Source: a virus
Direction: 5' to 3' (one strand)
IMG/VR virus record: IMGVR_UViG_3300020178_000002
Location: 1-64,000 of that record
Length of the DNA: 64,000 bases
Shown here: in pieces, positions 1-64,000 of the stretch
Position numbering within the stretch: position 1 is the stretch's first letter
Layout of the letters: every line of letters begins with the position of its first letter
Notes under the pieces: model-generated
What the model was told of the DNA's origin: nothing
The model's database searches: none
Seen by the model: only the letters and a program-made list of their open reading frames with translations
Translations under genes and position numbers: made by a program

Positions 1-7
1 AGGGTTG

Positions 8-155
8 TTAAAATCTAGGTTTTCGACCTCGACACCACTTTGATTCTTCTGGTGTCCAATGGAGTCTAGCTTTCCCTCTTTTCTTTTTAAGAGCCATTTC
101 AGCTTTCATTGCTTCTGATCTGTCAGCGTATACTTACCACCTCTTGCGAAATCTC
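8..155 (-). pseudogene. Remnant of a GIY-YIG homing endonuclease C-terminus
   Basis: Read on the minus strand, the frame ending at 8 encodes YADRSEAMKAEMALKKKRG and then ARLHWTPEES. This matches the C-terminal part of the double GIY-YIG protein encoded just downstream (YASRSEALKAEYKLKRTKRG, then SRCKWSSKDS). About 30 bases upstream a different frame encodes ARGGKYT, the counterpart of NPKGGKYTSK in that same protein, so the two conserved blocks are separated by a frameshift and a gap. An intact ORF from ATG at 109 would give only 33 residues without the GIY-YIG core. I read this as a decayed GIY-YIG gene. No functional product is expected. Confidence 0.6.
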
Positions 156-203
156 CACACTTTGTGTACCTTACATTTGAACAAACATAATGTGAGGTAA
201 ATC

Positions 204-1424
204 ATGGGACAAAAAAAGTGTGGTAAATGCAACCAAGTTAAAGACACATCTGATTTCAATAGGGATAAATCTCGTAAAGATGGACTTCAACCCTCATGTA
301 AGGATTGTTTAAAAGCATATCGAGATGCAAACAAGCATAAGGCTAAAGCCTATAACGTGAGGTATCGGAAAGAAAACCAAGAGCAGATAAAAGAGCAAAA
401 GAGAAAGTATCGGGAGAGAAATAAAGAGGAAATAAGAGAAGGGAAAAAGCTCTGGAAAAGAGAGAAAAGAGCAAGACATAAAGAGGAATTACTCACCAAA
501 CACCAAAGGGGTGAGTGTTTAAATGAAGAAGAACAAAGACTAGTAGACCACTGGATAAGATCAGATTTTCTTCAATCTTTGAGTGTTGAGGAGAAAGAGC
601 TATTGGAAAAAAGTGAAAGTAAAAAGTACAGGGAGAGAAATAAAGAGCGGATAAAAGAGCAAAGTAAAAAGTACAAGGAGAGAAATAAAGAGCGGATAAA
701 AGAGCAAAGTAAAAAGTACAGGGAGAGAAATAAAGAGTGGATAAGGTTGAAATCAGAGGCAAAGAAAGTGTGGTCTGTATATCGGATAAACTTTAACGAC
801 AATACTTATTACATAGGGATGTCTAACAGACCAGACCAGAGATTTAACAAGCATAAAAGCCTATCCTTGAGAGGTCTTGCTCAAAACGTTTTAAATCAGA
901 AAGATTGGAGCGATGCTTCTTATGAAATACTAAGCCAACATAAGAGCGAAGCAGATTGCTTAGATGAAGAAAATAAACTTATAGGAGAGATGATGAATGA
1001 CCCTAATTGCCTTAATCAAAAAACAGAAAAGCGATCCAAGGACTATTGGGTATATGTCATACAGAGTGAACAAAAGAGATATGGTAAGAATGGTAAGGAG
1101 CTACCAGGTTTCTTCTATGTAGGGATGACAACAGACCCTACAAGAAGATTAAGAGAACACAACGGGCTGTATGCTAACGGTAAAGAGGGAAACCCAAAGG
1201 GTGGTAAGTACACATCTAAACATAGACCTTGGGTCGCAAGGGCTTGCTTTGGACCTTATGCTAGTAGATCCGAAGCCTTAAAAGCTGAGTACAAACTGAA
1301 AAGAACTAAGCGAGGTGCTTCTAGGTGCAAGTGGTCATCTAAGGACTCGCCTTTATGTGTGGGTTTAGGTGAGGCACACCCTTGGGTTTCGGATTCCTCT
1401 GGTTGGAAGCCACCAAAGCAATGA
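204..1424 (+). CDS. Homing endonuclease-like protein with two GIY-YIG domains
   Basis: This 406-residue protein starts with a zinc-ribbon-like module (CGKC at residues 7-10 and CKDC at 32-35, with a DFNRDKSRKDGLQ linker), a head often seen on phage homing endonucleases. A long, very basic helical region follows, containing 15-residue repeats (KYRERNKERIKEQSK). Two GIY-YIG-like domains come next: VYRINFNDNTYYIGMS near residue 195 with the downstream R (RPDQRFNKH), and WVYVIQ...GFFYVGMT near residues 285-315 with RRLREHN. GIY-YIG nucleases cut DNA near recognition sites and spread by homing. Two nuclease domains in one chain is unusual. The ATG follows a GTGAGG ribosome-like site. It is free-standing, with no sign of an intron around it. 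Confidence 0.8.
   Translation: MGQKKCGKCNQVKDTSDFNRDKSRKDGLQPSCKDCLKAYRDANKHKAKAYNVRYRKENQEQIKEQKRKYRERNKEEIREGKKLWKREKRARHKEELLTKHQRGECLNEEEQRLVDHWIRSDFLQSLSVEEKELLEKSESKKYRERNKERIKEQSKKYKERNKERIKEQSKKYRERNKEWIRLKSEAKKVWSVYRINFNDNTYYIGMSNRPDQRFNKHKSLSLRGLAQNVLNQKDWSDASYEILSQHKSEADCLDEENKLIGEMMNDPNCLNQKTEKRSKDYWVYVIQSEQKRYGKNGKELPGFFYVGMTTDPTRRLREHNGLYANGKEGNPKGGKYTSKHRPWVARACFGPYASRSEALKAEYKLKRTKRGASRCKWSSKDSPLCVGLGEAHPWVSDSSGWKPPKQ
621..740 (+). repeat. 45-bp tandem repeat inside the double GIY-YIG gene
   Basis: Two complete copies and a partial third of a 45-bp unit encode the 15-residue motif KYRERNKERIKEQSK (second copy with KYK). A related unit (KYRERNKEEIREG) lies earlier, near position 408. 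The unit predicts a highly charged helix, probably a DNA-contacting or spacer rod between the zinc-ribbon-like head and the nuclease domains. Near-identity of the copies suggests recent slippage or recombination. Confidence 0.8.
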
Positions 1425-1550
1425 GGTCTTAGCAGACTTTCTTACTTGTTGACTCTGGATAACATATACAGTCCATTCACTCATCTTATTCCCTCTCAAA
1501 TAGATTTGTTAGTTGGTATTATAGGATATTTAATCAAAGGATGAAGACTA

Positions 1551-1733
1551 ATGAAAGATGACATAACGCTGTATGCTATAGTTTCCCCAGAGAATGAGGT
1601 GATTAAAACATCTTATGGGAAATACTATTTTACCAGAGCCACTGCTCGCAAAGCGAGGAAAGAAATAAAGACAAAGGCAAGGATTGCCAAGTGTCTTTTC
1701 TTATCAGCAGGTAAGTGGGAGACTTCTAAGTAA
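1551..1733 (+). CDS. Hypothetical small basic protein
   Basis: A 60-residue product (MKDDITLYAIVSPENEVIK...). It looks like a small beta domain (TLYAIVSPENEVIKTSYGKYYFT) followed by a lysine/arginine-rich helix (ATARKARKEIKTKARIAK). An AAAGGATGAAG ribosome site precedes the ATG, and a -10-like TATTAT sits about 35 bases upstream. I do not recognise the family; the size and base composition fit a small phage accessory protein. Confidence 0.6.
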   Translation: MKDDITLYAIVSPENEVIKTSYGKYYFTRATARKARKEIKTKARIAKCLFLSAGKWETSK

Positions 1734-1735
1734 TA

Positions 1736-1785
1736 CCTTTTTTATATTTCAAAGTTGTTAAACTTGAAAAAGGCAGGCAACTATG
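1736..1785 (+). promoter_or_regulatory. Leader inverted repeat in front of the 1783 gene
   Basis: CCTTTTT at 1736-1742 is complementary to AAAAAGG at 1767-1773, next to the likely ribosome site. CAAAGTTG (1750-1757) can also pair, with one mismatch, with CAACTATG, which includes the start codon. This is one of the weaker examples of the leader-hairpin pattern seen across the window. Confidence 0.4.
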
Positions 1786-2388
1786 AAATATGCAGGTATA
1801 GGACTTAAGTCAGTTCAGAAAGTCTTTCCAGGACTAACAGATAGACAAGCAAACGAGCTACTTCATGCTCTTGCAGGGTTTATCTATACTTTACCCTTAG
1901 AAAAAATAAGGTTTGAGAAGATCGAAGGAGATATGACAGTCTCAGATACACCTTATGTACATCCTTCAAGTCCTAGGCGAGAAGACTATGAGAGAGAGGG
2001 TGTTATAGGTGGTGTTCTCTCTGGGTTAGTCAGAATTGACTTAGATGAGCTTGAAGATGACTTGAGCTTTGAGATAGAAGAATACAGTGAAGATACATCT
2101 GGATTAAGGGGTATTGCTTCTTCTTTAACTAAGAACATCAACCATAACTTTCTTAAGGCAAGTAATATATTTAGCTTAAGTGATGTATATGCACCTGTTC
2201 AAAACCTTATTGAAGCACCTTATGGTTATGAGGTTAAGCAGAAAGAGTTGTATGAGTATGACTATCAAGTTGAGGCTCTGTTCTTTAGAGGAGAGATTCT
2301 TTTTGCAAAGGTAAGATACGAAGCTATTTATGATGTATACGCAGAGATAAAAAGCTCTAGGCATAGATATTTTGATGAGGATGACTGA
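1783..2388 (+). CDS. Hypothetical protein, acidic
   Basis: A 201-residue product, MKYAGIGLKSVQKVFPGLTDRQANELLHALAGFIYTLPLEKIRFEKIEG..., with no signal peptide or membrane segment. The N-terminal third looks helical. The rest is acidic with a cluster ELEDDLSFEIEEYSED, and the C-terminus alternates aromatic and charged residues (YEYDYQVEALFFRGEILFAKVRYEAIYDVY), like a beta sheet. I do not recognise it. The start follows an AGGCAGG site. It ends just before the C-rich leader of the next gene. Confidence 0.6.
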   Translation: MKYAGIGLKSVQKVFPGLTDRQANELLHALAGFIYTLPLEKIRFEKIEGDMTVSDTPYVHPSSPRREDYEREGVIGGVLSGLVRIDLDELEDDLSFEIEEYSEDTSGLRGIASSLTKNINHNFLKASNIFSLSDVYAPVQNLIEAPYGYEVKQKELYEYDYQVEALFFRGEILFAKVRYEAIYDVYAEIKSSRHRYFDEDD

Positions 2389-2419
2389 TGAGATTTAGGG
2401 GCAAGAAAAATTATTTCTA

Positions 2420-2470
2420 CCCCCCTTTTTTTTGATAAGTAGAGCTACAACTAAACTTATTAAAGAAAGG
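2420..2470 (+). promoter_or_regulatory. C-tract/TTGATAAG leader hairpin before the 2479 gene
   Basis: A run of six C (2420-2425) is followed by T-tract and TTGATAAG (2432-2439). The segment 2424-2440 (CCTTTTTTTTGATAAGT) is nearly complementary to 2455-2470 (ACTTATTAAAGAAAGG), which carries the ribosome site. The same arrangement of C-run, TTGATAA and downstream ribosome-site complement recurs at 3601, 14534, 20179 and 28842. Confidence 0.5.
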
Positions 2471-2478
2471 TATTTACT

Positions 2479-2640
2479 ATGCGAAAATTTGTATCAAAAC
2501 TAGGTCGTTTTAATTTTTTCATCCATAATGTTATTGCTCACCCACTGATGGAAGTATGCCATGTTCTTGGCTTTACAGAGCTTGGGAATAAAATCCATGA
2601 TGGTACTCTTCCTCTTAGTGAAGAAGAACAACAGAGTTAA
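2479..2640 (+). CDS. Small phage protein with HNVIAHPLM motif
   Basis: A 53-residue ORF, MRKFVSKLGRFNFFIHNVIA then HPLMEVCHVLGFTELGNKIHDG, preceded by an AAAGAAAGG ribosome site 8 bases before ATG. The phrase 'HNxIAHPLMEVxHxLG' is one I associate with small uncharacterised proteins of many large phages, which supports this as a genuine gene. It is probably a single amphipathic or membrane-associated helix with an acidic tail. Function unknown. Confidence 0.65.
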   Translation: MRKFVSKLGRFNFFIHNVIAHPLMEVCHVLGFTELGNKIHDGTLPLSEEEQQS

Positions 2641-2691
2641 AAAAACGCTTGTGTTCTAAATTTGAGTGGTATAAAAAAACACTCACTATGA

Positions 2692-2768
2692 GCCCAGATG
2701 AAGCTTGTAGGCACAGAAACTTAAAAATCTGTGAGTACGAGTCTTATTCTGGGCATTTTTTTATTTTC
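2692..2768 (+). terminator. Branched stem-loop followed by U-tract (terminator or small structured RNA)
   Basis: GCCCAGA (2692-2698) pairs with TCTGGGC (2748-2754), followed by A and eight T. Inside lies a second perfect stem, CACAGA (2712-2717) with TCTGTG (2728-2733). Alternatively GTGAG (2731-2735) pairs with CTTAT (2743-2747) around the loop TACGAGT, resembling a tRNA T-arm with a 7-bp acceptor. The U-tract makes a transcription terminator the simplest reading. A further GAGTG/CACTC stem lies at about 2663-2685. Confidence 0.45.
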
Positions 2769-2797
2769 GCTGAACCAAGCACAAACGAGGATTTCTA

Positions 2798-3355
2798 ATG
2801 AGAATCAAGAATCTTTTACTTGCCCTTACTTTTACCTTTATGGCAACTCCAGCTTTTGCAAAGGAAACTTGTAAAGCTACCAAATACACAAAAGTCATTG
2901 ATACTGTAAGATTTGGTATGACTATTCCTCAAGCAAAGAAAGCACTTAAAAAGAAGTATGGCTCTAAGGCAACTATTATTAACCCTAAAGAGGGCTTTCT
3001 AGTTGTTGACTTTACTCGCCCTCAGAAGAATATAGAACGAGCAATTTATCTTGCACAGAATGGAAAGATCACTCGTCAACTATTCCGATACTCAGAAAGC
3101 TTTCAAAGAAAGTTTGGTGGTCCTGCTCAGATGTTTGTAGCTATGGTTAAAAAGCTGCAAGAGAAATATGGCCAGCATGATGATCAAAATATGATTGAAT
3201 CTGAAGACAAAGCCATTTTCTTTTGGGCAAACAATGGTGGAGCTACTATGCAAGTCTCTGCTAGTAATGATGGGGTTGACCTAAGAATTGATTGTGAAGC
3301 ACTTGAGAAAGAAATCCAAGAGGAAGCTTCAAAATCTGCTAACTTTGGTTTTTAA
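2798..3355 (+). CDS. Secreted hypothetical protein with Sec signal peptide
   Basis: A 185-residue product with a classical signal peptide: MRIKN, hydrophobic LLLALTFTFMATP, and cleavage after AFA (residue 21). The mature domain begins KETCKATKYTKVIDTVRFGM and includes 'TIPQAKKALKKKYG', a pattern seen in periplasmic proteins with a 'GMTxxeakkaL' repeat. Two cysteines, near the mature N-terminus (CKAT) and near the C-terminus (RIDCEAL), could form a disulfide in the periplasm. A role at the cell envelope during infection (superinfection exclusion or lysis control) is inference only. Confidence 0.65.
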   Translation: MRIKNLLLALTFTFMATPAFAKETCKATKYTKVIDTVRFGMTIPQAKKALKKKYGSKATIINPKEGFLVVDFTRPQKNIERAIYLAQNGKITRQLFRYSESFQRKFGGPAQMFVAMVKKLQEKYGQHDDQNMIESEDKAIFFWANNGGATMQVSASNDGVDLRIDCEALEKEIQEEASKSANFGF

Positions 3356-3356
3356 G

Positions 3357-3405
3357 TAGCTTTCTGTTAAGTTTTCTCTTAGAGTTGCAGAAAAGGAGAG
3401 AGCTA
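3357..3405 (+). promoter_or_regulatory. Nested leader hairpin covering the ribosome site of the 3405 gene
   Basis: TAGCTTTCT (3357-3365) pairs over nine positions, one G-U, with AGAGAGCTA (3397-3405), which ends at the A of the start codon. Nested inside, TTTTCT (3372-3377) pairs perfectly with AGAAAA (3389-3394). The ribosome site AAAAGGAG is therefore held between or within two stems. Confidence 0.5.
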
Positions 3406-3593
3406 TGTGGCACTTAGAAAAAATAGTCGAGATGAACCAGCCAAAAGACGAACCACCTAAGGAAAAAGAAATCCAGCTAGAGACTGAAGATCTCCTTCTT
3501 ATTAAAGAAGAGCTTAGGAAGTCTAAGGAGCTTTTGTTAGAGTTGAGAGAGCTGGTAAAGGGTACTCGAGAGATACTAAAAAATAATAGCTGA
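3405..3593 (+). CDS. Small coiled-coil protein
   Basis: A 62-residue, highly charged protein. From about residue 22 (EIQLETEDLLLIKEELRKSK) the heptad spacing of leucines and isoleucines predicts one continuous coiled coil. An AAAAGGAGAGAG ribosome site precedes the ATG. The small size and coiled coil suggest an oligomeric accessory protein. No family recognised. Confidence 0.55.
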   Translation: MWHLEKIVEMNQPKDEPPKEKEIQLETEDLLLIKEELRKSKELLLELRELVKGTREILKNNS

Positions 3594-3600
3594 AAATCCA

Positions 3601-3664
3601 CCCCCCCCACTCCTTATTTGATAAGAAAACCATTAATAAGGTTTTTTTAAAAAAAATAAGGAGT
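3601..3664 (+). promoter_or_regulatory. C-tract/TTGATAAG leader hairpin before the 3672 gene
   Basis: An eight-C run (3601-3608) abuts ACTCCTTATTT (3609-3619), a perfect 11-bp inverted match to AAATAAGGAGT (3654-3664), which carries the AAGGAG ribosome site. TTGATAAG (3618-3625) overlaps the end of the 5' arm. A second small stem AACC/GGTT lies in the loop. There is no U-tract after the 3' arm, so it is not a terminator. Confidence 0.6.
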
Positions 3665-3671
3665 AGGATAT

Positions 3672-4214
3672 ATGGGTATCAAAACCAAGATCAAGTCTAT
3701 TGACTATAAAGGCAAGTCTAAGAGTCTCTTAAAGAGCGTAGTCTTTAATTATTACACATGGCTCACAGCTATCTGGTTTTTAACTGATACAGGACTAAAA
3801 GAAGACCCACGCTTCACCTTTCCCACACTAGCTTTAACATCCCTAATTCTGGGTCTAGGGCTTTCTAAGGTGGAGTTTGGCTCTAAGCTAAAAACTCTCT
3901 ATAAGAAGAGAGCAGAGCCTAAAAAGGCGAGAGCTTATGGGCGAACTGTGTGGAATGGCTGGTTGATTGCTTTATCTAGCTTGCTAGTCTCTGGCAATCT
4001 TGTAAGAGAGACTTTAGATCTGCATTTCTTCAAGGGTCAGCCCTCTGCATTTGTATCAATGTTATTGATCGCATTTCTAGGCTTCTCTCTCTACAATGTC
4101 ATAGAGAGTAAATACAAGAAGTCACATAGAATCTTCTGGTTAGCCCCAACAATTGCAGCAGGGATTCTATTAAACCATCTGTTATCAGAGATTAACTTTC
4201 AGATCTTTCCCTAA
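3672..4214 (+). CDS. Multi-pass membrane protein
   Basis: A 180-residue protein with four to five hydrophobic segments, around residues 25-42, 50-66, 96-112, 125-143 and 153-172, separated by basic loops (KKRAEPKKARAYGR). There is no cleavable signal. It is likely an inner-membrane protein of unknown function. It is followed at once by a strong terminator, so the gene is the end of a transcription unit. The ribosome site is locked in the leader hairpin described above. Confidence 0.65.
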   Translation: MGIKTKIKSIDYKGKSKSLLKSVVFNYYTWLTAIWFLTDTGLKEDPRFTFPTLALTSLILGLGLSKVEFGSKLKTLYKKRAEPKKARAYGRTVWNGWLIALSSLLVSGNLVRETLDLHFFKGQPSAFVSMLLIAFLGFSLYNVIESKYKKSHRIFWLAPTIAAGILLNHLLSEINFQIFP

Positions 4215-4220
4215 TTAAGA

Positions 4221-4268
4221 AAAGGACACTGTATTGCACATTATCTGCATACAGTGTCCTTTTTTTTG
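4221..4268 (+). terminator. Strong rho-independent terminator
   Basis: A perfect 14-bp stem, AAAGGACACTGTAT (4221-4234) with ATACAGTGTCCTTT (4249-4262), closes a 14-base loop and is followed by a T-run. The A-rich 5' side could also serve the opposite strand. Confidence 0.85.
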
Positions 4269-4318
4269 TCTTGTGTTTGGTACTCTGAGAGTATCTATTT
4301 TTATAAGGAGTTTTTGTT

Positions 4319-4762
4319 TTGAGCAAAAAGCAAAAAAGAGCAATGAAGAAGAAGTCTGCAATTCGAAAAAGAAGAAAGCAGAGGAAACTCAATAAGAAGT
4401 ATGAAAGCCTAAAAGAGAAAGAGAAGTCATTAGACTTTCTTGTTCAAATGATGGATGTCTTTAAAGGTATGGGTTTAGATCCAGAAGCTCTTTCTTCACT
4501 TGGTGGAGATGAGATGCCACCAGAGAGTTTAGGCGAGGGCGAGGAAGAAGACTTGTCTCCTGAAGAAATGGAGCAGTTTACAAATCTTCTTTCTGCTTTA
4601 ATGGGTGGAGATCTGCCAGAGGGTTTATTTGATAACCTAGACCCAGAAAGTCTTTTTTCTGACGAATCTCCAACAGGGGGATCTGTAGCAGAGACAGATG
4701 AGGCAGATCCTGTATCTGAAGAAGAGTCTTCAACAGATGAAGAGCCTAATTCAGAAGACTAG
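4319..4762 (+). CDS. Hypothetical protein with basic head and acidic tail
   Basis: A 147-residue product from a TTG start; AAGGAG at 4305-4310 lies 8 bases upstream and no in-frame ATG is better placed. The first 35 residues are extremely basic (KKQKRAMKKKSAIRKRRKQR). The remainder is acidic and rich in Gly/Glu/Ser, with two similar 'L(D)PE(A/S)L' segments and a tail of EEESSTDEEPNSED. Such charge separation is seen in scaffold, nucleic-acid-binding or DNA-mimic proteins; I cannot assign it. Its end overlaps the convergent thymidine kinase gene by four bases. Confidence 0.55.
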   Translation: MSKKQKRAMKKKSAIRKRRKQRKLNKKYESLKEKEKSLDFLVQMMDVFKGMGLDPEALSSLGGDEMPPESLGEGEEEDLSPEEMEQFTNLLSALMGGDLPEGLFDNLDPESLFSDESPTGGSVAETDEADPVSEEESSTDEEPNSED

Positions 4763-5325
4763 CTTCTGTTAAATGTTCTCCTTGATACAGGTAGGTAGTG
4801 GAATCCAGGTGAGATGGGGTCTCCTGTTTTGACAGGATTACCTTCTTCGTCAACTTTTAAGTTAAAGGTTGCTTTCCTTACAGAACCTGGTTCGAAGGTT
4901 GCGATTTCTTCAATCATATCAGCCCAAGATAACAAATACTGACTACCCTCAAAAGGTTCTCCTTTAAAGTCTGTTCTAAGTCCGTATGCAAAAACAGGCA
5001 CTTCAAGTTCGTCTGCGATTCTGCATAAAGACCTGACCTGTTCTTTTGTTAAAAACTGTGCTTCATCTACAAACACGACTTGGAAAGAGAAGCCTTGCAT
5101 GCCCTTTTCAAGTATGATCTTTAGGGGGCAATCTTCTTTACTAAGAGAAATGGCTTCTAATTTGAAGCCTATTCTTGAGCTGATGAGAGCTTTACCATCT
5201 CTGGCTTTTGCTACTTCGGGTACAAAAGTAAGGTAAGTGATACTTCTTTCGTGGCAAGAGTGCGTTCTCATTAGTAAGTTTGCAGACTTACCTGCGTTGA
5301 CAGTACTGTATATATATTTTAGCAT
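4759..5325 (-). CDS. tdk: Thymidine kinase lacking the zinc-binding cysteines
   Basis: This 188-residue enzyme phosphorylates thymidine to dTMP using ATP, feeding phage DNA synthesis. It has the P-loop STVNAGKSANLL near residues 7-18, the Walker-B/catalytic DEAQF near 93, and the lid segment YGLRTDFKGEPFEGS, close to T4 Tk. Where T4 Tk has VCHCGKKA and a final LCRKH, giving the four structural zinc ligands, this protein has TFEPGSVRKA and VSRRTF, so all zinc ligands are gone while the fold around them is kept. It overlaps the stop of the upstream sigma-like gene, so the two are probably translated from one mRNA. Confidence 0.92.
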   Translation of the reverse strand: MLKYIYSTVNAGKSANLLMRTHSCHERSITYLTFVPEVAKARDGKALISSRIGFKLEAISLSKEDCPLKIILEKGMQGFSFQVVFVDEAQFLTKEQVRSLCRIADELEVPVFAYGLRTDFKGEPFEGSQYLLSWADMIEEIATFEPGSVRKATFNLKVDEEGNPVKTGDPISPGFHYLPVSRRTFNRS

Positions 5326-5933
5326 GGGATCAGATCTCTTCTGTCTAGTTTAATTGCAATAGTTTTTTGAATATCTTTTTTTATATTAGAGACTTTCCTA
5401 GCCTCCCAGCCAAACATTCTTGCAATATGTGACATTTTAAATCCTTGCATGATAGCATCAAAGACTTTTAGGTGGTCTTCTTTGAATGAAAGCCTAATTT
5501 CGTTCATAAAGATCTTGTCAGAAGGGTCTTCTTCATAAGAGGAATCGTATGAGGTTGCTACATCATCATCCACTCCTACAAAGTATCTTTCCCTTTCTTT
5601 CCTGTGTTTGTTAATGATGTTCATAATAACACAGTCCATCACAAGAACAACATAAGTAGAGAGAGCCGACTTATCAGAGTCGAAAGGGCATTTACCTTTG
5701 TTTCTTATGAGGATGCCTTTATATACTTCATGTAGAACTTCTTCTGGGTCTAACCCCTCTCTAATCATACTTTGAGCTTGTCTCTTATAGAAGATTAGCT
5801 TGATATCTTCACTATGCTTCTCTATATCAACCCCTAGTTTTTTAGGTTTCTTGGGTTTGAATGTAAAAGAAAAAATAGATACCATTCCTTTGTGCCATAT
5901 TTTTTGTGGTTGGAGTTGGGTATAGTCAAACAT
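5319..5933 (-). CDS. Sigma-70-family-like (ECF-type) transcription factor
   Basis: A 204-residue protein with the two-domain plan of small sigma factors. Residues about 58-118 resemble region 2 (DPEEVLHEVYKGILI..., then a long helix SALSTYVVLVMDCVIMNIIN followed by basic KHRKERER). Residues about 148-195 resemble region 4, a helix-turn-helix (LKVFDAIMQGFKMSHIARMF then GWEARKVSNIKKDIQKTI). The acidic linker (DDDVATSYDSSYEEDPSD) is typical. It would redirect host RNA polymerase to phage promoters. Similarity is judged by pattern only; another HTH regulator remains possible. It leads the minus-strand pair with tdk. Confidence 0.65.
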   Translation of the reverse strand: MFDYTQLQPQKIWHKGMVSIFSFTFKPKKPKKLGVDIEKHSEDIKLIFYKRQAQSMIREGLDPEEVLHEVYKGILIRNKGKCPFDSDKSALSTYVVLVMDCVIMNIINKHRKERERYFVGVDDDVATSYDSSYEEDPSDKIFMNEIRLSFKEDHLKVFDAIMQGFKMSHIARMFGWEARKVSNIKKDIQKTIAIKLDRRDLIPC

Positions 5934-5974
5934 AAAGTGTCCTTACAAAGTGTTTATTCAAAAAGGAGAGAATT

Positions 5975-6937
5975 TTGGACTTATTAGAAAAGATTTCTGT
6001 GCTTCGTTGGGTCAAAACTAAATATAAGATTAACATAAACCTTGTCAAGCGTAAGTTAAAAGAGCAAGAGTTTGAAGAACTTGTTAAATATCTATCTTAC
6101 TTAAAGGAAATTGGTGGGGTTTATGATGCAAAGGATGTCATACAAGAATTCATCCAAAAAAAAGGGATTGAATATAAGCCACTCAAAACTTATGGTGACA
6201 GCGTAGACTTTTTTCTGTTTAAGAATACACACCCAGAGGAAGATGGTGAAGTAGAAGTCTATTTTAGACACTTGCTTCTGGGTTCAGGCAGAAAACCAAT
6301 CAGATCTAATGTAAGGTCTTTGAAGAGGGTATTGAAAGATCAAGGATATGAGATCAGTTGGGGAGTGCCAATAGATAGTGTGAGCTTCTACAAAGAGCCT
6401 AAGGTCAAGATTCGTGAGGATTACGAATTAAAGCTGCCAGATACAGGTTTAAAGTCTTTCACTTCTAAGTGCTATCCTACCAAAGATATTAATACTTGGT
6501 TAGATGACCCAAAGATTGATTTTGAGAACGAAGATGGCAGTATAAACTTGACCTTGAATGGTAGGTGGAAAGCCCATTTCACTCAGAGGTTCATATATCT
6601 TTTTGAGCAAAGCGAGTTACCTTATTTACTCAAGGGGCAAACAAGAGGGCAGTATAAGATGACTCCCGAAACAGAATTGCTTTGCCATTTAGCCTTCAGA
6701 GACATATTCCAGCCCATGCCTTTAGAGGAGTGGGTTAAGGTTGGAATGGGGCATGAGGGGTTATCTGACGACTTTGTGAGCGAATTATTATCTACGTTTT
6801 TGGATGCTATTTCATATAACATGAAGAAGGTTTACTTGAATTCAAAGGTTTTGGATTTCAAGGAAGAAAATATATTTGGTTGGCAAGCAGTTCTTGCCTT
6901 GCACTTTGTGCATGAAATGATTCAGAAAGGTCAGTAA
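5975..6937 (+). CDS. Hypothetical protein
   Basis: A 320-residue product from a TTG start, AAGGAG lying six bases upstream. It begins MDLLEKISVLRWVKTKYKIN and contains a mixed alpha/beta middle (VEVYFRHLLLGSGRKPIRSN) and a helical C-terminal third. There is no signal peptide or membrane span. I do not recognise it. It heads a tight run of genes (the next begins three bases after its stop) with a lytic enzyme and a primase-like gene. Confidence 0.55.
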   Translation: MDLLEKISVLRWVKTKYKININLVKRKLKEQEFEELVKYLSYLKEIGGVYDAKDVIQEFIQKKGIEYKPLKTYGDSVDFFLFKNTHPEEDGEVEVYFRHLLLGSGRKPIRSNVRSLKRVLKDQGYEISWGVPIDSVSFYKEPKVKIREDYELKLPDTGLKSFTSKCYPTKDINTWLDDPKIDFENEDGSINLTLNGRWKAHFTQRFIYLFEQSELPYLLKGQTRGQYKMTPETELLCHLAFRDIFQPMPLEEWVKVGMGHEGLSDDFVSELLSTFLDAISYNMKKVYLNSKVLDFKEENIFGWQAVLALHFVHEMIQKGQ

Positions 6938-6939
6938 AT

Positions 6940-7515
6940 TTGAATTTTGTTATTATCACTATGTTGTCTTTTCAGTGTATGCTGAATTCTTTAGAGGTTG
7001 CTTCTTCTTATGAGGTAAAATCACACTCTAAAAAGAGTGGGTGGTCTTTAATCAAGACACGAGCTTCTAAGAGAAGGCATTTAAAAAGAATACTCAAGTA
7101 TACATGGGATGAGAAAGACACCCGAATCTATACATTAGCATGGTTAGAGAGTAGACTCCGACCTACTAAAAGAGGGGATAGGGGCAAAGCTTGTGGTATT
7201 TTCCAGATTCATGCGAGGCATTCATATCCGCTATTCCATAGAAAAAAAGGATATGTAGGCTATAAGGAAGAAGAGTCTAAGAAGCAGATTGAGTCTGAGT
7301 GTAGGAAACTTTCTAGCACTAAGTATTCTATTGAAACTGTTAAGAAGTTGCTTAAGTTTATGGATGAGAAAGATCTACATGTTTGTCATCACAACTCTGG
7401 ACTCTATGGAAAATGTAATTCTTGGTATAAGAAGAGAGCAGATTTCTGGATGTCTTATTTTGAGTTATCTAAGTTTGTTTGTGATCGTGAAAGGTTAAAG
7501 AAATGGCTATGGTAA
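6940..7515 (+). CDS. Lytic transglycosylase-like peptidoglycan hydrolase
   Basis: A 191-residue protein with the fold signature of soluble lytic transglycosylases: ALAWLESRLRP near residues 66-76, with the likely catalytic Glu in LES, then GDRGKACGIFQIH (family GxxGxxQI) and CHHNSGLYGKCNSWYKKR, the region that closes the sugar-binding groove. It would cleave the glycan strand between MurNAc and GlcNAc. The N-terminus is hydrophobic (VIITMLSFQCML), a likely export signal. The start is TTG with AAAGG nine bases upstream; an ATG at 6961 is an alternative. Role: cell lysis or wall penetration. Confidence 0.75.
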   Translation: MNFVIITMLSFQCMLNSLEVASSYEVKSHSKKSGWSLIKTRASKRRHLKRILKYTWDEKDTRIYTLAWLESRLRPTKRGDRGKACGIFQIHARHSYPLFHRKKGYVGYKEEESKKQIESECRKLSSTKYSIETVKKLLKFMDEKDLHVCHHNSGLYGKCNSWYKKRADFWMSYFELSKFVCDRERLKKWLW

Positions 7516-7694
7516 AAACAGGGAATCCAATCCCAACAGCACCTGCTGAAATGATACAAGGGTATCTTGATTGTACTAATGGTAAAGAGGCTACCTCTGA
7601 CTCTGCTGTTTATATGTCAGGTTATGACTTAGCAAAGCTAGTTAAAGAAGGTAAGGCAGATCCCCCAGCTTGGGCTATGGAGAAAAATGAATGA
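7503..7694 (+). CDS. Small hypothetical protein
   Basis: A 63-residue product (MAMVKTGNPIPTAPAEMIQG...), acidic to neutral with an amphipathic C-terminal half (SGYDLAKLVKEGKADPPAWA). It overlaps the end of the transglycosylase gene and the start of the TOPRIM gene, the tight coupling typical of phage operons. A second ATG six bases in is an alternative start. No family recognised. Confidence 0.5.
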   Translation: MAMVKTGNPIPTAPAEMIQGYLDCTNGKEATSDSAVYMSGYDLAKLVKEGKADPPAWAMEKNE

Positions 7695-8358
7695 TTTGTG
7701 GATAAGGGAGGGTTTAGCTGACCCTCTATCAGAATACTTAAATTACTTAGTATCAAGAGGTGTGGATGAAAGCTGTAAAGTCAGCTTCCATTCTTGGCAG
7801 ACTCATGAAAATATCAAGTGTACGAGATTCTTGAGTCAATATGGCAATGGGGGTCGAGGTATCTCCTCTCATCTAGTTATACCTATCACCTCACCTAGAG
7901 GTGTTATCATAGGTATGGAGTCTAGAAAAATAATGCCAGATGGTTCTAAAAAAGTGATACAGTACAGAACTCTCTCTGCTCAATGGAATCCATATATACT
8001 TGGTGCAGAAGATTGTTTTAAAACCTTACATGAAGGTGGTGACCTATGGGTAGTAGAGGGCATCTTTGATAAGGTTTCTTTAGATAAGGTTGTCTCAAAG
8101 TATGATTCTGTCATAGCAACCTTAAGGGCTGGTATGGATAGTCTAACTCTTGAAATGATCTCAAGATACTATTCTAAGGCCAGTACCATTTACATCTGTT
8201 ATGATAATGATGAGACAGGTCAAAAGAAAGCTAAGTGGTTGCAGAAAGAGATGCAAGCAAAGGGTATTAGGGCAGTAGTCTGGAAATACAGAGGGAAAGA
8301 CCCTAATGAAGTCTGGTCAAAAGGTGGGGATCAAGCACTAAGGAGAATGTTCCTTTAA
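7687..8358 (+). CDS. TOPRIM-domain DNA primase-like protein
   Basis: A 223-residue protein resembling the catalytic core of DnaG-type primases. It has the first TOPRIM acid in LWVVEGIFDKVSL (residues about 119-131), the metal-binding DxD in TIYICYDNDETGQKKA (about 177-192), and a KDPNEVW segment near 206. The zinc finger of full-length primases is absent and there is no helicase domain, so it may work with a separate helicase. The N-terminal half carries an 'IPITSPRGVIIGMESR' stretch like the primase N-subdomain. It would make primers for phage replication. Confidence 0.8.
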   Translation: MNDLWIREGLADPLSEYLNYLVSRGVDESCKVSFHSWQTHENIKCTRFLSQYGNGGRGISSHLVIPITSPRGVIIGMESRKIMPDGSKKVIQYRTLSAQWNPYILGAEDCFKTLHEGGDLWVVEGIFDKVSLDKVVSKYDSVIATLRAGMDSLTLEMISRYYSKASTIYICYDNDETGQKKAKWLQKEMQAKGIRAVVWKYRGKDPNEVWSKGGDQALRRMFL

Positions 8359-8966
8359 TATAAGTCAACTAGAATAGGTTCAGGATTTCTAAAAGAAGCC
8401 TGCTTGATCCCATCTGACTTGCTGAAGAACATGCTTTTTATTTTCTTGTAAATACCAAAATCTACAAGAACTAAATAAGCCACCATACCTATGAGCATGA
8501 GCTTTGTTAGGAACAATCCTACATTAATAACAAAGAGAGATCCCATAGATAGCTTACAAGCATAAAAAAGGCCATGTGATAAAGCGACCCAGAAATAGTC
8601 ATCCGCATGAATTATGCTTTGCTTTGCTTTTTTAGAAGCTCTGTCGAATCTACTTTCCCACAAATCAGAGAGGTATTTTACCCTAGCCTTGAAAGTAGGC
8701 AGGCGGTTGACATTTGAAAGGACTTCTTTTTCCAATTCAGAAGGATTCTTTCCTACTCTATCAATCTCTCTTCCGATAGATCCCAGACTGTCTAGGTCAC
8801 TCTCTTCCAAAAGTTCTTTCATATTCTTGAGTTCTTTTCTGTTTTGCTTTCTGGTTAGGTTTAAGCTTTTTTCGAACTCTTCAATCTTCTCTTCTATCCA
8901 GCTCCCTGCAACTTTGCTTTCAAGTCTGGCAATCCTCATTTCTAGGCTTCTTATTTTCTTATTCAT
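8355..8966 (-). CDS. Membrane protein with N-terminal RSLEMRIARLE motif
   Basis: The frame is open further upstream, but I choose ATG at 8966 (product 203 residues, MNKKIRSLEMRIARLESKVAG) because an AAAGGG ribosome site precedes it and because the divergent gene starts with the same motif. A charged, largely helical middle is followed by two hydrophobic segments around residues 145-185 (WVALSHGLFYACKLSMGSLF and INVGLFLTKLMLIGMVAYLV). It is probably a membrane-inserting protein. The shared first ~20 residues may be a targeting peptide. It is divergent from, and a distant paralogue of, the 9039 gene. Confidence 0.6.
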   Translation of the reverse strand: MNKKIRSLEMRIARLESKVAGSWIEEKIEEFEKSLNLTRKQNRKELKNMKELLEESDLDSLGSIGREIDRVGKNPSELEKEVLSNVNRLPTFKARVKYLSDLWESRFDRASKKAKQSIIHADDYFWVALSHGLFYACKLSMGSLFVINVGLFLTKLMLIGMVAYLVLVDFGIYKKIKSMFFSKSDGIKQASFRNPEPILVDLY

Positions 8967-8975
8967 GTCTTTTTC

Positions 8976-9030
8976 CCTTTGTAAGTTGTTTATAGCTCTC
9001 CTCATGCACTTGATAAATAACTTACAAAGG
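8976..9030. promoter_or_regulatory. 18-bp inverted repeat between divergent paralogues
   Basis: CCTTTGTAAGTTGTTTAT (8976-8993) and ATAAATAACTTACAAAGG (9013-9030) match as an inverted repeat at 17 of 18 positions. Each arm supplies the leader and ribosome site of one gene, so both genes share the element ATAAAYAACTTACAAAGG. TTGATAAA (9010-9017) and CTATAAAC (8988-8995, read on the minus strand) are the -10-like cores. It is both a symmetrical divergent promoter and a potential hairpin. Confidence 0.65.
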
Positions 9031-9038
9031 AGTGTATC

Positions 9039-9935
9039 ATGCACACAAAGGTATCTGCACAACAAATCAGGTCTCTTGAAATGAGAATTGCTAGGCTTGA
9101 AAAAGAAGCTGGTATTACAGAGTTTATTTCTAATATTGGAAACAAGCTTGTGAATTACCCAAGAAACTTCATAAAGAGAGTCACTGATGCTCTTAAGGAT
9201 GTTGGTTCTCAAACCGAGATTCTTCTTTGGGGTTCTCTTGGTGGTAAAAAGATTCTTAGAGAGTCTTTGGCAACTCAGTTAGAGATCCGAATCCGTACAG
9301 CTCTACAAGGAGCTATTTCTTCATTCAAAGACATGCCCTCTATTTCAAAGTTGGTTGTTTCAAATCCTATGAAATCAGAGTTCATACAGGTTGTGAGTGG
9401 TAGACCTAAGAAGATGGATGTCAAAGACCTTGCAGATTATTATGGTGGTCTTTCAGGTAAGTCAATCAAAGCAGCATATTTAAGTTGGGAAAAGGACTTC
9501 GGTCCTCTTTTGGATGCTCTTCAAGGGAAGAAACCAAGCTCTGGTGTATTGAAAACCGCTTTTAACAATTTCTTAAACTTCTTAAAAAGAACAAGTAAGC
9601 TTTTATATAGATTGATGAAGACTGTGCTTGCTGTATTCGGTTTTACATTTTTTATCTCTTTTGATTGGACTAGTCTTATTGTTGTAGCAGGAACACTTAT
9701 TGACTTGACAACCACAAACGCAATTCCTTTGGGTACAGCTTCTAGAGGCTTTTTCGAGCTTTTCTCTAATCTACAAGGAGGCTTTATTCCTGCTCTCTTA
9801 AATCTAATTGAGAAGGCATTCATTAAATTTGGTGTAAATGTAGATGCCTTTGATGAGAGAGCTAGTAAGATGGCTTCTGCTGGTGCTTCTTATCCAAACA
9901 TCAGAGTAGCTTTGGCTCAACTAGAGCAAATCTAA
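9039..9935 (+). CDS. Membrane protein with N-terminal RSLEMRIARLE motif
   Basis: A 298-residue product, MHTKVSAQQIRSLEMRIARLE..., with the same N-terminal motif as the divergent 8966 gene. The middle is soluble and helical. A strongly hydrophobic region lies at about residues 185-225 (LYRLMKTVLAVFGFTFFISF and onward), with a weaker one near 245-265. AAAGGAG precedes the ATG. The combination of a conserved short charged N-terminus with a variable body and membrane spans suggests a family of proteins delivered to a common destination, for example packaged in the capsid. Confidence 0.65.
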   Translation: MHTKVSAQQIRSLEMRIARLEKEAGITEFISNIGNKLVNYPRNFIKRVTDALKDVGSQTEILLWGSLGGKKILRESLATQLEIRIRTALQGAISSFKDMPSISKLVVSNPMKSEFIQVVSGRPKKMDVKDLADYYGGLSGKSIKAAYLSWEKDFGPLLDALQGKKPSSGVLKTAFNNFLNFLKRTSKLLYRLMKTVLAVFGFTFFISFDWTSLIVVAGTLIDLTTTNAIPLGTASRGFFELFSNLQGGFIPALLNLIEKAFIKFGVNVDAFDERASKMASAGASYPNIRVALAQLEQI

Positions 9936-9939
9936 AAAT

Positions 9940-9978
9940 CATTGGTAGAATCCTGTATCAACATAGGAGCTACCAATG
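9940..9978 (+). promoter_or_regulatory. Hairpin enclosing ribosome site and start codon of the 9976 gene
   Basis: CATTGGTAG (9940-9948) is perfectly complementary to CTACCAATG (9970-9978), whose last three bases are the start codon. Inside, TCCT (9951-9954) pairs with AGGA (9965-9968), the ribosome site. Both initiation signals are thus base-paired in any transcript reading through from upstream. It is the clearest example of the pattern in this window. Confidence 0.75.
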
Positions 9979-10203
9979 AGTAAAGATAAGTACGAAAAAA
10001 TCAATCACCCTAATCACTACCAATCCGAAAAGATGGAAGCGATAGAGGTGATTGAAGCTTATAACCTCAATTTCTCTTTAGGCTCTGCTGTCAAATATAT
10101 ACTCAGAGCAGGCAAGAAACCTGGAGAGTCTTCTATTGAAGATTTAAAAAAAGCGATCTGGTATCTTGAGAGGGAAGTTAAAAGGCATAGCGATCTTCAA
10201 TAG
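9976..10203 (+). CDS. DUF3310 family protein
   Basis: A 75-residue protein carrying the DUF3310 signature: INHPNHYQS at the start, then MEAIEVIEAYNLNFSLGSAVKYILRAGKK and DLKKAIWYLEREV. DUF3310 occurs widely in phages, and the T7 gp1.7 nucleotide kinase contains a related segment; a role in nucleotide metabolism is therefore plausible but not demonstrated by this sequence. The start codon and ribosome site lie inside a perfect hairpin. Confidence 0.85.
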   Translation: MSKDKYEKINHPNHYQSEKMEAIEVIEAYNLNFSLGSAVKYILRAGKKPGESSIEDLKKAIWYLEREVKRHSDLQ

Positions 10204-10206
10204 TTT

Positions 10207-10246
10207 TCTTATACATTACTCTTAATAAAAAACTTGGAGTATAAGA
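10207..10246 (+). promoter_or_regulatory. Leader hairpin of the 10246 gene
   Basis: TCTTATAC (10207-10214) pairs perfectly with GTATAAGA (10239-10246); the 3' arm lies between the ribosome site GGAG (10237-10240) and the first base of the ATG. The AT-rich loop (CTTAATAAAAAAC) could hold a promoter core. Confidence 0.55.
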
Positions 10247-11520
10247 TGAGAAATCTAACAGCATCACAAAGAGTTGCCTCTTTGCATATTGCAAAAATGG
10301 AAAAAGAAGCTTTTCTTCTTGAAGCCATAAAAGAGAAGCTGCTATTAGGCACATTGACTACAGAAGCAAAAAGACAGAGTAAAGAAATGTCCTCTGAAGC
10401 TCGAAAAGGCATGAGGATGTTCTTTAATGACTCTGGTATAAACAGCCCTAAGAAGTTTACAGATTATATGGCAAGCGGTAAAGTTGACCTCAAAGACCCT
10501 TTTTCAAAGCTTCTTCATAGAGTGTGTAAGGGAAAATCTGTAGGTGAGGTTGGCGATATTGGTGGTAGGTTCTTCTCAGCTTACTATAAAAAAGACATCG
10601 AGGGGATGGCAGATGTTGTAGGAGTTGATGAAAAGGTGATGATGATCACTTGTATGCACTACATGAAAGACAGCCCCAAGATCAATTCTTTGGTTAAAAA
10701 AGGAGAGGACAGACTTAACAAGGCTTTATATGACAGAGTGCAAGAAACTTATCAGCTATATGTTGAAGAAAAGGCTCGGCAAAACCCAAACCAAAAACGT
10801 GGTAGTGATGCTATCTGGTCAAAGGAATTTGCTCAATTTTGCAAAGACCTTTGGCAGAATTCAGGAGATGCCTCTAAATTCGTAGATACTCTATTGACAT
10901 ATCTTAACGACAATATCATAAAAGATATGTTAGATGGCATTGTGGCTAAAGTGCCCATTGAGCATGAGATGTCTGCTGCCATCATGAAAGGCTTTTTCGG
11001 TGTTGTTGGATCTGTGGCTTCTTGGGTTGAGTGGGCTTTAGGTGGGGCTGTTTGGGCTTTGGGCTATGTTTTCACTATGCTTGTAGATGTTGAAAAGGGA
11101 GATGTCCTGCCCTATGTCTGGTCAACAGTTAGAGAAGTGTTACAAATAGGTTGGGTTATCCTTTCTCATGGGATAAAGCTTTGCTTTAATGTTCTCTCAA
11201 CGGGTCTTGTTTTAACAGCAGGGTTCTTAGGTCCTGCTTTTATTGTCAAGTTCCTCTTAGTAACTGTTGTTGCTTATCAAATATACCTATTTATGGCATG
11301 GGGTAACTATAAACTTACTGAATTACCAAAAGTTATATTCTGGGACTTCCCTAAAGCAATGCTCAAAAAGCTTTGGGATTTAGTCACAAATGGTGTCTAC
11401 AAGATGGACTCTAAAGCTAAGAAAGTTATAGTACAAGAAGTAGAGAAAGCAAAGAAGAAGTTGCCTGCACTTAAACCAGTACCTGCTGGAAGAGGCAGAA
11501 ATAGGTACTCAATGCCTTAA
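10246..11520 (+). CDS. Large membrane-spanning hypothetical protein
   Basis: I take ATG at 10246 (424 residues, MRNLTASQRVASLHIAKMEK) rather than the in-frame TTG at 10234, because GGAG lies six bases before the ATG. The first 25 residues are a diverged version of the RIAxLEKEA motif of neighbouring genes. A soluble helical region follows to about residue 240, then at least three hydrophobic stretches between about 245 and 350 (SVASWVEWALGGAVWALGYV, LSTGLVLTAGFLGPAFIVKF). The C-terminus is basic. Its end overlaps the convergent uvsE gene by 12 bases. A membrane-active, possibly ejected protein is an inference. Confidence 0.6.
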   Translation: MRNLTASQRVASLHIAKMEKEAFLLEAIKEKLLLGTLTTEAKRQSKEMSSEARKGMRMFFNDSGINSPKKFTDYMASGKVDLKDPFSKLLHRVCKGKSVGEVGDIGGRFFSAYYKKDIEGMADVVGVDEKVMMITCMHYMKDSPKINSLVKKGEDRLNKALYDRVQETYQLYVEEKARQNPNQKRGSDAIWSKEFAQFCKDLWQNSGDASKFVDTLLTYLNDNIIKDMLDGIVAKVPIEHEMSAAIMKGFFGVVGSVASWVEWALGGAVWALGYVFTMLVDVEKGDVLPYVWSTVREVLQIGWVILSHGIKLCFNVLSTGLVLTAGFLGPAFIVKFLLVTVVAYQIYLFMAWGNYKLTELPKVIFWDFPKAMLKKLWDLVTNGVYKMDSKAKKVIVQEVEKAKKKLPALKPVPAGRGRNRYSMP

Positions 11521-12420
11521 TAACTCTCTCATTTGAAATAAGCCCTGTTCCTTATGCTTACACTCAAGCATTACATCTGCATCATTACTATACAGGTCAA
11601 AAGCCTCCCAATATGAATCAGAGTGTGCTTGGGGCTTAATTTTACTGTCCTTCTTTTCTTCACTTCTGCTCTGGGAGTAGTGAACAACAGGTTTAATAGA
11701 ACCCCAAGTAGATAATGCCATTTCTAAGGCTTCTCTTTCAGAGAGGTTTCCAGCACAAAACTTATGGTGGTGGTAGTCAAAGACTATAGGGGTCTTTGTT
11801 TTCTTGTAGATAAGGTTGTATAGGTCAAACACACTCCACATAGATGCTTTATCATCGTTTTCCAGAGTGAGTCTTGACTTCACTGATTCAGGCAATAACT
11901 TAAAGTTTTTGATCCACCTTTGAGCTGTAGCCTCCGCATCTCCATACATACCACCCACATGAATGTTTATTTTAGCGTATGTGGACATTTCAAGACCCAT
12001 AAGGTCAAAGACATCAGCATGAGTAGAAAGTTCTTTTATAGTTGATTCTACGACTTTCTCATTTGGTGAACCAAGCACATTAAAATGTCCTGGGTGTGTT
12101 GTTATCCTATGCCCTTTACTTTTTGCATAGTCTCCAGACTTTTTTAACAAAGAGCAGATTAGCTCATAATCAGGTAAGTCTTCTAAGTTATACTCACTCG
12201 ACCAAGGAAAAAGATTAGAAGATAGTCTAAAGAAGCGTATGTTCTCTTTTTCATTCCACTCTAAAATGGAAGATAAGTCTCTACAATTTTTCACGGCCAA
12301 CTCTGAAGCATAACTTATACCTTTTTGAGTAAATGTCCTTTTAATCATCGACCTGTTTGTAGTTACTCTTTCTTTCGACTCATTCAAAGTCTTGTTAATG
12401 CAAGCATATCCTAAATTCAT
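11509..12420 (-). CDS. uvsE: UV damage endonuclease (UVDE/UvsE family)
   Basis: This 303-residue TIM-barrel enzyme nicks DNA 5' to UV photoproducts and starts an alternative excision repair. Family features are clear along the chain: NLGYACIN at the N-terminus, RFFRLSSNLFPW near residue 64, ITTHPGHFNVLGSP near 105, INIHVGG near 151, RLTLENDD near 186, PIVFDYHHHKFCAG near 212 and KPQAHSDSYW near 262. The conserved H, E and D residues are the metal ligands. It is carried alone, divergent from the 12477 gene, with CATATAAG as a -10-like element upstream. Confidence 0.93.
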   Translation of the reverse strand: MNLGYACINKTLNESKERVTTNRSMIKRTFTQKGISYASELAVKNCRDLSSILEWNEKENIRFFRLSSNLFPWSSEYNLEDLPDYELICSLLKKSGDYAKSKGHRITTHPGHFNVLGSPNEKVVESTIKELSTHADVFDLMGLEMSTYAKINIHVGGMYGDAEATAQRWIKNFKLLPESVKSRLTLENDDKASMWSVFDLYNLIYKKTKTPIVFDYHHHKFCAGNLSEREALEMALSTWGSIKPVVHYSQSRSEEKKDSKIKPQAHSDSYWEAFDLYSNDADVMLECKHKEQGLFQMRELLRH

Positions 12421-12476
12421 CCACTAATCCTTTTATTGTTACTTATATGAAGTGATCTCTTTGAAGGAGTTAAAAA

Positions 12477-13862
12477 ATGGACAGTATGATTGATAGAGTC
12501 CTTAGAAAATATGCTAAAAAGTCATTAAACAGGAAAATAGATGATGCCTTTAAAACATGGAAAGGCAAGAGTTCTCTTAGTAATCAAGAAATTGGCTATT
12601 GGACACTTAAGTCTTGGAAGAACTTTTCGAAGAAAGATATTTCTAAAGACCCTTTGAAGAGAAAGAGGAAAGAATACGCAAAGAGAGTTTTTAAAAAATT
12701 CGAAGAAGCTATTTTGAAAGATGAGGGAAAAAAGCAAGAGTCTCAAGATGGTTCTTTGGAAGAGAGCCAAGTAGTAAAGCTTCTTAGTAAGGAAAACTAT
12801 GGATTACCTAAGAAGTTCTACAGTAAAAACAAATTGATGATCAAAGATGTTAACCCCTCTGAAGAAGATGTTAAGAAGTTAGCTTCTGAAATAGGAGAGC
12901 TTTTTAAGACACCAGGTCACCAGAAAGGTTTAATAGGGTCTTTCGTTAGAGGTCAAAAGTTTTTCTTAAAGCGAAATGCTAAAATGATGAGTCAGTTTTA
13001 CAAACAGACACATCAATTCTTTAAGAAAGAAAAGGATGAGAAGGATTTAAGCCTAGAATCTAAAATTAAGGAAAACTTAGAAAGTAACCCAGAGCTACAT
13101 AGGACTTCAAAGCTACTTGCTGCAAATTGGACTCAATCTACAATTATTCCAAAAGTAGGTTTGCTTTTAGGTGTTGGGGGCAAGTTAAGCATAGGCTCTG
13201 CTGTAGCAGCCTCTGTCTCGACAGCAGTAGGTGGCTCTGCTGCTGTGGCTACTATGCCTGCATGGATTCCTTTGCTGGCTGGAGTCGCAGTTTCTTCCAT
13301 TGTGATGGGTCAAGTGTTTAAAAAGACTGTCAAGCAATTAAATAAAATGGAAGGTGGTAAGAGAGGTTATGAGTCCCTTGCTGCTGACATCTATGCAGGT
13401 TATGCAACTCCAGAGAAAATAGAAAAAGAGTATAAGGCAAAGATGGAAGAGATACTAAACTCTAAAGGTGACCCTAAAGCAAAGAAAAAGAAGATTCTTA
13501 AACTCTATGAGAAGTTTGACAAAGATGTCAGACCCTCAATAGATAAAGGTCTATATCTTTTAGGTGAGTCAGAGGGTGCAGCTTCTGGAGATTACTTAAA
13601 AAGAGGTGCTGAAGATGATCTTCCTGTTTACTTGCAACTCAAACATCTTAAGCAATCTTATGAGTCTGAAGATATAATCTTGGAAACTTTAAAGAGTGAC
13701 TCAAAAGACATCTCAAAAGAAGCACAGAAACTACTTTCTGGAAAAGAAGAGCTTCCTAAAGATGTCATGGACAGTATAAAGGGTTTTGTTGACTCTGGTA
13801 AGAAAGCAAGCTCTCAGAAGGTGGCTCAACTATACCTTAACTCTCTTCAATCTCTCTTTTAG
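12477..13862 (+). CDS. Hypothetical protein with central hydrophobic segment
   Basis: A 461-residue protein, lysine-rich throughout. The N-terminal 200 residues are basic and helical (MDSMIDRVLRKYAKKSLNRK). Residues about 225-285 are hydrophobic and Ala/Gly/Ser-rich (LSIGSAVAASVSTAVGGSAA, WIPLLAGVAVSSIVMGQVF), likely one or two membrane helices. The C-terminal part is charged and helical. GAAGGAG precedes the ATG. No family recognised. Layout (basic helical plus a glycine-rich membrane patch) resembles phage ejection or pore proteins, but this is weak. Confidence 0.6.
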   Translation: MDSMIDRVLRKYAKKSLNRKIDDAFKTWKGKSSLSNQEIGYWTLKSWKNFSKKDISKDPLKRKRKEYAKRVFKKFEEAILKDEGKKQESQDGSLEESQVVKLLSKENYGLPKKFYSKNKLMIKDVNPSEEDVKKLASEIGELFKTPGHQKGLIGSFVRGQKFFLKRNAKMMSQFYKQTHQFFKKEKDEKDLSLESKIKENLESNPELHRTSKLLAANWTQSTIIPKVGLLLGVGGKLSIGSAVAASVSTAVGGSAAVATMPAWIPLLAGVAVSSIVMGQVFKKTVKQLNKMEGGKRGYESLAADIYAGYATPEKIEKEYKAKMEEILNSKGDPKAKKKKILKLYEKFDKDVRPSIDKGLYLLGESEGAASGDYLKRGAEDDLPVYLQLKHLKQSYESEDIILETLKSDSKDISKEAQKLLSGKEELPKDVMDSIKGFVDSGKKASSQKVAQLYLNSLQSLF

Positions 13863-14481
13863 TTTTTCTGTAGTATCTGAAAGCATCTTTAAACTTTAAG
13901 AACTTCTTGCCCTTACTTACTTCGATTGTACTCTTATAATAGTCAGTCAAAGAAGTAATTACCAAGTAATATGCTTTCCCATTCTTCGATTCTAGTTTAA
14001 CTATTCTAAGTTCTTGATTGTTAGGTAATATGAAGTACTCACCCACAAGCATTTCTTTAGAGGTCTTTCCTAAAATCCTCTTTTGGACTTCTCTTAGCTC
14101 TTGGAAAGTGTGTTCTATTCTTTGAGGTCTGAGACTCGAAAGCTGTCTCTTTAACAAGATCATTATCCTCGGTAGCTTCCTTCTTACAGTTTGTATCCTG
14201 TTTTCTTTTCCAGAGTCATTGCCAACTTCTTCTAAGATAGTGCCTACTACAACTGTTCTCAGTAAAATAGTATTACTGAGAACAGCACCTGAAAGATTAG
14301 CACCTGTCAAATCGGCACTTGTCAAATCAGCATTAGAGAGATCTGCGTTCTCTAAGTTGGCATAAGAAAGATCCGCTCCTATGAGTCTTGAGCCTGAGAA
14401 GTTGGTGTTTTTCAGATCTTGTTCAGACAACTGTATTTCGTTCAAGATTCTTCCTGACAAGTTCATTCCAGAGTAGTTCAT
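13837..14481 (-). CDS. Pentapeptide-repeat protein with C-terminal domain
   Basis: A 214-residue protein. Residues about 8-75 form a short run of A(D/N)LxX pentapeptides (GADLSYANLENADLSNADLT), which folds as a right-handed quadrilateral beta helix. After a basic linker, the C-terminal 70 residues (EYFILPNNQELRIVKLESKN then GKAYYLVI) look like a small beta barrel similar in layout to the tails of the 25984 and 27560 proteins. Some pentapeptide proteins mimic DNA and block gyrase, but this helix is short. TAGGAG precedes the ATG, and the end overlaps the convergent gene by 26 bases. Confidence 0.75.
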   Translation of the reverse strand: MNYSGMNLSGRILNEIQLSEQDLKNTNFSGSRLIGADLSYANLENADLSNADLTSADLTGANLSGAVLSNTILLRTVVVGTILEEVGNDSGKENRIQTVRRKLPRIMILLKRQLSSLRPQRIEHTFQELREVQKRILGKTSKEMLVGEYFILPNNQELRIVKLESKNGKAYYLVITSLTDYYKSTIEVSKGKKFLKFKDAFRYYRKTKREIEES

Positions 14482-14533
14482 ATTTTCTCCTAATCTTTTT
14501 TACTTTTGTTGGTCATAAAGAGATAAAAAGATA

Positions 14534-14590
14534 CCCCCCTTATTATCTTTGATAACTAACCTTATCAAAAACTGTATAGATTATAAGGAG
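14534..14590 (+). promoter_or_regulatory. C-tract/TTGATAA leader hairpins of the 14597 gene
   Basis: A six-C run (14534-14539) leads into CCTTAT (14538-14543), complementary to ATAAGG (14583-14588) in the ribosome site. Inside, TTTGATAA (14548-14555) and TTATCAAA (14562-14569) form a second perfect 8-bp stem. TATAGATTATAA downstream could be a -10. Confidence 0.5.
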
Positions 14591-14596
14591 AAAACT

Positions 14597-15028
14597 ATGA
14601 TTTACTTACTATCAAAGGAAGAGCTTGAGTCTCTTCGAGAAGATATTAACAATCAACTTAAAATGTTTGAACCAGATTCTACTCGTGGGGCTAAATTCAA
14701 AGAAGCTCTTGATCAGTTAGTGTTGGATGTTGAAGAAGCAGAGGAAAAGGACTTTAAAAGCCTTCGAGAGCTGGATAAGCGACTTGGAGAGCTTGAGGCA
14801 GATCCTTACTACTCAAAGTTGTATAAGCGAGATTTAGACTCATTGTTTATGAGCATTGTAATCAAGCACAATGGCTTCTTTCGGGTGTTGTATATGCTGC
14901 TAGGTAAAAGGCGGTGTGGTTGGCACTTAAGCTTCAAGATGCGTAGAGTTCCTCGACATAGTGTTCGTTGGAATCTTTTCGGTCTAGGACAACAAAAAGA
15001 TTCTGATGAAGACTCTGAGATTCGATAA
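14597..15028 (+). CDS. Hypothetical protein
   Basis: A 143-residue product from ATG at 14597 (MIYLLSKEELESLREDINNQ), chosen over an upstream in-frame TTG at 14549 because AAGGAG lies at 14585-14590 and the TTG sits inside the leader hairpin. The first two thirds are acidic helices, probably coiled coil; the C-terminal third turns basic and aromatic (GFFRVLYMLLGKRRCGWHLS). No family recognised. Confidence 0.6.
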   Translation: MIYLLSKEELESLREDINNQLKMFEPDSTRGAKFKEALDQLVLDVEEAEEKDFKSLRELDKRLGELEADPYYSKLYKRDLDSLFMSIVIKHNGFFRVLYMLLGKRRCGWHLSFKMRRVPRHSVRWNLFGLGQQKDSDEDSEIR

Positions 15029-15054
15029 CACTATAAACAAAGAAAGGAAATTCC

Positions 15055-15303
15055 ATGAATAGAACAAAGATGGTTTGGGCTGCTCTTGCACTTTTTTCAC
15101 TTGGCACAATGATTATGCAACAAGTAAAGATTGTAAAGCAAAGCCGACAAATTAACATCTTGCAGTCTATGGTAGCTACTCAAAATGGCAATATTTCAAG
15201 CCAGCATGAGAGCATTAATAGACTTCAAGAGCAGAACATCTCTCTACAAGATGATTTAAATTCTTGTGAGGAATCTGCTATTCAACTTAATTTTAAACGT
15301 TAA
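15055..15303 (+). CDS. Small membrane-anchored coiled-coil protein (spanin-like?)
   Basis: An 82-residue protein with an N-terminal transmembrane helix (residues about 6-22, MVWAALALFSLGTMIMQ) and a periplasmic-looking coiled coil (QINILQSMVATQNGNISSQH, INRLQEQNISLQDDLNSCEE). This matches the topology of inner-membrane spanins of Gram-negative phages, but no outer-membrane lipoprotein partner is evident nearby, so it is only a possibility. AAAGG precedes the ATG, and CTATAAAC lies 20-27 bases before it. Confidence 0.55.
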   Translation: MNRTKMVWAALALFSLGTMIMQQVKIVKQSRQINILQSMVATQNGNISSQHESINRLQEQNISLQDDLNSCEESAIQLNFKR

Positions 15304-15337
15304 TTTAAAAGTTGATGCCTTGAGCCAATAGGCTCTT

Positions 15338-15374
15338 AGCCCTGCTTTCCATTTGGGAAGTGGGGCTTTTTTTT
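15338..15374. terminator. Rho-independent terminator between convergent genes
   Basis: AGCCC (15338-15342) and CTTTCC pair with GGGAAG and GGGCT (to about 15366), followed by eight T. An extra GAGCC/GGCTC stem lies at 15322-15335 just upstream. The T-run reaches the stop codon of the converging minus-strand gene. Confidence 0.8.
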
Positions 15375-15714
15375 ATCCTCTAACAATGACTTTTAAATGA
15401 GCCACACCTCTTTTAGAGCCATTTTGGATAACAAGGTCATCAACTTTCGTAGAGATCACTTCAAAGTCAGTGAGGTTTCTGGCTTTTAGTTTTGCTTGGA
15501 CTTGTTCAATCACCTCATCACCACAAATATGGACATTACTGCTGTTCTCCAAATCTTTGAGGTTGATATTAAAGGGTACAGAAAGTCGGAGAACCATATT
15601 GAACCCATCTACTTCGTAATTTGAATCTAAGAAGTCTGGGTCTTGAATTAGAGATGTCAGTCTCTTTAAGTTATTTCGGGGGGTGCTCATAAGTTTTTTG
15701 ATATATCTGATCAT
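15373..15714 (-). CDS. Hypothetical protein
   Basis: A 113-residue product starting MIRYIKKLMSTPRNNLKRLT, with a basic N-terminal helix then an alternating beta/alpha region (VDGFNMVLRLSVPFNINLKD, FEVISTKVDDLVIQNGSKRG). AAAGGAG precedes the ATG, and CATATAAA further upstream is a plausible -10. I do not recognise it. Confidence 0.55.
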   Translation of the reverse strand: MIRYIKKLMSTPRNNLKRLTSLIQDPDFLDSNYEVDGFNMVLRLSVPFNINLKDLENSSNVHICGDEVIEQVQAKLKARNLTDFEVISTKVDDLVIQNGSKRGVAHLKVIVRG

Positions 15715-15919
15715 TTTAATCTCCTTTTAATTTTTAAAGTATTTTCCCTTTTTATATGATCAGAAACCTAACTTCATAACTTATTCTTACCTCTCGCTAG
15801 TCTTTTATACAGGATATAGAGCAGATCACATAGAAAGAGATCATTGCATACAGGCCAGGAGTTATCTAATAAGCTGTTTATAATCAGCCCTCTTTTGACA
15901 AAGACACAAGGAGGGTAAA
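15715..15919. promoter_or_regulatory. 205-bp divergent control region with ribosome-site hairpin
   Basis: No convincing ORF lies here. Reading minus, TGATCATATAAAAAG offers a -10-like core for the 15714 gene. Reading plus, TTTATAATC (15878-15886) is a good -10 for the intein-bearing gene. CCCTCTTT (15888-15895) pairs over eight positions, one G-U, with AAGGAGGG (15908-15915), its ribosome site. Confidence 0.55.
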
Positions 15920-16420
15920 ATGGCTGTAGCTTTTAAAAGAAACCAAATACTAGGCAGGGGAGACTTAGATATCTTCCTCACTAATTCAAATGGCAATGTC
16001 TCAAATGCTGCCGAGATTACTTATGCCCTTTACTTTGTAGAGCCTGGACCACCAGAAGCAGATGTTCTTATCGGTGATCCACAGCGTATTCCAGAGAACC
16101 CATCTGTTGGGGAATACTATGCTTCTGTTAGGATTCCTACAACAGCTACTTATGGTAGATACAGGATAAGGTGGACTCTTAAAGAGTTTGTTAATAGTAA
16201 CTCACAGACAGTAGTACAAGAGTTTGGTGTTGTTGCAGAAAATGCTGTTTTGGGTCTTCAGCTTACAGAAGCTCAGAAGTCTATGGTCTATAAGTTGCGT
16301 ATGCTTTTAAGAGATCAGTGTCTTGCTGGAGAAGAACTCGTCACTGTTGATGCTGACGGTGAAAAGATCACACTCCCTATCGAAGAACTATATGACATCA
16401 TAGGAGATGGAAATGCTTGA
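15920..16420 (+). CDS. Virion-like protein, N-extein plus N-terminal half of a split intein
   Basis: The first 133 residues are the N-terminal part of a virion-like protein: a beta domain (ITYALYFVEPGPPEADVL, VGEYYASVRIPTTATYGRYR) then the helical start VYKLRMLLRDQ. At residue 134 (codon 16319-16321) the sequence changes to CLAGEELVTVDADGEKITLP, an intein block A with catalytic Cys1, and the frame stops 33 residues later. The continuation is in the 17279 gene. The predicted spliced product joins RDQ to CPDKYYHFRPP. The very short N-intein (33 residues) is the atypical split type. A nuclease gene overlaps its stop. Confidence 0.8.
   Translation: MAVAFKRNQILGRGDLDIFLTNSNGNVSNAAEITYALYFVEPGPPEADVLIGDPQRIPENPSVGEYYASVRIPTTATYGRYRIRWTLKEFVNSNSQTVVQEFGVVAENAVLGLQLTEAQKSMVYKLRMLLRDQCLAGEELVTVDADGEKITLPIEELYDIIGDGNA
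16319..16417 (+). other. Split intein 1, N-terminal part (IntN, 33 residues)
   Basis: Begins with Cys1 (CLAGEEL) and carries only block A. It is homologous to the first 33 residues of the contiguous intein 2 (both contain GEKxxLxIEELxxII). The histidine-containing block B, and blocks F and G, are in the 17279 ORF. Confidence 0.8.
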
Positions 16421-17282
16421 AGAACTGCTAGTTAAGTTTGACCTCACAATAGAGCAACTGAACAAAAAAGGTCGAGTAGCTAAAGAGATTGTAGAAAAGC
16501 GTTCTGCTCTTGTTTCACATCTCCATAAGCAAGGGTTCTCTTGGAAAGAGATGACCGAAATCACAGGTCTTTCCAACGGGTCTATTCAGAGGCTGACCAA
16601 AGCGAAAGGCTGTAAAGCTGTTCAAGACAAACGCAAGAAGTTAGGTGCTAACGCTGGTCGATCCACCAAAGGTATGGATAGGTCTGAGCAACTAAAAAAA
16701 CAATGGGCTAAAGGAGACTTTGATTTCCATCGGGGGAGAGTTCGACCACAACATGAGCGTGATAAACTTAAAAAGGCTTGGGAAGATCCCAAACTTAGAT
16801 TGTTAGCCTCCGAGAACGCTAAGAAGTATGTGTGGGGAAATTCAGATGTGAAACAGAAGCTCATGGACTTTCACCACGATCCCGAAGAAAGAGCAAGGAG
16901 ATCGAACGCTCAAGCGATTAGGATGAAAGAGAACCCGACACCTTACCTTAGAGGCAAAACCTCAATAGAGGCTACACCTAAAGGTACTAAAGATGAGGTT
17001 CGTGTTCGCTCAAGCTATGAAGCAAAGACAATCTCCATCTTAGAGTCCGACCCTAATGTCAAAAGCTATACCTATGAGCCAATATACAAAGTTGCTGGAA
17101 GAACAATACTCCCCGACTTTGTTGTCCACTATCAAGATGGATCTACTACTCTTGTTGAAGTTAAACCACAATGGGCTTTAAACCGAGAAGATGTTATCGC
17201 CAGGTTAGCCCTATCTCAAAAAGTTGCTGATGATAATGGTTGGTCTTACCAAACATGGACTGAAAAGGAGTTGGGACTATGA
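16413..17282 (+). CDS. PD-(D/E)xK homing-type nuclease inserted in the split intein
   Basis: I take ATG at 16413 (289 residues), six bases after AGGAG; the ATG at 16407 touches the ribosome site. An N-terminal helix-turn-helix-like segment (GFSWKEMTEITGLSNGSIQR) is followed by basic NUMOD-like helices (RGRVRPQHERDKLKKAWEDP) and a C-terminal nuclease domain with E in YEAKTISILES, D in ILPDFVVHY and ExK in LVEVKPQ, the layout of TnsA-like PD-(D/E)xK enzymes. It overlaps IntN by eight bases and IntC by four (ATGA), so the three ORFs are translationally coupled. Likely role: homing of the intein locus. Confidence 0.75.
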   Translation: MLEELLVKFDLTIEQLNKKGRVAKEIVEKRSALVSHLHKQGFSWKEMTEITGLSNGSIQRLTKAKGCKAVQDKRKKLGANAGRSTKGMDRSEQLKKQWAKGDFDFHRGRVRPQHERDKLKKAWEDPKLRLLASENAKKYVWGNSDVKQKLMDFHHDPEERARRSNAQAIRMKENPTPYLRGKTSIEATPKGTKDEVRVRSSYEAKTISILESDPNVKSYTYEPIYKVAGRTILPDFVVHYQDGSTTLVEVKPQWALNREDVIARLALSQKVADDNGWSYQTWTEKELGL

Positions 17283-17665
17283 CATCTCAAGAACAAGCAC
17301 AGAAGATTAAAGACGCTTTCAAAAAAAGGAAGCTATCAATCAAATCTATGGACACTCAAGGTGATTTCTCTTGGAAGCAAATCTCTAAAGCTCATAAGAA
17401 CCCGACACCTATTGAACCCATTTATAAAATCACCACAGAGCAAGGTAAACATCTCACTATCACAGGTGGACACCGAGTCTATATGTCTCCTAACCTTTGT
17501 GTTCCAGCAGAGGAGCTGTCCGTAGGACTTAGCTTACAGACATCACAAGGAGCAACTAAGATTTCCAATATCGAGGTCATCGAAAACAGACCCTTTATGT
17601 TCGACCTTACTGTTGAGGAGAACCATAACCTTGTACTCGAAGGTTCTGATGTGGTCGTTCATAAC
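17279..17665 (+). other. Split intein 1, C-terminal part (IntC, 129 residues)
   Basis: Runs from the ATG of the 17279 ORF to the terminal HN before Cys130. Block B is HLTITGGHRVYM (T and H of TxxH), block F is FMFDLTVEENHNLVLEG and block G is VVVHN followed by C. All residues needed for trans-splicing with IntN are visible. Confidence 0.8.
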
Positions 17666-18670
17666 TGCCCAGACAAGTATTACCATTTTAGGCCACCAGA
17701 GCATGAGGCTAACATCGGTTCTTATAATCAAGTCTTTGGTCAAGTTTGGGAAGATGAAGAGTTTCTTGAGTACCTTGAGCGAGCACTCGACTGGTGGAAC
17801 ATGCAACCGCCAGAGACAGAGGATCTTCACACATTAGATCAGCTTGTTGCTCAGAAGCCTGCATGGAGAACACCTATTTTACAGGGTGCTATTCAGTTTG
17901 CAGCAATGGCATTACAGGCAAATTGGATTGTAGATGAATTCTCGGTTAGAGGAGATACTGACTTGGAGGTTTTACTTCCTAGTGGAGAAAAGGTCAAGCT
18001 CACTATTGAGGAGCTACATGAGATTATAAAAGAGGAGCGTATGATGGATAATTTGACCAAACAAGCAATCAAACAGGCTTTCTTACAAGGAGAGCTTAAG
18101 GTTCTTTCCGTTGATAATGAAACCAGCCAAGTAGGCTACCAAGTGATTTCTGATGTGATGAAGCACCATACTCCACATAAAAAGATACTAAAAGTAGAAC
18201 TCGATAATGGGCAGTTCGTTATTGCTACTCAAGACCATTCCCTCTTCACCATTGAAGAGGGCAAGATCAAATCCATTGAAACAGAAAACTTTTCTGTTGG
18301 AGACACCCTCGCTATCGTTGAGGGTGGTGAAGTTAAAGGGTGTATTATCACTAACATCTCTCAAGAGGAAGACTGTGAATACACTTATGATCTTTGTGTG
18401 CCTATAAACGAGAACTTCGTACTTGCTAATGGCATACTAGCACACAACTCATACTCTATTGGAGGTATTTCTCTCGACATAGACAGGTCTAGTAAGTACG
18501 AGGGTTTGAAATCCTCAGCAGAGCAGATGTGGTCTACTTCTGTAGAAGCCAAGGCTAGAACAACAAAGTTCATAAGGGGTTTGAGGCAACCGAAATATGG
18601 TGTGGGAATAAGATCGAGTTTTGGGCCTGCGGTGGGTCGTGGTGTATTGAGTCCGAGAAACTTTATTTGA
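17279..18670 (+). CDS. IntC, central extein, second intein and C-extein of the virion-like protein
   Basis: A 463-residue ORF read as four parts: IntC (1-129); extein (130-221, CPDKYYHFRPPEHEANIGSY ... NWIVDEF); a contiguous 169-residue intein (222-390) starting Ser1 SVRGDTDLEVLLPSGE and ending ILAHN before Ser; and C-extein (391-463, SYSIGGISLDIDRSSKY ... RGLRQPKYGVG). After both splicing events the mature protein would be about 298 residues (133+92+73). The extein segments interrupted (YHFRPP, SIGGISLDI) look conserved, as is usual for intein sites. The mature function is unknown; a structural role is inferred from style. The ATG overlaps the nuclease stop. Confidence 0.8.
   Translation: MTSQEQAQKIKDAFKKRKLSIKSMDTQGDFSWKQISKAHKNPTPIEPIYKITTEQGKHLTITGGHRVYMSPNLCVPAEELSVGLSLQTSQGATKISNIEVIENRPFMFDLTVEENHNLVLEGSDVVVHNCPDKYYHFRPPEHEANIGSYNQVFGQVWEDEEFLEYLERALDWWNMQPPETEDLHTLDQLVAQKPAWRTPILQGAIQFAAMALQANWIVDEFSVRGDTDLEVLLPSGEKVKLTIEELHEIIKEERMMDNLTKQAIKQAFLQGELKVLSVDNETSQVGYQVISDVMKHHTPHKKILKVELDNGQFVIATQDHSLFTIEEGKIKSIETENFSVGDTLAIVEGGEVKGCIITNISQEEDCEYTYDLCVPINENFVLANGILAHNSYSIGGISLDIDRSSKYEGLKSSAEQMWSTSVEAKARTTKFIRGLRQPKYGVGIRSSFGPAVGRGVLSPRNFI
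17942..18448 (+). other. Intein 2, contiguous mini-intein (169 residues)
   Basis: Block A SVRGDTDLEV with Ser1; block B QFVIATQDHSLFT (TxxH); block F EYTYDLCVPINENFVLANG; block G ILAHN then Ser+1. It has no endonuclease domain. Within it, GAGGAG (18032-18037) and ATG ATG (18041) mark the point that corresponds to the split in intein 1. Confidence 0.85.
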
Positions 18671-18775
18671 ACCCTATGTAGGCAGAGGAGTATTGAGGTA
18701 AGCAACGAAAGTATGGTGTTGGTATCTGTACTTTGAGTGAGTACTTTGAACCCTATGTGGGCAGAGGGGTGAGAA
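18581..18775 (+). repeat. Two decayed copies of the C-extein 3' end
   Basis: Copy 1 (from 18581) encodes LRQPKYGVGI and, in another frame, EPYVGRGVLR. Copy 2 (from 18693) encodes, in yet another frame, RKYGVGICTLSEYFEPYVGRG then VRKKS and a stop. GAACCCTATGT followed by GGGCAGAGG-like sequence occurs in both, at about 18669 and 18750. This looks like an imperfect duplication left by recombination near a homing nuclease. The ancestral C-terminus may have been the copy 2 version. Confidence 0.55.
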
Positions 18776-18805
18776 AAAAATCTTGACCACTTGCTTGCTT
18801 TTCAT

Positions 18806-18844
18806 ATAAGTTAATCTCAACTCAAGAATAAAGGATTAACTTAT
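18806..18844 (+). promoter_or_regulatory. Leader hairpin reaching the start codon of the 18843 gene
   Basis: ATAAGTTAATC (18806-18816) pairs perfectly over 11 bp with GATTAACTTAT (18834-18844), which includes the first two bases of the start codon and abuts the AAAGG ribosome site. CATATAAG (18803-18810), a -10-like sequence also seen before uvsE, overlaps the 5' arm. Confidence 0.6.
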
Positions 18845-20117
18845 GGCTACTTGCCCTCACTGTAAAAGAGATTTCAAAACAGCAATAATTAGTGGTAGAC
18901 ACCGCAAGGTGTGTTGGCCAGATTGGAAGCCCCAACCAATTACACCATGTATCTGTGGACATGAATCCACATCAAACACACAGATGAAAAGACATAAGAA
19001 AGAATGCGAGGTATGGCAAGGTCGAGATAAGAAAGCGATCTCAAAGTTCAGACGCAAACAAACGATGAAGAATCGTTATGGGGTTGAGAATCCAGCCCAT
19101 AGCAAAGAGTCTGTAGAGAAGCGTAAACAGACTAACCTCAAGCGTTATGGTGCAGAGAACCCTTTCTCAAAGGAGAGTAGCCTTTTTGAAAAGGTGCAAG
19201 ATGCTCTTGATGGTAAGCGACCAGTCTTAAAGGGTAAGGATAACCCTTTTGCTTGGGAGAGCGTACAGGATAAGATCAAGCAGACGAACCTTGAGAGATA
19301 TGGTGTGGTCAACCCTCAACAGAATGATGTGGTCAAGGCTAAGACAGAGGCTACTAATCTTGAGAGGTATGGTGGAACGCTATTGGGATCACCAGAGCTT
19401 AGGGCTAAGATTGAGGCAACGAATATAGAGCGTTATGGTGTGCCTATCCCTAGCATGAGTAAAGAAGTCATGGATAGGGTTGTAGCGACTAATATGGAGC
19501 GATATGGTGTACCTTATACGAGTGCAGTGGGGGAGTTTAGACAGAAGCAACTCAAGACGATGATTGAGAACTATGGAAGCCACTACTTTGCGTCTGAGCA
19601 AGGCAAGGGGGAGATTAGGGCTACGATGGTGGATCGTTATGGTGTTGAGTTTCCTGGTGCTATTGATGGTCATTGGGATAAGGTGCAAGAGACATTGAAA
19701 GATAGGTATGGTGTGGAGTTCCCTATCTTGCTTATGAATCAGAAAGAGATGAACAAGTTTGAGTCAAGGGTAGCCTCATATAGCGACTCGCTCACCTTTA
19801 CAGGTAATGGTGCATATTGGAGATTTCTTCCAAGCAAGAAGAACTTTGATGGCTCGATTGGTGGCTACAAGAATCCAGACTTTGTAGTTTGTGTGAGTGA
19901 TGATCCCGAACATCCTTACATGGGTGCCACAAAGGTAGTGGAGTGTTTTGGTCAGTATTGGCACTCACAAGCGTTAACAGGGATGAGTAAAGAGGAGCAT
20001 GAGCGTAATACGATAGAGGCTTATGCGGAGGTAGGGCTTGATTGCCTTGTGATTTGGGAGGGAGACATTCGTTCAGATGAGGGTTCAGTGATTGAGAAGG
20101 TGGAGAGGTTCTGCTAG
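18843..20117 (+). CDS. Vsr-like (EDxHD-type) homing endonuclease
   Basis: A 424-residue protein. The N-terminus has two zinc-finger-like clusters (CPHCKRDF...H...C and CICGHES...H...C). The middle is a series of about eight 20-25-residue units sharing TNLERYGVxNP, a DNA-reading repeat found in phage homing nucleases. The C-terminal domain is Vsr-like: FESRVASY, KNPDFVVCVSDDPEHPYMG, KVVECFGQYWHS, ERNTIEAYAEVGLDCLVIWE. Nucleases of this type accompany 'fractured' genes with split inteins, which fits its position next to the intein locus. It may be the nuclease of intein 2, or a free-standing one. Confidence 0.8.
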   Translation: MATCPHCKRDFKTAIISGRHRKVCWPDWKPQPITPCICGHESTSNTQMKRHKKECEVWQGRDKKAISKFRRKQTMKNRYGVENPAHSKESVEKRKQTNLKRYGAENPFSKESSLFEKVQDALDGKRPVLKGKDNPFAWESVQDKIKQTNLERYGVVNPQQNDVVKAKTEATNLERYGGTLLGSPELRAKIEATNIERYGVPIPSMSKEVMDRVVATNMERYGVPYTSAVGEFRQKQLKTMIENYGSHYFASEQGKGEIRATMVDRYGVEFPGAIDGHWDKVQETLKDRYGVEFPILLMNQKEMNKFESRVASYSDSLTFTGNGAYWRFLPSKKNFDGSIGGYKNPDFVVCVSDDPEHPYMGATKVVECFGQYWHSQALTGMSKEEHERNTIEAYAEVGLDCLVIWEGDIRSDEGSVIEKVERFC

Positions 20118-20121
20118 TCAG

Positions 20122-20199
20122 ATGCTTGATGAGCTTCAGAGAGAAATAGATTCTCTAAAGAGAGACCTAAATAAAAAACCCCCCCCAGAATCCTATTGA
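20122..20199 (+). CDS. Possible 25-residue leader peptide
   Basis: ATG at 20122, four bases after the upstream stop, opens MLDELQREIDSLKRDLNKKP and ends PPESY, with TGA being part of the TTGATAAG element. The peptide looks like a heptad coiled coil, and the C-run encodes its prolines. No ribosome site is obvious, so translation would need re-initiation. The ORF may be chance. Confidence 0.2.
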   Translation: MLDELQREIDSLKRDLNKKPPPESY

Positions 20200-20238
20200 T
20201 AAGAGGTGTATTACAATAACTATTATTAAAAGGATTTT
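20179..20238 (+). promoter_or_regulatory. C-tract/TTGATAAG leader hairpin before the 20241 gene
   Basis: An eight-C run (20179-20186) leads to AGAATCCT (20187-20194), complementary (one G-U) to AGGATTTT (20231-20238) holding the AAAAGGA ribosome site. TTGATAAG is at 20196-20203, and TATTG/CAATA forms a nested stem. Confidence 0.55.
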
Positions 20239-20240
20239 AT

Positions 20241-21185
20241 ATGAACATTTCTAAAAATCATTTATCTGAGGCATTCCCCCTTGAAGGTCAAAACCCATTA
20301 AAATGTGAGCCATTGGCTTTTAGAGGAACTGTTGAGGATATTGACTTTGAAGAAAGTGACTTTGAAGGTATTACTGCGTTAAACACTTATTATAAAGGTG
20401 TGCATTTTAAAGGTTGTACTTTCAATCTTACTTCTTTTTTCAAGTTTGTGGACTGCACTTTCACTGATGTTTCTTTTAAATACATCAGTGAAGAACGCTA
20501 TAAGAAAGATAATGAAGAAGATAGGAGAAGTCTCTTTATCAACTGCAAGTTTGTAAACACAACTTTTAAAAAAGTAAGTCTGGCTGGTGTAAGATTTGAT
20601 AATTGCAGTTTAGAGAACATCGCAATCATATCTTCATGTTTTGAAGCAGTTGATTTTGAGACTTCAACCTTAAAGAATGTGAAGTTTGTAAGCTGTTTTG
20701 TTAAGAACCTCTTGGTTTCAAGTGGAGAAAAAGTTTCTTTTGTTGCCTGTAAGACTACTGCAAACAAACATAAGCCAGCCACAATTGAGTTTCTAAATAC
20801 ACGAAGCAATTCTAAACAGAAGATTGTTAGCCCTAAGTTAGAGCTGCTGGATGCAACAGATAACCAAAGCCATGTCTTTGCAGGGAAGGGTGCATATAAC
20901 CAATATGTTGCTTTTCAGCAACATAGGACATATTCTTATTTTTATGCAACTACCTTAAAAAGATTATATGAGAAAGCCAGATTAGCCGCCCCACAGGGGT
21001 TACATCTTCACGAAAAACTAAAACTTCTTGATGAGAAAGACGCAAGGGAAAAGAAAGCCTTTCGGAAGAAGCTGAGAAAAAATATTCTTGGGCTTATCCT
21101 TATTGGACTTAGTTCCTATCTTCTATATTCAAATCAAGAAGCTGTTCTTCAGTCTATTGAATACCTTAAAAACCTTAGCTTCTAA
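20241..21185 (+). CDS. Pentapeptide-like beta-helix protein with C-terminal membrane helix
   Basis: A 314-residue protein. Residues about 30-165 contain diverged pentapeptide-type repeats with phenylalanine or cysteine at the inward positions (VHFKGCTFNLTSF, RFDNCSLENIAII, VKFVSCFVKN). Then comes a charged helical region, and a hydrophobic segment near residues 285-300 (ILGLILIGLSSYLLYS) that may anchor the C-terminus in the membrane. The AAAAGGA ribosome site is in a leader hairpin. A strong terminator follows. Confidence 0.6.
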   Translation: MNISKNHLSEAFPLEGQNPLKCEPLAFRGTVEDIDFEESDFEGITALNTYYKGVHFKGCTFNLTSFFKFVDCTFTDVSFKYISEERYKKDNEEDRRSLFINCKFVNTTFKKVSLAGVRFDNCSLENIAIISSCFEAVDFETSTLKNVKFVSCFVKNLLVSSGEKVSFVACKTTANKHKPATIEFLNTRSNSKQKIVSPKLELLDATDNQSHVFAGKGAYNQYVAFQQHRTYSYFYATTLKRLYEKARLAAPQGLHLHEKLKLLDEKDAREKKAFRKKLRKNILGLILIGLSSYLLYSNQEAVLQSIEYLKNLSF

Positions 21186-21223
21186 GAAAAGCTGTTGCTT
21201 TAACCTGACTTTCTTCTACTATT

Positions 21224-21262
21224 AGGCACATACTCCATCTTTGGGGTGTGTGCCTTTTTTTG
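21224..21262 (+). terminator. Rho-independent terminator
   Basis: AGGCACATACTCC (21224-21236) pairs with GGGGTGTGTGCCT (21243-21255), with a six-base loop, followed by a T-run. Confidence 0.85.
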
Positions 21263-21304
21263 TCTTTATATATTTTTTTAGATAAGTATATCAAGGAGAA
21301 GAAA

Positions 21305-21733
21305 ATGAAAATAAACAATAAGATAGAAAACCTTGAGAATCGCATCGCCAAGCTAGAGGTTCAAAGTGCCCTCAACGATCCTTTCCTCAAAATTATAGGA
21401 CCTACTGACCCAGAAGCAATCGCAGATTACCTTGAGTTTAATTCTAGGGGGGTTGCTTATATTGAGGATGATAGGTTATTCGCTAGTAAAATCATGAAGC
21501 GACCTCAGCTCATTCTTGATGAGTTGATTTTGATTGAGTGGAGAAAAATGGGCTATGGTGGTAGGGCTGGAGAGAGAAATGAGTTCGGTGAGGTCATGTA
21601 TGATGAGATGGATGATTGGGTGGCTTCTGGTGCTCGTAAAAGGTATGAAAAATACAAGAGGTCTAAGCTCATTGTGAAGCAAGTAGTGTCACCAAGAACG
21701 GGTAAGAATGGTTGGGTTTTAACTCTGAAATAA
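21305..21733 (+). CDS. Small protein with N-terminal LENRIAKLE motif
   Basis: ATG at 21305 (142 residues, MKINNKIENLENRIAKLEVQ) is preferred over the in-frame TTG at 21248, which lies in the terminator; AAGGAG precedes it. After the N-terminal motif shared with four to five neighbours, the body is a soluble basic domain with aromatic-rich segments (LIEWRKMGYGGRAGERNEFG, SPRTGKNGWVLTLK). Function unknown. TTAGATAAG at 21278 may be the promoter core. Confidence 0.6.
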   Translation: MKINNKIENLENRIAKLEVQSALNDPFLKIIGPTDPEAIADYLEFNSRGVAYIEDDRLFASKIMKRPQLILDELILIEWRKMGYGGRAGERNEFGEVMYDEMDDWVASGARKRYEKYKRSKLIVKQVVSPRTGKNGWVLTLK

Positions 21734-21787
21734 TAGTTCGCTTATATTGCTTCTTCAACAAACCATTGTAAAAAAAAGAGGGTCTGT

Positions 21788-22612
21788 ATGAGAAAGCTAG
21801 CATCCGATATTCGCAGTCTTGAACTGAGGATAGCCAAACTAGAGAAAATAAAAGACAAGGCATCTTATGTCAGTAAGTTAAAGGACAAGATTGCAGATGC
21901 TTATGTTGCCTTTAAGAGAAAAGTGCCTGGTAAGAGTGAAGTCAGATCAATGGTTAAAGAAGTTTTATCAAACCTTGAGTCTGACATTAACAGTTATTCT
22001 TATAGTTCGATGGAGTCAACTATATCTCTTAAAGGAGAATCTGTTTTCTTTAACATTGTTTTTGAAACTAGTTCTGGGATTAAGGAATTGAATTTTAGTC
22101 TTAGGGATAGAGAAGACATCCTTTCAGTTCGGGAGCTTAATCTTAAGGAAACGACTTCAGCAAATGTTAGACCACTTAGGCATATAAGAGCTGTCATACA
22201 CAGACATCTTTATTATGGTAATCCCTTATTTTGGGGGTTATTAAAAGGAGACCTCACTAGTTTGATTGATGATTTGGATTCGAAGACTAGAAAAGATTTT
22301 GAGCAGAAGTTCTGGAAAGACCTTGAGCGTAAGTCTTCAGTGGCAGCTAAAATTTTAAAAATAATTGCTGCTGTTGGTATGGGTGGGTTGCTTGTAAAGC
22401 TTGTTATGGCAGTTTTCGGACTAAGTTTGTGGAATTTAATTGGCTGGTCAGTTTTTGGTCTTTTGATTACAACTCTGGGGGCTCTTGCAACAGCTATGTG
22501 GGAACATATAGGACAAGCTAATAAGAGGGCTTCAAGAAAAGACAGGAAAAAATTAGAGTCTTTTCTTTTTGACCTGTCTTGGTATGGCCTTGAGGCTCTT
22601 TTGGGGATCTGA
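21788..22612 (+). CDS. Membrane protein with N-terminal RSLELRIAKLE motif
   Basis: A 274-residue protein beginning MRKLASDIRSLELRIAKLEK, the same motif as in the 8966 and 9039 genes. A mixed domain follows (residues 60-180), then two hydrophobic helices around 195-245 (ILKIIAAVGMGGLLVKLVMA, WNLIGWSVFGLLITTLGALA). The domain order matches the 9039 protein. GAGGG lies before the ATG. Probably a member of the same family of membrane-inserting proteins. Confidence 0.65.
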   Translation: MRKLASDIRSLELRIAKLEKIKDKASYVSKLKDKIADAYVAFKRKVPGKSEVRSMVKEVLSNLESDINSYSYSSMESTISLKGESVFFNIVFETSSGIKELNFSLRDREDILSVRELNLKETTSANVRPLRHIRAVIHRHLYYGNPLFWGLLKGDLTSLIDDLDSKTRKDFEQKFWKDLERKSSVAAKILKIIAAVGMGGLLVKLVMAVFGLSLWNLIGWSVFGLLITTLGALATAMWEHIGQANKRASRKDRKKLESFLFDLSWYGLEALLGI

Positions 22613-22621
22613 AAAACTTCT

Positions 22622-22678
22622 ATCTTGCTCTCTTAGTTCTATAATGGGTCTTACTATTTAACTAAAGAGAGGAAGATA
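22622..22678 (+). promoter_or_regulatory. Long leader hairpin of the nuclease-methyltransferase gene
   Basis: ATCTTGCTCTCTTAGTT (22622-22638) pairs along almost its whole length with AACTAAAGAGAGGAAGAT (22660-22677), with one bulge and one mismatch; the 3' arm contains the AGAGAGG ribosome site and ends at the ATG. The loop contains TATAAT (22640-22645), a perfect -10 hexamer. Confidence 0.65.
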
Positions 22679-25215
22679 TGATTTTTTATTCCGAGAAAGA
22701 TGTTGAGGTTCATTTTCGCAAGGTTTTAGAAGATGCAACAGGAGAACATTTTAAAACACTTCGTAAGGTAAAAAACTCAAAAGGAAGACATTGGGAAACA
22801 GATGGTGTAATAGAATGGCAAACACCTTCAAAAACACCTGTTAGAGTTCTTTTAGAAGCCAAATTTGGTGCTGACTTTAAGAAAGCAACTTCAAGAAGTT
22901 CGGTTTTAGCTCAAGCTTTGTTTTACTGTAAGCGTTTTGAGGAACAGGGAGATGACTTACCAAATGTAATATTTATTGGAGATGAGGAATACTGTTTCGC
23001 AGTTCCTATGTCTTCCCTTAAATCTTTTTTAGAAGCAGAGGTAGATTGGTCAAGAGCACCATCAAATCCAGATCCTTCTTTAGAAGTTAATGTAGATACT
23101 CATTTAGAAAGTACTCTTGGAGTAGATGGTGAGCATTTAAAGCAACTTTGTGAGGGATTGGCTAGTGCTTGTCTTCAAAAGGTAAAGCCTTCACCTCAAA
23201 ACATCTCTGCAATGTATCAATATTGGGTAGATCAAATATTCTTAGAGGGTCACTCATACACACCTGTTGAGATGACAGACATTTTTTTTGGTTGTGTGTT
23301 CTACTCAGAGATTGACGAACATTATGTTCAAGAACACAGGGTTAAAAAGAATACTATCATGATGAGTGGTAAAGAGTACAACATCAATGTTTCAGCTATG
23401 AGAGGTTTTTTCCAGCGTAGGGAAAGAGGTCTTTCTAAAAAAGATGTGGATGAACTTGTTTCCATGAGAGACCGAATTATAGAAGATGATACAAGACGCA
23501 GGCAAGGTGCTTTTTATACCCCTACTCTATGGGTAGCAGAAGCTCATAAAGAAATGGAGAAAGAGTTAGGGGAAGATTGGAGGGATGAATGTGTTGTCTG
23601 GGATTGTTGCTCTGGGACAGGGAATATTACTCGAGACTATGATTTTCAAAATCTAATTCTTTCCACAGCAGAGAAGCCAGATGTTGATGTTATTAAAAGA
23701 GAGTGTTACAACGAGGGTGCATTTGTATTCCAATATGACTTCTTGAATCCAGAAGATGAAAGTCCTTTCTTTACAGGTGACTCTGACAACGTATTACCTT
23801 TAAAGGTAAAAAAGATGTTAAAAAAGGCTGCTGAGGAAGATAAGAGGATAGTATTTTTAATAAACCCTCCTTATGCAGAGGATGGTGTTGCAGGGGCTAA
23901 AGGAAATACTCGTAAAGGGGTTGCAAGTAACACTCTTGTGAACAGTGAGATGCCAAAGTTAGGCAGAGCAAATAGACAATTATATGCCCAATTCCTATAC
24001 CAATGTGAAAAGGTAAGTAGAGATTATGGTTTTGACAAAAAGACCATAGGGATTTTCTGCCCTTCCATATTTATGTCCTCTGGGTCTTTTAGTAAGTTTA
24101 GAGAATGGTGGTATGCAAAGTATTCATACAAGTCAGGGTTTTTGTTTCAGGCATCACACTTTGCTGACGTTAAAGGGTCTTGGGGTATTTCCTTTACACT
24201 TTGGAGTGAAGGTAATACAGCATTAGAAAGCAATCTTCCTCTTTTATTAAAAGACACATGTCAAGCTGAGAAAGTTAGTGTTATTGGGGATAAGAATTTA
24301 TATTCACCCTCAGCATCTTCGGCATCTTCTTGGGTTTCAGCTCTTTCACCTGCTTCTTCTAATATAGACACACCAAAGTTTTCTAGTGGTCTTAAAGTTA
24401 AAGAATCTGTAAGCAATGACAAAGGTATTGATCAAGATGCTTTGGGGGTCATGTGCAATATGGGCAATAGTTTAATGAAGTCTGCTACAGATGTTTATTT
24501 TATATCTGGAAAGCCCTCTCATAAAGGATGCTGTAATTTCCCTTTGGTTGAAGGAGAAGGGTGGAGAAGGGCTATTTCCTTATTCTCAGCTAGAAAGCTT
24601 GTTTCATCTAATTGGGTTAACCAGAAAGATGAATACCTAATACCTGATGTAAGCAAAGAGGGTTATGAAGATTGGGTTGATGATTGCCATGTATATGCTC
24701 TTTTACACTCTTCTAATAACATAGTTTCAATGAGAAGCCTCGATTACAAATCTAAGAAGTGGGATATTTATAATCACTTCTTTTGGATGAGTAGAGCAGA
24801 GGCTATGGAGTTGTATGGAGAGAGCAAGGAAGCTAAGTCTCTTTATCGAGATGCTAGAAACAACCCAATCTCTTATAATAAGAGTTCTGGGCAAGTTAAA
24901 GAGTGGAGAAAAAATGGAGATCCTTACTTCTCATATATTCTCCCTAAGCTAACTCTTTCTTCACTCTCAAGAGAAATCTTGAGTGATCTTCAAAAGCTCT
25001 TTATTGAGACTATACCTTATAGGTCGCAGATAACACATGAAAAAGGCTTAGACTTACACTTAGGCTCATGGGATGCTGGCATCTACCAGCTTAATAAGAT
25101 TTGGAAGCAATTACCTATTTTGAATAAAAAGTGGGAAGCTTTGAAAGTAAAGCACAGACAACTTGGTAAAAACCTAGAGCATGGAGTATATACTTTTGGG
25201 TTTTTGAAGAAATGA
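22678..25215 (+). CDS. Putative single-chain restriction-modification enzyme (nuclease + N6-adenine methyltransferase)
   Basis: An 845-residue protein. The N-terminal 110 residues have a PD-(D/E)xK-like pattern: D42 in ETDGVIEW, then E60 and K62 in RVLLEAKFG. After a helical linker comes GAFYTPTLW (about 278) and the methyltransferase motifs: DCCSGTGNI (about 308-316, AdoMet binding) and NPPYAEDG (about 395, catalytic, N6-adenine type). The C-terminal third could recognise DNA. This is the order of type IIG enzymes. Alternatively it is a methyltransferase protecting phage DNA with an inactive nuclease. It is translationally coupled (ATGA) to a pentapeptide-repeat gene. Confidence 0.75.
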   Translation: MIFYSEKDVEVHFRKVLEDATGEHFKTLRKVKNSKGRHWETDGVIEWQTPSKTPVRVLLEAKFGADFKKATSRSSVLAQALFYCKRFEEQGDDLPNVIFIGDEEYCFAVPMSSLKSFLEAEVDWSRAPSNPDPSLEVNVDTHLESTLGVDGEHLKQLCEGLASACLQKVKPSPQNISAMYQYWVDQIFLEGHSYTPVEMTDIFFGCVFYSEIDEHYVQEHRVKKNTIMMSGKEYNINVSAMRGFFQRRERGLSKKDVDELVSMRDRIIEDDTRRRQGAFYTPTLWVAEAHKEMEKELGEDWRDECVVWDCCSGTGNITRDYDFQNLILSTAEKPDVDVIKRECYNEGAFVFQYDFLNPEDESPFFTGDSDNVLPLKVKKMLKKAAEEDKRIVFLINPPYAEDGVAGAKGNTRKGVASNTLVNSEMPKLGRANRQLYAQFLYQCEKVSRDYGFDKKTIGIFCPSIFMSSGSFSKFREWWYAKYSYKSGFLFQASHFADVKGSWGISFTLWSEGNTALESNLPLLLKDTCQAEKVSVIGDKNLYSPSASSASSWVSALSPASSNIDTPKFSSGLKVKESVSNDKGIDQDALGVMCNMGNSLMKSATDVYFISGKPSHKGCCNFPLVEGEGWRRAISLFSARKLVSSNWVNQKDEYLIPDVSKEGYEDWVDDCHVYALLHSSNNIVSMRSLDYKSKKWDIYNHFFWMSRAEAMELYGESKEAKSLYRDARNNPISYNKSSGQVKEWRKNGDPYFSYILPKLTLSSLSREILSDLQKLFIETIPYRSQITHEKGLDLHLGSWDAGIYQLNKIWKQLPILNKKWEALKVKHRQLGKNLEHGVYTFGFLKK

Positions 25216-25925
25216 GTTTGGGTATGAAGCCTAGAGAAAAATATGAGGATTTATTTTTCCACAACGAAGACTTCCCTATCCTTGATCTAAATGTACATTT
25301 AGTGAAGTGTCATTTCTATGCTTCAAGGTTTAAGAAGACTTCTTTCAAAGGGTCTATTTTAGAGGACTGTACTTTTGACTACACTATCTTTAGTAGGTGT
25401 AACTTTGATGGGGCTGTACTTAAGGATAGTGATGTCTCTGTGTACACAAAGCAGGTCTATTTTAGAGGTTGTAGCTTTAAAGGTGCTACTATATCACTTC
25501 TGGTAGATGGGGATGCTGTTTTTGACAACTGCAACCTAGAAGGTGCGACTTTTAAAGATTGTGACTTTGCCTGTGCAAGTTTTCAAGGCAGCAACTGTAA
25601 AGGGGTAGACTTTACAGGCATTACATATAACTACCAAGAAGCTCAAGATCAGCATTTCAATGGATATAACCATGACCCTCGCTTATTGTTTCAAGGTGCT
25701 GATCTCTCTGGGGCTAAGTTTGATGGGTTTTCTTTAAACCATGCACAATTTGAGGGTGCTATTTTGGATGGTGCTAGCTTTAGAGGGTGTGACTTAAGTT
25801 CAGAGCTTGTAGATCTCACAGGTTGGGGCTGTTGTGACTTTTATTCTGAGGGGACTAGCTTTAAGGGTTGTGACATGAGTAAAGCAGACTTCACAGATGC
25901 TGATCTTACGGGTGTTTTGAAATAG
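25212..25925 (+). CDS. Pentapeptide-repeat protein coupled to the methyltransferase gene
   Basis: A 237-residue protein formed almost entirely of pentapeptide repeats with Phe, Leu or Cys at the central position (YASRFKKTSFKGSILEDCTF, GADLSGAKFDGF, GCDMSKADFTDADL), predicted to be a quadrilateral beta helix. It overlaps the stop of the nuclease-methyltransferase gene by four bases, so the two are made in fixed proportion. Long pentapeptide helices can mimic DNA (MfpA/Qnr and gyrase); here a role shielding DNA or tuning the neighbouring enzyme is a hypothesis. Confidence 0.8.
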   Translation: MSLGMKPREKYEDLFFHNEDFPILDLNVHLVKCHFYASRFKKTSFKGSILEDCTFDYTIFSRCNFDGAVLKDSDVSVYTKQVYFRGCSFKGATISLLVDGDAVFDNCNLEGATFKDCDFACASFQGSNCKGVDFTGITYNYQEAQDQHFNGYNHDPRLLFQGADLSGAKFDGFSLNHAQFEGAILDGASFRGCDLSSELVDLTGWGCCDFYSEGTSFKGCDMSKADFTDADLTGVLK

Positions 25926-25931
25926 TTTTTT

Positions 25932-25982
25932 TATTTCTTCTATACTTCTATATTCGATAATAGATAGTAAAAAGGAGAAATA
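25932..25982 (+). promoter_or_regulatory. Leader hairpin of the 25984 gene
   Basis: TATTTCTTC (25932-25940) pairs over nine positions (one G-U) with GGAGAAATA (25974-25982), containing the ribosome site. CTAT/ATAG forms an inner stem around TCGATAAT (25954-25961), a TTGATAA-like core. Confidence 0.5.
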
Positions 25983-25983
25983 A

Positions 25984-26814
25984 ATGACTAAACTACCTAC
26001 AAAAATATCAGTTTATTGGGACTATCAAGACAGCCTATACGAAATTCTCGAAGAAGAAGAGATTGAGAATCTAACAGTAGAAGAGAAGCTGGAAGAGCTG
26101 GGTCTTGAAAGAGAAATCGAAATTCCAAGAAACATACTTCTAGAGATGGCTCTCACTCCAAAAGATGATAGAGAATTCCTTCTTTCGGATTATTTGTCAG
26201 ACACTTATGGCTACACCCATTTTGGCTGGGTTGTTATGGAAGAAAAAGCTCTGAAAGATATGGAATTTAGAAATGTCTATGTCGGAGACTTGGAAGACAG
26301 CTTCGCATCTTTAAACCTAGATGGGTTAAGGCTAAGTAAGTCTGAAATGCATGTTACTTTCAAAGATGTTCACTTTAAGGGTGCTGTTTTTACAGGGTCT
26401 GATATTAAGTCTTCCTCATTTATGAATTGTGGAATGGCTTCTGCTAACTTTACGGGGTGTGATCTTAGAGAAGTCTACTTTGCTTACTGTGACCTTAAAG
26501 ATGTAGACTTCACAGGTGCTGATGTAAAAGGTGCTATCTTTAAGAAATGTAAAAACTTGACCATAGAGCAACTTAGAAAAGTAAAGTCTGGGTTCATAGA
26601 TATTGAAATAGGAGATATTTTAAAATCGACAACCTCCACAGAACAATATGTAGTGATTGCTGTTAAAGGCGACAAGATTAAAATGAGAAACATAAGAACA
26701 GGTCGTAAATATATTAGGAAAGCTGTTTTTGATAACTCTGGGCATCAGGGCAAAGTTATGATTTCAGTGATAGATAATCGTAGAAACATCTACTATAACT
26801 TTAAGAGGAAGTAA
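25984..26814 (+). CDS. Pentapeptide-repeat protein with C-terminal beta domain
   Basis: A 276-residue protein. The N-terminal 90 residues are an acidic non-repeat domain (SVYWDYQDSLYEILEEEEIE). Residues about 100-190 carry pentapeptides (VHFKGAVFTGSDIKSSSFMN, CDLKDVDFTGADVKGAIF). The C-terminal 75 residues (IEIGDILKSTTSTEQYVVIA then VKGDKIKMRNIRTGRKYIRK) form an SH3-like beta layout shared with the 27560 protein. AAAGGAG precedes the ATG. The next gene begins three bases after its stop. Confidence 0.75.
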   Translation: MTKLPTKISVYWDYQDSLYEILEEEEIENLTVEEKLEELGLEREIEIPRNILLEMALTPKDDREFLLSDYLSDTYGYTHFGWVVMEEKALKDMEFRNVYVGDLEDSFASLNLDGLRLSKSEMHVTFKDVHFKGAVFTGSDIKSSSFMNCGMASANFTGCDLREVYFAYCDLKDVDFTGADVKGAIFKKCKNLTIEQLRKVKSGFIDIEIGDILKSTTSTEQYVVIAVKGDKIKMRNIRTGRKYIRKAVFDNSGHQGKVMISVIDNRRNIYYNFKRK

Positions 26815-26817
26815 GTT

Positions 26818-27558
26818 ATGAAGAATTTAAATAACCTTGAAGAAAGAGTATCAAACCTAGAGAAGAAGTCTGCTCGTAAGAGAAAGACTATCGGAGATAC
26901 AGTTAAGGACCTAGAGTTCCTAAGATCTGCACACCCAGATAATCTTAGTGCCTCTGAGCTAACTAGAATAGTTAAAGATAGAAGAATCTCTAAAGAGTTG
27001 AAAGCAGCGATTAGAAGTTATGTTAAAACTCAAGCTAAATATTTTGAGCTTCGTGATAAGAGACTAGATCTTTCTCGTTTAATTAAGGGTCTCTCTAGAA
27101 CAGAGAAAGAAACAGTAGCATTAGCCTATTCTGACAAAATGGATCTGATAGTAGAGAAACTTACCTCTGCTATTAAGCAGACTACTTTGACTTATAATGG
27201 GAAGAAGTTAAGTCCTGGTATCCATGTAGAAAAGACAGAGAATGGTCAAAATAATGGTGTGTTCGACAATAGAAAATTCAGAGTCAAGTTTATTTTTAAG
27301 CCTTATGACTTTGCACACTATATCTTTGCTGTCTATCCAAATAGGCATGTCAGGACAAAGGTATTGCCTAATGGCTTTGACCAAGACGATTTCTTTTCAA
27401 AGCTATCTGATGCCTTTGGGAAAAGTATTGAGAGACACCTGCCAGGTTTTACTTCGATAATAAGTAGTTATGACCTTGTAAACGCAAACTATCATGGCAA
27501 TGGTGTGTTAGATATTACAGTTGATGGATTAATCCATTACATAGAGAAGAAGAAATAA
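26818..27558 (+). CDS. Soluble protein with N-terminal LEERVSNLE motif
   Basis: A 246-residue protein starting MKNLNNLEERVSNLEKKSAR, a variant of the RIAxLE motif. The rest is a soluble alpha/beta domain (FRVKFIFKPYDFAHYIFAVY) without membrane segments, unlike its relatives. It sits in an operon between two pentapeptide genes; ribosome site AGAGGAAG overlaps the preceding stop. Function unknown. Confidence 0.6.
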   Translation: MKNLNNLEERVSNLEKKSARKRKTIGDTVKDLEFLRSAHPDNLSASELTRIVKDRRISKELKAAIRSYVKTQAKYFELRDKRLDLSRLIKGLSRTEKETVALAYSDKMDLIVEKLTSAIKQTTLTYNGKKLSPGIHVEKTENGQNNGVFDNRKFRVKFIFKPYDFAHYIFAVYPNRHVRTKVLPNGFDQDDFFSKLSDAFGKSIERHLPGFTSIISSYDLVNANYHGNGVLDITVDGLIHYIEKKK

Positions 27559-27559
27559 A

Positions 27560-28828
27560 ATGGCTAATCCAATACATGTAGAAAAAGCCTTAAGTGGTGA
27601 GAAGGATCTAAGAAACCTAGACCTGTCTGGTGCTAATTTAAAAGGAGCTGAACTTACAGGAGTTGACCTAAGAGGTTCTAACCTTAAAGGAACTAACCTT
27701 AAAAATGCTGAATTGGCAGGCTCTGATTTCAGAGGTTGCACCTTTGACAAAAATACTAAGCTAATTATGGCTCGGTTAAGCGATTCAGACTTTAGAGGTG
27801 TTAACTTCAATGGTTTAACTCTCTTTTATCTTGTCACAGTAAGGTCTGATTTTTCTGGTGCTAGTTTTGTGGGGTGTACAATAGATATTTTCAAATCAGA
27901 AAAAGCTAACTTTACAGGTGCAGACTTTACAGGTGCTACTCTGAAGGATACAGACTTTACAGAAGCTAATCTTTCAAAGGCTAAGTTTGTAAGAGCAAAT
28001 CTTAAACTCGCTAGCCTAGGAGGTGCTAACATAACAGATGCAGACTTCACTAAGGCTGATCTTAGTGGTGTATTTTTCAGGAAAGTTGATTTAAGTACAG
28101 CAGCTTCCTTTTCTGGTGCTACGTTTGTTAATGCTAAGATGCCTCATGCTAAACTCAAAGACATGGATCTTTCCAATGTAGATTTCACAGGTGTAGACCT
28201 CTTTGGTGCAGATTTGTCTGGTTCTATTCTCAGAGGTTGTTTGTTTGAGAGCACAGAAGCTAATCGGGCTCTCTTTCATGGGTCTATTTTAGAAGAAGCT
28301 ATCTTTTTATATAGTAAAATTAGCGGTTGTAGTTTTATGAATGCAAAAGTTAAAGGTGCTAGCTTCACAAAGTGTAATCTGAATAGATCAGGCTTTCATG
28401 GATCAGACTTAACTGGTGTCTCCTTTGATGGTGGAGATCTTATCTTTTGTGGGTTTGTTAATACTGAGATTAAAGGTGCAACTTTCAAGAATGTTGATTT
28501 AAGATACTCTGACTTCTACAAAGCAACAGGAGAAAAATCTGCTACCTTCTCAAAAGTGGAAGCACAGAAAATCAAAGCTGGTGATGTTCTTACTAGTCAA
28601 CACCCTAACATGAGAGACACTGAGTTGGATGTTATTAAAGTAACTCCAAAGATGCTTTTAGTAGCTCTCAATTTAGGGGATCTAGGCATTAAGACTTATA
28701 GGAAGAAGAGGAAATTGGGTCTTGTTCGAGTAGGTGATAACACTACTTACTACGCTGAGTATGTGGATTATAATAAATACAAAGTCACAAGTGTTAAAGC
28801 ATATGATACATGGAGCTTATTAAGTTAG
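27560..28828 (+). CDS. Long pentapeptide-repeat protein with C-terminal beta domain
   Basis: A 422-residue protein, with residues about 15-320 an almost unbroken run of pentapeptides (DLSGANLKGAELTGVDLRGS, AKFVRANLKLASLGGANITD). This implies a long rod of about 15 coils. The last 90 residues (KIKAGDVLTSQHPNMRDTEL then VIKVTPKMLLVALNLGDLG) resemble the tail of the 25984 protein. The start overlaps the preceding gene closely (stop ends at 27558). Possible roles: DNA mimic, or rigid structural spacer. Confidence 0.8.
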   Translation: MANPIHVEKALSGEKDLRNLDLSGANLKGAELTGVDLRGSNLKGTNLKNAELAGSDFRGCTFDKNTKLIMARLSDSDFRGVNFNGLTLFYLVTVRSDFSGASFVGCTIDIFKSEKANFTGADFTGATLKDTDFTEANLSKAKFVRANLKLASLGGANITDADFTKADLSGVFFRKVDLSTAASFSGATFVNAKMPHAKLKDMDLSNVDFTGVDLFGADLSGSILRGCLFESTEANRALFHGSILEEAIFLYSKISGCSFMNAKVKGASFTKCNLNRSGFHGSDLTGVSFDGGDLIFCGFVNTEIKGATFKNVDLRYSDFYKATGEKSATFSKVEAQKIKAGDVLTSQHPNMRDTELDVIKVTPKMLLVALNLGDLGIKTYRKKRKLGLVRVGDNTTYYAEYVDYNKYKVTSVKAYDTWSLLS

Positions 28829-28839
28829 TTTTTTTTTAA

Positions 28840-28896
28840 AACCCCCTGACTAGTTATTGATAATAAGAGTAATTAGTCTAATAAAGAAAGGGGGTT
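28840..28896 (+). promoter_or_regulatory. C-tract/TTGATAAT leader hairpin of the metG-like gene
   Basis: AACCCCCT (28840-28847) pairs perfectly with AGGGGGTT (28889-28896), an unusually G-rich ribosome site. GACTA (28848-28852) and TAGTC (28874-28878) form a second stem. TTGATAAT (28857-28864) sits in the loop, with TAATAA 16 bases on, giving a possible -35/-10 pair. Confidence 0.6.
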
Positions 28897-28899
28897 ACT

Positions 28900-30426
28900 A
28901 TGAACAACTATTATGTTACAACACCTATATATTATGTGAACGACACACCTCATATAGGTCATGCTTATACAACAATAATAGCAGACACATTAGCTCGTTG
29001 GGAAAAGATTAAAGGTAATGATACTTACTTTTTAACAGGAACTGATGAGCATGGTTTAAAGATTGAACAGTCTGCTAAAAATAAAGGTGTGTCTCCACAA
29101 GAATTAGTAGATGATGTCTCACAGAGCTTTCGAGATCTTTGTTTAAAAGTAGATAGTTCTCCTAATGACTTTATCCGTACAACTGAATCTCGACACAAAG
29201 AAGTTGTTAAAGATCTCTGGCTTAAGCTAGTAGAATCAGGTGACATTTACTTAGGAGAGTATTCAGGTTGGTATAGCGTTAATGATGAGGCTTATTTCAC
29301 AGAAGATGAAATAGTTGATGGTAAAGCACCCTCTGGTCACAAAGTTGAATGGTTAGTAGAAAAATCTTATTTCTTTAGACTTTCTAAGTACACGGATTTG
29401 CTTCTCAATCACTTTGATGAGAACCCAGACTTTATCCAGCCAAAGAAAAGACTGAATGAAGTTAGAAGTTTTGTTAAGCAAGGGTTAAAAGACATTTCTA
29501 TATCAAGAAGCACATTTTCTTGGGGTATAGAAGTTCCAGAAGACCCTGAGCATGTAATCTATGTGTGGCTTGATGCTTTAGCTAACTACATTAGTGGTTT
29601 GGGTGGTTTCGAGGGTTCTCTTTTCGAGAAGTATTGGGGAAACTCACACCATATCATTGGGAAAGATATTCTCCGATTCCATGCTGTGTATCTCCCCTGC
29701 TTCTTACTTAGCGTTGGTGAAGATCTTCCAAAGAAGATTATTGCACATGGCTGGTGGACAGCAGAGGGTGAAAAGATTAGCAAGAGCAAGGGGAATGCCA
29801 TTGACCCTAATAAAGTAATTGATGCAATAGGAAGTGATTCCTTTAGGTATTTCTTACTACGAGAGATCTCATTAGGTTCTGATGGAGACTTTAGCTATAA
29901 CTCATTAGTTTCTAGAATAAACTCTGACCTCTCTAATGAATATGGGAATCTTGTTAGTAGAACGCTAGGCTTACTTAAGAAGTATAGAGCCTCTAAGATA
30001 CCAGAGTCCTATGAGCTAGGGCTAGATGAGGTAGAATTGCTCAAGGTGATTAACTCTTCAAAGAGTGAATTAGAGCTTGCCTTTGACAACTACCGCTTAA
30101 ATGATGCTTTGAAAGCAATCTGGAAAGTGGTTAAGGCAGGCAATAAGTATGTGAACGACACAGCACCTTGGGTTCTCTACAAAGAGGGTAAAGATAAAGA
30201 CCTAGATAGGGTTTTATACACTCTTGTAGAGCTCTTAAGAGTCATTGGTATTTGGACTTCTCCTTTCTTGCCAACTTCTTCAAAGAAGCTTTTAGATAGT
30301 CTTGGAGTGGTCAATAGAGATTTCCAATCTTCTATTAAGTGGTTTGTATTAAAGCCCAACACCGAAATCAAAGACTCTTTGCAACTGTTTCCTCGCTTAA
30401 ATCTAAAACCAGAGGACATCAAATAA
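28900..30426 (+). CDS. metG: Methionyl-tRNA synthetase (full length)
   Basis: A 508-residue class I aminoacyl-tRNA synthetase charging tRNA-Met. HIGH is at residues 18-21 (TPHIGHAYT) and KISKS at 292-296. TDEHGLKIEQ, GWYSVNDEAYFTEDEI, YVWLDALANYISG, HIIGKDILRFHAVYLPCFLL and a C-terminal anticodon-binding helical domain (YVNDTAPWVLYK) are intact. The connective segment lacks zinc-binding cysteine pairs, like the shorter MetRS form common in some bacterial groups, and there is no C-terminal tRNA-binding extension. Phage copies of this enzyme are rare. It stands alone between a leader hairpin and a terminator, so it may be expressed independently. Confidence 0.95.
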   Translation: MNNYYVTTPIYYVNDTPHIGHAYTTIIADTLARWEKIKGNDTYFLTGTDEHGLKIEQSAKNKGVSPQELVDDVSQSFRDLCLKVDSSPNDFIRTTESRHKEVVKDLWLKLVESGDIYLGEYSGWYSVNDEAYFTEDEIVDGKAPSGHKVEWLVEKSYFFRLSKYTDLLLNHFDENPDFIQPKKRLNEVRSFVKQGLKDISISRSTFSWGIEVPEDPEHVIYVWLDALANYISGLGGFEGSLFEKYWGNSHHIIGKDILRFHAVYLPCFLLSVGEDLPKKIIAHGWWTAEGEKISKSKGNAIDPNKVIDAIGSDSFRYFLLREISLGSDGDFSYNSLVSRINSDLSNEYGNLVSRTLGLLKKYRASKIPESYELGLDEVELLKVINSSKSELELAFDNYRLNDALKAIWKVVKAGNKYVNDTAPWVLYKEGKDKDLDRVLYTLVELLRVIGIWTSPFLPTSSKKLLDSLGVVNRDFQSSIKWFVLKPNTEIKDSLQLFPRLNLKPEDIK

Positions 30427-30431
30427 AAAAA

Positions 30432-30467
30432 AGACTCATATTGTTTATGATATGGGTCTTTTTTTTG
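30432..30467. terminator. Rho-independent terminator after metG
   Basis: AGACTCATAT (30432-30441) pairs with ATATGGGTCT (30450-30459), one G-T, followed by eight T; the A-run before it could make it bidirectional. Confidence 0.85.
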
Positions 30468-30494
30468 CTTAGGGAGATTTATATATCTTCTATT

Positions 30495-30543
30495 AACCTC
30501 AATGTCTGTGAGATAATATTTACAGAACATTGAGGTTTTTTTT
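30495..30543 (+). promoter_or_regulatory. Terminator-like hairpin ending at the tail operon start codon
   Basis: AACCTCAATGT (30495-30505) pairs perfectly over 11 bp with ACATTGAGGTT (30527-30537), extended inside by CTGT/ACAG, and followed by T up to the ATG at 30544. The 3' arm TGAGG is the only ribosome-like site for the gene. The loop holds GATAATATT, a possible -10. A transcript entering from upstream should terminate or be untranslatable; one starting in the loop would have a short open leader. Confidence 0.65.
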
Positions 30544-31578
30544 ATGAGCTATGATTTACACATAGCCCACGCTTGCCCTCACCATATTAGGTATGAGCGA
30601 GTTGGGATAACAAACGGCAGATTAGTTTCTCCCAGATCACCTATTGGAGGTGTTGGTCTTCTTGAGATAAGAAGAGATGGTGTTCTTCTTAATAAAGAGG
30701 GCAACTTGAGAGAAGCTTTTACTGTTGCCCCTCAATCCTCTCCCTATAGGATAAGGCAAGGTAAGAATGTTCTTGGTATAAGGACTTCAAATGGGGATGA
30801 CTACCAAATCACTATCCCTTCTAAGATATATCAGGCAGAAGCTCTTGCCACATATCTCAAACCAAAGCTGAAAGATGTTATAGTTAGCCTGGAAAGAAAA
30901 AGCTTAAAGTTTTCAGATAACCTTGTGGGCTTTAATTTTACTCTATATGGCAGCGTACTTAAATCTTTAGGATATGCTAAAGAAAAAGAAGTTGTTAAAA
31001 GTAAAAGAATCACACCACCTTGGTCATTAGTTAAAAGACTGAATGGCTATGACGTTCTTTTTTCAAAAGACCTATCTCCAGAGGGTCTTTTAGACATTTC
31101 TTACACAACACTTAAAGAGTTCTGTAGACGCTGCAACAGCACAGGAGTAGAGAACGACATAAGGTGGAATGATCAAGGAGAGATGGGTATTCTAGGCGGT
31201 ACTGACTTACTTTATCAGAATGTTGCTAAGTCAATACTAACAGAGATAGGTTCAAACCCATACCACAGCTTTTATGGGTCAAACGCTTTAAGCCTTATAG
31301 GTCGTAAAGTCAACTCTGGAACAGCCATGTCTTTAAGGGAGAGTGTGAATAGCTCTTTAAATAAGTTAATCAGTGTTCAGAGGCTTCAAAGAGAGTCTCA
31401 AGATCTTTCAGCAGAGGAAAAGATTTTGGGTGTTGAGTCTATAACAGTCTCACAAATTGACAATGATCAGACTTCCCTACTTTGCAATGTTGTAGTTAGA
31501 AGTGGTGCAGGCCAGCCTGTTAGTGTAAATGTAATCTTCTCTGTTCCTGGTTCAACATCTCTTAATGGAGACTTATAA
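30544..31578 (+). CDS. Structural protein, first gene of the tail/baseplate operon
   Basis: A 344-residue soluble protein (MSYDLHIAHACPHHIRYERV) with beta-rich N-terminus (LLEIRRDGVLLNKEG) and a C-terminal region holding SVNSSLNKLISVQRLQRESQ and VVVRSGAGQPVSVNVIFSVP, similar in style to baseplate connector proteins. It is followed two bases later by the baseplate-J-like gene, so a baseplate role is likely. It is not assigned to a family. Confidence 0.6.
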   Translation: MSYDLHIAHACPHHIRYERVGITNGRLVSPRSPIGGVGLLEIRRDGVLLNKEGNLREAFTVAPQSSPYRIRQGKNVLGIRTSNGDDYQITIPSKIYQAEALATYLKPKLKDVIVSLERKSLKFSDNLVGFNFTLYGSVLKSLGYAKEKEVVKSKRITPPWSLVKRLNGYDVLFSKDLSPEGLLDISYTTLKEFCRRCNSTGVENDIRWNDQGEMGILGGTDLLYQNVAKSILTEIGSNPYHSFYGSNALSLIGRKVNSGTAMSLRESVNSSLNKLISVQRLQRESQDLSAEEKILGVESITVSQIDNDQTSLLCNVVVRSGAGQPVSVNVIFSVPGSTSLNGDL

Positions 31579-31580
31579 AG

Positions 31581-34500
31581 ATGAGTTCTTTTAAAATAAC
31601 AAGACCTGATGGTGTTTCAATTTCGACAAACTTAACCTACTCTGTCACAGAAGATGAAGTTAAGATATATGGTCTGATTGATGGATACTCTAAAATAGAA
31701 GCTTCTTATGAGTCCATAGAGTTTACCTCTGAAGGTGCTGAAGCCGATATAGATATCAATCAAGATGGTACTTGGGTATTTCCTAATACCACAGAAGGTT
31801 TAGATATAAGCCAAGGATCTAACTCTTTTACTTTCATAGCTTCCGACAACTCGGGCAACAGTACTCGACTTGAGCTTATTCTTGTTTTAGCAAATGATGA
31901 CTTAGCTGAATCACCAAGCTCTCCTACTGACATTAGAGTAGAAAGAGGGGGTGATAAGGTTGATGTGTCTTGGGTTCATTCAGACTCTAATGTCAACTAC
32001 TATAATCTATATGCCTCTACATCTTCTGGTGGTGGAGAATTGGGTTATGTTAGAGTAAATGCCTTGCCCATAGATGTTGTCTCTTATGGAGAGAGTAAAG
32101 AAAAAGTAAGCTTGATCTCTCAAGTAGTTTCAGATGTTAATACTATTGAAGAAGACCCTTTAATAGTTGAACTTAACCTTAGTCAGAATGATAGCTCAAC
32201 AACCACAATAGGTTCTTTAGAGATTCCAGAGAATGTAAAGAGGTTAAGGGTAGAAAGTAATGTTAGTTCTACTGAGTTAGAGACAAGGGTTTCTTTTTCT
32301 CACAACAGAAGTGCAGACCTGACTTCTACTCCCCCTACGATCCCTTTAGGTGCTTTTAACATTCTCCCCAGAACTGAACCTCTTTATTATGTTGTGACCT
32401 CAGTCAACTTTATTGATGGTGTTGAAAGAGAGTCTGTTTTTAGTGTGGAAGTTCCAGGTTTGCCCATAGACATTGAAGCATCTAACTTAGGTTTGCCCAC
32501 AGTGTCAGATGAAGTTTTAACAAATGAGTTGATTGCATCTATTTACGAGGCAGACCCCTCTGCGAGTGTTCATGCAGGCTCTGCGGTAAGAGATCTCTTT
32601 GTAGACCCTGTGGTGTCTGAAATATCCAGAGTCCGATTTATGGTAGACTTTTCTTATAGGTCTACTAACTTTATAAGCCTTTTAGGTATAGATGACCCTT
32701 TGAATACAGGGATTTCAATAAGTGTAGCTTCTTCTAGCTACAAGCAAACTTTAAAGGAAGCTCTATTTTTAGATAATGATTTTCAGGTTCAAACTTTGAT
32801 AGACCAATGTTTTGAACGTCTTGCTTCTAACTTAGGGATTAAGAGAAGAGAGGGTACAAAGTCAAGGGGCGAGGTCACGTTCTATACTTCTTCTACCCCT
32901 ACTTTTGATCTTGAAGTTTCAAGAGGTGAGATTATCTCCTCTGGTTCTGTTTCTTTCAGGACTGTAGACTCTGTGACTATCCCTTCAGACAGCTCTGCTA
33001 GCTATTATAATCCTTTAACAAAAAGGTATGAAATAAAGGTCTTAGTAGAGGCTCTTGAAGTAGGTTCTTCTGGAAACCTTTCTTCTGACAAGATTACACA
33101 AGGAGCACCTTTAGGTTTAAGAGTGACAAACAAAGCTCCAACTTTTGGTGGCCTCAATAGAGAAACAAATAGAGACTTAGCTTCTCGAGCTTTATCTTAT
33201 ATCTCATCTGTGGACAATGGAACAAAGGCTGGTTATGAAAGAATAGCTAGAGAGTCTGCTGGTGTGGAAAGTTATTCAATTATAGGTGCTGGCCATGAAT
33301 ATATGGTTAGAGATGGTGGTTTAGGAGGAAAGGTTGACATTTGGGTTCGAGGAGAGGTTTTAAATGAGGTGACTGATGTTTATGCACCCTCTTATAAGTC
33401 AGTAAGAGGGGCTCGGTTTACACCTCTTTATTCTGAAGGGTCGTATGTGTTTTTAGCAACGACAGCAACCAATGCTGATCCTTTGTTTGCTATGATTGAT
33501 CGAGAAGATAAGTTTGGGCTAAAGAACCAGACCTCTGGTGAGTTCTTTGATCTTACAAATGCGACAATCACAGAGGGTAGGGTTATTACTTTAGACTCTA
33601 GTTTAGATCAGCCCACATATCGCTTAACAGATATAATCTTAGGTGATTATAGAACAGATGTCTCAAGTCAGGTTGTCTTAGATAGACAGCCTGTGAGGTC
33701 TATTGCTTCTATAGCTACAAGTTCTGGTGTAGAGATCACCGACTATACTTTTTATAAGAGTGAAGATCCTTTAGTCTTAGGTCAATCTACCAAATCTTCA
33801 GACTATGTAGTTCTTGGCAATAATGGTGAGGAAAAGATTATAGAAGTTCTTGAAGAAGAAGTTACTTTTAATGGTCTTTATCCAGAGCCTCTTTCAAATA
33901 AGGGTGTAGATATATCCTCTGTAAGGGTTTACAATCCTTTAAACTCAGTAGATTTCACAAATCAATTAACTTCAAGCACTCCAGACTATAACATTTACAC
34001 AGAGAGTAATGGCTTAACTTACATTCAAAGAACATCTTCTTCTTCAATAGGAACTTCTGATACTGTGTCAGTCGATTATGAGCATCTTGAGAACATTGTT
34101 GTTTCTTACACAACAAATCTTGTTTTAACAAACTTGCAGAGTGTTGTTGACGAAGAAAAGCATATGGGTGCAGATGTTCTTGTTAAAGAAATCACACCCT
34201 CTCCTGTGGATGTAAAAGCTTTAGTTTACATTGATCGTGGAGAAGACCCCTCTTTGGTAGATAATTCAATTAGAGCCAATTTAACTATTAGAATAGAGTC
34301 AGAGGGTCAAGGGGGTAGGATTTATCCTTCAGATATAATCCGAGAGATAGATTCTGTTGTTGGTGTTTCTCATATAGAAATGCCTTTACTTCAACTAAGT
34401 TTAGCAGAGGGTACATTAGTTTTAAGGGAAGAAGTTTTAACAACAGTACCTACACTCATACCAGAGATTTCATTATCAGGGCATCAGGTTTGGGTTTGTG

Positions 34501-34871
34501 ATATTCCTTTAAAGCATATCCCAGCGTTGAATGGTGGTGATGGTGCTAGGCTGTTCTTAGATGGTGTTGAGTACCCTTTATTAAGTAGATCTCAAAGACA
34601 AACCATTTCAAATTGGAATGAGACTATAGGCTCTATAATAGGAACAGAAGGTATGTACCTGAATATAGATGGGTCACTTGCAGCTATCTCTGACACAAAC
34701 CAAAAGCTGGTCATATCCTTACCTCAAGGAAAGGTCACTTCTGACTATAAGATTGAAATAAACTACAGGGTAGGAGACTCCACAGGGTATGTTAATTCAA
34801 TTGTTCTAAATGACTTTTCTTATTTAACTAGTGGAGACTTTAGCTTTACTTATGAGGAGACTGATAGATGA
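31581..34871 (+). CDS. Baseplate J/gp6-like wedge protein
   Basis: A 1096-residue protein. The N-terminal 110 residues are Ig-like, and residues about 113-150 look like a fibronectin type III strand pattern (SPTDIRVERGGDKVDVSWVH). The central part carries features of the baseplate J/gp6/gp47 group: ASVHAGSAVRDLFVDPVVSE, NRETNRDLASRALSYISSVD, GTKAGYERIARESAGVESYS, GGKVDIWVRGEV, then a C-terminal 'VDVKALVYIDRGEDP...R..I...I' domain. These proteins form the wedges joining the baseplate hub to the fibres. It overlaps the next gene by ATGA. Confidence 0.75.
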   Translation: MSSFKITRPDGVSISTNLTYSVTEDEVKIYGLIDGYSKIEASYESIEFTSEGAEADIDINQDGTWVFPNTTEGLDISQGSNSFTFIASDNSGNSTRLELILVLANDDLAESPSSPTDIRVERGGDKVDVSWVHSDSNVNYYNLYASTSSGGGELGYVRVNALPIDVVSYGESKEKVSLISQVVSDVNTIEEDPLIVELNLSQNDSSTTTIGSLEIPENVKRLRVESNVSSTELETRVSFSHNRSADLTSTPPTIPLGAFNILPRTEPLYYVVTSVNFIDGVERESVFSVEVPGLPIDIEASNLGLPTVSDEVLTNELIASIYEADPSASVHAGSAVRDLFVDPVVSEISRVRFMVDFSYRSTNFISLLGIDDPLNTGISISVASSSYKQTLKEALFLDNDFQVQTLIDQCFERLASNLGIKRREGTKSRGEVTFYTSSTPTFDLEVSRGEIISSGSVSFRTVDSVTIPSDSSASYYNPLTKRYEIKVLVEALEVGSSGNLSSDKITQGAPLGLRVTNKAPTFGGLNRETNRDLASRALSYISSVDNGTKAGYERIARESAGVESYSIIGAGHEYMVRDGGLGGKVDIWVRGEVLNEVTDVYAPSYKSVRGARFTPLYSEGSYVFLATTATNADPLFAMIDREDKFGLKNQTSGEFFDLTNATITEGRVITLDSSLDQPTYRLTDIILGDYRTDVSSQVVLDRQPVRSIASIATSSGVEITDYTFYKSEDPLVLGQSTKSSDYVVLGNNGEEKIIEVLEEEVTFNGLYPEPLSNKGVDISSVRVYNPLNSVDFTNQLTSSTPDYNIYTESNGLTYIQRTSSSSIGTSDTVSVDYEHLENIVVSYTTNLVLTNLQSVVDEEKHMGADVLVKEITPSPVDVKALVYIDRGEDPSLVDNSIRANLTIRIESEGQGGRIYPSDIIREIDSVVGVSHIEMPLLQLSLAEGTLVLREEVLTTVPTLIPEISLSGHQVWVCDIPLKHIPALNGGDGARLFLDGVEYPLLSRSQRQTISNWNETIGSIIGTEGMYLNIDGSLAAISDTNQKLVISLPQGKVTSDYKIEINYRVGDSTGYVNSIVLNDFSYLTSGDFSFTYEETDR

Positions 34872-37800
34872 TTTTTGACTATGACCCTCGATTAGAAAGA
34901 GAAACAGTCTCTTCTGAATCTTCTTCTTATAGGTTGCTAAAAGACATACTCACAGAGCAAATTGTAGACTCTATGAGTAATGGCACAGCTTCTAACTATA
35001 TTACAAATTCTTATGGCTCTAACCATAGAATATTGTATGAGGGTGTAGCTAGTTTAATTGCTGATCTTATTTTAAAGTCTGCTGATGGCATTGAAGATAA
35101 TGAGTACTCACAACTGAGAGCAGAGTATGTTTCAACTCGATTGCTTTATTCAGTTTTTCCAGATGAAGACTCTGTGCCTACTAGCCAAAATGTAGGTGAG
35201 GTCATAAATATGCTCTTACAGACTTATGAAGCTCTTTTAGAGGGGGCTACAAAGAAGTCTATTGATGAAGCCCTTAATGATATATTTAATAGGTCAACAG
35301 TCACTACAGAAGTAGAGAACTATATTGCTAATATAACCACTTCTATATTAGCTACTACAGAGTTTAATACAGATGGTATTGTCTCTGAACACAAACACCA
35401 TGCCTTTACCAAAAGTGCTGGTTATGGTTCGACTTTAAAACCTATTGGTTATCGCTGGGGTGATGATCTACATACACATGAAATCATAGATGGTGAAATA
35501 CAGCCTCATACTGACGCTGATGGTGTTTCTCACACACATGAGATATACTTTGGTCTACCAGAGAATGTAATGCTCTTACAGAGCAATCTGAGGAAGATTT
35601 TTGAAGTAATTAAACCCTCACATATAAAAACAGGTGAGATCACATCTATCTTAGAAGAACCAAGTAGCCTTTCTCCCACAATAGAAGACGAAATCAATGG
35701 CCTTGATTCTGTGTTCTTGGGCTTGGGTTCTATCTACCAAGAAGATATGAGAAAAGGAAGAGATGGGGTTTGGGAAGATGAGCTTTATGGCTATGTGTCT
35801 GGAAAAGAGATAAGGTTTTGGAGACATCCTTTAAATGTTGCCGACAATGTAGTTGCAATATGGGAAGAAATAGACCCAAACACCCAACAAACTATTGTAA
35901 AGACCCAGAAGTTGAGGGTTATTTCTACTTTCGAAGAGTCCCCAGCAAACCAAACAGCATTTAATCAAGGAGAGACTCTATCTTTTGTTAGAGAAGTTGC
36001 CTCTGCCTCCAACTATGCAGAACAGGTAAGAATACAAAGTGGCTCTTTACTCCCACCAGGTCAAGGTGAAGTAGGGTTGATAAACCTTTCTTTTGCAGAT
36101 GATGGAGAGCCTTTACTGTATAGTGGTGATAGTAAAGTATACTATCCAACAATAACAGGATATGAGGGAGAAGAAGTTCAGCCTGCAACTAAGCCTTATG
36201 GTGACAGAGTAAGGCTTTCTTCATTTGTTGTAAGGGTAGATGCAAACATACAAACAGAAGGCATTACATTATTTAAGTTAGTCTCTTTGCCTTGGTCAGT
36301 TCGTAAAACAAGAGAATACTCTATCGACACTTACATCAATGATGGGGTCGATAGCTTTGTCTTAGATTTACCTTCCTATATCCCAGAGCTTTTACAGAAG
36401 AATCACAGAAATCTCCCAATCATAGGCAGCGACCTTGAAATTAAACTTAATGGTGTCTCACTACAGACACCCTTCTTCCTTGATCTTCGGACAAATCAAG
36501 TTATCTCTCAGCTTCCCGTATTTTCTTTAGGTCAAGAAATTACTTTAACTTATCCCTCTGTGCAAAGCTCTGTTAAGTCTTTTAGGGAGTTGAATAACAC
36601 GAACCTACTTCTAAACTCCATAAGACCTGTTAGGAAAGTAAGTCTTTCAGGTCGAGGTGGAGATTCAAAGAGGGCTTCAAGACCAAGCTTTACTTCTTAT
36701 GTTTTAAATCAAGCTAGTCCTGTAAGACCTTTGACTCTTTCCGAAAGGAAGATTAGTTATTCTGTTTCGACTTCTGACATATTAAACACTTTCAACCAGA
36801 GCTTAAACAGCTCTTTTGTTTTAAACAGAGGATCTTTCACCTTAAATCTCTCACAAGATCAGGTTTTTGCTCCTGCGGTTAAGACAATAACTTTAACAAG
36901 TGGTGAGGTGGCTTTTTCTCAATTAGGCTACATCCCTTCTTTTATAACTTTAGTGGAAGATGACTTAGGCAATAGTTATGACTTCACCTTAAGTAGTTCA
37001 AAGCTAGATATTAAAGGAATAAGCAGCTTTCCAATATCTTTAACAATCCATGCAGTTTCTTCTAGTCCTCTAAACCTTAACCAAACATGGCACAAGGGAG
37101 ATACTTTAGTAGAGGGTCAGGCTTTTGTAGGGTTGAAAGACACATCAACTTTACCTTTCCTTATAGAAAACACCCCAGAAGAGATCATCCAAAACCCTCT
37201 AGGTTTAGGTACTGATGAGGGAGATAGGAACATCTTATCTTCGAGAAAGGTTGATGAGTCTGGGGTGTATGGCGAACTTACATTTTATGAGGACTCAGCA
37301 GTTGAATATGAGATAGATGGTACAGATGGTTTTGCTAATGACTATAATCCAATTCAATATGAAGACACTCTCTTATACCAAGATCCAACTCTTTATATTT
37401 TAGGACCTAGAGTTGAAGTTGAAAGCAATTTAGTAAACACTATCCCAACCTACCTGTTTTTTAATTACTTCTTCTTAAATACTTTCGGTGGTGATGGTCA
37501 TTACTTTTCAATCTACAGGGTGGGTGCTGATGGTGTAAAGTATTACCAGACACTTACTCTGATTGCAGACAGTGGTGGTTTTCTAGCATTAGAAGAGTAT
37601 CCAAATTTACCTGCACCTAATGGGTCTCCTTTAGCTTACCGTTTTAGGGATGATGGCAATGGTGGTGGCTTCAATGTAAACTACACAAATGGTGAGTTTG
37701 CAGATAACTACACAGCAGAAATAAATGCCTCTTTCAACCACATCCCAAACCAGACTTACTTCATAGAGTTATATATGGAAGAAGATGGAGGTGGTGCTGA

Positions 37801-40267
37801 TACTCTTCATTTCTTCTCAAGTGGAACAAACCAGCCATTTGTCTTAGGTCAAGATTGGTTGAGCTCTCCAGAAACTTACAGACTAGATGATGCTAATGGT
37901 GGTGGTTTTGGTGCTGAGTATTATTATGAGGTTTTGTTTGCCACCAATCCTGGTGAAGTTGTTTCTTTTGACCCTTCTACTGATGAGTTCCCAGCTTATT
38001 CAAAAGAGAGTGAAGAAGTAGGTTTGACACATGAGGTAGGTGTTCCTTCTTACTATGGAGAAAACCTTTATCCTGTTGCGTATAGTAGCTTTGATCAGAA
38101 TACCAACTTTATTCCCAGAAATGCTGATGGTAGTATTCAATACTTTTTTGGGGTTGAGGATGAGCTTTTAGTTAGCACAGATGAAGTAATTGCAAGATTT
38201 AGCTTTAACTCTAACATTCCTATTTTAACAGATAGCATTTCTTTAACATACTATCTCTACCCTTCTGATATAGAAGAGATTCTTGCCAATACAGAAGATA
38301 TTGTAGAGGTGACTTATAGGTATCAGTCACCTCAGGTAGAAGATACACTTTCTTACTCTGCCGATGTAGATTACTTCTATGATCTGGGAGATGTTATAGA
38401 GGAAGACAACCTATCTTATGGAGATACTGTTTCTACTGTTTACAGATTTAACCCTATAAATGAAGAGTCAAGTATCAATGCTTTTGGTGACGATTTATCT
38501 GCTCGTATATCTTCACTGCACTTAGAGGATAGCTTTGATACCAGATCTGAACCAATCATTGCTTCCTATAGCTTAGTTCCTGTTTCAGAGGAGTCACTTG
38601 TAGGAGATCTTTCTGATGATGTCTTAACTACATTTGCATATTCTGGTGTAAGTGAGTCTGATTCACTAACTTATGAAGATTCGGTTTCAACAGGGATTCG
38701 TAGTTTATTTGTTTCAGACAGTCTAAGTTTTGATGCTGACGCTTCAAGGGATATATCTTTAGATCCCATTGAGGTTGAGAGTGAAATAGTTAAACTAGGT
38801 TCAGAGATTACAACTCAGTATAGCTATGCTGCTGTTAATGAGGAAAGTCTTGTTGTGTACTTGAATGACACAGTTAGTTTCCAAATGGGTGTTTCACAAG
38901 TAGACACGCTATCTTATTCTGATGATGTATCACATGTTTACAATTTAGGAGGCTCGTCTGTAGAGAGCGATTTGGATATAACAGATGCAGTCTCTTATCG
39001 TTACAAGATTTCTTTAACAGACAATGCACCGATAGTAGATGCTTACCCTAATACCAGCTTCTTATTCTCTGCTTCTGCGACAGAATCTTTAACATATGAG
39101 GATTCAGTTTCAACAACTCATAATAGAACAGTTAGTGTAGAGGGTTCTCTTTCTTCTTCTGACGCAGTAAGTACAATAGAAACTCCTTCAGGGATTTCTG
39201 TTGCAGACACCCTAAGTATGTCTGATACGGCGACCACTTCTATCGGGACTATTTCTGTTCCAAGTTTGGCTGTTGGTGTGAAATATAATAACTTTGCACA
39301 GGCAGATGATGAAATGTTCTCTGTTTACATAGGAGAAATGGATACTTTAGTTTATCCAGAAGTGACTGTGTACCAGCCAGACTCTCAAGATCTTTCACCT
39401 ATTAGTTTGGTAGAAGGAAGTAAAGAGATCAAAGTATTGGCTTCTTCAAGTGACGCTTATGCAAACACTAATGATGATGCATCACTCAGGTTTGGCCCTC
39501 TTCAATATGACACAGACTATACCCTGTATTCACATACAAGCTATTTAGATACAACACCTGATATTTCTGCAGCATTTAGGGCATCTTCTTCTGCATTGAA
39601 CCCAGATGGATTTATGTCTGGTAAGGGCTATACTGATCTCATGCCAGGTAGCACAGATGGAGCTCAAAGGTACTTTAGGCATAGTTTCTACATTAGGTCT
39701 TCAGATGATGCAGTGATCTTTACAGCAGACACAGGCACTGATTTTACTTTTGATGACTTAGAGCAGATTCGATTATACTTACACTTCATTTACACATATA
39801 GTACAGGAGACAGTGCAGATAACTTTGCAATAAGGCAAGCACCGAATGGGGCTACTTTTGCGAGTCCCGATGGTTCACCTGCATCAACAGGTGGTTGGAT
39901 AGAGCCTACAGTACATTCTGATGTGGTCAACCATAAGACTAATGGTGTGTATGACTATACTGACTTACCAGATTCAAGTGTTGCAAATACAGATAATGAC
40001 GCACAGGTTTCATGGGATTTGGTTATAGGCACTCGTTATCATTTGAAGGTTTCTTCTGTAGACAATGCATCAGATTTCCAAGTTTTCCTTGATCCTAGAA
40101 CAGAAGACAATGGTACTTCATGGAACACTGAATACACCTCGTCTAGCTCTTTGACCTATACCGAGACTTTAACAAATAATGATTCACAAAGTTATACTTT
40201 CAACCACTTCTTTACTATTCGTAGGGATGGTTTCATTATTTGGGAACAAGACCCTAGCGGTTCTTAA
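34868..40267 (+). CDS. Giant fibre/baseplate protein with HxH motifs and Ser/Asp repeats
   Basis: A 1799-residue virion protein. Near residues 175-230 are histidine clusters (HKHHAF, DLHTHEI, SHTHEIYFG) of the HxH type that bind metal ions in the tips of phage fibres. Residues about 1150-1465 are low-complexity repeats of LSYxDxVST with EES linkers. The C-terminal 330 residues form a globular domain with lectin-like or jelly-roll strand patterns (YFRHSFYIRSSDDAVIFTAD). A role as long fibre or adhesin is likely. It is transcribed between the baseplate J-like gene and two small paralogues. Confidence 0.65.
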   Translation: MIFDYDPRLERETVSSESSSYRLLKDILTEQIVDSMSNGTASNYITNSYGSNHRILYEGVASLIADLILKSADGIEDNEYSQLRAEYVSTRLLYSVFPDEDSVPTSQNVGEVINMLLQTYEALLEGATKKSIDEALNDIFNRSTVTTEVENYIANITTSILATTEFNTDGIVSEHKHHAFTKSAGYGSTLKPIGYRWGDDLHTHEIIDGEIQPHTDADGVSHTHEIYFGLPENVMLLQSNLRKIFEVIKPSHIKTGEITSILEEPSSLSPTIEDEINGLDSVFLGLGSIYQEDMRKGRDGVWEDELYGYVSGKEIRFWRHPLNVADNVVAIWEEIDPNTQQTIVKTQKLRVISTFEESPANQTAFNQGETLSFVREVASASNYAEQVRIQSGSLLPPGQGEVGLINLSFADDGEPLLYSGDSKVYYPTITGYEGEEVQPATKPYGDRVRLSSFVVRVDANIQTEGITLFKLVSLPWSVRKTREYSIDTYINDGVDSFVLDLPSYIPELLQKNHRNLPIIGSDLEIKLNGVSLQTPFFLDLRTNQVISQLPVFSLGQEITLTYPSVQSSVKSFRELNNTNLLLNSIRPVRKVSLSGRGGDSKRASRPSFTSYVLNQASPVRPLTLSERKISYSVSTSDILNTFNQSLNSSFVLNRGSFTLNLSQDQVFAPAVKTITLTSGEVAFSQLGYIPSFITLVEDDLGNSYDFTLSSSKLDIKGISSFPISLTIHAVSSSPLNLNQTWHKGDTLVEGQAFVGLKDTSTLPFLIENTPEEIIQNPLGLGTDEGDRNILSSRKVDESGVYGELTFYEDSAVEYEIDGTDGFANDYNPIQYEDTLLYQDPTLYILGPRVEVESNLVNTIPTYLFFNYFFLNTFGGDGHYFSIYRVGADGVKYYQTLTLIADSGGFLALEEYPNLPAPNGSPLAYRFRDDGNGGGFNVNYTNGEFADNYTAEINASFNHIPNQTYFIELYMEEDGGGADTLHFFSSGTNQPFVLGQDWLSSPETYRLDDANGGGFGAEYYYEVLFATNPGEVVSFDPSTDEFPAYSKESEEVGLTHEVGVPSYYGENLYPVAYSSFDQNTNFIPRNADGSIQYFFGVEDELLVSTDEVIARFSFNSNIPILTDSISLTYYLYPSDIEEILANTEDIVEVTYRYQSPQVEDTLSYSADVDYFYDLGDVIEEDNLSYGDTVSTVYRFNPINEESSINAFGDDLSARISSLHLEDSFDTRSEPIIASYSLVPVSEESLVGDLSDDVLTTFAYSGVSESDSLTYEDSVSTGIRSLFVSDSLSFDADASRDISLDPIEVESEIVKLGSEITTQYSYAAVNEESLVVYLNDTVSFQMGVSQVDTLSYSDDVSHVYNLGGSSVESDLDITDAVSYRYKISLTDNAPIVDAYPNTSFLFSASATESLTYEDSVSTTHNRTVSVEGSLSSSDAVSTIETPSGISVADTLSMSDTATTSIGTISVPSLAVGVKYNNFAQADDEMFSVYIGEMDTLVYPEVTVYQPDSQDLSPISLVEGSKEIKVLASSSDAYANTNDDASLRFGPLQYDTDYTLYSHTSYLDTTPDISAAFRASSSALNPDGFMSGKGYTDLMPGSTDGAQRYFRHSFYIRSSDDAVIFTADTGTDFTFDDLEQIRLYLHFIYTYSTGDSADNFAIRQAPNGATFASPDGSPASTGGWIEPTVHSDVVNHKTNGVYDYTDLPDSSVANTDNDAQVSWDLVIGTRYHLKVSSVDNASDFQVFLDPRTEDNGTSWNTEYTSSSSLTYTETLTNNDSQSYTFNHFFTIRRDGFIIWEQDPSGS
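38311..39260 (+). repeat. Degenerate repeats in the 1799-residue protein
   Basis: About ten units of roughly 30 residues share (E)DTLSYSDxVSTxYxxxP and VxEES (for example EEDNLSYGDTVSTVYRFNPI and ESDSLTYEDSVSTGIRS). They diverge too much for simple DNA slippage, suggesting an old expansion giving a flexible or beta-stacked shaft. Confidence 0.65.
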
Positions 40268-40317
40268 TACTCTTTTTATAAACAACTTTTATCTAAACAC
40301 TCACTAAGGAGAACACT
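40268..40317 (+). promoter_or_regulatory. Possible internal promoter TATAAACAACTT
   Basis: TATAAACAACTT (40277-40288) also occurs, as ATAAACAACTT, in the leader of the 8966 gene on the minus strand, and CTATAAAC precedes the 15055 gene. This gap is one of the few in the tail operon. TAAGGAG precedes the ATG at 40318. Confidence 0.35.
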
Positions 40318-41019
40318 ATGTTCAATATCAAAGGTTATGTAGAGGCTACTTTCAGAGACTCTGAGGGAAATGTAATTCAATACGAAGAGGGTCATAATAC
40401 AGTTGTTCAAATGTCTAGCAATATTATCATGGACAATATTCTTCCCAGACTCGGAGCTTCTGGAACAGCTACGGGAGTATCAAATCGCCCTGAAGCTACT
40501 AACATGGATGATGATACCACATTCCCTAATGGTGGTAACTACATTGGTCCAGCAGGTGCAAGTACAAACACTTCTGCAGCTCATGCAATCAATAACATTG
40601 CTTACATTGCAGTAGGTGACAACTTGGGCACAGATTCAGCAGGAAATGCCCATTCCTCACAGAATGCAGATGTTGCAAGTGCAAGCACACAAGTTAACAT
40701 GGTAGATGATAGCTTTAGCCTGACAAGCACAAACCCTTATTTTGCTCGTTTGGTTGATTCTGTGAGTTTCCCTGCATACAACCAGATTCGATTCACTACT
40801 ACCTTTGCACTTGGTGAGGGTAATATCACAAATGGCATTGCAGAGATTGGTTTGTGGACTGCTGGTGATAATGTTGATGCAGATGGTTTTGCAAACACCA
40901 CAACACCAACTGTGACAACTAACATGAGACTTTTTGCTAGAAAAGTTTTGGATAACACCATTACTAAGACTGATGATGGTACTCTTGAAATAAACTACAC
41001 CATCACATTCAACGCTTAA
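40318..41019 (+). CDS. Small virion protein A (paralogue of 41106)
   Basis: A 233-residue beta-rich protein: MFNIKGYVEATFRDSEGNVI, NTVVQMSSNIIMDNIL, INNIAYIAVGDNLG, QIRFTTTFALGEGNITNGIA, EIGLWT and a final LEINYTITFNA. The order is shared with the 41106 protein (ATLRYEDG, LAVGTG, VDFTTTFESSEAVGALTEMG, LAITWRLTF), indicating an ancient duplication. Its place between the fibre genes suggests a fibre or collar component. Confidence 0.6.
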   Translation: MFNIKGYVEATFRDSEGNVIQYEEGHNTVVQMSSNIIMDNILPRLGASGTATGVSNRPEATNMDDDTTFPNGGNYIGPAGASTNTSAAHAINNIAYIAVGDNLGTDSAGNAHSSQNADVASASTQVNMVDDSFSLTSTNPYFARLVDSVSFPAYNQIRFTTTFALGEGNITNGIAEIGLWTAGDNVDADGFANTTTPTVTTNMRLFARKVLDNTITKTDDGTLEINYTITFNA

Positions 41020-41069
41020 TTTTTTCTTGTTATGAGGTTCGAGAGGGATATTTTTTAGTTGTTTTATCA

Positions 41070-41100
41070 CCTCCATATCGTACCCCATAACCTGTGGAGG
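41070..41100 (+). promoter_or_regulatory. Leader hairpin of the 41106 gene
   Basis: CCTCCA (41070-41075) pairs perfectly with TGGAGG (41095-41100), the ribosome site, across a 19-base loop. The 86-base gap before it (41020-41105) shows no ORF and a T-rich stretch. Confidence 0.5.
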
Positions 41101-41105
41101 AAAAT

Positions 41106-41765
41106 ATGATAAAGTCCAAAGTAAATCCCCCTCACACATCTGCCTTAAACTTTGGTTTGGCTTTTGGTGACAATATAGGAATCAAAGTTAAAGGTGATGT
41201 CTTTGCTACTCTCAGGTATGAGGATGGCAAAGAAGAGATCGTAATTGATAAGTCCAATATCTACACTTTGGATGGTGGAGTTTTGGCAGCTATTTTGTTT
41301 TCTAACAATGCAGGGCAAAGCAACAATAGATTTGTGAATATGCTTGCAGTTGGAACAGGTGCTTCTGGTTCATCACAGAATCCAGACATTCCTGATTATC
41401 AACAAAGAGCTTTAAACACACCACTCTATAAGAAAACTTTCTCGAGTGTAGTTTATCGCAAAGCAGATGGGAGCTTAAGTGTTGATGGGAATAATGACCC
41501 TATTCCAACCAACATTGTAGATTTCACAACAACTTTTGAGTCTTCTGAAGCTGTGGGTGCTTTAACTGAAATGGGTTTAATAAGTTCAGTCAACAATAGC
41601 TTCTTAGAAAACTCCTTTGTTAAAAACCCAAACAACTTCCCTCTTGAAAGAGATGTTTCAGAAGCTGTTTTAGATTATGACGTACTTGTTAATTATTTAA
41701 CCTTCCCTGTCATAAATAAACCTAATGGGGCAATTCTTGCAATCACATGGCGATTAACTTTTTAA
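41106..41765 (+). CDS. Small virion protein B (paralogue of 40318)
   Basis: I take ATG at 41106 (219 residues, MIKSKVNPPHTSALNFGLAF) instead of the GTG at 41094, which lies within the ribosome-site hairpin. It shares strand order with the preceding protein (see that entry) but is diverged. It ends ILAITWRLTF, a hydrophobic C-terminus common in trimeric fibre proteins. A structural role is inferred from context. Confidence 0.6.
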   Translation: MIKSKVNPPHTSALNFGLAFGDNIGIKVKGDVFATLRYEDGKEEIVIDKSNIYTLDGGVLAAILFSNNAGQSNNRFVNMLAVGTGASGSSQNPDIPDYQQRALNTPLYKKTFSSVVYRKADGSLSVDGNNDPIPTNIVDFTTTFESSEAVGALTEMGLISSVNNSFLENSFVKNPNNFPLERDVSEAVLDYDVLVNYLTFPVINKPNGAILAITWRLTF

Positions 41766-41781
41766 GTAGGAGACTACCCTC

Positions 41782-44700
41782 ATGAAATACCTCTCTTCTA
41801 CTAGCAGAAACTTAAACCCTGCAAACTATGCATGGGAATCTGTTGTCCATCAGTTTGGAAGACCTCTCCTAGATAGTGAGCTAAACCTTTCTCAAGATAT
41901 TCTGAGACAGAGACTAGACTTGCCATCTGGTATGATTTCAGACCAATCAAGCATGAATGACAAGAATAGGTTCTTGTTCTATTCTCCTTACACAGGAAAC
42001 CCTAGAGTCTTAAACCCAGAATTCAGAGCGAATACTTTAACCATTGAAAGGTTCATTGCCTCTGTTAATGGGATGGCTGTGGATGTTAAGGGAACTAACT
42101 CTGTAGACCCAGAACTTAACCATGTTGAGCTATCTGAACCACAAGAGGGAATAGATCTAGTAGATTTTGTTTTCTTAGAGGTATGGAGAAAAGAAGTTAC
42201 TCCATCAATGGATGCCAGAGCCAGACTCAAAGTCTCTAGCCCATTAGCAAATGACACTTTAACCTTTCAAGATGCAAACAACTCTGTAGTAATAACAGCA
42301 GGTGTTGACTTTCAAATCAGCAACTCTAGCCCCGAAACGGCTAGAAACCTATCTGAAGCTATAAATAACTATGATGGACAAGGCTTAGGTCTAACTCTTG
42401 GCTCTGTCACAGTCACCTCTGAAACAAGAGGCACTCCTTATTTATTTCTCAGTTTAACTGGTGGTGCTAGTGGCAATACTCCAACATTTAATATTACAAG
42501 TGGTTCTGTAGGCATACTTGTAATAACCCAACCTTCTGGTGGTTCAGATGGTGAGGGTAAGCCTAATGCAAACAACATTTATTATGCTGGTAATCTTGAC
42601 TGTCATAGTGATCTTTATTTGGATGATGACATACAAGACCCTACTTTGAATGTTTCTTCGACAAGAAGGGTTCAAATACAGTATCGTCTTAGGGTTCATG
42701 CCAATTTTAACTATAGTATATCTCAAGACATCTTTGGCTTAGATAGCTTTGGTTTATTTGCTCAAGGTGCAAATGCAAATCCCATTAACACAGCTACTTT
42801 CAGTAGGCATAGTAATGATTCTGGACTTTGGGTTGCAGGCGATGGTTCAGAAGCAAGTGCTTCAACTTTAGGTACTGTTGATGGGTATATCTATGCAATA
42901 CCTGTAGCTTTTGTCTATAGGCGAAATAAGCCTCTAAATGGCAATGAGGGATTTCACCCCTTAGATAGATATAACACAGGTGCTTTACATGACCATGATG
43001 GATCAACCTTACAGGCAAACCCTTATGTAGATCGTGTAGCCACTACATATTCAGATAGGCCAGATGGTCTTTTCTCCGACCAGATTGCAGAAGAAGATGT
43101 ACTTGATTTAAGAAGAAGAGTTTTCCCTAAAGGTTTAGACTTTAAATCAGAGCTTGTTCATCAATATCATTCTTTACTTGATGGTTTAAATAAGACTTGG
43201 ATTGCAGAAGCACATAACTTAGCAGATACAGGTAATGGTACAGCAGGGATATCTCACACTCCTCTTATGTGTGATGTTTTTGGGAGTAATGCTAATTCTT
43301 TAAACATTGGTAATTACAAGAGAGACTTTAACAATGTTTCCAGAAGGTTCTCTAATGTGCCTTTAGTAGAAAGAGTCTTCTTTATTATCTATCCAGGACT
43401 TAACACCTCAGGTATTAGCTACACTCCAAACGATAATGCTCAAGCGAATGGTTGGCACGTTGGAGATACCATTGTTGTAAGTCTGAATGATTTAGATGCA
43501 AAGGGAGACACAGAGTGGGTTCCTGTTGATGCATTTGGGTCTATTGGTATAGATTTACCCTCAGGTTCTAAGATCACAGATTTAGGTATGTGTTGGCACA
43601 ATGATGGTCACTATGTGAATGATATAGTTCAAGATGTAGAGATTTCCTATGTCAACATCACAGATAGTGCAATCTCTGTGGTTCTAGGAGAGAATGACCA
43701 AGTTGCTAATGGAGGTATCTCTGGTGCTGCTGATTATGCTGTGGTTTCAGACGATTCTTTAACATTAGGGAGTGAAGCAGTTATTTTCCTTGAGTTGGTT
43801 ATTGAGATGCCTTCTGGTGATCATGGTTTAACAGGGAGAGTAGATCAGATCCCTAGCTTCGATTCAGAAGTTTATGCAACAGGATCTTGTATTTCTTTGA
43901 ATGAGCCAGAGGCTGTTGTTAATCTGTATCCTAATGTAGGAAACGGGGTTGCTTCGCCCATTATTAACCTAAGAGAAGGTAAGCGAGAAGTTTCTTTAGA
44001 GTATGTTAGGGGTTTGATGACAAGAACTATAGTTTCTACTAGGTCTAGCTTCACATATTTACCTTATAGGGTTTATGGAGATCCATCTACAATCACAATT
44101 ACAGATGTTTCTGATCCTTTAAATCCAAGTGTTTTAACGCTAGATTCTTCTAGTTCTAAGTTCTCACACTCTGAACCTTTGTTAGCTTGGCAGGCTGTTT
44201 GGGTTTCTGGTCAAAGAAGTTTGGAGATAGAGTTCCACCCTGTAGTTCCTTATCCTGCTACAGACACTTCAAATAACTCTATATTCGTCTTTTATAAGAG
44301 ACAAGCACCTCAGACATGTGGTTCTGACTTTCCGATTGCTAACGACAATATAAGCACTGATTCTGGTGGTGTTGTACCTGTTGAGATGGAGTTGAGTCCT
44401 TTAGCAATAGGGGAGAAGATTTCTTCTTTTATGAACTCGGACTTTACTTATCCTTTCCTTGCTCCAACAGAGCATTTAGGGAGTTCTCCTTTAGCAGAGA
44501 ACAACTATGGCTATGATGAGTATCTGGTTTTGAACAGCAATGAGGTTTTCCTAGATGACTTGACAGTCAATACAGGTAATGTGGACTTATCAAGTTTAGT
44601 GCCTTTAGCTTCATCGGTTAAGCTAACACTAGGAAGATCGGCTATACCACCTGTCAAAGACAACTATAACCGAGTTGTCTATCAAACAATGAGTGAAGCT

Positions 44701-44955
44701 AGCTATTACCCAGCTTCATATGCTAAGAATCTTTCGGTCTTTAACAAGAGCTATAAAAATGCCTTGCCTTGTTTAATGAAAGTCACATCAGACAGTCATG
44801 ATCTCTACAGAAGTGGAGAGGTTCTGTTAGTGGTTTTCATTAAGACTTCTATTTGGGGTCAATCAGTATCTGTAGATATGAGAGATAATAATTCAAACAA
44901 CTTAGTTGTTGCGTGTGTTTATAGGACTCGCAATTTGCTTCTTTTAGGAGATTAG
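41782..44955 (+). CDS. Large fibre protein with LDSELNL domain (paralogue of 51476)
   Basis: A 1057-residue protein. The first 150 residues hold HQFGRPLLDSELNLSQDILR, VNGMAVDV and LVDFVFLEVWRKEV, closely matching the 51476 protein (AGKPPLDSELNLVGQIAKQ, VDFVFLEVWN). Shared later features include VQIQYRLRV, DSGLWVAGDG, AIPVAFVYRRN and PDGLFSDQIAEEDVLDLRRR. The remainder is beta-rich. The shared N-terminus presumably docks to the baseplate and the diverging C-terminal part faces outward. GTAG/CTAC forms a tiny stem around the ribosome site GGAG. Confidence 0.65.
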   Translation: MKYLSSTSRNLNPANYAWESVVHQFGRPLLDSELNLSQDILRQRLDLPSGMISDQSSMNDKNRFLFYSPYTGNPRVLNPEFRANTLTIERFIASVNGMAVDVKGTNSVDPELNHVELSEPQEGIDLVDFVFLEVWRKEVTPSMDARARLKVSSPLANDTLTFQDANNSVVITAGVDFQISNSSPETARNLSEAINNYDGQGLGLTLGSVTVTSETRGTPYLFLSLTGGASGNTPTFNITSGSVGILVITQPSGGSDGEGKPNANNIYYAGNLDCHSDLYLDDDIQDPTLNVSSTRRVQIQYRLRVHANFNYSISQDIFGLDSFGLFAQGANANPINTATFSRHSNDSGLWVAGDGSEASASTLGTVDGYIYAIPVAFVYRRNKPLNGNEGFHPLDRYNTGALHDHDGSTLQANPYVDRVATTYSDRPDGLFSDQIAEEDVLDLRRRVFPKGLDFKSELVHQYHSLLDGLNKTWIAEAHNLADTGNGTAGISHTPLMCDVFGSNANSLNIGNYKRDFNNVSRRFSNVPLVERVFFIIYPGLNTSGISYTPNDNAQANGWHVGDTIVVSLNDLDAKGDTEWVPVDAFGSIGIDLPSGSKITDLGMCWHNDGHYVNDIVQDVEISYVNITDSAISVVLGENDQVANGGISGAADYAVVSDDSLTLGSEAVIFLELVIEMPSGDHGLTGRVDQIPSFDSEVYATGSCISLNEPEAVVNLYPNVGNGVASPIINLREGKREVSLEYVRGLMTRTIVSTRSSFTYLPYRVYGDPSTITITDVSDPLNPSVLTLDSSSSKFSHSEPLLAWQAVWVSGQRSLEIEFHPVVPYPATDTSNNSIFVFYKRQAPQTCGSDFPIANDNISTDSGGVVPVEMELSPLAIGEKISSFMNSDFTYPFLAPTEHLGSSPLAENNYGYDEYLVLNSNEVFLDDLTVNTGNVDLSSLVPLASSVKLTLGRSAIPPVKDNYNRVVYQTMSEASYYPASYAKNLSVFNKSYKNALPCLMKVTSDSHDLYRSGEVLLVVFIKTSIWGQSVSVDMRDNNSNNLVVACVYRTRNLLLLGD

Positions 44956-44956
44956 T

Positions 44957-47900
44957 ATGCCAAAGAAAACAGTAGACACCGACAGCTTGATTACTGTCAA
45001 TTCTTCACAAGGGACAGACAGTATCAGTTTGGGCTTAACTTCTTCTTCAAGTCAAAGAGTATCGACTAATGCAGAAGATATATTTTCTTCAAATGCACTA
45101 GGTGGGTACTTAGACGAGAACTTGCAATCTAATTTAGATAACTTATCTTCAGAAGCAAAGAGAAACCAGCCCCCTAAGCTAGGCTATGGAGCAATTACTT
45201 TTTCAAATGACTTAGGTGTCTCTATATCACATGATGGCCGACCTGATTGGGGGTCAGCAAAAGTGGTAGACTACCCATCTTGGGTCTACAAAAAAAAGAT
45301 CTGGGCAGAGAAAAGAGAGATGCCTCATATAGGTTTCGGGAATGAGCAAGAAGACTTAGCAACCTCTATATCTGATTCTAAATGGATAAACGAAGGCGGT
45401 CTTTATGACACTTTAAATTTAAATTATAGAGACAACCGAGAAACAGGATCTCCTAGTAGCTACAGCTATTATGGTTTTGGAGATACACAATTTGACCATA
45501 TAGGATTTCCTTTAATTGCTCAGTCTGCACCGAGAGACTCATTTAACTTACTAGACAATAGTCAGATATACCCTTTCTTGTACCAAGAACCTCTTTTCAC
45601 ACCAGATGAAACAAATGATTTATTCAATGCCTCAACAGGTATTACTTTAGGTCTGACCTCTGGAGAGGGCACTTCAAGCTTTGGCTTAAGAAAAGGTGAG
45701 CCTGCTATTGCAATGTCTCCTATTTCAACAAGAAGCAACTCACCTTTTAACTCTAAGATATTGATAGATAGCTACAATGATGACTTAGGATTCGTTATTT
45801 CTGGCCTACTCTTTCCAGCAGATAGAGGTGTTTTAGCTTTGATTCGTTTTGAATCAGATCCTAACGGAGTCTCATCTGGCATATCTACACCAGCAACCAA
45901 TGCAGAAGAAGTTTTAAATAGAGTGGTTGCTGCTATAAAGTTAGGGCATGGTGTAGGCCCTCTTGATGGAGAATCTGGTGGTGACATCTTTAATGATTCA
46001 GAGGGAGAGACATTCCCCTCTCTTAAAACAGGTCAGTATGATCTGTATGAATTACATACAGGAAACTATATACCAAACTCAACTAGGTCAGGTGCTAACC
46101 CCAACTTAGTTGCAGACCCCACTAAAGGTCAAGTACGATTGTTGACAGATCCTTTAGCTTTCAATGTTGAAGATAATACTTATTCTTTAGGGATACCTGT
46201 CTTATTCTCTCCATATGACTACTCAAGAGAAGTAGAGGCTCGTTTTTTCTTCCCTAATAGAAACTTTCTTTCTTATAGAATGCCTTTGTTAAAGGATTAC
46301 TCACCAGAGGGTCTTTTAACACCTGTTGCAGAAAGAGATAGATTCTTTGTTAAAAACACACCTAACAAAGATCAAGCTAAAAAAGTATATGAGCCACTTT
46401 TTAAAACTGCTGGTGGGTATGTTACCTTTGGTGCAAGAGATAACTATAGTTATCAAGTGGCTCGTTATAGACATGTTGTAAACCTAATGGATTTAGAAGC
46501 AGATACTTATGTAAACATATCTTCTGACCCCACAGACGATGAACCAGACTATAACTTTGGGTCATTTGCTTTAATCCACTTTAAGACAGAAGCAGCTTTT
46601 GAAAGACTTGTCAGAGATGGTATTGCACCTTCAGATGAAGAGGTATTCAGTAGAAACCTCATAGACTTTGATGACCTGTCAAATAACATTGCTCAAGACT
46701 TAGGGACTGTAGGTGGAGATGGTCTTGAAGATGGTGTTTCTTCTTTCTCATCTAGTAATGCACTAAGTATTTTTAGACCTAACTTTAACTTTGAAAGACC
46801 ATTGTTTGATGGATTGTTTAACAGCTTTGATTTTACACCTAAAGCTCAGACAGAAAACTTCTATCCTAACTATGATGCAGCAAACTCCGAAAAGATTAAC
46901 AAGAATAATAGTTACTTCTCTTTTATCTCTGGAGTTATTTATGTCAGCCCTACTATTCCATTTAGATATAACGGACACCCTGACTTACAAGGGAACTCTC
47001 TAACACCTACTGTTCAAGAGAGCCTTTACTCTAAGATTAAAACAGAGTTTAACATTACTCAAGAGCTAGAACTAAATGATCTTACTAAATGGGATACAAC
47101 AGAGCCTTCTGAGAATTCTTCAGTCAGACCATTTGCCCAAATCTTAGCAAGCTCTTTAACAGCACAAGATAATTTAGAAGCAACTGTATATACCCAATGC
47201 TCAGTGACTACTAAACATCAGAGTCTATTTGTTAATCAGCGTCTTGGGGTTAATACCTTATATGCTAAGGGTGATGCAGTTAAGCCAATTACAGATCTTA
47301 CTTTAATGAATGAGAAAGATGGTTTCTGTACTTTATCTACCTCTGCAACTAGGACTTCTTTGCTAGTAAACAGAGCTTCTAGGCAACATGACAATATAGG
47401 TGTTGAGATTGTTGCAGATGATGTTGAAACATTATTAGGAAACCCTGTCACCAATAACTCTAAAGTCCTTTATCACTCTGCTCGTAAAATATCACTTCTT
47501 GAATTATACGGACAGAGGTTTAGACCAAATGGGTCATTGCCTGGATTCGCTGGCACTTCTATATCTTCTCTATCCGAGATCTACACCCCATTTGGAGATG
47601 TTGGATATCCTGGTGGAGAGAATGATGATTTTACTTATGGGTATGTTTTTGCATGGTGGGAAAATACAAATAATACAGGTCACCATCCCAAAGTTGCAGG
47701 TCAGTCCTTCTCAATTTATAGATATGATGAAGAAGGTTATAGGATATACCAAGAGCTAGAACTTCTTCCTATCGGTGGAGATGAAGCAAATGGTTATGCT
47801 TTGGAGCTTTGTTCTGGTTGGAATCGTGTGAGCCATGCAGATAATAATGTGAACACAGACCCTAAGTACAGATACCCTCAAAACAGACCTGTTTATAGAC

Positions 47901-50662
47901 CTGTAGAGAACAACGATTCTAGATTAGCTGTGACTACTCATGCAGATGCTCGTTTCTTACTTGTTAAAGATGTAGATTACTATATTGAGTGTTATCCTTC
48001 TGTTCCTTACACAGCAGCAAGCCCACTCAATCCTTTAAACTTTGATGAGACAACAGCAAATCAAAGTATCTCTAGTATTGGTGGGTCTGCTTACTCAGAC
48101 CTTCAGCTTAAAGTAGTTGAAGAGTTAAACCCTGCACAGTCGGTCTGGAATGCTTATGCTGGAACAAACAGCCTTTATGACAATCTAGCAGGGGTGAATA
48201 CTAACCAATGTCAATGGTTAGGGAAGGACACCTTGTTCCCACCACCTGTGGCAAACCCTGTTGCGGATGTTGGTTATACTTCTCATGTTAGGGGTATAAA
48301 GTACTTAAGAAGAACTTCTTTATTTTCGTATGAGTCATCAATACCTCATCCTCACCCAAGACCAAGTTATGACCTTGTTGGTGAAATTCATTATGGGGAT
48401 GTCTTTATTGAGGTAGCACCTACAGGAAACATGGAGCTTCCTGAATATGGTAACTTTACCCAAGACATAAGAGGCTTTATAACAGTCTCTGGGCTAGGTA
48501 ATGAACCATACTTTGCAGAAGATCAGATTCATGCTGTAGCTCCTACTTACAATCCTAGAATCCCTTTGAAGTCTCTCTTTACTAGAAGAAAAGACACACA
48601 AGAGAGGTTCTTAGATGAGTCTTACAGAATAGAGTCTAGTTTACAGCACTTGCTTACAGTAGTAGGAGACCCTACTTCTTCTGCAAGATACAGTAACAAT
48701 TCGGTAGCTAATTTTAATCCAGCACTTCCAGACAACATGTTCAATTCAAATACTGACTTGATTGAAAACTTGCAAGGACCAGGATTGCCGAATGGTGGTG
48801 CAGGGGTCAATTCTGGCTATATCTGCTTCCCTGTTAGAGATGAAAGCACTTTTAATGGCCGAGTTTTCTTAGATCTTCTTGATTCTTTCCCTGCTGATGA
48901 TCTCTTTAGGAAAAGAGCAGGTCATGGTGGTGCAGGTTATTTAAGAAATAGCTGGCACATTAGAAGGGCTGCTATGTCAACAGACCCTCTTGAGAATGAT
49001 TGGAGAGAAGCACAGGTAATAGGTTTCCCAGATATGACAAGAAACTTAATGAGTGGTTCTAAGTATGGAACACCACCAAGAGGTTTGCTTGTTTATCCTT
49101 ATATGGACTTTTCTAGTAATGCAGCTTTCTCTTTTGAGGGTCAGACTACAGGGGCTAATAACCTCATTGCTTCTAACGAGGGGTATTTCTTACCTAATGC
49201 AAACATAGGTTCAACAGATACAAGAGAGGGTTCTGATTGGGTTGATGATGACTTAAACAATGCAGGTTTCTCACTCAATCCTAAGTTGAGACACGCTCAA
49301 CCTAATTATTATAAGACTTCCCTACTTAGTGATTTTGCTGACCCTAATGACTATCCAGATGTTGGGTATGTCAGAGCATTTGATCTTAACTTTGGAAAGA
49401 ATCCTACACTAACACCTCAAGCACCTTATTGGAATAAGAATTGGGTTGAGGACACAGAGCAAGGCGAGGAAAATAGAACTTACCTTGAAGCTCAGAACTA
49501 TGGTTTGATTGAATCTGGTCAATGGATTAGAGCAGAAGTATACCCTGATGAAAGAGGCTTTAGGTTTGCCCCTGTTAATCTAAGGCTTGTTGGTATAGAT
49601 TGGGATATGATTTCATTTGTAGATAGAAATTTCCCTCTCCAGAAAAGGGATGGTTTAGTCCATGAGGTAAGTGGCTCTCAGTATCTTTGTAGAAAGCGAG
49701 TAATGAGAGTTTTTGTTAAAGTTCCAGGTTTAACTGCTTGGCTAGATGTGGGTGTGAAAGATGGTGAGATAGGCGAATCTTACAGACATTGGACAGGAGA
49801 CAAATCAGATCCAAATGTTGGAAATAAAGACCCTAATGGTGCAACAAGTAGAAAAGATGATCCTTTAGTAGATGGTGCAGGTTGCTGTCTTTCTTATGAA
49901 GAAAAGTATTTAGTAGAAGAAGGTCTGGCTTGCTTGGACTTAAAGTTGAACTTGGGCTTTGTCCCTGCCTTTAACTCATGGGGTGCAGACACAAGTTTGC
50001 CTGTTGGAGACTCGAGTAACATCTCTAAAGATGAGTATTTAGGCTTCTCTAAAGAGTATAGAGTAGACAACTGTCCTACTGATACTATTTACCTCAGAAA
50101 CCAGAACAACTTATCTTCTGTGGACTCAACTATCGCTGGAGCTAAGAACTTTGAAGCACCAATGCTTGTTAAAGTTGTTCTTTCTCATCCAGACCACCCT
50201 AAGTATGAAGTACATCCTGACGACAATACTAAGCTAGTAAACGCAACAGATATTAGTGATTTGACTTTAGAGATTGCAGATATTGCTAATGGGACACCTA
50301 ACAATGTTTCAATCATAGACATCCATCCTTCACCTAACACTTCTTATCTTGGTCACTCTTACCCACCTGATGACCGAGCACCTTTATGGTCAAGGAGAGG
50401 GTTGATGGGGATAGAGGTTCTTAGACCAGATGGTTCTAATTTTGATAGGGATGAAGCTATTGATAGACCAGATTTTACTTCTATTGATCTATATGGAAAT
50501 CCTACATTGTATTATGCAAGGACAGAAGATTTATTGAGTTATGAGAGTTATGTTAAACAATCCTCATCTTTAACAAACAAGATAACTTATACACATAATT
50601 TAAATGTAGCACCGACAGGATTAAGTTCTGAATATAAGAAGCCTGTTAAAGGAGAAGGTTAA
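44957..50662 (+). CDS. Giant virion protein (1901 residues)
   Basis: This is the largest product in the window. It begins MPKKTVDTDSLITVNSSQGT and is rich in Asn, Asp, Tyr, Ser and Pro with few helices, typical of extended fibre or tail-tip proteins. Segments such as FGDVGYPGGENDDFTYGYVF and SIYRYDEEGYRIYQELELLP resemble repeated beta modules; a similar phrase (FSIYRVGADGVKYYQTLTLI) occurs in the 34868 protein, so the two share a domain. It starts one base after the preceding stop and overlaps the next ATG by one base. Confidence 0.6.
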   Translation: MPKKTVDTDSLITVNSSQGTDSISLGLTSSSSQRVSTNAEDIFSSNALGGYLDENLQSNLDNLSSEAKRNQPPKLGYGAITFSNDLGVSISHDGRPDWGSAKVVDYPSWVYKKKIWAEKREMPHIGFGNEQEDLATSISDSKWINEGGLYDTLNLNYRDNRETGSPSSYSYYGFGDTQFDHIGFPLIAQSAPRDSFNLLDNSQIYPFLYQEPLFTPDETNDLFNASTGITLGLTSGEGTSSFGLRKGEPAIAMSPISTRSNSPFNSKILIDSYNDDLGFVISGLLFPADRGVLALIRFESDPNGVSSGISTPATNAEEVLNRVVAAIKLGHGVGPLDGESGGDIFNDSEGETFPSLKTGQYDLYELHTGNYIPNSTRSGANPNLVADPTKGQVRLLTDPLAFNVEDNTYSLGIPVLFSPYDYSREVEARFFFPNRNFLSYRMPLLKDYSPEGLLTPVAERDRFFVKNTPNKDQAKKVYEPLFKTAGGYVTFGARDNYSYQVARYRHVVNLMDLEADTYVNISSDPTDDEPDYNFGSFALIHFKTEAAFERLVRDGIAPSDEEVFSRNLIDFDDLSNNIAQDLGTVGGDGLEDGVSSFSSSNALSIFRPNFNFERPLFDGLFNSFDFTPKAQTENFYPNYDAANSEKINKNNSYFSFISGVIYVSPTIPFRYNGHPDLQGNSLTPTVQESLYSKIKTEFNITQELELNDLTKWDTTEPSENSSVRPFAQILASSLTAQDNLEATVYTQCSVTTKHQSLFVNQRLGVNTLYAKGDAVKPITDLTLMNEKDGFCTLSTSATRTSLLVNRASRQHDNIGVEIVADDVETLLGNPVTNNSKVLYHSARKISLLELYGQRFRPNGSLPGFAGTSISSLSEIYTPFGDVGYPGGENDDFTYGYVFAWWENTNNTGHHPKVAGQSFSIYRYDEEGYRIYQELELLPIGGDEANGYALELCSGWNRVSHADNNVNTDPKYRYPQNRPVYRPVENNDSRLAVTTHADARFLLVKDVDYYIECYPSVPYTAASPLNPLNFDETTANQSISSIGGSAYSDLQLKVVEELNPAQSVWNAYAGTNSLYDNLAGVNTNQCQWLGKDTLFPPPVANPVADVGYTSHVRGIKYLRRTSLFSYESSIPHPHPRPSYDLVGEIHYGDVFIEVAPTGNMELPEYGNFTQDIRGFITVSGLGNEPYFAEDQIHAVAPTYNPRIPLKSLFTRRKDTQERFLDESYRIESSLQHLLTVVGDPTSSARYSNNSVANFNPALPDNMFNSNTDLIENLQGPGLPNGGAGVNSGYICFPVRDESTFNGRVFLDLLDSFPADDLFRKRAGHGGAGYLRNSWHIRRAAMSTDPLENDWREAQVIGFPDMTRNLMSGSKYGTPPRGLLVYPYMDFSSNAAFSFEGQTTGANNLIASNEGYFLPNANIGSTDTREGSDWVDDDLNNAGFSLNPKLRHAQPNYYKTSLLSDFADPNDYPDVGYVRAFDLNFGKNPTLTPQAPYWNKNWVEDTEQGEENRTYLEAQNYGLIESGQWIRAEVYPDERGFRFAPVNLRLVGIDWDMISFVDRNFPLQKRDGLVHEVSGSQYLCRKRVMRVFVKVPGLTAWLDVGVKDGEIGESYRHWTGDKSDPNVGNKDPNGATSRKDDPLVDGAGCCLSYEEKYLVEEGLACLDLKLNLGFVPAFNSWGADTSLPVGDSSNISKDEYLGFSKEYRVDNCPTDTIYLRNQNNLSSVDSTIAGAKNFEAPMLVKVVLSHPDHPKYEVHPDDNTKLVNATDISDLTLEIADIANGTPNNVSIIDIHPSPNTSYLGHSYPPDDRAPLWSRRGLMGIEVLRPDGSNFDRDEAIDRPDFTSIDLYGNPTLYYARTEDLLSYESYVKQSSSLTNKITYTHNLNVAPTGLSSEYKKPVKGEG

Positions 50663-51456
50663 TGCCTGCGATATTCAACCGAGCTGATGATAGTTTGATT
50701 CAGGTACTTCCTAGTTTTTCAAACTCTCTATTAACAGAGATGACAGGTAAGTATGTAATTGACTACCCAGAGCAATTTGACCTAAGTAGGGATTTAGATT
50801 CTTTGGATACTTCACTGAGTGCTGCTCAAGTAAGAAGTAATTTTAAAGACCTTGTTCATAATAAGTTTGTTCAAGCTTTCCCTAGTTTTGATGTCTTTGA
50901 TCACAACTACTTAGAAGACTTAAACCACCCATTTGAGAATGGCTTTTTCCCAAGCACAGATGCAGGTTCTTTATTGAGGACAGGCTATAAAGTAAGCTCT
51001 GGTCCTAATAAAACCTGTGTTATAGGAAGAAGCCCAAGGAAAAACACAATCGAGGGTTCAACCTTAACTACAGATATGACCTCACCTAAGAACAAATGCT
51101 TAATTACTCAAGAGATAGATATTGAGGGTTCAACACCAGATGGTCGTGGTCGTTTTGAGTTTATGGTTTACTTCAAAGATTGTCTTAGGAAACATACCAA
51201 AGACAGTAGCGACCTTTCTAGCACACCAGCAACCTTCGGCATGTTAAATCAAACAGGCAAAGTTGAGTATCAAACTAAAAGAGGTCTTGAAAATTTCCTT
51301 AGAGTTTATATTTCTGGAGACAATGGTAGTACCTATTCAGAGATAACTAACCTCACTTCATTCTCTTTTCCTCAGAGAAGAAATACTATAAGGTTGGCTT
51401 TTGTCAATTACACTGATTGGGATATAAACCTCTTAACATACACTTTGATGTACTGA
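50662..51456 (+). CDS. Virion-associated protein
   Basis: A 264-residue protein (MPAIFNRADDSLIQVLPSFS), in the middle of the fibre operon with a 1-base overlap. The N-terminal half is mixed, and the C-terminal half beta-rich (GRGRFEFMVYFKDCLRKHTK, FLRVYISGDNGSTYSEITNL, NTIRLAFVNYTDWDINLLTY). No family recognised; a fibre-linker or chaperone role is possible. Confidence 0.55.
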   Translation: MPAIFNRADDSLIQVLPSFSNSLLTEMTGKYVIDYPEQFDLSRDLDSLDTSLSAAQVRSNFKDLVHNKFVQAFPSFDVFDHNYLEDLNHPFENGFFPSTDAGSLLRTGYKVSSGPNKTCVIGRSPRKNTIEGSTLTTDMTSPKNKCLITQEIDIEGSTPDGRGRFEFMVYFKDCLRKHTKDSSDLSSTPATFGMLNQTGKVEYQTKRGLENFLRVYISGDNGSTYSEITNLTSFSFPQRRNTIRLAFVNYTDWDINLLTYTLMY

Positions 51457-51475
51457 AAGAATAAAGGTAGGCAAC

Positions 51476-54400
51476 ATGGATGATTTTAAGACTTACGCAA
51501 GCCGAACATTAAATGCTGAAGGGACACAGTATCAGAATGTAATTTGGCAAGCTGGAAAGCCCCCCTTAGATAGTGAACTAAACTTAGTAGGTCAGATAGC
51601 CAAGCAAAATCTTCAAGATCTAGTTAAGGCTCAAGCCCACAGTGGTGTTTTAATTGACCCTCGATCTTCTGATCGTGATTATATCTTTAGAGATTTATGG
51701 TCTAACTACTTTAAAGTTAAGTCTTTTTCTGCGGTTGTTAATGGACAAGTTGTAAATGTAGAAGAGCTTGAAATTAAGTTGCCACCACCACCTCCATCTG
51801 GTTCAAGGGTGGACTTTGTATTCTTAGAAGTCTGGAACTCTATTATTTCTGCCGAGAACAGTGGACTCGTAGATAATAAGCCTTCTCCTACAGAAATCTA
51901 TCAGAATGGTAATGTAGCAGGTTCTGTTTCTTTATCTGATGAATTAGTAGATGGCTTGGTTGGGTTTGAAACAACTAAAAGGGTTCAGACACAGTATCAA
52001 ATCCGAGTTGTTTCAAGTGTAGACTTGAAAGCAAGTCCAGAAGGTATGTCTAGTCCTTTAGTTACTGCTGTAGGTCCAACAGATGGTTCTGCAAATGTAG
52101 CATTTAGTCATGTAGAGGGAGATGCAGGTCTTTGGGTTGCAGAAGTGAATGATGACTATTTGTCTGAGAATAAAATCTATGGAATCCCACTGTGTAGTGT
52201 GTTCAGAAGAAACGAAGAACCTTACAGAGATGTCTCCAATGCAGGTGGTCCGAACCAGAATGGTTCAGTAAATAGAAAGCCTTCTTCTAGTAGCTCACAA
52301 GATGCATCTCCTTTAGTGCTAGCCTCACTAGATTCTTCTTTAAGTAGAGACTTTTTAGGTGCATTCACATTATCTAATCTTGAGGGGTCAGAGCTTTCTG
52401 ATTTAGACTTGTTCTCTGGAGTGACTTCAAGATTCTTTGTTATTGGTAGTGGCCTTTCAAAAGAGATTATTAAAGCTTCAAGCATTGATCTTAATACGAA
52501 CACTATTACTATTGAACAAAGAGGTGTTGCAGGAACACAGGCCAAGTACCATTCTTCTGGTGTTAGAATAAGACTTCACAACTCAAGACCTGATGGGAAA
52601 TTTGCAGATGAAGTTCACCCTGAAGACATCTTAGATATGAGACATGCTACAACTTTAGGGGAGTGGGATTATCAATCCCTTCTTGAAAGTTCTGTAGCAG
52701 ACCTTTTATTTGGAGAGCTTAAATCTACCTTTAAGCAAAACTCTATTAACTCATATTGCCAAGGAACGACTATTGAAGAAGTTTCTTATTTGAGTAGTGT
52801 TGCTTCAAACAGAACACACCAGATGGATTACCCTAATGGGTTTAGAGATACTTGGTCAGATGCATCTGTTCCTCAAATGGGTCTTACTTTATACTTAAAC
52901 CCTGTTGTAAGTAGAGATGCTAATGGCTTGAGTACAGTTAACTTGAACGTAAGCTCTCAAAACGAATGGGAGATTGGACCAGATTTAAGTCCTTCTGCTT
53001 TCTTATTTGATGGTGCTACACCTTTACAAACCAGCTCTTTGCTTTTCCTTACTTTGGATGGGTCTTTAGATAATCTGGGTTATGGTATAAAAGGCAACTC
53101 TATTCAAGACAAGGGTATCAGATTTATTTCTCCTAGAGAGAATGGGTCTGTGAATCTGAAAAAGAGACCACCTTTTATTATTGAGCAGCTTGGCTCGGAG
53201 CATGAGAATATAAGCTACCCTACTTTTGTTTCAAACTTTGAAAAGCCTTTCATTGTTTTAGGTCGAAACAGAGGAACAGAAAGTTTTGTGACAAGTGTTT
53301 CTGACCCAGACAAGAACAACCACAACTACACTGTACTGTATAAGAAATCTGCATTTAATGAATCAGTGATGTCAGATGTGCAAGGGGCTGTGAGCGATGA
53401 ATATGATCAAGTCCTTGCAGTTAAGCTGAACTCTAACCCTCTTAGTGCAGAGGATATGGCTCTCGTTTCTCCATTCAACTCCAATCTATATTTAGGTGAC
53501 GAGTCGAATCTATATGCTGTTGTTTATGGTGACCCTACACAAGGTTCAAAGAACAATGGTGTTTATAAAGTAATCAGTCTTAACTCTTACTTTGTGAGTT
53601 CAGATTACTATATTGACAAAAACCTCACACCTTGGAATCCTTCTGCTGGCATTGCAGACACTTTTATCCTTGAACCCATAGATAATATAGGAGATAGGGA
53701 TGGCTTGCTAGATGATGGTATTTCTTTAACAATAGAGTTTAGAAGCCAAGAGATGACAGAGTTTGATGACGATATCTGTATAGCTGTGACTGAAGGCTCT
53801 GGGACTATATTAAATACTAATAATGAGTTCCAGCTTAGTGTTTCTGTCTTGTACCCACCAGCTTTGGGTGCAACTGCGAATGTTCCTAAAAACATCCATA
53901 AGATAGGCATCACAGCTCCAAATAGAGAGCATTTACTAAACAATGCTCCAAGCGACTTGGATGTTGCAAATACTTCTGAGATCCCTCTTGTTTCAGGTGA
54001 GATTAATCTTCCCGTGAAGAACCATATCTCTTTGTGGAATAGACTACCTTCTTCAAGTCTTCCTGTAGGTTGGGCAGATGCTAGCAAGCTTGGTGGGAAT
54101 ATTATAAATGAAGAAGCTGATAGAGAGAGTGAAGTTTTTAAAGATGAGGGTTCAAAGACTCTTGTTTTGAGACCTTATCAAAAGAAGCAAGTCTTAGTAC
54201 ATCAACATGAATCAGTTCAAAGCTTGATCCCTGCAAACTATTCTAATGGTGATTTAGTAGATGGTGCTTCCCTATTCTTGTCCACAGGTGCATATGTTAT
54301 TCCAGAAGCTTTAGTACCTAGATTTGGTAGGCAAGATATACCATTACACACTAGAACTTCTTCAAGTGACTCTTTCTTGAACGGATTGAATCATATTTTT

Positions 54401-56662
54401 GTGGACAAGACTTCTAGCTCTGACCCTGTTTTTAACATTGTGGGTGGTATTTCAAATCAAGGTACTCCAGGTGTAGAACCTTTATTGTTTGATACACAAG
54501 GTGTATATGGTAAATATGACCAGACTCTCTCTAATGTAAATGCCATTGGTGTTAGAAAAAGAGAAGAGGGTGGTCAAGTAAACTCTAGAACAAATCCCAT
54601 ATATGCACCTACAAGTGACTTTGGAACTAATCTTCAAGGTATAGAGCTACCTCCTTATTATGGTGTAGTGAGAGTTTATGGTATCTATGAGAGAAGTGCT
54701 TACCTACAACACATTGTTGGTGCAGGTAATACAAGTGGGCATAATGCTGACAGAATCACTCAAATAGATGCTGTCTTAAATGGTGACTGTCCTAACTTAC
54801 TTAGGACAGACACTTCATCATTCACTCTATATATCAACCAAAATGGCGGTAATCTGGATATCAATAACTCTTTATATGAAGATGCACACACATATATTTT
54901 AACAGAGCACTCTATTGATATTACTCGTATTCCAACATACAACGAGACTTTAGCGTTTAAAGACTTTGACTATGTGGTTGAAGCTGTGGTCTTTGGTTTT
55001 TCAGATGGCTTCATTTCTAATAATAGGAACGTGCTTGTTAGAAGATTTAATGGTGCAGGTACTGTCCGTAATGCTGCTGATGTGAGTCGTATACCTGTGG
55101 ATTCAGTGATTCCTTTTGCACCACCTCTTGGTTCTAAGATTTCTGTGGCTTACAAGAGATCTGTTTATCAAGGAGATCCTTTCTTTACAAAAGGGATTAA
55201 TCTCTTGGACAACACAGATCAGACTTTGCCTTATGGTAGAAAGAGCGTTAGTGATTTACAGCTTGGTTCGAGAGACCAAACAAATGTAGATTTGCTAAAT
55301 CGAAGGAACTTACAAGTTCTTGCAAGTATGGATTTCTACACCACATTAGGAACAGGTAAGATTGGTGGGGCTGTGTTCCCATCGACAGTAACTGATGTAG
55401 GTCACACAGAGCATAAGGTTTTCCGAAACCCCTCGCTTTATAATGGAGTTTACCCTAAGACTTTAACCTCTACTTTCACACTTGAGCCAAACAAAGGTGG
55501 ATATGCTTCTATCTTCTTGTTTGAATCAGCAAGTGCACAGTATGTTCAAGACCCTGTGGCTTTCATTTTTACAAATACTGAAGAATCTGGTGGCTTTGCA
55601 CATACTTTATCTGGTGCTAATGCAGAGGAAATGGTTTCCAACTTAATTGCTTTCTTGCAGAGTAAGAGTTATGAGGCTTTCCAAGTATCTGGCTTGTATG
55701 ATGGTGGCAATTCTAAGTTCTTTGGGGTTATTACTAGAGAGCCTTATGACAACTTAGAGAGTAGCATCTTGTTAAACAAGGCATATGCAGGTAGGAACAT
55801 TCAAATCTTTGAGGGTCTTAGAGAAACACCTATGAGTTTTAACTTCTATGACTCAGTTAATGGTGTCACTTTAGAGGGTTCATTAGGGCTTCCCTCAAGA
55901 GGTAAGACTCATGTTAATTTCTCAAGAACTGATTTCAATCCTCGTAACGCTGGGCAAGGGAACACTCCTATTTCCCTTGTAGGGCTTTCTTCAAGACTCC
56001 CCTTAGGCTCTTTAGTAAGAGACTCTGATCTTCTCTGTGAGGACATTTTAAACAACCAATCAAGCTACTTACTTTCATCTACAGGAAACATCTCTACATT
56101 ATCTAATTCAGTACCTGTAAATAATGAGGGCAGACCTTACACTAGAGCAGTTGGTGTGTCTGGTGAGGTCTTGCAATTAACAGATGGGGATTTGAGTCAG
56201 TCAGTTCCTTTAGCAGAGAGCAATACTTACTACTCTATCTCGAGAGGGAGTGGTTCAATATTTGGTGCTTCTGGTAATGTACCTGGCTCTCCTTTTAGCT
56301 TCTTATCTGTATCTTTGAATGAAAGCTCTAAGCCTGTATTAAAAGGTTCTGTTCTTGCGTGTAGAGCAATGCTTGTTAAAAACTTTGAAGAGAGTTTCAA
56401 TGGGAATGTTAGATCTTATGGTGATGAGCTTCAACTTCTTGTCGTCACACATTGTATAGATGGTGCAACCAGATCTCCATTATCTGCAAACACAAATAGT
56501 TCACAGTTGACAATAGGTGGTCAGATTTCTCCTACGGGTTATGGAGAAGGTTTTGCTTCTGCGGATAGATATAGAATTAAAGGCAAGCCTCTTGTTAAGA
56601 TAAACTCGACAGAGACAGAGCTAGAAGTGACACCTGCTCCCTTTAACTCTAGCGAAAGCTAA
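51476..56662 (+). CDS. Giant fibre protein with LDSELNL domain (paralogue of 41782)
   Basis: A 1728-residue protein. Its N-terminal 400 residues are homologous to the 41782 protein (PLDSELNL; RVDFVFLEVWNSII; VQTQYQIRVV; DAGLWVAEVN; PDGKFADEVHPEDILDMRHA). The C-terminal 1300 residues are different and beta-rich, so the proteins share a docking region and have distinct distal parts. It ends in ELEVTPAPFNSSES and overlaps the next ATG by one base. Confidence 0.65.
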   Translation: MDDFKTYASRTLNAEGTQYQNVIWQAGKPPLDSELNLVGQIAKQNLQDLVKAQAHSGVLIDPRSSDRDYIFRDLWSNYFKVKSFSAVVNGQVVNVEELEIKLPPPPPSGSRVDFVFLEVWNSIISAENSGLVDNKPSPTEIYQNGNVAGSVSLSDELVDGLVGFETTKRVQTQYQIRVVSSVDLKASPEGMSSPLVTAVGPTDGSANVAFSHVEGDAGLWVAEVNDDYLSENKIYGIPLCSVFRRNEEPYRDVSNAGGPNQNGSVNRKPSSSSSQDASPLVLASLDSSLSRDFLGAFTLSNLEGSELSDLDLFSGVTSRFFVIGSGLSKEIIKASSIDLNTNTITIEQRGVAGTQAKYHSSGVRIRLHNSRPDGKFADEVHPEDILDMRHATTLGEWDYQSLLESSVADLLFGELKSTFKQNSINSYCQGTTIEEVSYLSSVASNRTHQMDYPNGFRDTWSDASVPQMGLTLYLNPVVSRDANGLSTVNLNVSSQNEWEIGPDLSPSAFLFDGATPLQTSSLLFLTLDGSLDNLGYGIKGNSIQDKGIRFISPRENGSVNLKKRPPFIIEQLGSEHENISYPTFVSNFEKPFIVLGRNRGTESFVTSVSDPDKNNHNYTVLYKKSAFNESVMSDVQGAVSDEYDQVLAVKLNSNPLSAEDMALVSPFNSNLYLGDESNLYAVVYGDPTQGSKNNGVYKVISLNSYFVSSDYYIDKNLTPWNPSAGIADTFILEPIDNIGDRDGLLDDGISLTIEFRSQEMTEFDDDICIAVTEGSGTILNTNNEFQLSVSVLYPPALGATANVPKNIHKIGITAPNREHLLNNAPSDLDVANTSEIPLVSGEINLPVKNHISLWNRLPSSSLPVGWADASKLGGNIINEEADRESEVFKDEGSKTLVLRPYQKKQVLVHQHESVQSLIPANYSNGDLVDGASLFLSTGAYVIPEALVPRFGRQDIPLHTRTSSSDSFLNGLNHIFVDKTSSSDPVFNIVGGISNQGTPGVEPLLFDTQGVYGKYDQTLSNVNAIGVRKREEGGQVNSRTNPIYAPTSDFGTNLQGIELPPYYGVVRVYGIYERSAYLQHIVGAGNTSGHNADRITQIDAVLNGDCPNLLRTDTSSFTLYINQNGGNLDINNSLYEDAHTYILTEHSIDITRIPTYNETLAFKDFDYVVEAVVFGFSDGFISNNRNVLVRRFNGAGTVRNAADVSRIPVDSVIPFAPPLGSKISVAYKRSVYQGDPFFTKGINLLDNTDQTLPYGRKSVSDLQLGSRDQTNVDLLNRRNLQVLASMDFYTTLGTGKIGGAVFPSTVTDVGHTEHKVFRNPSLYNGVYPKTLTSTFTLEPNKGGYASIFLFESASAQYVQDPVAFIFTNTEESGGFAHTLSGANAEEMVSNLIAFLQSKSYEAFQVSGLYDGGNSKFFGVITREPYDNLESSILLNKAYAGRNIQIFEGLRETPMSFNFYDSVNGVTLEGSLGLPSRGKTHVNFSRTDFNPRNAGQGNTPISLVGLSSRLPLGSLVRDSDLLCEDILNNQSSYLLSSTGNISTLSNSVPVNNEGRPYTRAVGVSGEVLQLTDGDLSQSVPLAESNTYYSISRGSGSIFGASGNVPGSPFSFLSVSLNESSKPVLKGSVLACRAMLVKNFEESFNGNVRSYGDELQLLVVTHCIDGATRSPLSANTNSSQLTIGGQISPTGYGEGFASADRYRIKGKPLVKINSTETELEVTPAPFNSSES

Positions 56663-56853
56663 TGAAGGGTCGCTTTAAAGGCCATTGCACAGGTTGTGCA
56701 AAGAAATTGCCTGAATCCAGATTGGGTTGGGGTTTAGTTTGGCCTGATGGATCTGGATTTTGTGCAAAGTGTCTTTATGACAATCGCAAGGCAGTCAATT
56801 TTTTTGAAGACCGAAAGAAGAAGAGAAATGTTAAAAAAACCAATATTCATTGA
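56662..56853 (+). CDS. Small zinc-finger protein
   Basis: A 63-residue protein with two cysteine pairs: CTGC at residues 9-12 and CAKC at 34-37, a likely zinc ribbon, then a basic tail (FFEDRKKKRNVKKTNIH). It overlaps the stop of the fibre gene by one base and its own end overlaps the next gene in another frame by about 25 bases. Possible small DNA/RNA-binding factor; no function assigned. Confidence 0.6.
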   Translation: MKGRFKGHCTGCAKKLPESRLGWGLVWPDGSGFCAKCLYDNRKAVNFFEDRKKKRNVKKTNIH

Positions 56854-57217
56854 AAACTCTAAAGTGCCTGTTATTCTTTCTTACTTTGCACCTATTGACA
56901 TTAATGCAATCACTCTTGGCTTTGTTGTCTTTGCAAGAGGAGAGTTATCAGAGGTGACAAGAAGACATGAAACAATTCATTACAGGCAATATCTAGAGCT
57001 ATGGTTTATTGGTTTCATAGTCATCTATATATATGACTTCTTATACGCTGCTATAATCAAGCGTAAGGGCTTTTCTAGGGAAGCCTATCTCTCTATAAGG
57101 TTTGAGCAGGAAGCGTGGGACTGTGACGAATATATAAACTATTTGGAAATAAGAAGTCGTTTTGCTTGGAAGTTATATCCTTTGGGTGGGGAAGATTACT
57201 CACCTCCTAAAGAATGA
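56828..57217 (+). CDS. Membrane-associated protein with HExxH metallopeptidase-like motif
   Basis: I take ATG at 56828 (129 residues, MLKKPIFIENSKVPVILSYF); longer in-frame starts lie inside the zinc-finger gene. HETIHYRQYLEL near residue 47 has the HExxH zinc signature, followed by a membrane helix (WFIGFIVIYIYDFLYAAI) and FEQEAWDCD, where Glu could be the third ligand. This layout occurs in small uncharacterised membrane proteins. A peptidase activity is a suggestion only. Convergent overlap of 18 bases with the minus-strand gene. Confidence 0.55.
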   Translation: MLKKPIFIENSKVPVILSYFAPIDINAITLGFVVFARGELSEVTRRHETIHYRQYLELWFIGFIVIYIYDFLYAAIIKRKGFSREAYLSIRFEQEAWDCDEYINYLEIRSRFAWKLYPLGGEDYSPPKE

Positions 57218-58807
57218 GGGCAGGTAATCTTTCCAGCTCTTGCTGGTGTACTTTTCAAAAAGCTTATTAACATAATCTCTCTGATCGGCTATAGTTTTCA
57301 TAGAGTCTGGGAAATTCGCTTTTTGTATGAACTTAAACTTTGGCAACTCTCTTTTTAACTCTTTGGTGATTTTTTCCCTATTTTCATCTGAGTTCATTTT
57401 GAGTCTTTTGATTTTAGCTTGCAGTAAGTCTGTGTCATTGTCTCTGATTCTGTCTTCGATCAATTCAAGCTCTCTGTTTAGCCTTTTTAGGTCTTCTTTT
57501 GTAAGTTTGTTCTTCTTAGGAGTTCTTCTTTCATTAGCAGAGACTCTTTCGATGATCTTTTGGATCGTACCCAGATTAACAAACTCTGGCTCTGGATTGA
57601 GTATTTCAAGAATCTCTCCTTTTCTTTCTTCCAAAACCTTCAATTTTTTGAGGACACTATCTACATCTTCGACTCTTTGAGAAATTTCACTGAGTATGTG
57701 TTTAGGTAGTTTTGTCTTCATTTTAGCCTTTAGCTTTTTGATTTCATCTTCCGATAGGCTGTCTTTAGCTTTATTTTCTTCTATCTTCTTTAAGTCGTAT
57801 CTTTTATAGATGTCTAAAGCTTTTCCTTTGTCTCTCTCTTTAAGAGCATCCCTTAGAAGAGAAAAGCCCTCAATCTCATTTAAGATGTTTTCCTCAAGTA
57901 CTTCGACCTCTTGAGGATCACCACTCAGACGACCCAAATCCCTTTTAAGCTCTTTAATCTTTCTATTAATTTTGTTCTGTGTCTCAATTTCCTTAATTTT
58001 TGTTTCTAAGAGCCTAAGGGTTTTGAAGTCTTCTCCAGTGAAGAGGGTTGAATCGTATTTCTCTTTGAACACTCTGAGAGATTCTATATCTTCCTTGAGT
58101 TTACTTAGGCTACTAAAGTAAGCAGAAGCAAGTTGACCTTTAGCTACTTCAAAGTCGTACTTTCTTTGAAGATCCCGAATTTTTTCTTTCAAGTACATCA
58201 AATACTTAGTTGTCTTTTTTTCGAAAACTTCTCGAGAGACTAGTTCATAATTCCCACCAGTCTTTCTCTTAAACTTAAACTCAAGACTAATGTTCTGAGC
58301 AGGAAGCCCCACCTTTTCAAGCTCTGCTAAACTACTAAAGCTAAATATTGTTGAGAGGCTAATTGTCACACCATCAAACTTTGTTCTTCGATTGAAATTA
58401 ATTCTTCCAAAGTCAGCACTTGTAAGATCAGCACCTGTGAAATCAGCAGAGTTAAGAATAGATTTAACAAAGCTTGAATTTTGGAGAATAGCACCTGTGA
58501 AATCAGCACCTGTTAGATCTGAGCCATCAAACTCTGCATCTATCAAAGTAGAGCCAGAGAAGTCCAAGCCTGACAAGTCCATTTTTTGGAGTTGAAGACC
58601 TGTAACTTTGATACCACTCCAATTATACTCTAAAAGCTCTTCCTTTTTCATACGAGAAAAAAATCTGCCATCTCTCTGGATAAGTCTTGTAGGGTCTTCT
58701 TTTACTATGCTTTTGTCCTTAGATCTTAATTCATCTTGCAAGAGAGAAATGTTTTTAGCGATCTCATCAAGTTTATCTTTTCTTTTTCGGGCTGCTGTCT
58801 TAGTCAT
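57200..58807 (-). CDS. Pentapeptide-repeat and coiled-coil protein
   Basis: A 535-residue protein. Residues about 65-145 are pentapeptides (LDFSGSTLIDAEFDGSDLTG, NSADFTGADLTSADFGRINF). From about 180 to 500 it is charged and helical with long heptad runs, a coiled-coil rod. ACAAGGAGATC precedes the ATG, and TATAAT lies about 30 bases upstream on the minus strand. It is the last gene of the minus-strand hub operon. Function unknown. Confidence 0.7.
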   Translation of the reverse strand: MTKTAARKRKDKLDEIAKNISLLQDELRSKDKSIVKEDPTRLIQRDGRFFSRMKKEELLEYNWSGIKVTGLQLQKMDLSGLDFSGSTLIDAEFDGSDLTGADFTGAILQNSSFVKSILNSADFTGADLTSADFGRINFNRRTKFDGVTISLSTIFSFSSLAELEKVGLPAQNISLEFKFKRKTGGNYELVSREVFEKKTTKYLMYLKEKIRDLQRKYDFEVAKGQLASAYFSSLSKLKEDIESLRVFKEKYDSTLFTGEDFKTLRLLETKIKEIETQNKINRKIKELKRDLGRLSGDPQEVEVLEENILNEIEGFSLLRDALKERDKGKALDIYKRYDLKKIEENKAKDSLSEDEIKKLKAKMKTKLPKHILSEISQRVEDVDSVLKKLKVLEERKGEILEILNPEPEFVNLGTIQKIIERVSANERRTPKKNKLTKEDLKRLNRELELIEDRIRDNDTDLLQAKIKRLKMNSDENREKITKELKRELPKFKFIQKANFPDSMKTIADQRDYVNKLFEKYTSKSWKDYLPSFFRR

Positions 58808-58850
58808 GGTGATCTCCTTGTCTACTTTCTCTTAGATTATAAAAAACCTA

Positions 58851-61136
58851 TTAGACGTTTGAAAGGTTTTGACCTCTAGGTACAATTAAAGTAGACATAG
58901 GAACTCCAAATAAGGGGTCTATATCAGACCCACAAACAATACCACCTATTGCTGTACCTGGTGAACTTAAAGAAATACTAGGGGCTTTCACACTAACAGT
59001 TCCAGAGACAATCGAAACACTTGCACTAGACATAGAAATCTTCAAGCCAGATGAAACAACCACTGACCCTTGAGGAGACAAAAACTTGAACCCTGTAGCA
59101 TCTGTGTTTTGTGTAGACCCAGATACAATAGTTGTGTCAGAGCCAACCCCTATTGTTTTTGACTCTGTTCCTGTTGTTAAAGTTTTAGTGTTGGTTGATG
59201 GACCTAAGAAGATTTCTTCCTTACCACCATATACATTTGTGTATGAGTCTGATGGTCCAGCAGGGTGTCCTGTGCCAGGGTTAGCAATTATTTTAACTTT
59301 TCTAACAGCTCCATGTAAAGCATTTGCATTGGGTGGTCCAGAGACAGAAACATCTAAAGACCCTACAGCAGTTTGCTTTATTCTTTCAGAGGACATGTTT
59401 AAAGCAGTTCCTGTTGAAAGACTCATTAGCTCTTTACTATTCAGTCTCACTTCACCAGCTTGAGAAAGGTCTACTAAAGGAGCTTTTAAAGAGATTGCAG
59501 AACCCGATTCAAGTTGTATTCTCTTATTACCAATTACTTCAACAGAAACCTCTGAACCAGCACCTGCAACCTCATTGCCTGTTCTAGACTCAGTACCCTC
59601 AATCTTTACCACACTAGAGCTAATTGATGTATTGCCTTCAGAAGCTAGCTCTAAAGAGGTTATTGTTCTTACCTCTCCCTTGTTTGCATTTAAAGAGAAC
59701 CCACCTGCAACAGATAATTTAGCCGAGTCATCAGAGGGATTGCTTACAAAGCCCCTATACTTTCCACCTTTAGTAAAACTAGAAAATGTATCAGCAATCC
59801 CTTGTGGTGCAACAGGGGTGATTCTCAACAAAGCAGCAGAGTGGTCAGCAAAAGGAGTAGATGAGTTAGCACCCTCAATTTTCCCTCTTGTATTTTCCAC
59901 CACAGGGATTAGAGGTATTCCATATAAAGAAGCACCTGCTGTTGTGAAAGGATTATTACCTGTAGGTGTACCTAAAACCCATTCTATGAAAGGCATATTC
60001 CTAGCCTTTTCTAGTTCTTTGGGACATCTATCACTATCAAACCCGTCTGTTTGTTCTGTGACGGGAAGTGTTCCGTCAGAAGTGTGGTTTACTTCTATTC
60101 TATATTCAGTAAATGCACTGCCACTCTCTACAGCATTCCCACCATCTTTACTTACTCTAAATATAGACTTTCCACCATAGGTGATAGCTTCTTCATTCGT
60201 GTTCCCATAGAAGTCTTCTGAAACTAACCCTGCTTTATAAAGAAAGCGGTATGGATCTAAGGATGGAGGAATCCTACCCTCGAAGTTTCTGTTTCCTGTT
60301 ATTTTTCCATCTTCATAGATTGCATCTTCACCTCTGTCAAAAAGAGGGTGAGGGGTGAGCTTACCTACACTAATGTTTTTCTCGTATTCTTCTGCAAGAG
60401 GATAGAAAGGATTGCCCTCTGAATCTATCTGTATTCCAGAATCCCACTTAATTCCATCAGAGAACATCTCTTTAGGTAGGTTTCGAGCATCTCTTTGAAC
60501 CATACCTGCATACACTCTAGTTCCAGACATTGCATGGAACTGCTGTAGAGACCTCATAATGATTGCTTGATCTTGGTCTCTTAAAGCAATCTCATTTGAT
60601 CTTCTATTACTTAATAGAACACTTTCATTCAAGACTAAATCAGCACCTTGAGAAGAGCTGGCTGCCACATTACCTGGCTCATAATGTCTGAGCTTGTGTC
60701 TAATCCTCTGGTGATAACTTTCAACTGCTTGTCTTTTTTTGTTTGTGTCTATACCCTCACCTGGTTGGTAGCTTTGTGTGGTGAGCCAATCATGACCAAG
60801 ATAAGTTGCTCGAGGCCACCAAGCTAAGATTGCAGGTGTTTTATCATTAGATGCTGCAAGAGTGTCAGATGCGAACCATCCTACAATACATTGGTCACCA
60901 ATTTCTGGTATACCACCCATGAAATGTCTATTACCCATAGAGGGCATAGCTAATTCTACACCAGACAAAGGCTTTCCTACATCACCTTGACCATGTAAAA
61001 CTTGAAGCGTACATCTCATTTCTTCCCAATGAACCTCGACTATTTTTGCAATGCAAAGAGACATTGAACTCCAGCCTTTGGCTGGGTCGGCTTCTTTTCT
61101 TCTTATGTCTTTTCTGACTTCATTTGCTGGCTTCAT
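58851..61136 (-). CDS. Baseplate spike/puncturing protein (gp5/gpV-like)
   Basis: A 761-residue protein. Residues about 24-120 show an OB-fold-like head of the spike family (AKIVEVHWEEMRCTLQVLHG, MPSMGNRHFMGGIPEIGDQC, IVGWF). The C-terminal half is rich in short valine/serine/glycine strands (VVSSGLKISMSSASVSIVSG, TVSVKAPSISLSSPGTAIGG), like the beta-helical needle. No lysozyme domain is visible between them. It would form the cell-piercing tip. The start overlaps the stop of the hub gene (ATGA). Confidence 0.75.
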   Translation of the reverse strand: MKPANEVRKDIRRKEADPAKGWSSMSLCIAKIVEVHWEEMRCTLQVLHGQGDVGKPLSGVELAMPSMGNRHFMGGIPEIGDQCIVGWFASDTLAASNDKTPAILAWWPRATYLGHDWLTTQSYQPGEGIDTNKKRQAVESYHQRIRHKLRHYEPGNVAASSSQGADLVLNESVLLSNRRSNEIALRDQDQAIIMRSLQQFHAMSGTRVYAGMVQRDARNLPKEMFSDGIKWDSGIQIDSEGNPFYPLAEEYEKNISVGKLTPHPLFDRGEDAIYEDGKITGNRNFEGRIPPSLDPYRFLYKAGLVSEDFYGNTNEEAITYGGKSIFRVSKDGGNAVESGSAFTEYRIEVNHTSDGTLPVTEQTDGFDSDRCPKELEKARNMPFIEWVLGTPTGNNPFTTAGASLYGIPLIPVVENTRGKIEGANSSTPFADHSAALLRITPVAPQGIADTFSSFTKGGKYRGFVSNPSDDSAKLSVAGGFSLNANKGEVRTITSLELASEGNTSISSSVVKIEGTESRTGNEVAGAGSEVSVEVIGNKRIQLESGSAISLKAPLVDLSQAGEVRLNSKELMSLSTGTALNMSSERIKQTAVGSLDVSVSGPPNANALHGAVRKVKIIANPGTGHPAGPSDSYTNVYGGKEEIFLGPSTNTKTLTTGTESKTIGVGSDTTIVSGSTQNTDATGFKFLSPQGSVVVSSGLKISMSSASVSIVSGTVSVKAPSISLSSPGTAIGGIVCGSDIDPLFGVPMSTLIVPRGQNLSNV

Positions 61137-63994
61137 GTCTTATTCCTTTTGTTGTATGCTTCATTATACTTCTCTTTATCTGTTAAGTCCTCTAAAGCAT
61201 CTCCGATATTTGAAGCTTGATTACTCAAATCTTCAAAACTAGCCTTTGTTTGTTTAATAACAGAATCAAGTGAAATGCCCCTACCTGTTTGAAACTCTCC
61301 TCTAAGAGTCTTTTGGTGATTCTGCCATGAGAGTAGCTTCTCTTTAGAAGCTCTAATAGACTCGGCAACAAGAGGATTCTCTATTTCAACAAGTGAGCTA
61401 TCTAAGTTTACAGAAGAATAAAGTAAGACCGCTTCTGAAGTCGTACCCTTACAAGAGCACATAGCTTGCTCTCTCTGGTCTGGTCTTATCTCTAACAGAG
61501 ACCTTGGCACATTTTGAATGATTTGCTCTTCTGATCTAGTCATCATCCTGCTGGCAAGTGTGTCAAAAGTAAAGCCCTTCTCTGGGTCTGTGCTTTCATC
61601 ATCTAAATCAAGACCAAATGCCTTGTATATTTCTTGCACATGTTCCCTGCCCTCGCCTTGGTTATATATATTGCTAATTTTCTCTACAACCCTCTTTCTG
61701 TAGTATGCTTGAAAGGCTTCTGTTGTGTCATATCTGCTTAAACTATCTCTGATCTCATTAATCTCTAACTGAGTAAACATTCTACTAGGGTCTTGTCTAA
61801 GAATAGCATCAAACAAAGTGTCTTTTGCTGGCCTAAGACCTCTACCATATTGATATGCACCAAAAACCTCATAGCCTTTGTCGTCGGAAACAGGAAATAC
61901 AGGTGAGATCATCTTGCCTTGTTTAAACTGTCTCCTCACTTCTTTTCGAGATCTGCCCTTTTTAAGCCTACCCTCTACATTAGGTTTGAACACTGACCTT
62001 GAAGTCTTTAACAATTTCGCTAAATCTTTAGCTCTGCTTTCTTCTGATGCTCTAAATAAATCAGGATAGTCTTGTCCCAGCTTTTCCATATGCTTAGTTG
62101 CAATCTCTGCAGCAAGTCTTCTCGCTTTAATATTCTTAGTATTTCCAGGTATAGTCTCTAGCTTTGAGCTATCCTCTAAGGGCTGTCCATTCAGGTAAAA
62201 ATCAGAGGGGTAACCTGTAGGTATCTTGTTCCTTTGTCTAAATACAAAAGGTCTTATTTGAGCAAGGGTGGAAGTAGGCTTATATTTTTTAGTGATAGTT
62301 GTAGTTAAGACATTAATTAAGTTAGTCCGAAAAGAGTTACCAAAGCTATCACTAGACTCCCAAGCAGTGGGGTCTAGCTTTCTTCCTACCTCGACCTCTT
62401 TTTGCTCTATTGTTTGATTGACTTGGAATGTTAAAGTTTTGATGTCTTTTGTAGGAACATATTCAAAGCCATTTGTATATAAGGTTCTGGTGTTAATCCC
62501 TGCTACGACTTTTCCTCTTTCTTCTTTAACAAGCACATTGTCTTTTCCATGAAGTGGGTCGGAAACAACCATACTGATCCTTGTCGGGTCTGCAATGCCT
62601 GGAGGGTCAAACCTTAAATCTGGAACAACACCCTCTGTTTCTTCACTGACTGAAGGGATATATGGTCCTTGATGCTCTCTACTAGGATGTGAACAAGAAT
62701 AGTATCTGTAATAGCCAGGTAGGTGAGGGGCAAAGCTACTTTTCTTGTTATCAAGCTGTCTTAGTATGTCAGCTAAATTAAGACCATCATCTTGACCTTG
62801 GTTTTGATCTGTTTGTTTTCTTAGTTCTAGTATCAAGTCATAGAGAGTAAAGGTGGGGTCACTACCATTATTTGTTAGACCTTCAAGAGCCTTCTTAAAT
62901 TCTTTCTCTGCACTTTCTAGTATTCTTTTAGCTTTAGCTTCGTTTGTAGAAGCAAGTTTACCTTTACCTAGTAGCTTTGAAGCTTTTTCCCTAGCAGATC
63001 TTTTTCTAGAGGCTGCCTTTTCTAAAGCAGATTCCCCTAATATGATACTCTTAGACTTGGCTTGCTTTTTACTTATTCTGTTAGTTACGACTCGACCATT
63101 TTTCAGCTTTCGTAAATAAGGAGATCTTTCTTTCTCTAAGCCTAGAGTTCCCTCTCTTCTTCCTATTTTAAAAGTCCATGGGCCTTCAAATAAACTACCA
63201 CCTTCTACTGTCTTTATAATGCCATACCTTTTACCCTCAATAAGAAGCATGTTTCTATATGCCTGTCTAGCCTCTGTTCCAAGATAACCCATGTTCTGGT
63301 ACTCGATAGCATTTTTAAATGCTTCAGGGCTCATTTTAAAGGGGTCTAGAGCCATGACTACATTAGGGAAGCCTATTCTCTTTTTAACTGTGATTTTCTC
63401 TCCATAACTATTCTCCCTAGATTCAGTAGCATAGATGCTTTTCTCTGGAAGACTTGTATCTGCAAGATCGACAGCTTCAGAAGGGTTTTCTGCATAGCTG
63501 ACTTCAGTTCGACCAGGTGGGATAAACTTTTTCCTTTGGGCAGAGAGTGTCAATCCTGTAGTACACTCACCACCATAAGAAAAGTTATGAGAAACAGATT
63601 CAACATAATAGAAGCAATCATTCTCTTCTACATAGATAGGATAACCTGGCTTTAATTCTGGTCTTAGAGGAATAGTTATGCTGCAACCCTCTGTTGCTTT
63701 GTTAGCATTATCTAAAGCAACTACAGAAGCATAGAATGCTTTTCGAGCGGAATTGTAGAATGTTGTGTCAAAGGACAGGCTCTTCCATCCATACTTGGCA
63801 ACAAGCTTGTAGTCTACATACATTCCTTTTACACCCCATTCACCTTCAAGGTTAGTTCCCTTTAAGTTCCTAAAAGGACCACCAGAACAAATGACATAGG
63901 TAAATTCGGGTTCATTGTGTTCATAACTGATAGATATAGTGTCTTCTCTATTAATCCTATATATTCTATCTTCACTCGTATCCATATTATACAT
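61133..63994 (-). CDS. Baseplate hub protein (gp27/gpD-like), possibly N-terminally incomplete
   Basis: At least 953 residues; the first ATG is six bases from the window edge, so the gene may begin outside. Residues about 70-165 match the second domain of hub proteins (ARKAFYASVVAL, EGCSITIPLRPELKPGYPIY, CFYYVESVSHNFSYGGECTT). A helical region then follows (EKAASRKRSAREKASKLLGK), with a C-terminal part of mixed composition holding CSCKG. It partners the spike protein encoded next in the same operon. Confidence 0.7.
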   Translation of the reverse strand: MYNMDTSEDRIYRINREDTISISYEHNEPEFTYVICSGGPFRNLKGTNLEGEWGVKGMYVDYKLVAKYGWKSLSFDTTFYNSARKAFYASVVALDNANKATEGCSITIPLRPELKPGYPIYVEENDCFYYVESVSHNFSYGGECTTGLTLSAQRKKFIPPGRTEVSYAENPSEAVDLADTSLPEKSIYATESRENSYGEKITVKKRIGFPNVVMALDPFKMSPEAFKNAIEYQNMGYLGTEARQAYRNMLLIEGKRYGIIKTVEGGSLFEGPWTFKIGRREGTLGLEKERSPYLRKLKNGRVVTNRISKKQAKSKSIILGESALEKAASRKRSAREKASKLLGKGKLASTNEAKAKRILESAEKEFKKALEGLTNNGSDPTFTLYDLILELRKQTDQNQGQDDGLNLADILRQLDNKKSSFAPHLPGYYRYYSCSHPSREHQGPYIPSVSEETEGVVPDLRFDPPGIADPTRISMVVSDPLHGKDNVLVKEERGKVVAGINTRTLYTNGFEYVPTKDIKTLTFQVNQTIEQKEVEVGRKLDPTAWESSDSFGNSFRTNLINVLTTTITKKYKPTSTLAQIRPFVFRQRNKIPTGYPSDFYLNGQPLEDSSKLETIPGNTKNIKARRLAAEIATKHMEKLGQDYPDLFRASEESRAKDLAKLLKTSRSVFKPNVEGRLKKGRSRKEVRRQFKQGKMISPVFPVSDDKGYEVFGAYQYGRGLRPAKDTLFDAILRQDPSRMFTQLEINEIRDSLSRYDTTEAFQAYYRKRVVEKISNIYNQGEGREHVQEIYKAFGLDLDDESTDPEKGFTFDTLASRMMTRSEEQIIQNVPRSLLEIRPDQREQAMCSCKGTTSEAVLLYSSVNLDSSLVEIENPLVAESIRASKEKLLSWQNHQKTLRGEFQTGRGISLDSVIKQTKASFEDLSNQASNIGDALEDLTDKEKYNEAYNKRNKT

Positions 63995-64000
63995 AGGGGG

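What the first reader, a model, noticed from the sequence alone, without database searches (positions are those of the whole stretch)
15920..18670. One virion-like gene with two related inteins, one split by a nuclease gene
Three overlapping ORFs encode N-extein+IntN, a PD-(D/E)xK nuclease, and IntC+extein+complete intein+C-extein. Blocks A, B, F and G are visible for both inteins, and splicing would restore a 298-residue protein (RDQ joined to CPDKYYH, VDEF joined to SYSIGG). IntN is only 33 residues, an atypical split. The two inteins share GEKxxLxIEELxxII and the following AxKxAF helix, so they are sisters at different sites of one protein, using Cys and Ser nucleophiles respectively. Split inteins flanking nuclease genes ('fractured genes') are known from environmental phage data; a double-intein version with both states is, to my knowledge, unusual.
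Basis: partly seen in the sequence, partly recalled or inferred. Interest (0 to 1): 0.88.

Follow-up and report, generated by a model that had tools for sequence, protein, structure and literature searches.

The report
Twice-split phage gene with two inteins
A structural-looking gene of a giant phage is interrupted by two protein-splicing elements, one cut in two by a DNA-cutting enzyme gene and the other carrying a scar that suggests it was once cut the same way, and relatives show nearly every stage of this parasite's life cycle, including phages in which the gene is broken into three pieces.

Summary
Confirmed and extended. ORF 15920-16420 is extein 1-133 plus a 33-aa IntN. ORF 16413-17282 is a TnsA-like PD-(D/E)xK nuclease. 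ORF 17279-18670 is IntC-a, extein 134-225, a contiguous intein b, and extein 226-298. In 47 distinct intein-free relatives the protein is uninterrupted, and the closest align gap-free (90-93% identity) across both predicted junctions. They carry Asn and Asp where spliced copies carry Cys and Ser. Both sites are old homing sites: 9 distinct interrupted alleles at site a, 17 at site b. Site a is split by TnsA-like nucleases; site b is split at the same atypical position by a different, Vsr/EDxHD-type nuclease. Two phages (L155, L158) carry both fractures intact: five ORFs, three extein pieces. The window's contiguous intein b is best read as a re-fused split intein: it joins the IntN tail to the last bases of the missing nuclease gene at AGGAG (a ~950-bp deletion) and nests among split alleles. 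L040 keeps a split intein a but only a 33-codon in-frame nuclease remnant. The site-a module is mostly 94-100% identical between window and L034 while flanking extein is 70-84%, the mark of homing. Trans-splicing and DNA cleavage are inferred, not shown. New variant of the known 'fractured gene' kind.

The parts
15920..16318 (+). N-extein, residues 1-133 of a 298-aa protein (beta-sandwich domain plus start of helical domain)
   Evidence: Gap-free alignment to intein-free homologues; AlphaFold model of the intein-free homologue L005
16319..16417 (+). IntN of split intein a, 33 aa, Cys1, block A only; stop codon 16418-16420
16413..17282 (+).
   Evidence: PF08722 E 2e-8; NF033179 E 8e-10; Foldseek 1t0f TnsA E 5e-5; alignment A5
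17265..17270 (+). AAGGAG Shine-Dalgarno-like site for the IntC-a ORF, inside the nuclease gene; start codon overlaps the nuclease stop (ATGA)
17279..17665 (+). IntC of split intein a, 129 aa, block B TGGH, block F, block G VVHN; next residue Cys134
17666..17941 (+). Middle extein, residues 134-225
17942..18448 (+). Contiguous intein b, 169 aa, Ser1, block B TQDH, block G LAHN; next residue Ser226
   Evidence: PF14890 E 7e-23
18033..18040 (+). Re-fusion scar AGGAGCGT: left part continues the IntN tail of split alleles, right part is the tail of the nuclease-b gene (Shine-Dalgarno-like site of IntC-b) found in split alleles L030, L032, L040
   Evidence: 952-bp deletion in L030 coordinates
18449..18667 (+). 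C-extein, residues 226-298; stop 18668-18670
18666..18770 (+). Two degenerate copies of the gene's 3' end (26-nt repeat at 18666-18691 and 18745-18770), probably left by the downstream homing gene
18843..20117 (+). Free-standing homing endonuclease (phrog_3339 / DUF7487), also next to this gene in many relatives

Best explanation
One essential-looking phage protein is made from two separately translated pieces in this phage. Intein a works in trans: IntN (33 aa) on the first piece binds IntC (129 aa) on the second and joins residue 133 to Cys134. Intein b works in cis and joins residue 225 to Ser226. The nuclease gene between IntN-a and IntC-a is a homing nuclease that cuts intein-free alleles at site a, so that IntN, nuclease and IntC are copied in together with a new +1 residue (Asn to Cys). 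Overlapping start and stop codons couple translation of the three ORFs. Intein b is a former split intein of the same sort whose own Vsr/EDxHD-type nuclease gene was deleted between two AGGAG ribosome-binding-site-like sequences, re-fusing IntN and IntC in frame. Shown by sequence: the anatomy, the empty sites, both split and fused states at both sites, the module's own transmission history, the scar. Inferred: trans-splicing activity, cleavage of the empty site by each nuclease, and the deletion mechanism.
For: Empty-site homologues align gap-free; in 47 distinct intein-free proteins the +1 residue is Asn (46) or Ala (1) at site a and Asp (44) or Ser (3) at site b, versus Cys/Ser (a) and Ser/Thr (b) in interrupted alleles. 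Intein blocks and profiles. TnsA-like nuclease by Pfam, NCBIfam and fold. Site b split by a Vsr/EDxHD-type nuclease in 14 distinct alleles, two seen only in part; profile hits 3r3p I-Bth0305I E 5e-4 and 3hrl E 7e-6, vsr TIGR00632 E 3e-7. Homing signature: window vs L034 module mostly 94-100% DNA identity over 16320-17665, flanks 70-84%; synonymous difference 0.75 in extein vs 0.04-0.09 in the module. Purifying selection on inteins: IntC-a dN/dS 0.09-0.11, IntC part of the contiguous intein b vs split L030 0.056. Nuclease and intein distances correlate, r 0.94 at site b. Re-fusion scar and nesting of the window's intein b with split L030 (96/86, within a 4-row clade 100/100); one clade of all split b alleles rejected, p-AU 2e-4. 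Nuclease remnant in L040: 768-bp deletion between GAAAAG repeats, frame and ATGA coupling kept. No Rfam family such as an intron in the region.
Against: No splicing or cleavage data. The nuclease of the window differs from L034 by 34.5 nonsynonymous and 7.5 synonymous changes, with a strongly diverged patch at about 16770-16840, so purifying selection on this nuclease is not shown for that pair. Exact grouping of window-b with L030 rests on short sequences: making L030, L040 and L032 a clade without it is only mildly rejected (p-AU 0.026), and synonymous distances instead put L030 and L040 closest. Only 3 bases of the scar (CGT) lie outside the shared AGGAG. At site a, whether the contiguous L037 is re-fused or primitive is unresolved (p-AU 0.245).
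Confidence: 0.86

Rival explanations
1. Contiguous intein b is the primitive state and nuclease genes were inserted into it later, so the AGGAGCGT sequence is the original insertion target rather than a scar.
For: Only CGT lies outside the shared AGGAG; contiguous alleles exist in three separate places on the tree.
Against: All other known b alleles except L136 are split by homologous nucleases that track the intein (r 0.94); window-b nests with split L030 inside a clade that otherwise holds only split rows; one clade of all split b alleles is rejected, p-AU 2e-4. Several insertions of the same gene at the same place would be needed.
Confidence: 0.1
2. The split gene is a genes-in-pieces protein: the two parts work as separate polypeptides and intein a no longer splices (as in nuclease-split phage NrdA).
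For: No splicing data; nuclease-split genes without splicing are known (NrdA, cited in PMC10448857).
Against: IntC-a dN/dS about 0.1 and all blocks kept in nine site-a alleles; Cys1 and the terminal Asn are kept in all, and +1 is always Cys or Ser although intein-free alleles have Asn or Ala. Selection on a dead intein would not keep these.
Confidence: 0.05
3. The nuclease genes are passive or decayed passengers and spread is by ordinary phage recombination rather than homing.
For: Window nuclease lacks a purifying signal against L034; L040 has lost most of it.
Against: Identity switches at the module's ends within tens of bases; nuclease b under purifying selection in L030/L040 (dN/dS 0.12); catalytic residues conserved; two different nuclease families sit at the same intein position.
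Confidence: 0.08
4. Assembly artefact or frameshift error that broke one intein-containing gene.
For: Metagenomic contig.
Against: A 0.87-kb intact nuclease ORF with overlapping start and stop codons, the same layout in L034/L035, L049, L065, L141, L155, L158, and an identical separate contig.
Confidence: 0.01

Closest known systems
'Fractured genes' with split inteins and Vsr-like EDxHD homing endonucleases (Dassa et al. 2009; paper not held, known here from citations in PMC10448857 and PMC3229294 and from own knowledge)
   Same: Host gene broken inside an intein, free-standing nuclease gene between the halves, phage-like environmental origin; the site-b nuclease resembles I-Bth0305I
   Different: Two fracture sites in one gene, atypical N-terminal split position at both, a second (TnsA-like) nuclease family, and both decayed and re-fused states found among the alleles
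Atypically split inteins (AceL-TerL, VidaL, PolB16 OarG; PMC10189870, PMC11923092)
   Same: Short IntN and long IntC; Ser1 and Ser+1 in PolB16 as in intein b
   Different: IntN here is 30-57 aa versus about 15-25 aa reported; here both inteins come with nuclease genes between the halves and have fused relatives
Intein homing cycle and mini-inteins (Burt and Koufopanou model, described in PMC8966425)
   Same: Invasion, fixation, nuclease decay, deletion leaving a nuclease-free intein
   Different: In the known model the nuclease domain is lost from one continuous protein; here a separate gene is lost and a split intein becomes one polypeptide again
Engineered three-segment tandem protein trans-splicing (PMC12707363)
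   Same: Two independent split inteins assemble one protein from three pieces
   Different: L155 and L158 appear to do this in nature, with two related but diverged inteins (Cys1 and Ser1)

Membership tests
Inteins (Hint/HINT splicing domains) | Blocks A, B (TxxH), F and G, nucleophile at 1 and +1, terminal Asn | tested here: met
   PF14890, TIGR01445, TIGR01443; 24-sequence alignment
Inteins (Hint/HINT splicing domains) | Self-excision with ligation of exteins | not testable with these tools
   Needs expression; indirect support from purifying selection and +1 residue
Split inteins, atypical class | IntN and IntC on separate ORFs, short IntN carrying block A only | tested here: met
   Intein a: IntN 33 aa, IntC 129 aa
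Fractured genes | Free-standing nuclease gene between intein halves of a host gene that is whole in relatives | tested here: met
Fractured genes | Nuclease of the EDxHD/Vsr-like family (the family named with the original fractured genes; not certain that it defines them) | tested here: not met
   In the window the nuclease is TnsA-like PD-(D/E)xK; the EDxHD type occurs at site b in relatives
TnsA-like PD-(D/E)xK nucleases | Catalytic fold and D...ExK residues | tested here: met
   PF08722 over cut-off, 1t0f fold match, invariant D237, E251, K253
Homing endonucleases | Cuts the intein-free allele, driving its own copying | tested here: inconclusive
   Module-only high identity between diverged hosts is the expected footprint; cleavage itself not testable here
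Class 1 inteins | Nucleophile at residue 1, then transesterification to +1 Cys/Ser/Thr | tested here: inconclusive
   The residues required are present: Cys1/+1 Cys or Ser (a), Ser1/+1 Ser or Thr (b); the reaction pathway was not tested

The most novel reading that the evidence does not exclude
This gene family shows a full fracture and re-fusion cycle of inteins: empty site, split intein with nuclease gene, split intein with nuclease remnant, and re-fused contiguous intein, running in parallel at two sites with two different nuclease families, and in L155 and L158 a gene broken into three polypeptides that must be joined by two trans-splicing reactions that do not cross-react.
Probability: 0.68. 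Interest if true: 0.78.

Novelty: new variant of a known kind. Interest (0 to 1): 0.7.

Why it matters
It is usually assumed that split inteins arise from contiguous ones. The scar and the tree here suggest the reverse step, by a simple deletion between two ribosome-binding-site-like sequences, and a set of natural alleles makes the whole cycle testable in one gene. The doubly split relatives (L155, L158, L040) offer naturally evolved pairs of inteins that must work side by side without cross-reacting, which is what protein engineers build by hand. A TnsA-like nuclease acting as an intein homing enzyme would, to my knowledge, add a nuclease family to those known to drive inteins.

Tried and rejected
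RNA splicing or an intron as the joining mechanism: no Rfam family at E up to 1 in 15500-20500. Identifying the extein by solved structures: none (Foldseek PDB best 1e-3 with TM about 0.2); best viral matches are phage G gp165 and unnamed phage proteins. Looking for the same split modules in other genes: scans with IntC-a, IntC-b, the two-intein profile and nuclease a gave this gene only, except one short nuclease-domain hit not followed up (L146); nuclease-b relatives at 38% identity or more over most of the protein all sit in this gene, and weaker, shorter hits were not followed up. Annotated phages: only LR745208 carries nuclease a and only distant Vsr-like genes resemble nuclease b. Genome collection: one intein-free homologue in a MAG. 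Re-fusion of L037 at site a: polarity not resolved. The 2009 fractured-genes paper is not in the library, so comparison with it rests on citations and memory; no paper on natural double fracture or re-fusion was found, which is weak evidence of absence.

Full report
Check of the observation. The three ORFs and the two inteins are as described. The predicted spliced protein is 298 residues. A scan of viral contigs returned 38 loci; about two dozen of them align over residues 1-298 with few or no gaps at 72-93% identity. A wider scan brought the total to 47 distinct uninterrupted proteins. So the junctions are right.

The nucleophile therefore appears to come with the element and stays in the spliced protein as a one-residue footprint.

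Anatomy. IntN-a is 33 aa, IntC-a 129 aa. Intein b is 169 aa and contiguous. Both have the expected blocks and Pfam/NCBIfam hits. They align to each other nearly end to end (blastp E 1e-16; profile E 1.5e-34) and form two well-separated groups by site (100/99), so 'sisters' is supported in the sense of clear homology, including the conserved EELxxII helix just before the split point; whether they are each other's closest relatives among all inteins was not tested. The nuclease is TnsA-like by sequence and fold, with D237, E251, K253 and E205 invariant in six homologues. IntN, nuclease and IntC ORFs overlap by 8 and 4 nt, with Shine-Dalgarno-like sequences before the second and third starts.

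Allele series. Scans with the extein, inteins and nucleases and a six-frame survey gave 9 distinct interrupted alleles at site a and 17 at site b. Site a: seven split with a TnsA-like nuclease (window, L034/35, L049, L065 = LR745208, L141, L155, L158), one split with only a nuclease remnant (L040), one contiguous (L037). Site b: fourteen split with a Vsr/EDxHD-type nuclease (two seen only in part), one with the nuclease fused to IntC (L160), two contiguous (window, L136). Both sites are occupied in the window, L040, L155 and L158; L155 and L158 carry two intact nuclease genes and would need two trans-splicing reactions to join three pieces.

Homing. Between window and L034 the site-a module (16320-17665) is 94-100% identical in most 50-bp bins (the exceptions are one at 92% and a diverged patch of 52% and 86% at 16770-16870), while extein on both sides is mostly 70-84%. 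Synonymous difference is 0.75 in the extein and 0.04-0.09 in the module. L030 and L040 show a similar pattern at site b. Nuclease and intein distances correlate at r 0.94 at site b and 0.90 at site a, though both also correlate with the extein (0.71-0.90). Inteins are under purifying selection (dN/dS 0.06-0.11), as is nuclease b (0.07-0.23), but nuclease a is not shown to be in the window/L034 pair.

Re-fusion. In split b alleles such as L030 IntN ends AAAAGAGGAGGGTGAGGAGTA before the nuclease start, and the nuclease ends CAAAGGAGCGT before the IntC start. The window reads AAAAGAGGAGCGTATGATGG: IntN tail and nuclease tail joined at AGGAG, 952 bp fewer than L030. The tree puts window-b with split L030 (96/86) inside a clade otherwise split, and rejects a single clade of split b alleles (p-AU 2e-4). 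The exact nearest neighbour is less sure (p-AU 0.026; synonymous distances favour L030 with L040). L040 shows a related route at site a: a 768-bp deletion between GAAAAG repeats leaves a 33-codon in-frame nuclease remnant that keeps the ATGA overlap.

What the host protein is. The extein has an N-terminal beta domain and C-terminal helices (moderate model). A distant homologue in Tunturi_5 is annotated head-tail connector, another is phage G gp165. Both inteins sit at the start of conserved stretches that the model leaves as low-confidence loops (134-159, 222-236). A virion role is likely, not proven.

Third parasite. Directly downstream lies a DUF7487/phrog_3339 homing gene, present beside this gene in many relatives, with two degenerate copies of the gene's 3' end between: the gene seems to be the target of three kinds of homing nuclease.

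Literature. Fractured genes, atypically split inteins and the homing cycle are known (PMC10448857, PMC10189870, PMC11923092, PMC8966425); tandem three-piece trans-splicing is an engineering goal (PMC12707363). I found no report of a naturally doubly fractured gene or of re-fusion, but the library lacks most subscription papers and the key 2009 paper.

Noticed in passing
window 18843-20117: Free-standing DUF7487/phrog_3339 homing endonuclease directly downstream; found beside the same gene in many relatives, with or without inteins.
   Followed up: partly
window 18666-18770: Degenerate repeats of the gene's 3' end (KYGVGI...VGRGV) between the gene and the downstream homing gene, and a shorter C-terminus than in intein-free L005; suggests past 3'-end replacement by that element.
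   Followed up: partly
window 16770-16840: A ~60-bp patch of the nuclease is about 52% identical to L034 while most of the rest of the module is 94-100% identical; may be a swapped or fast-evolving part of the helical, possibly DNA-binding region.
   Followed up: partly
L160 2995-4566: Nuclease b fused in frame to IntC-b and C-extein in one 523-aa ORF, a possible intermediate between nuclease-bearing and fractured inteins.
   Followed up: no
L113, L114, L116: Intein-free alleles with Ser (not Asp) at site b +1, and Ala at site a in L116; could be footprints of intein loss or homing-resistant sites.
   Followed up: no
own genome G000 254242-255444 (-) and 241568-241735 (+): Contiguous large inteins in the terminase large subunit and a ribonucleotide reductase, by length and motifs probably ordinary LAGLIDADG-type, so this phage carries at least four inteins.
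   Followed up: partly
own genome G000 196186-196497 (-): Short ORF related (36%) to residues 1-105 of the extein, a stand-alone copy of its beta domain; similar second copies near L027 and L037.
   Followed up: no
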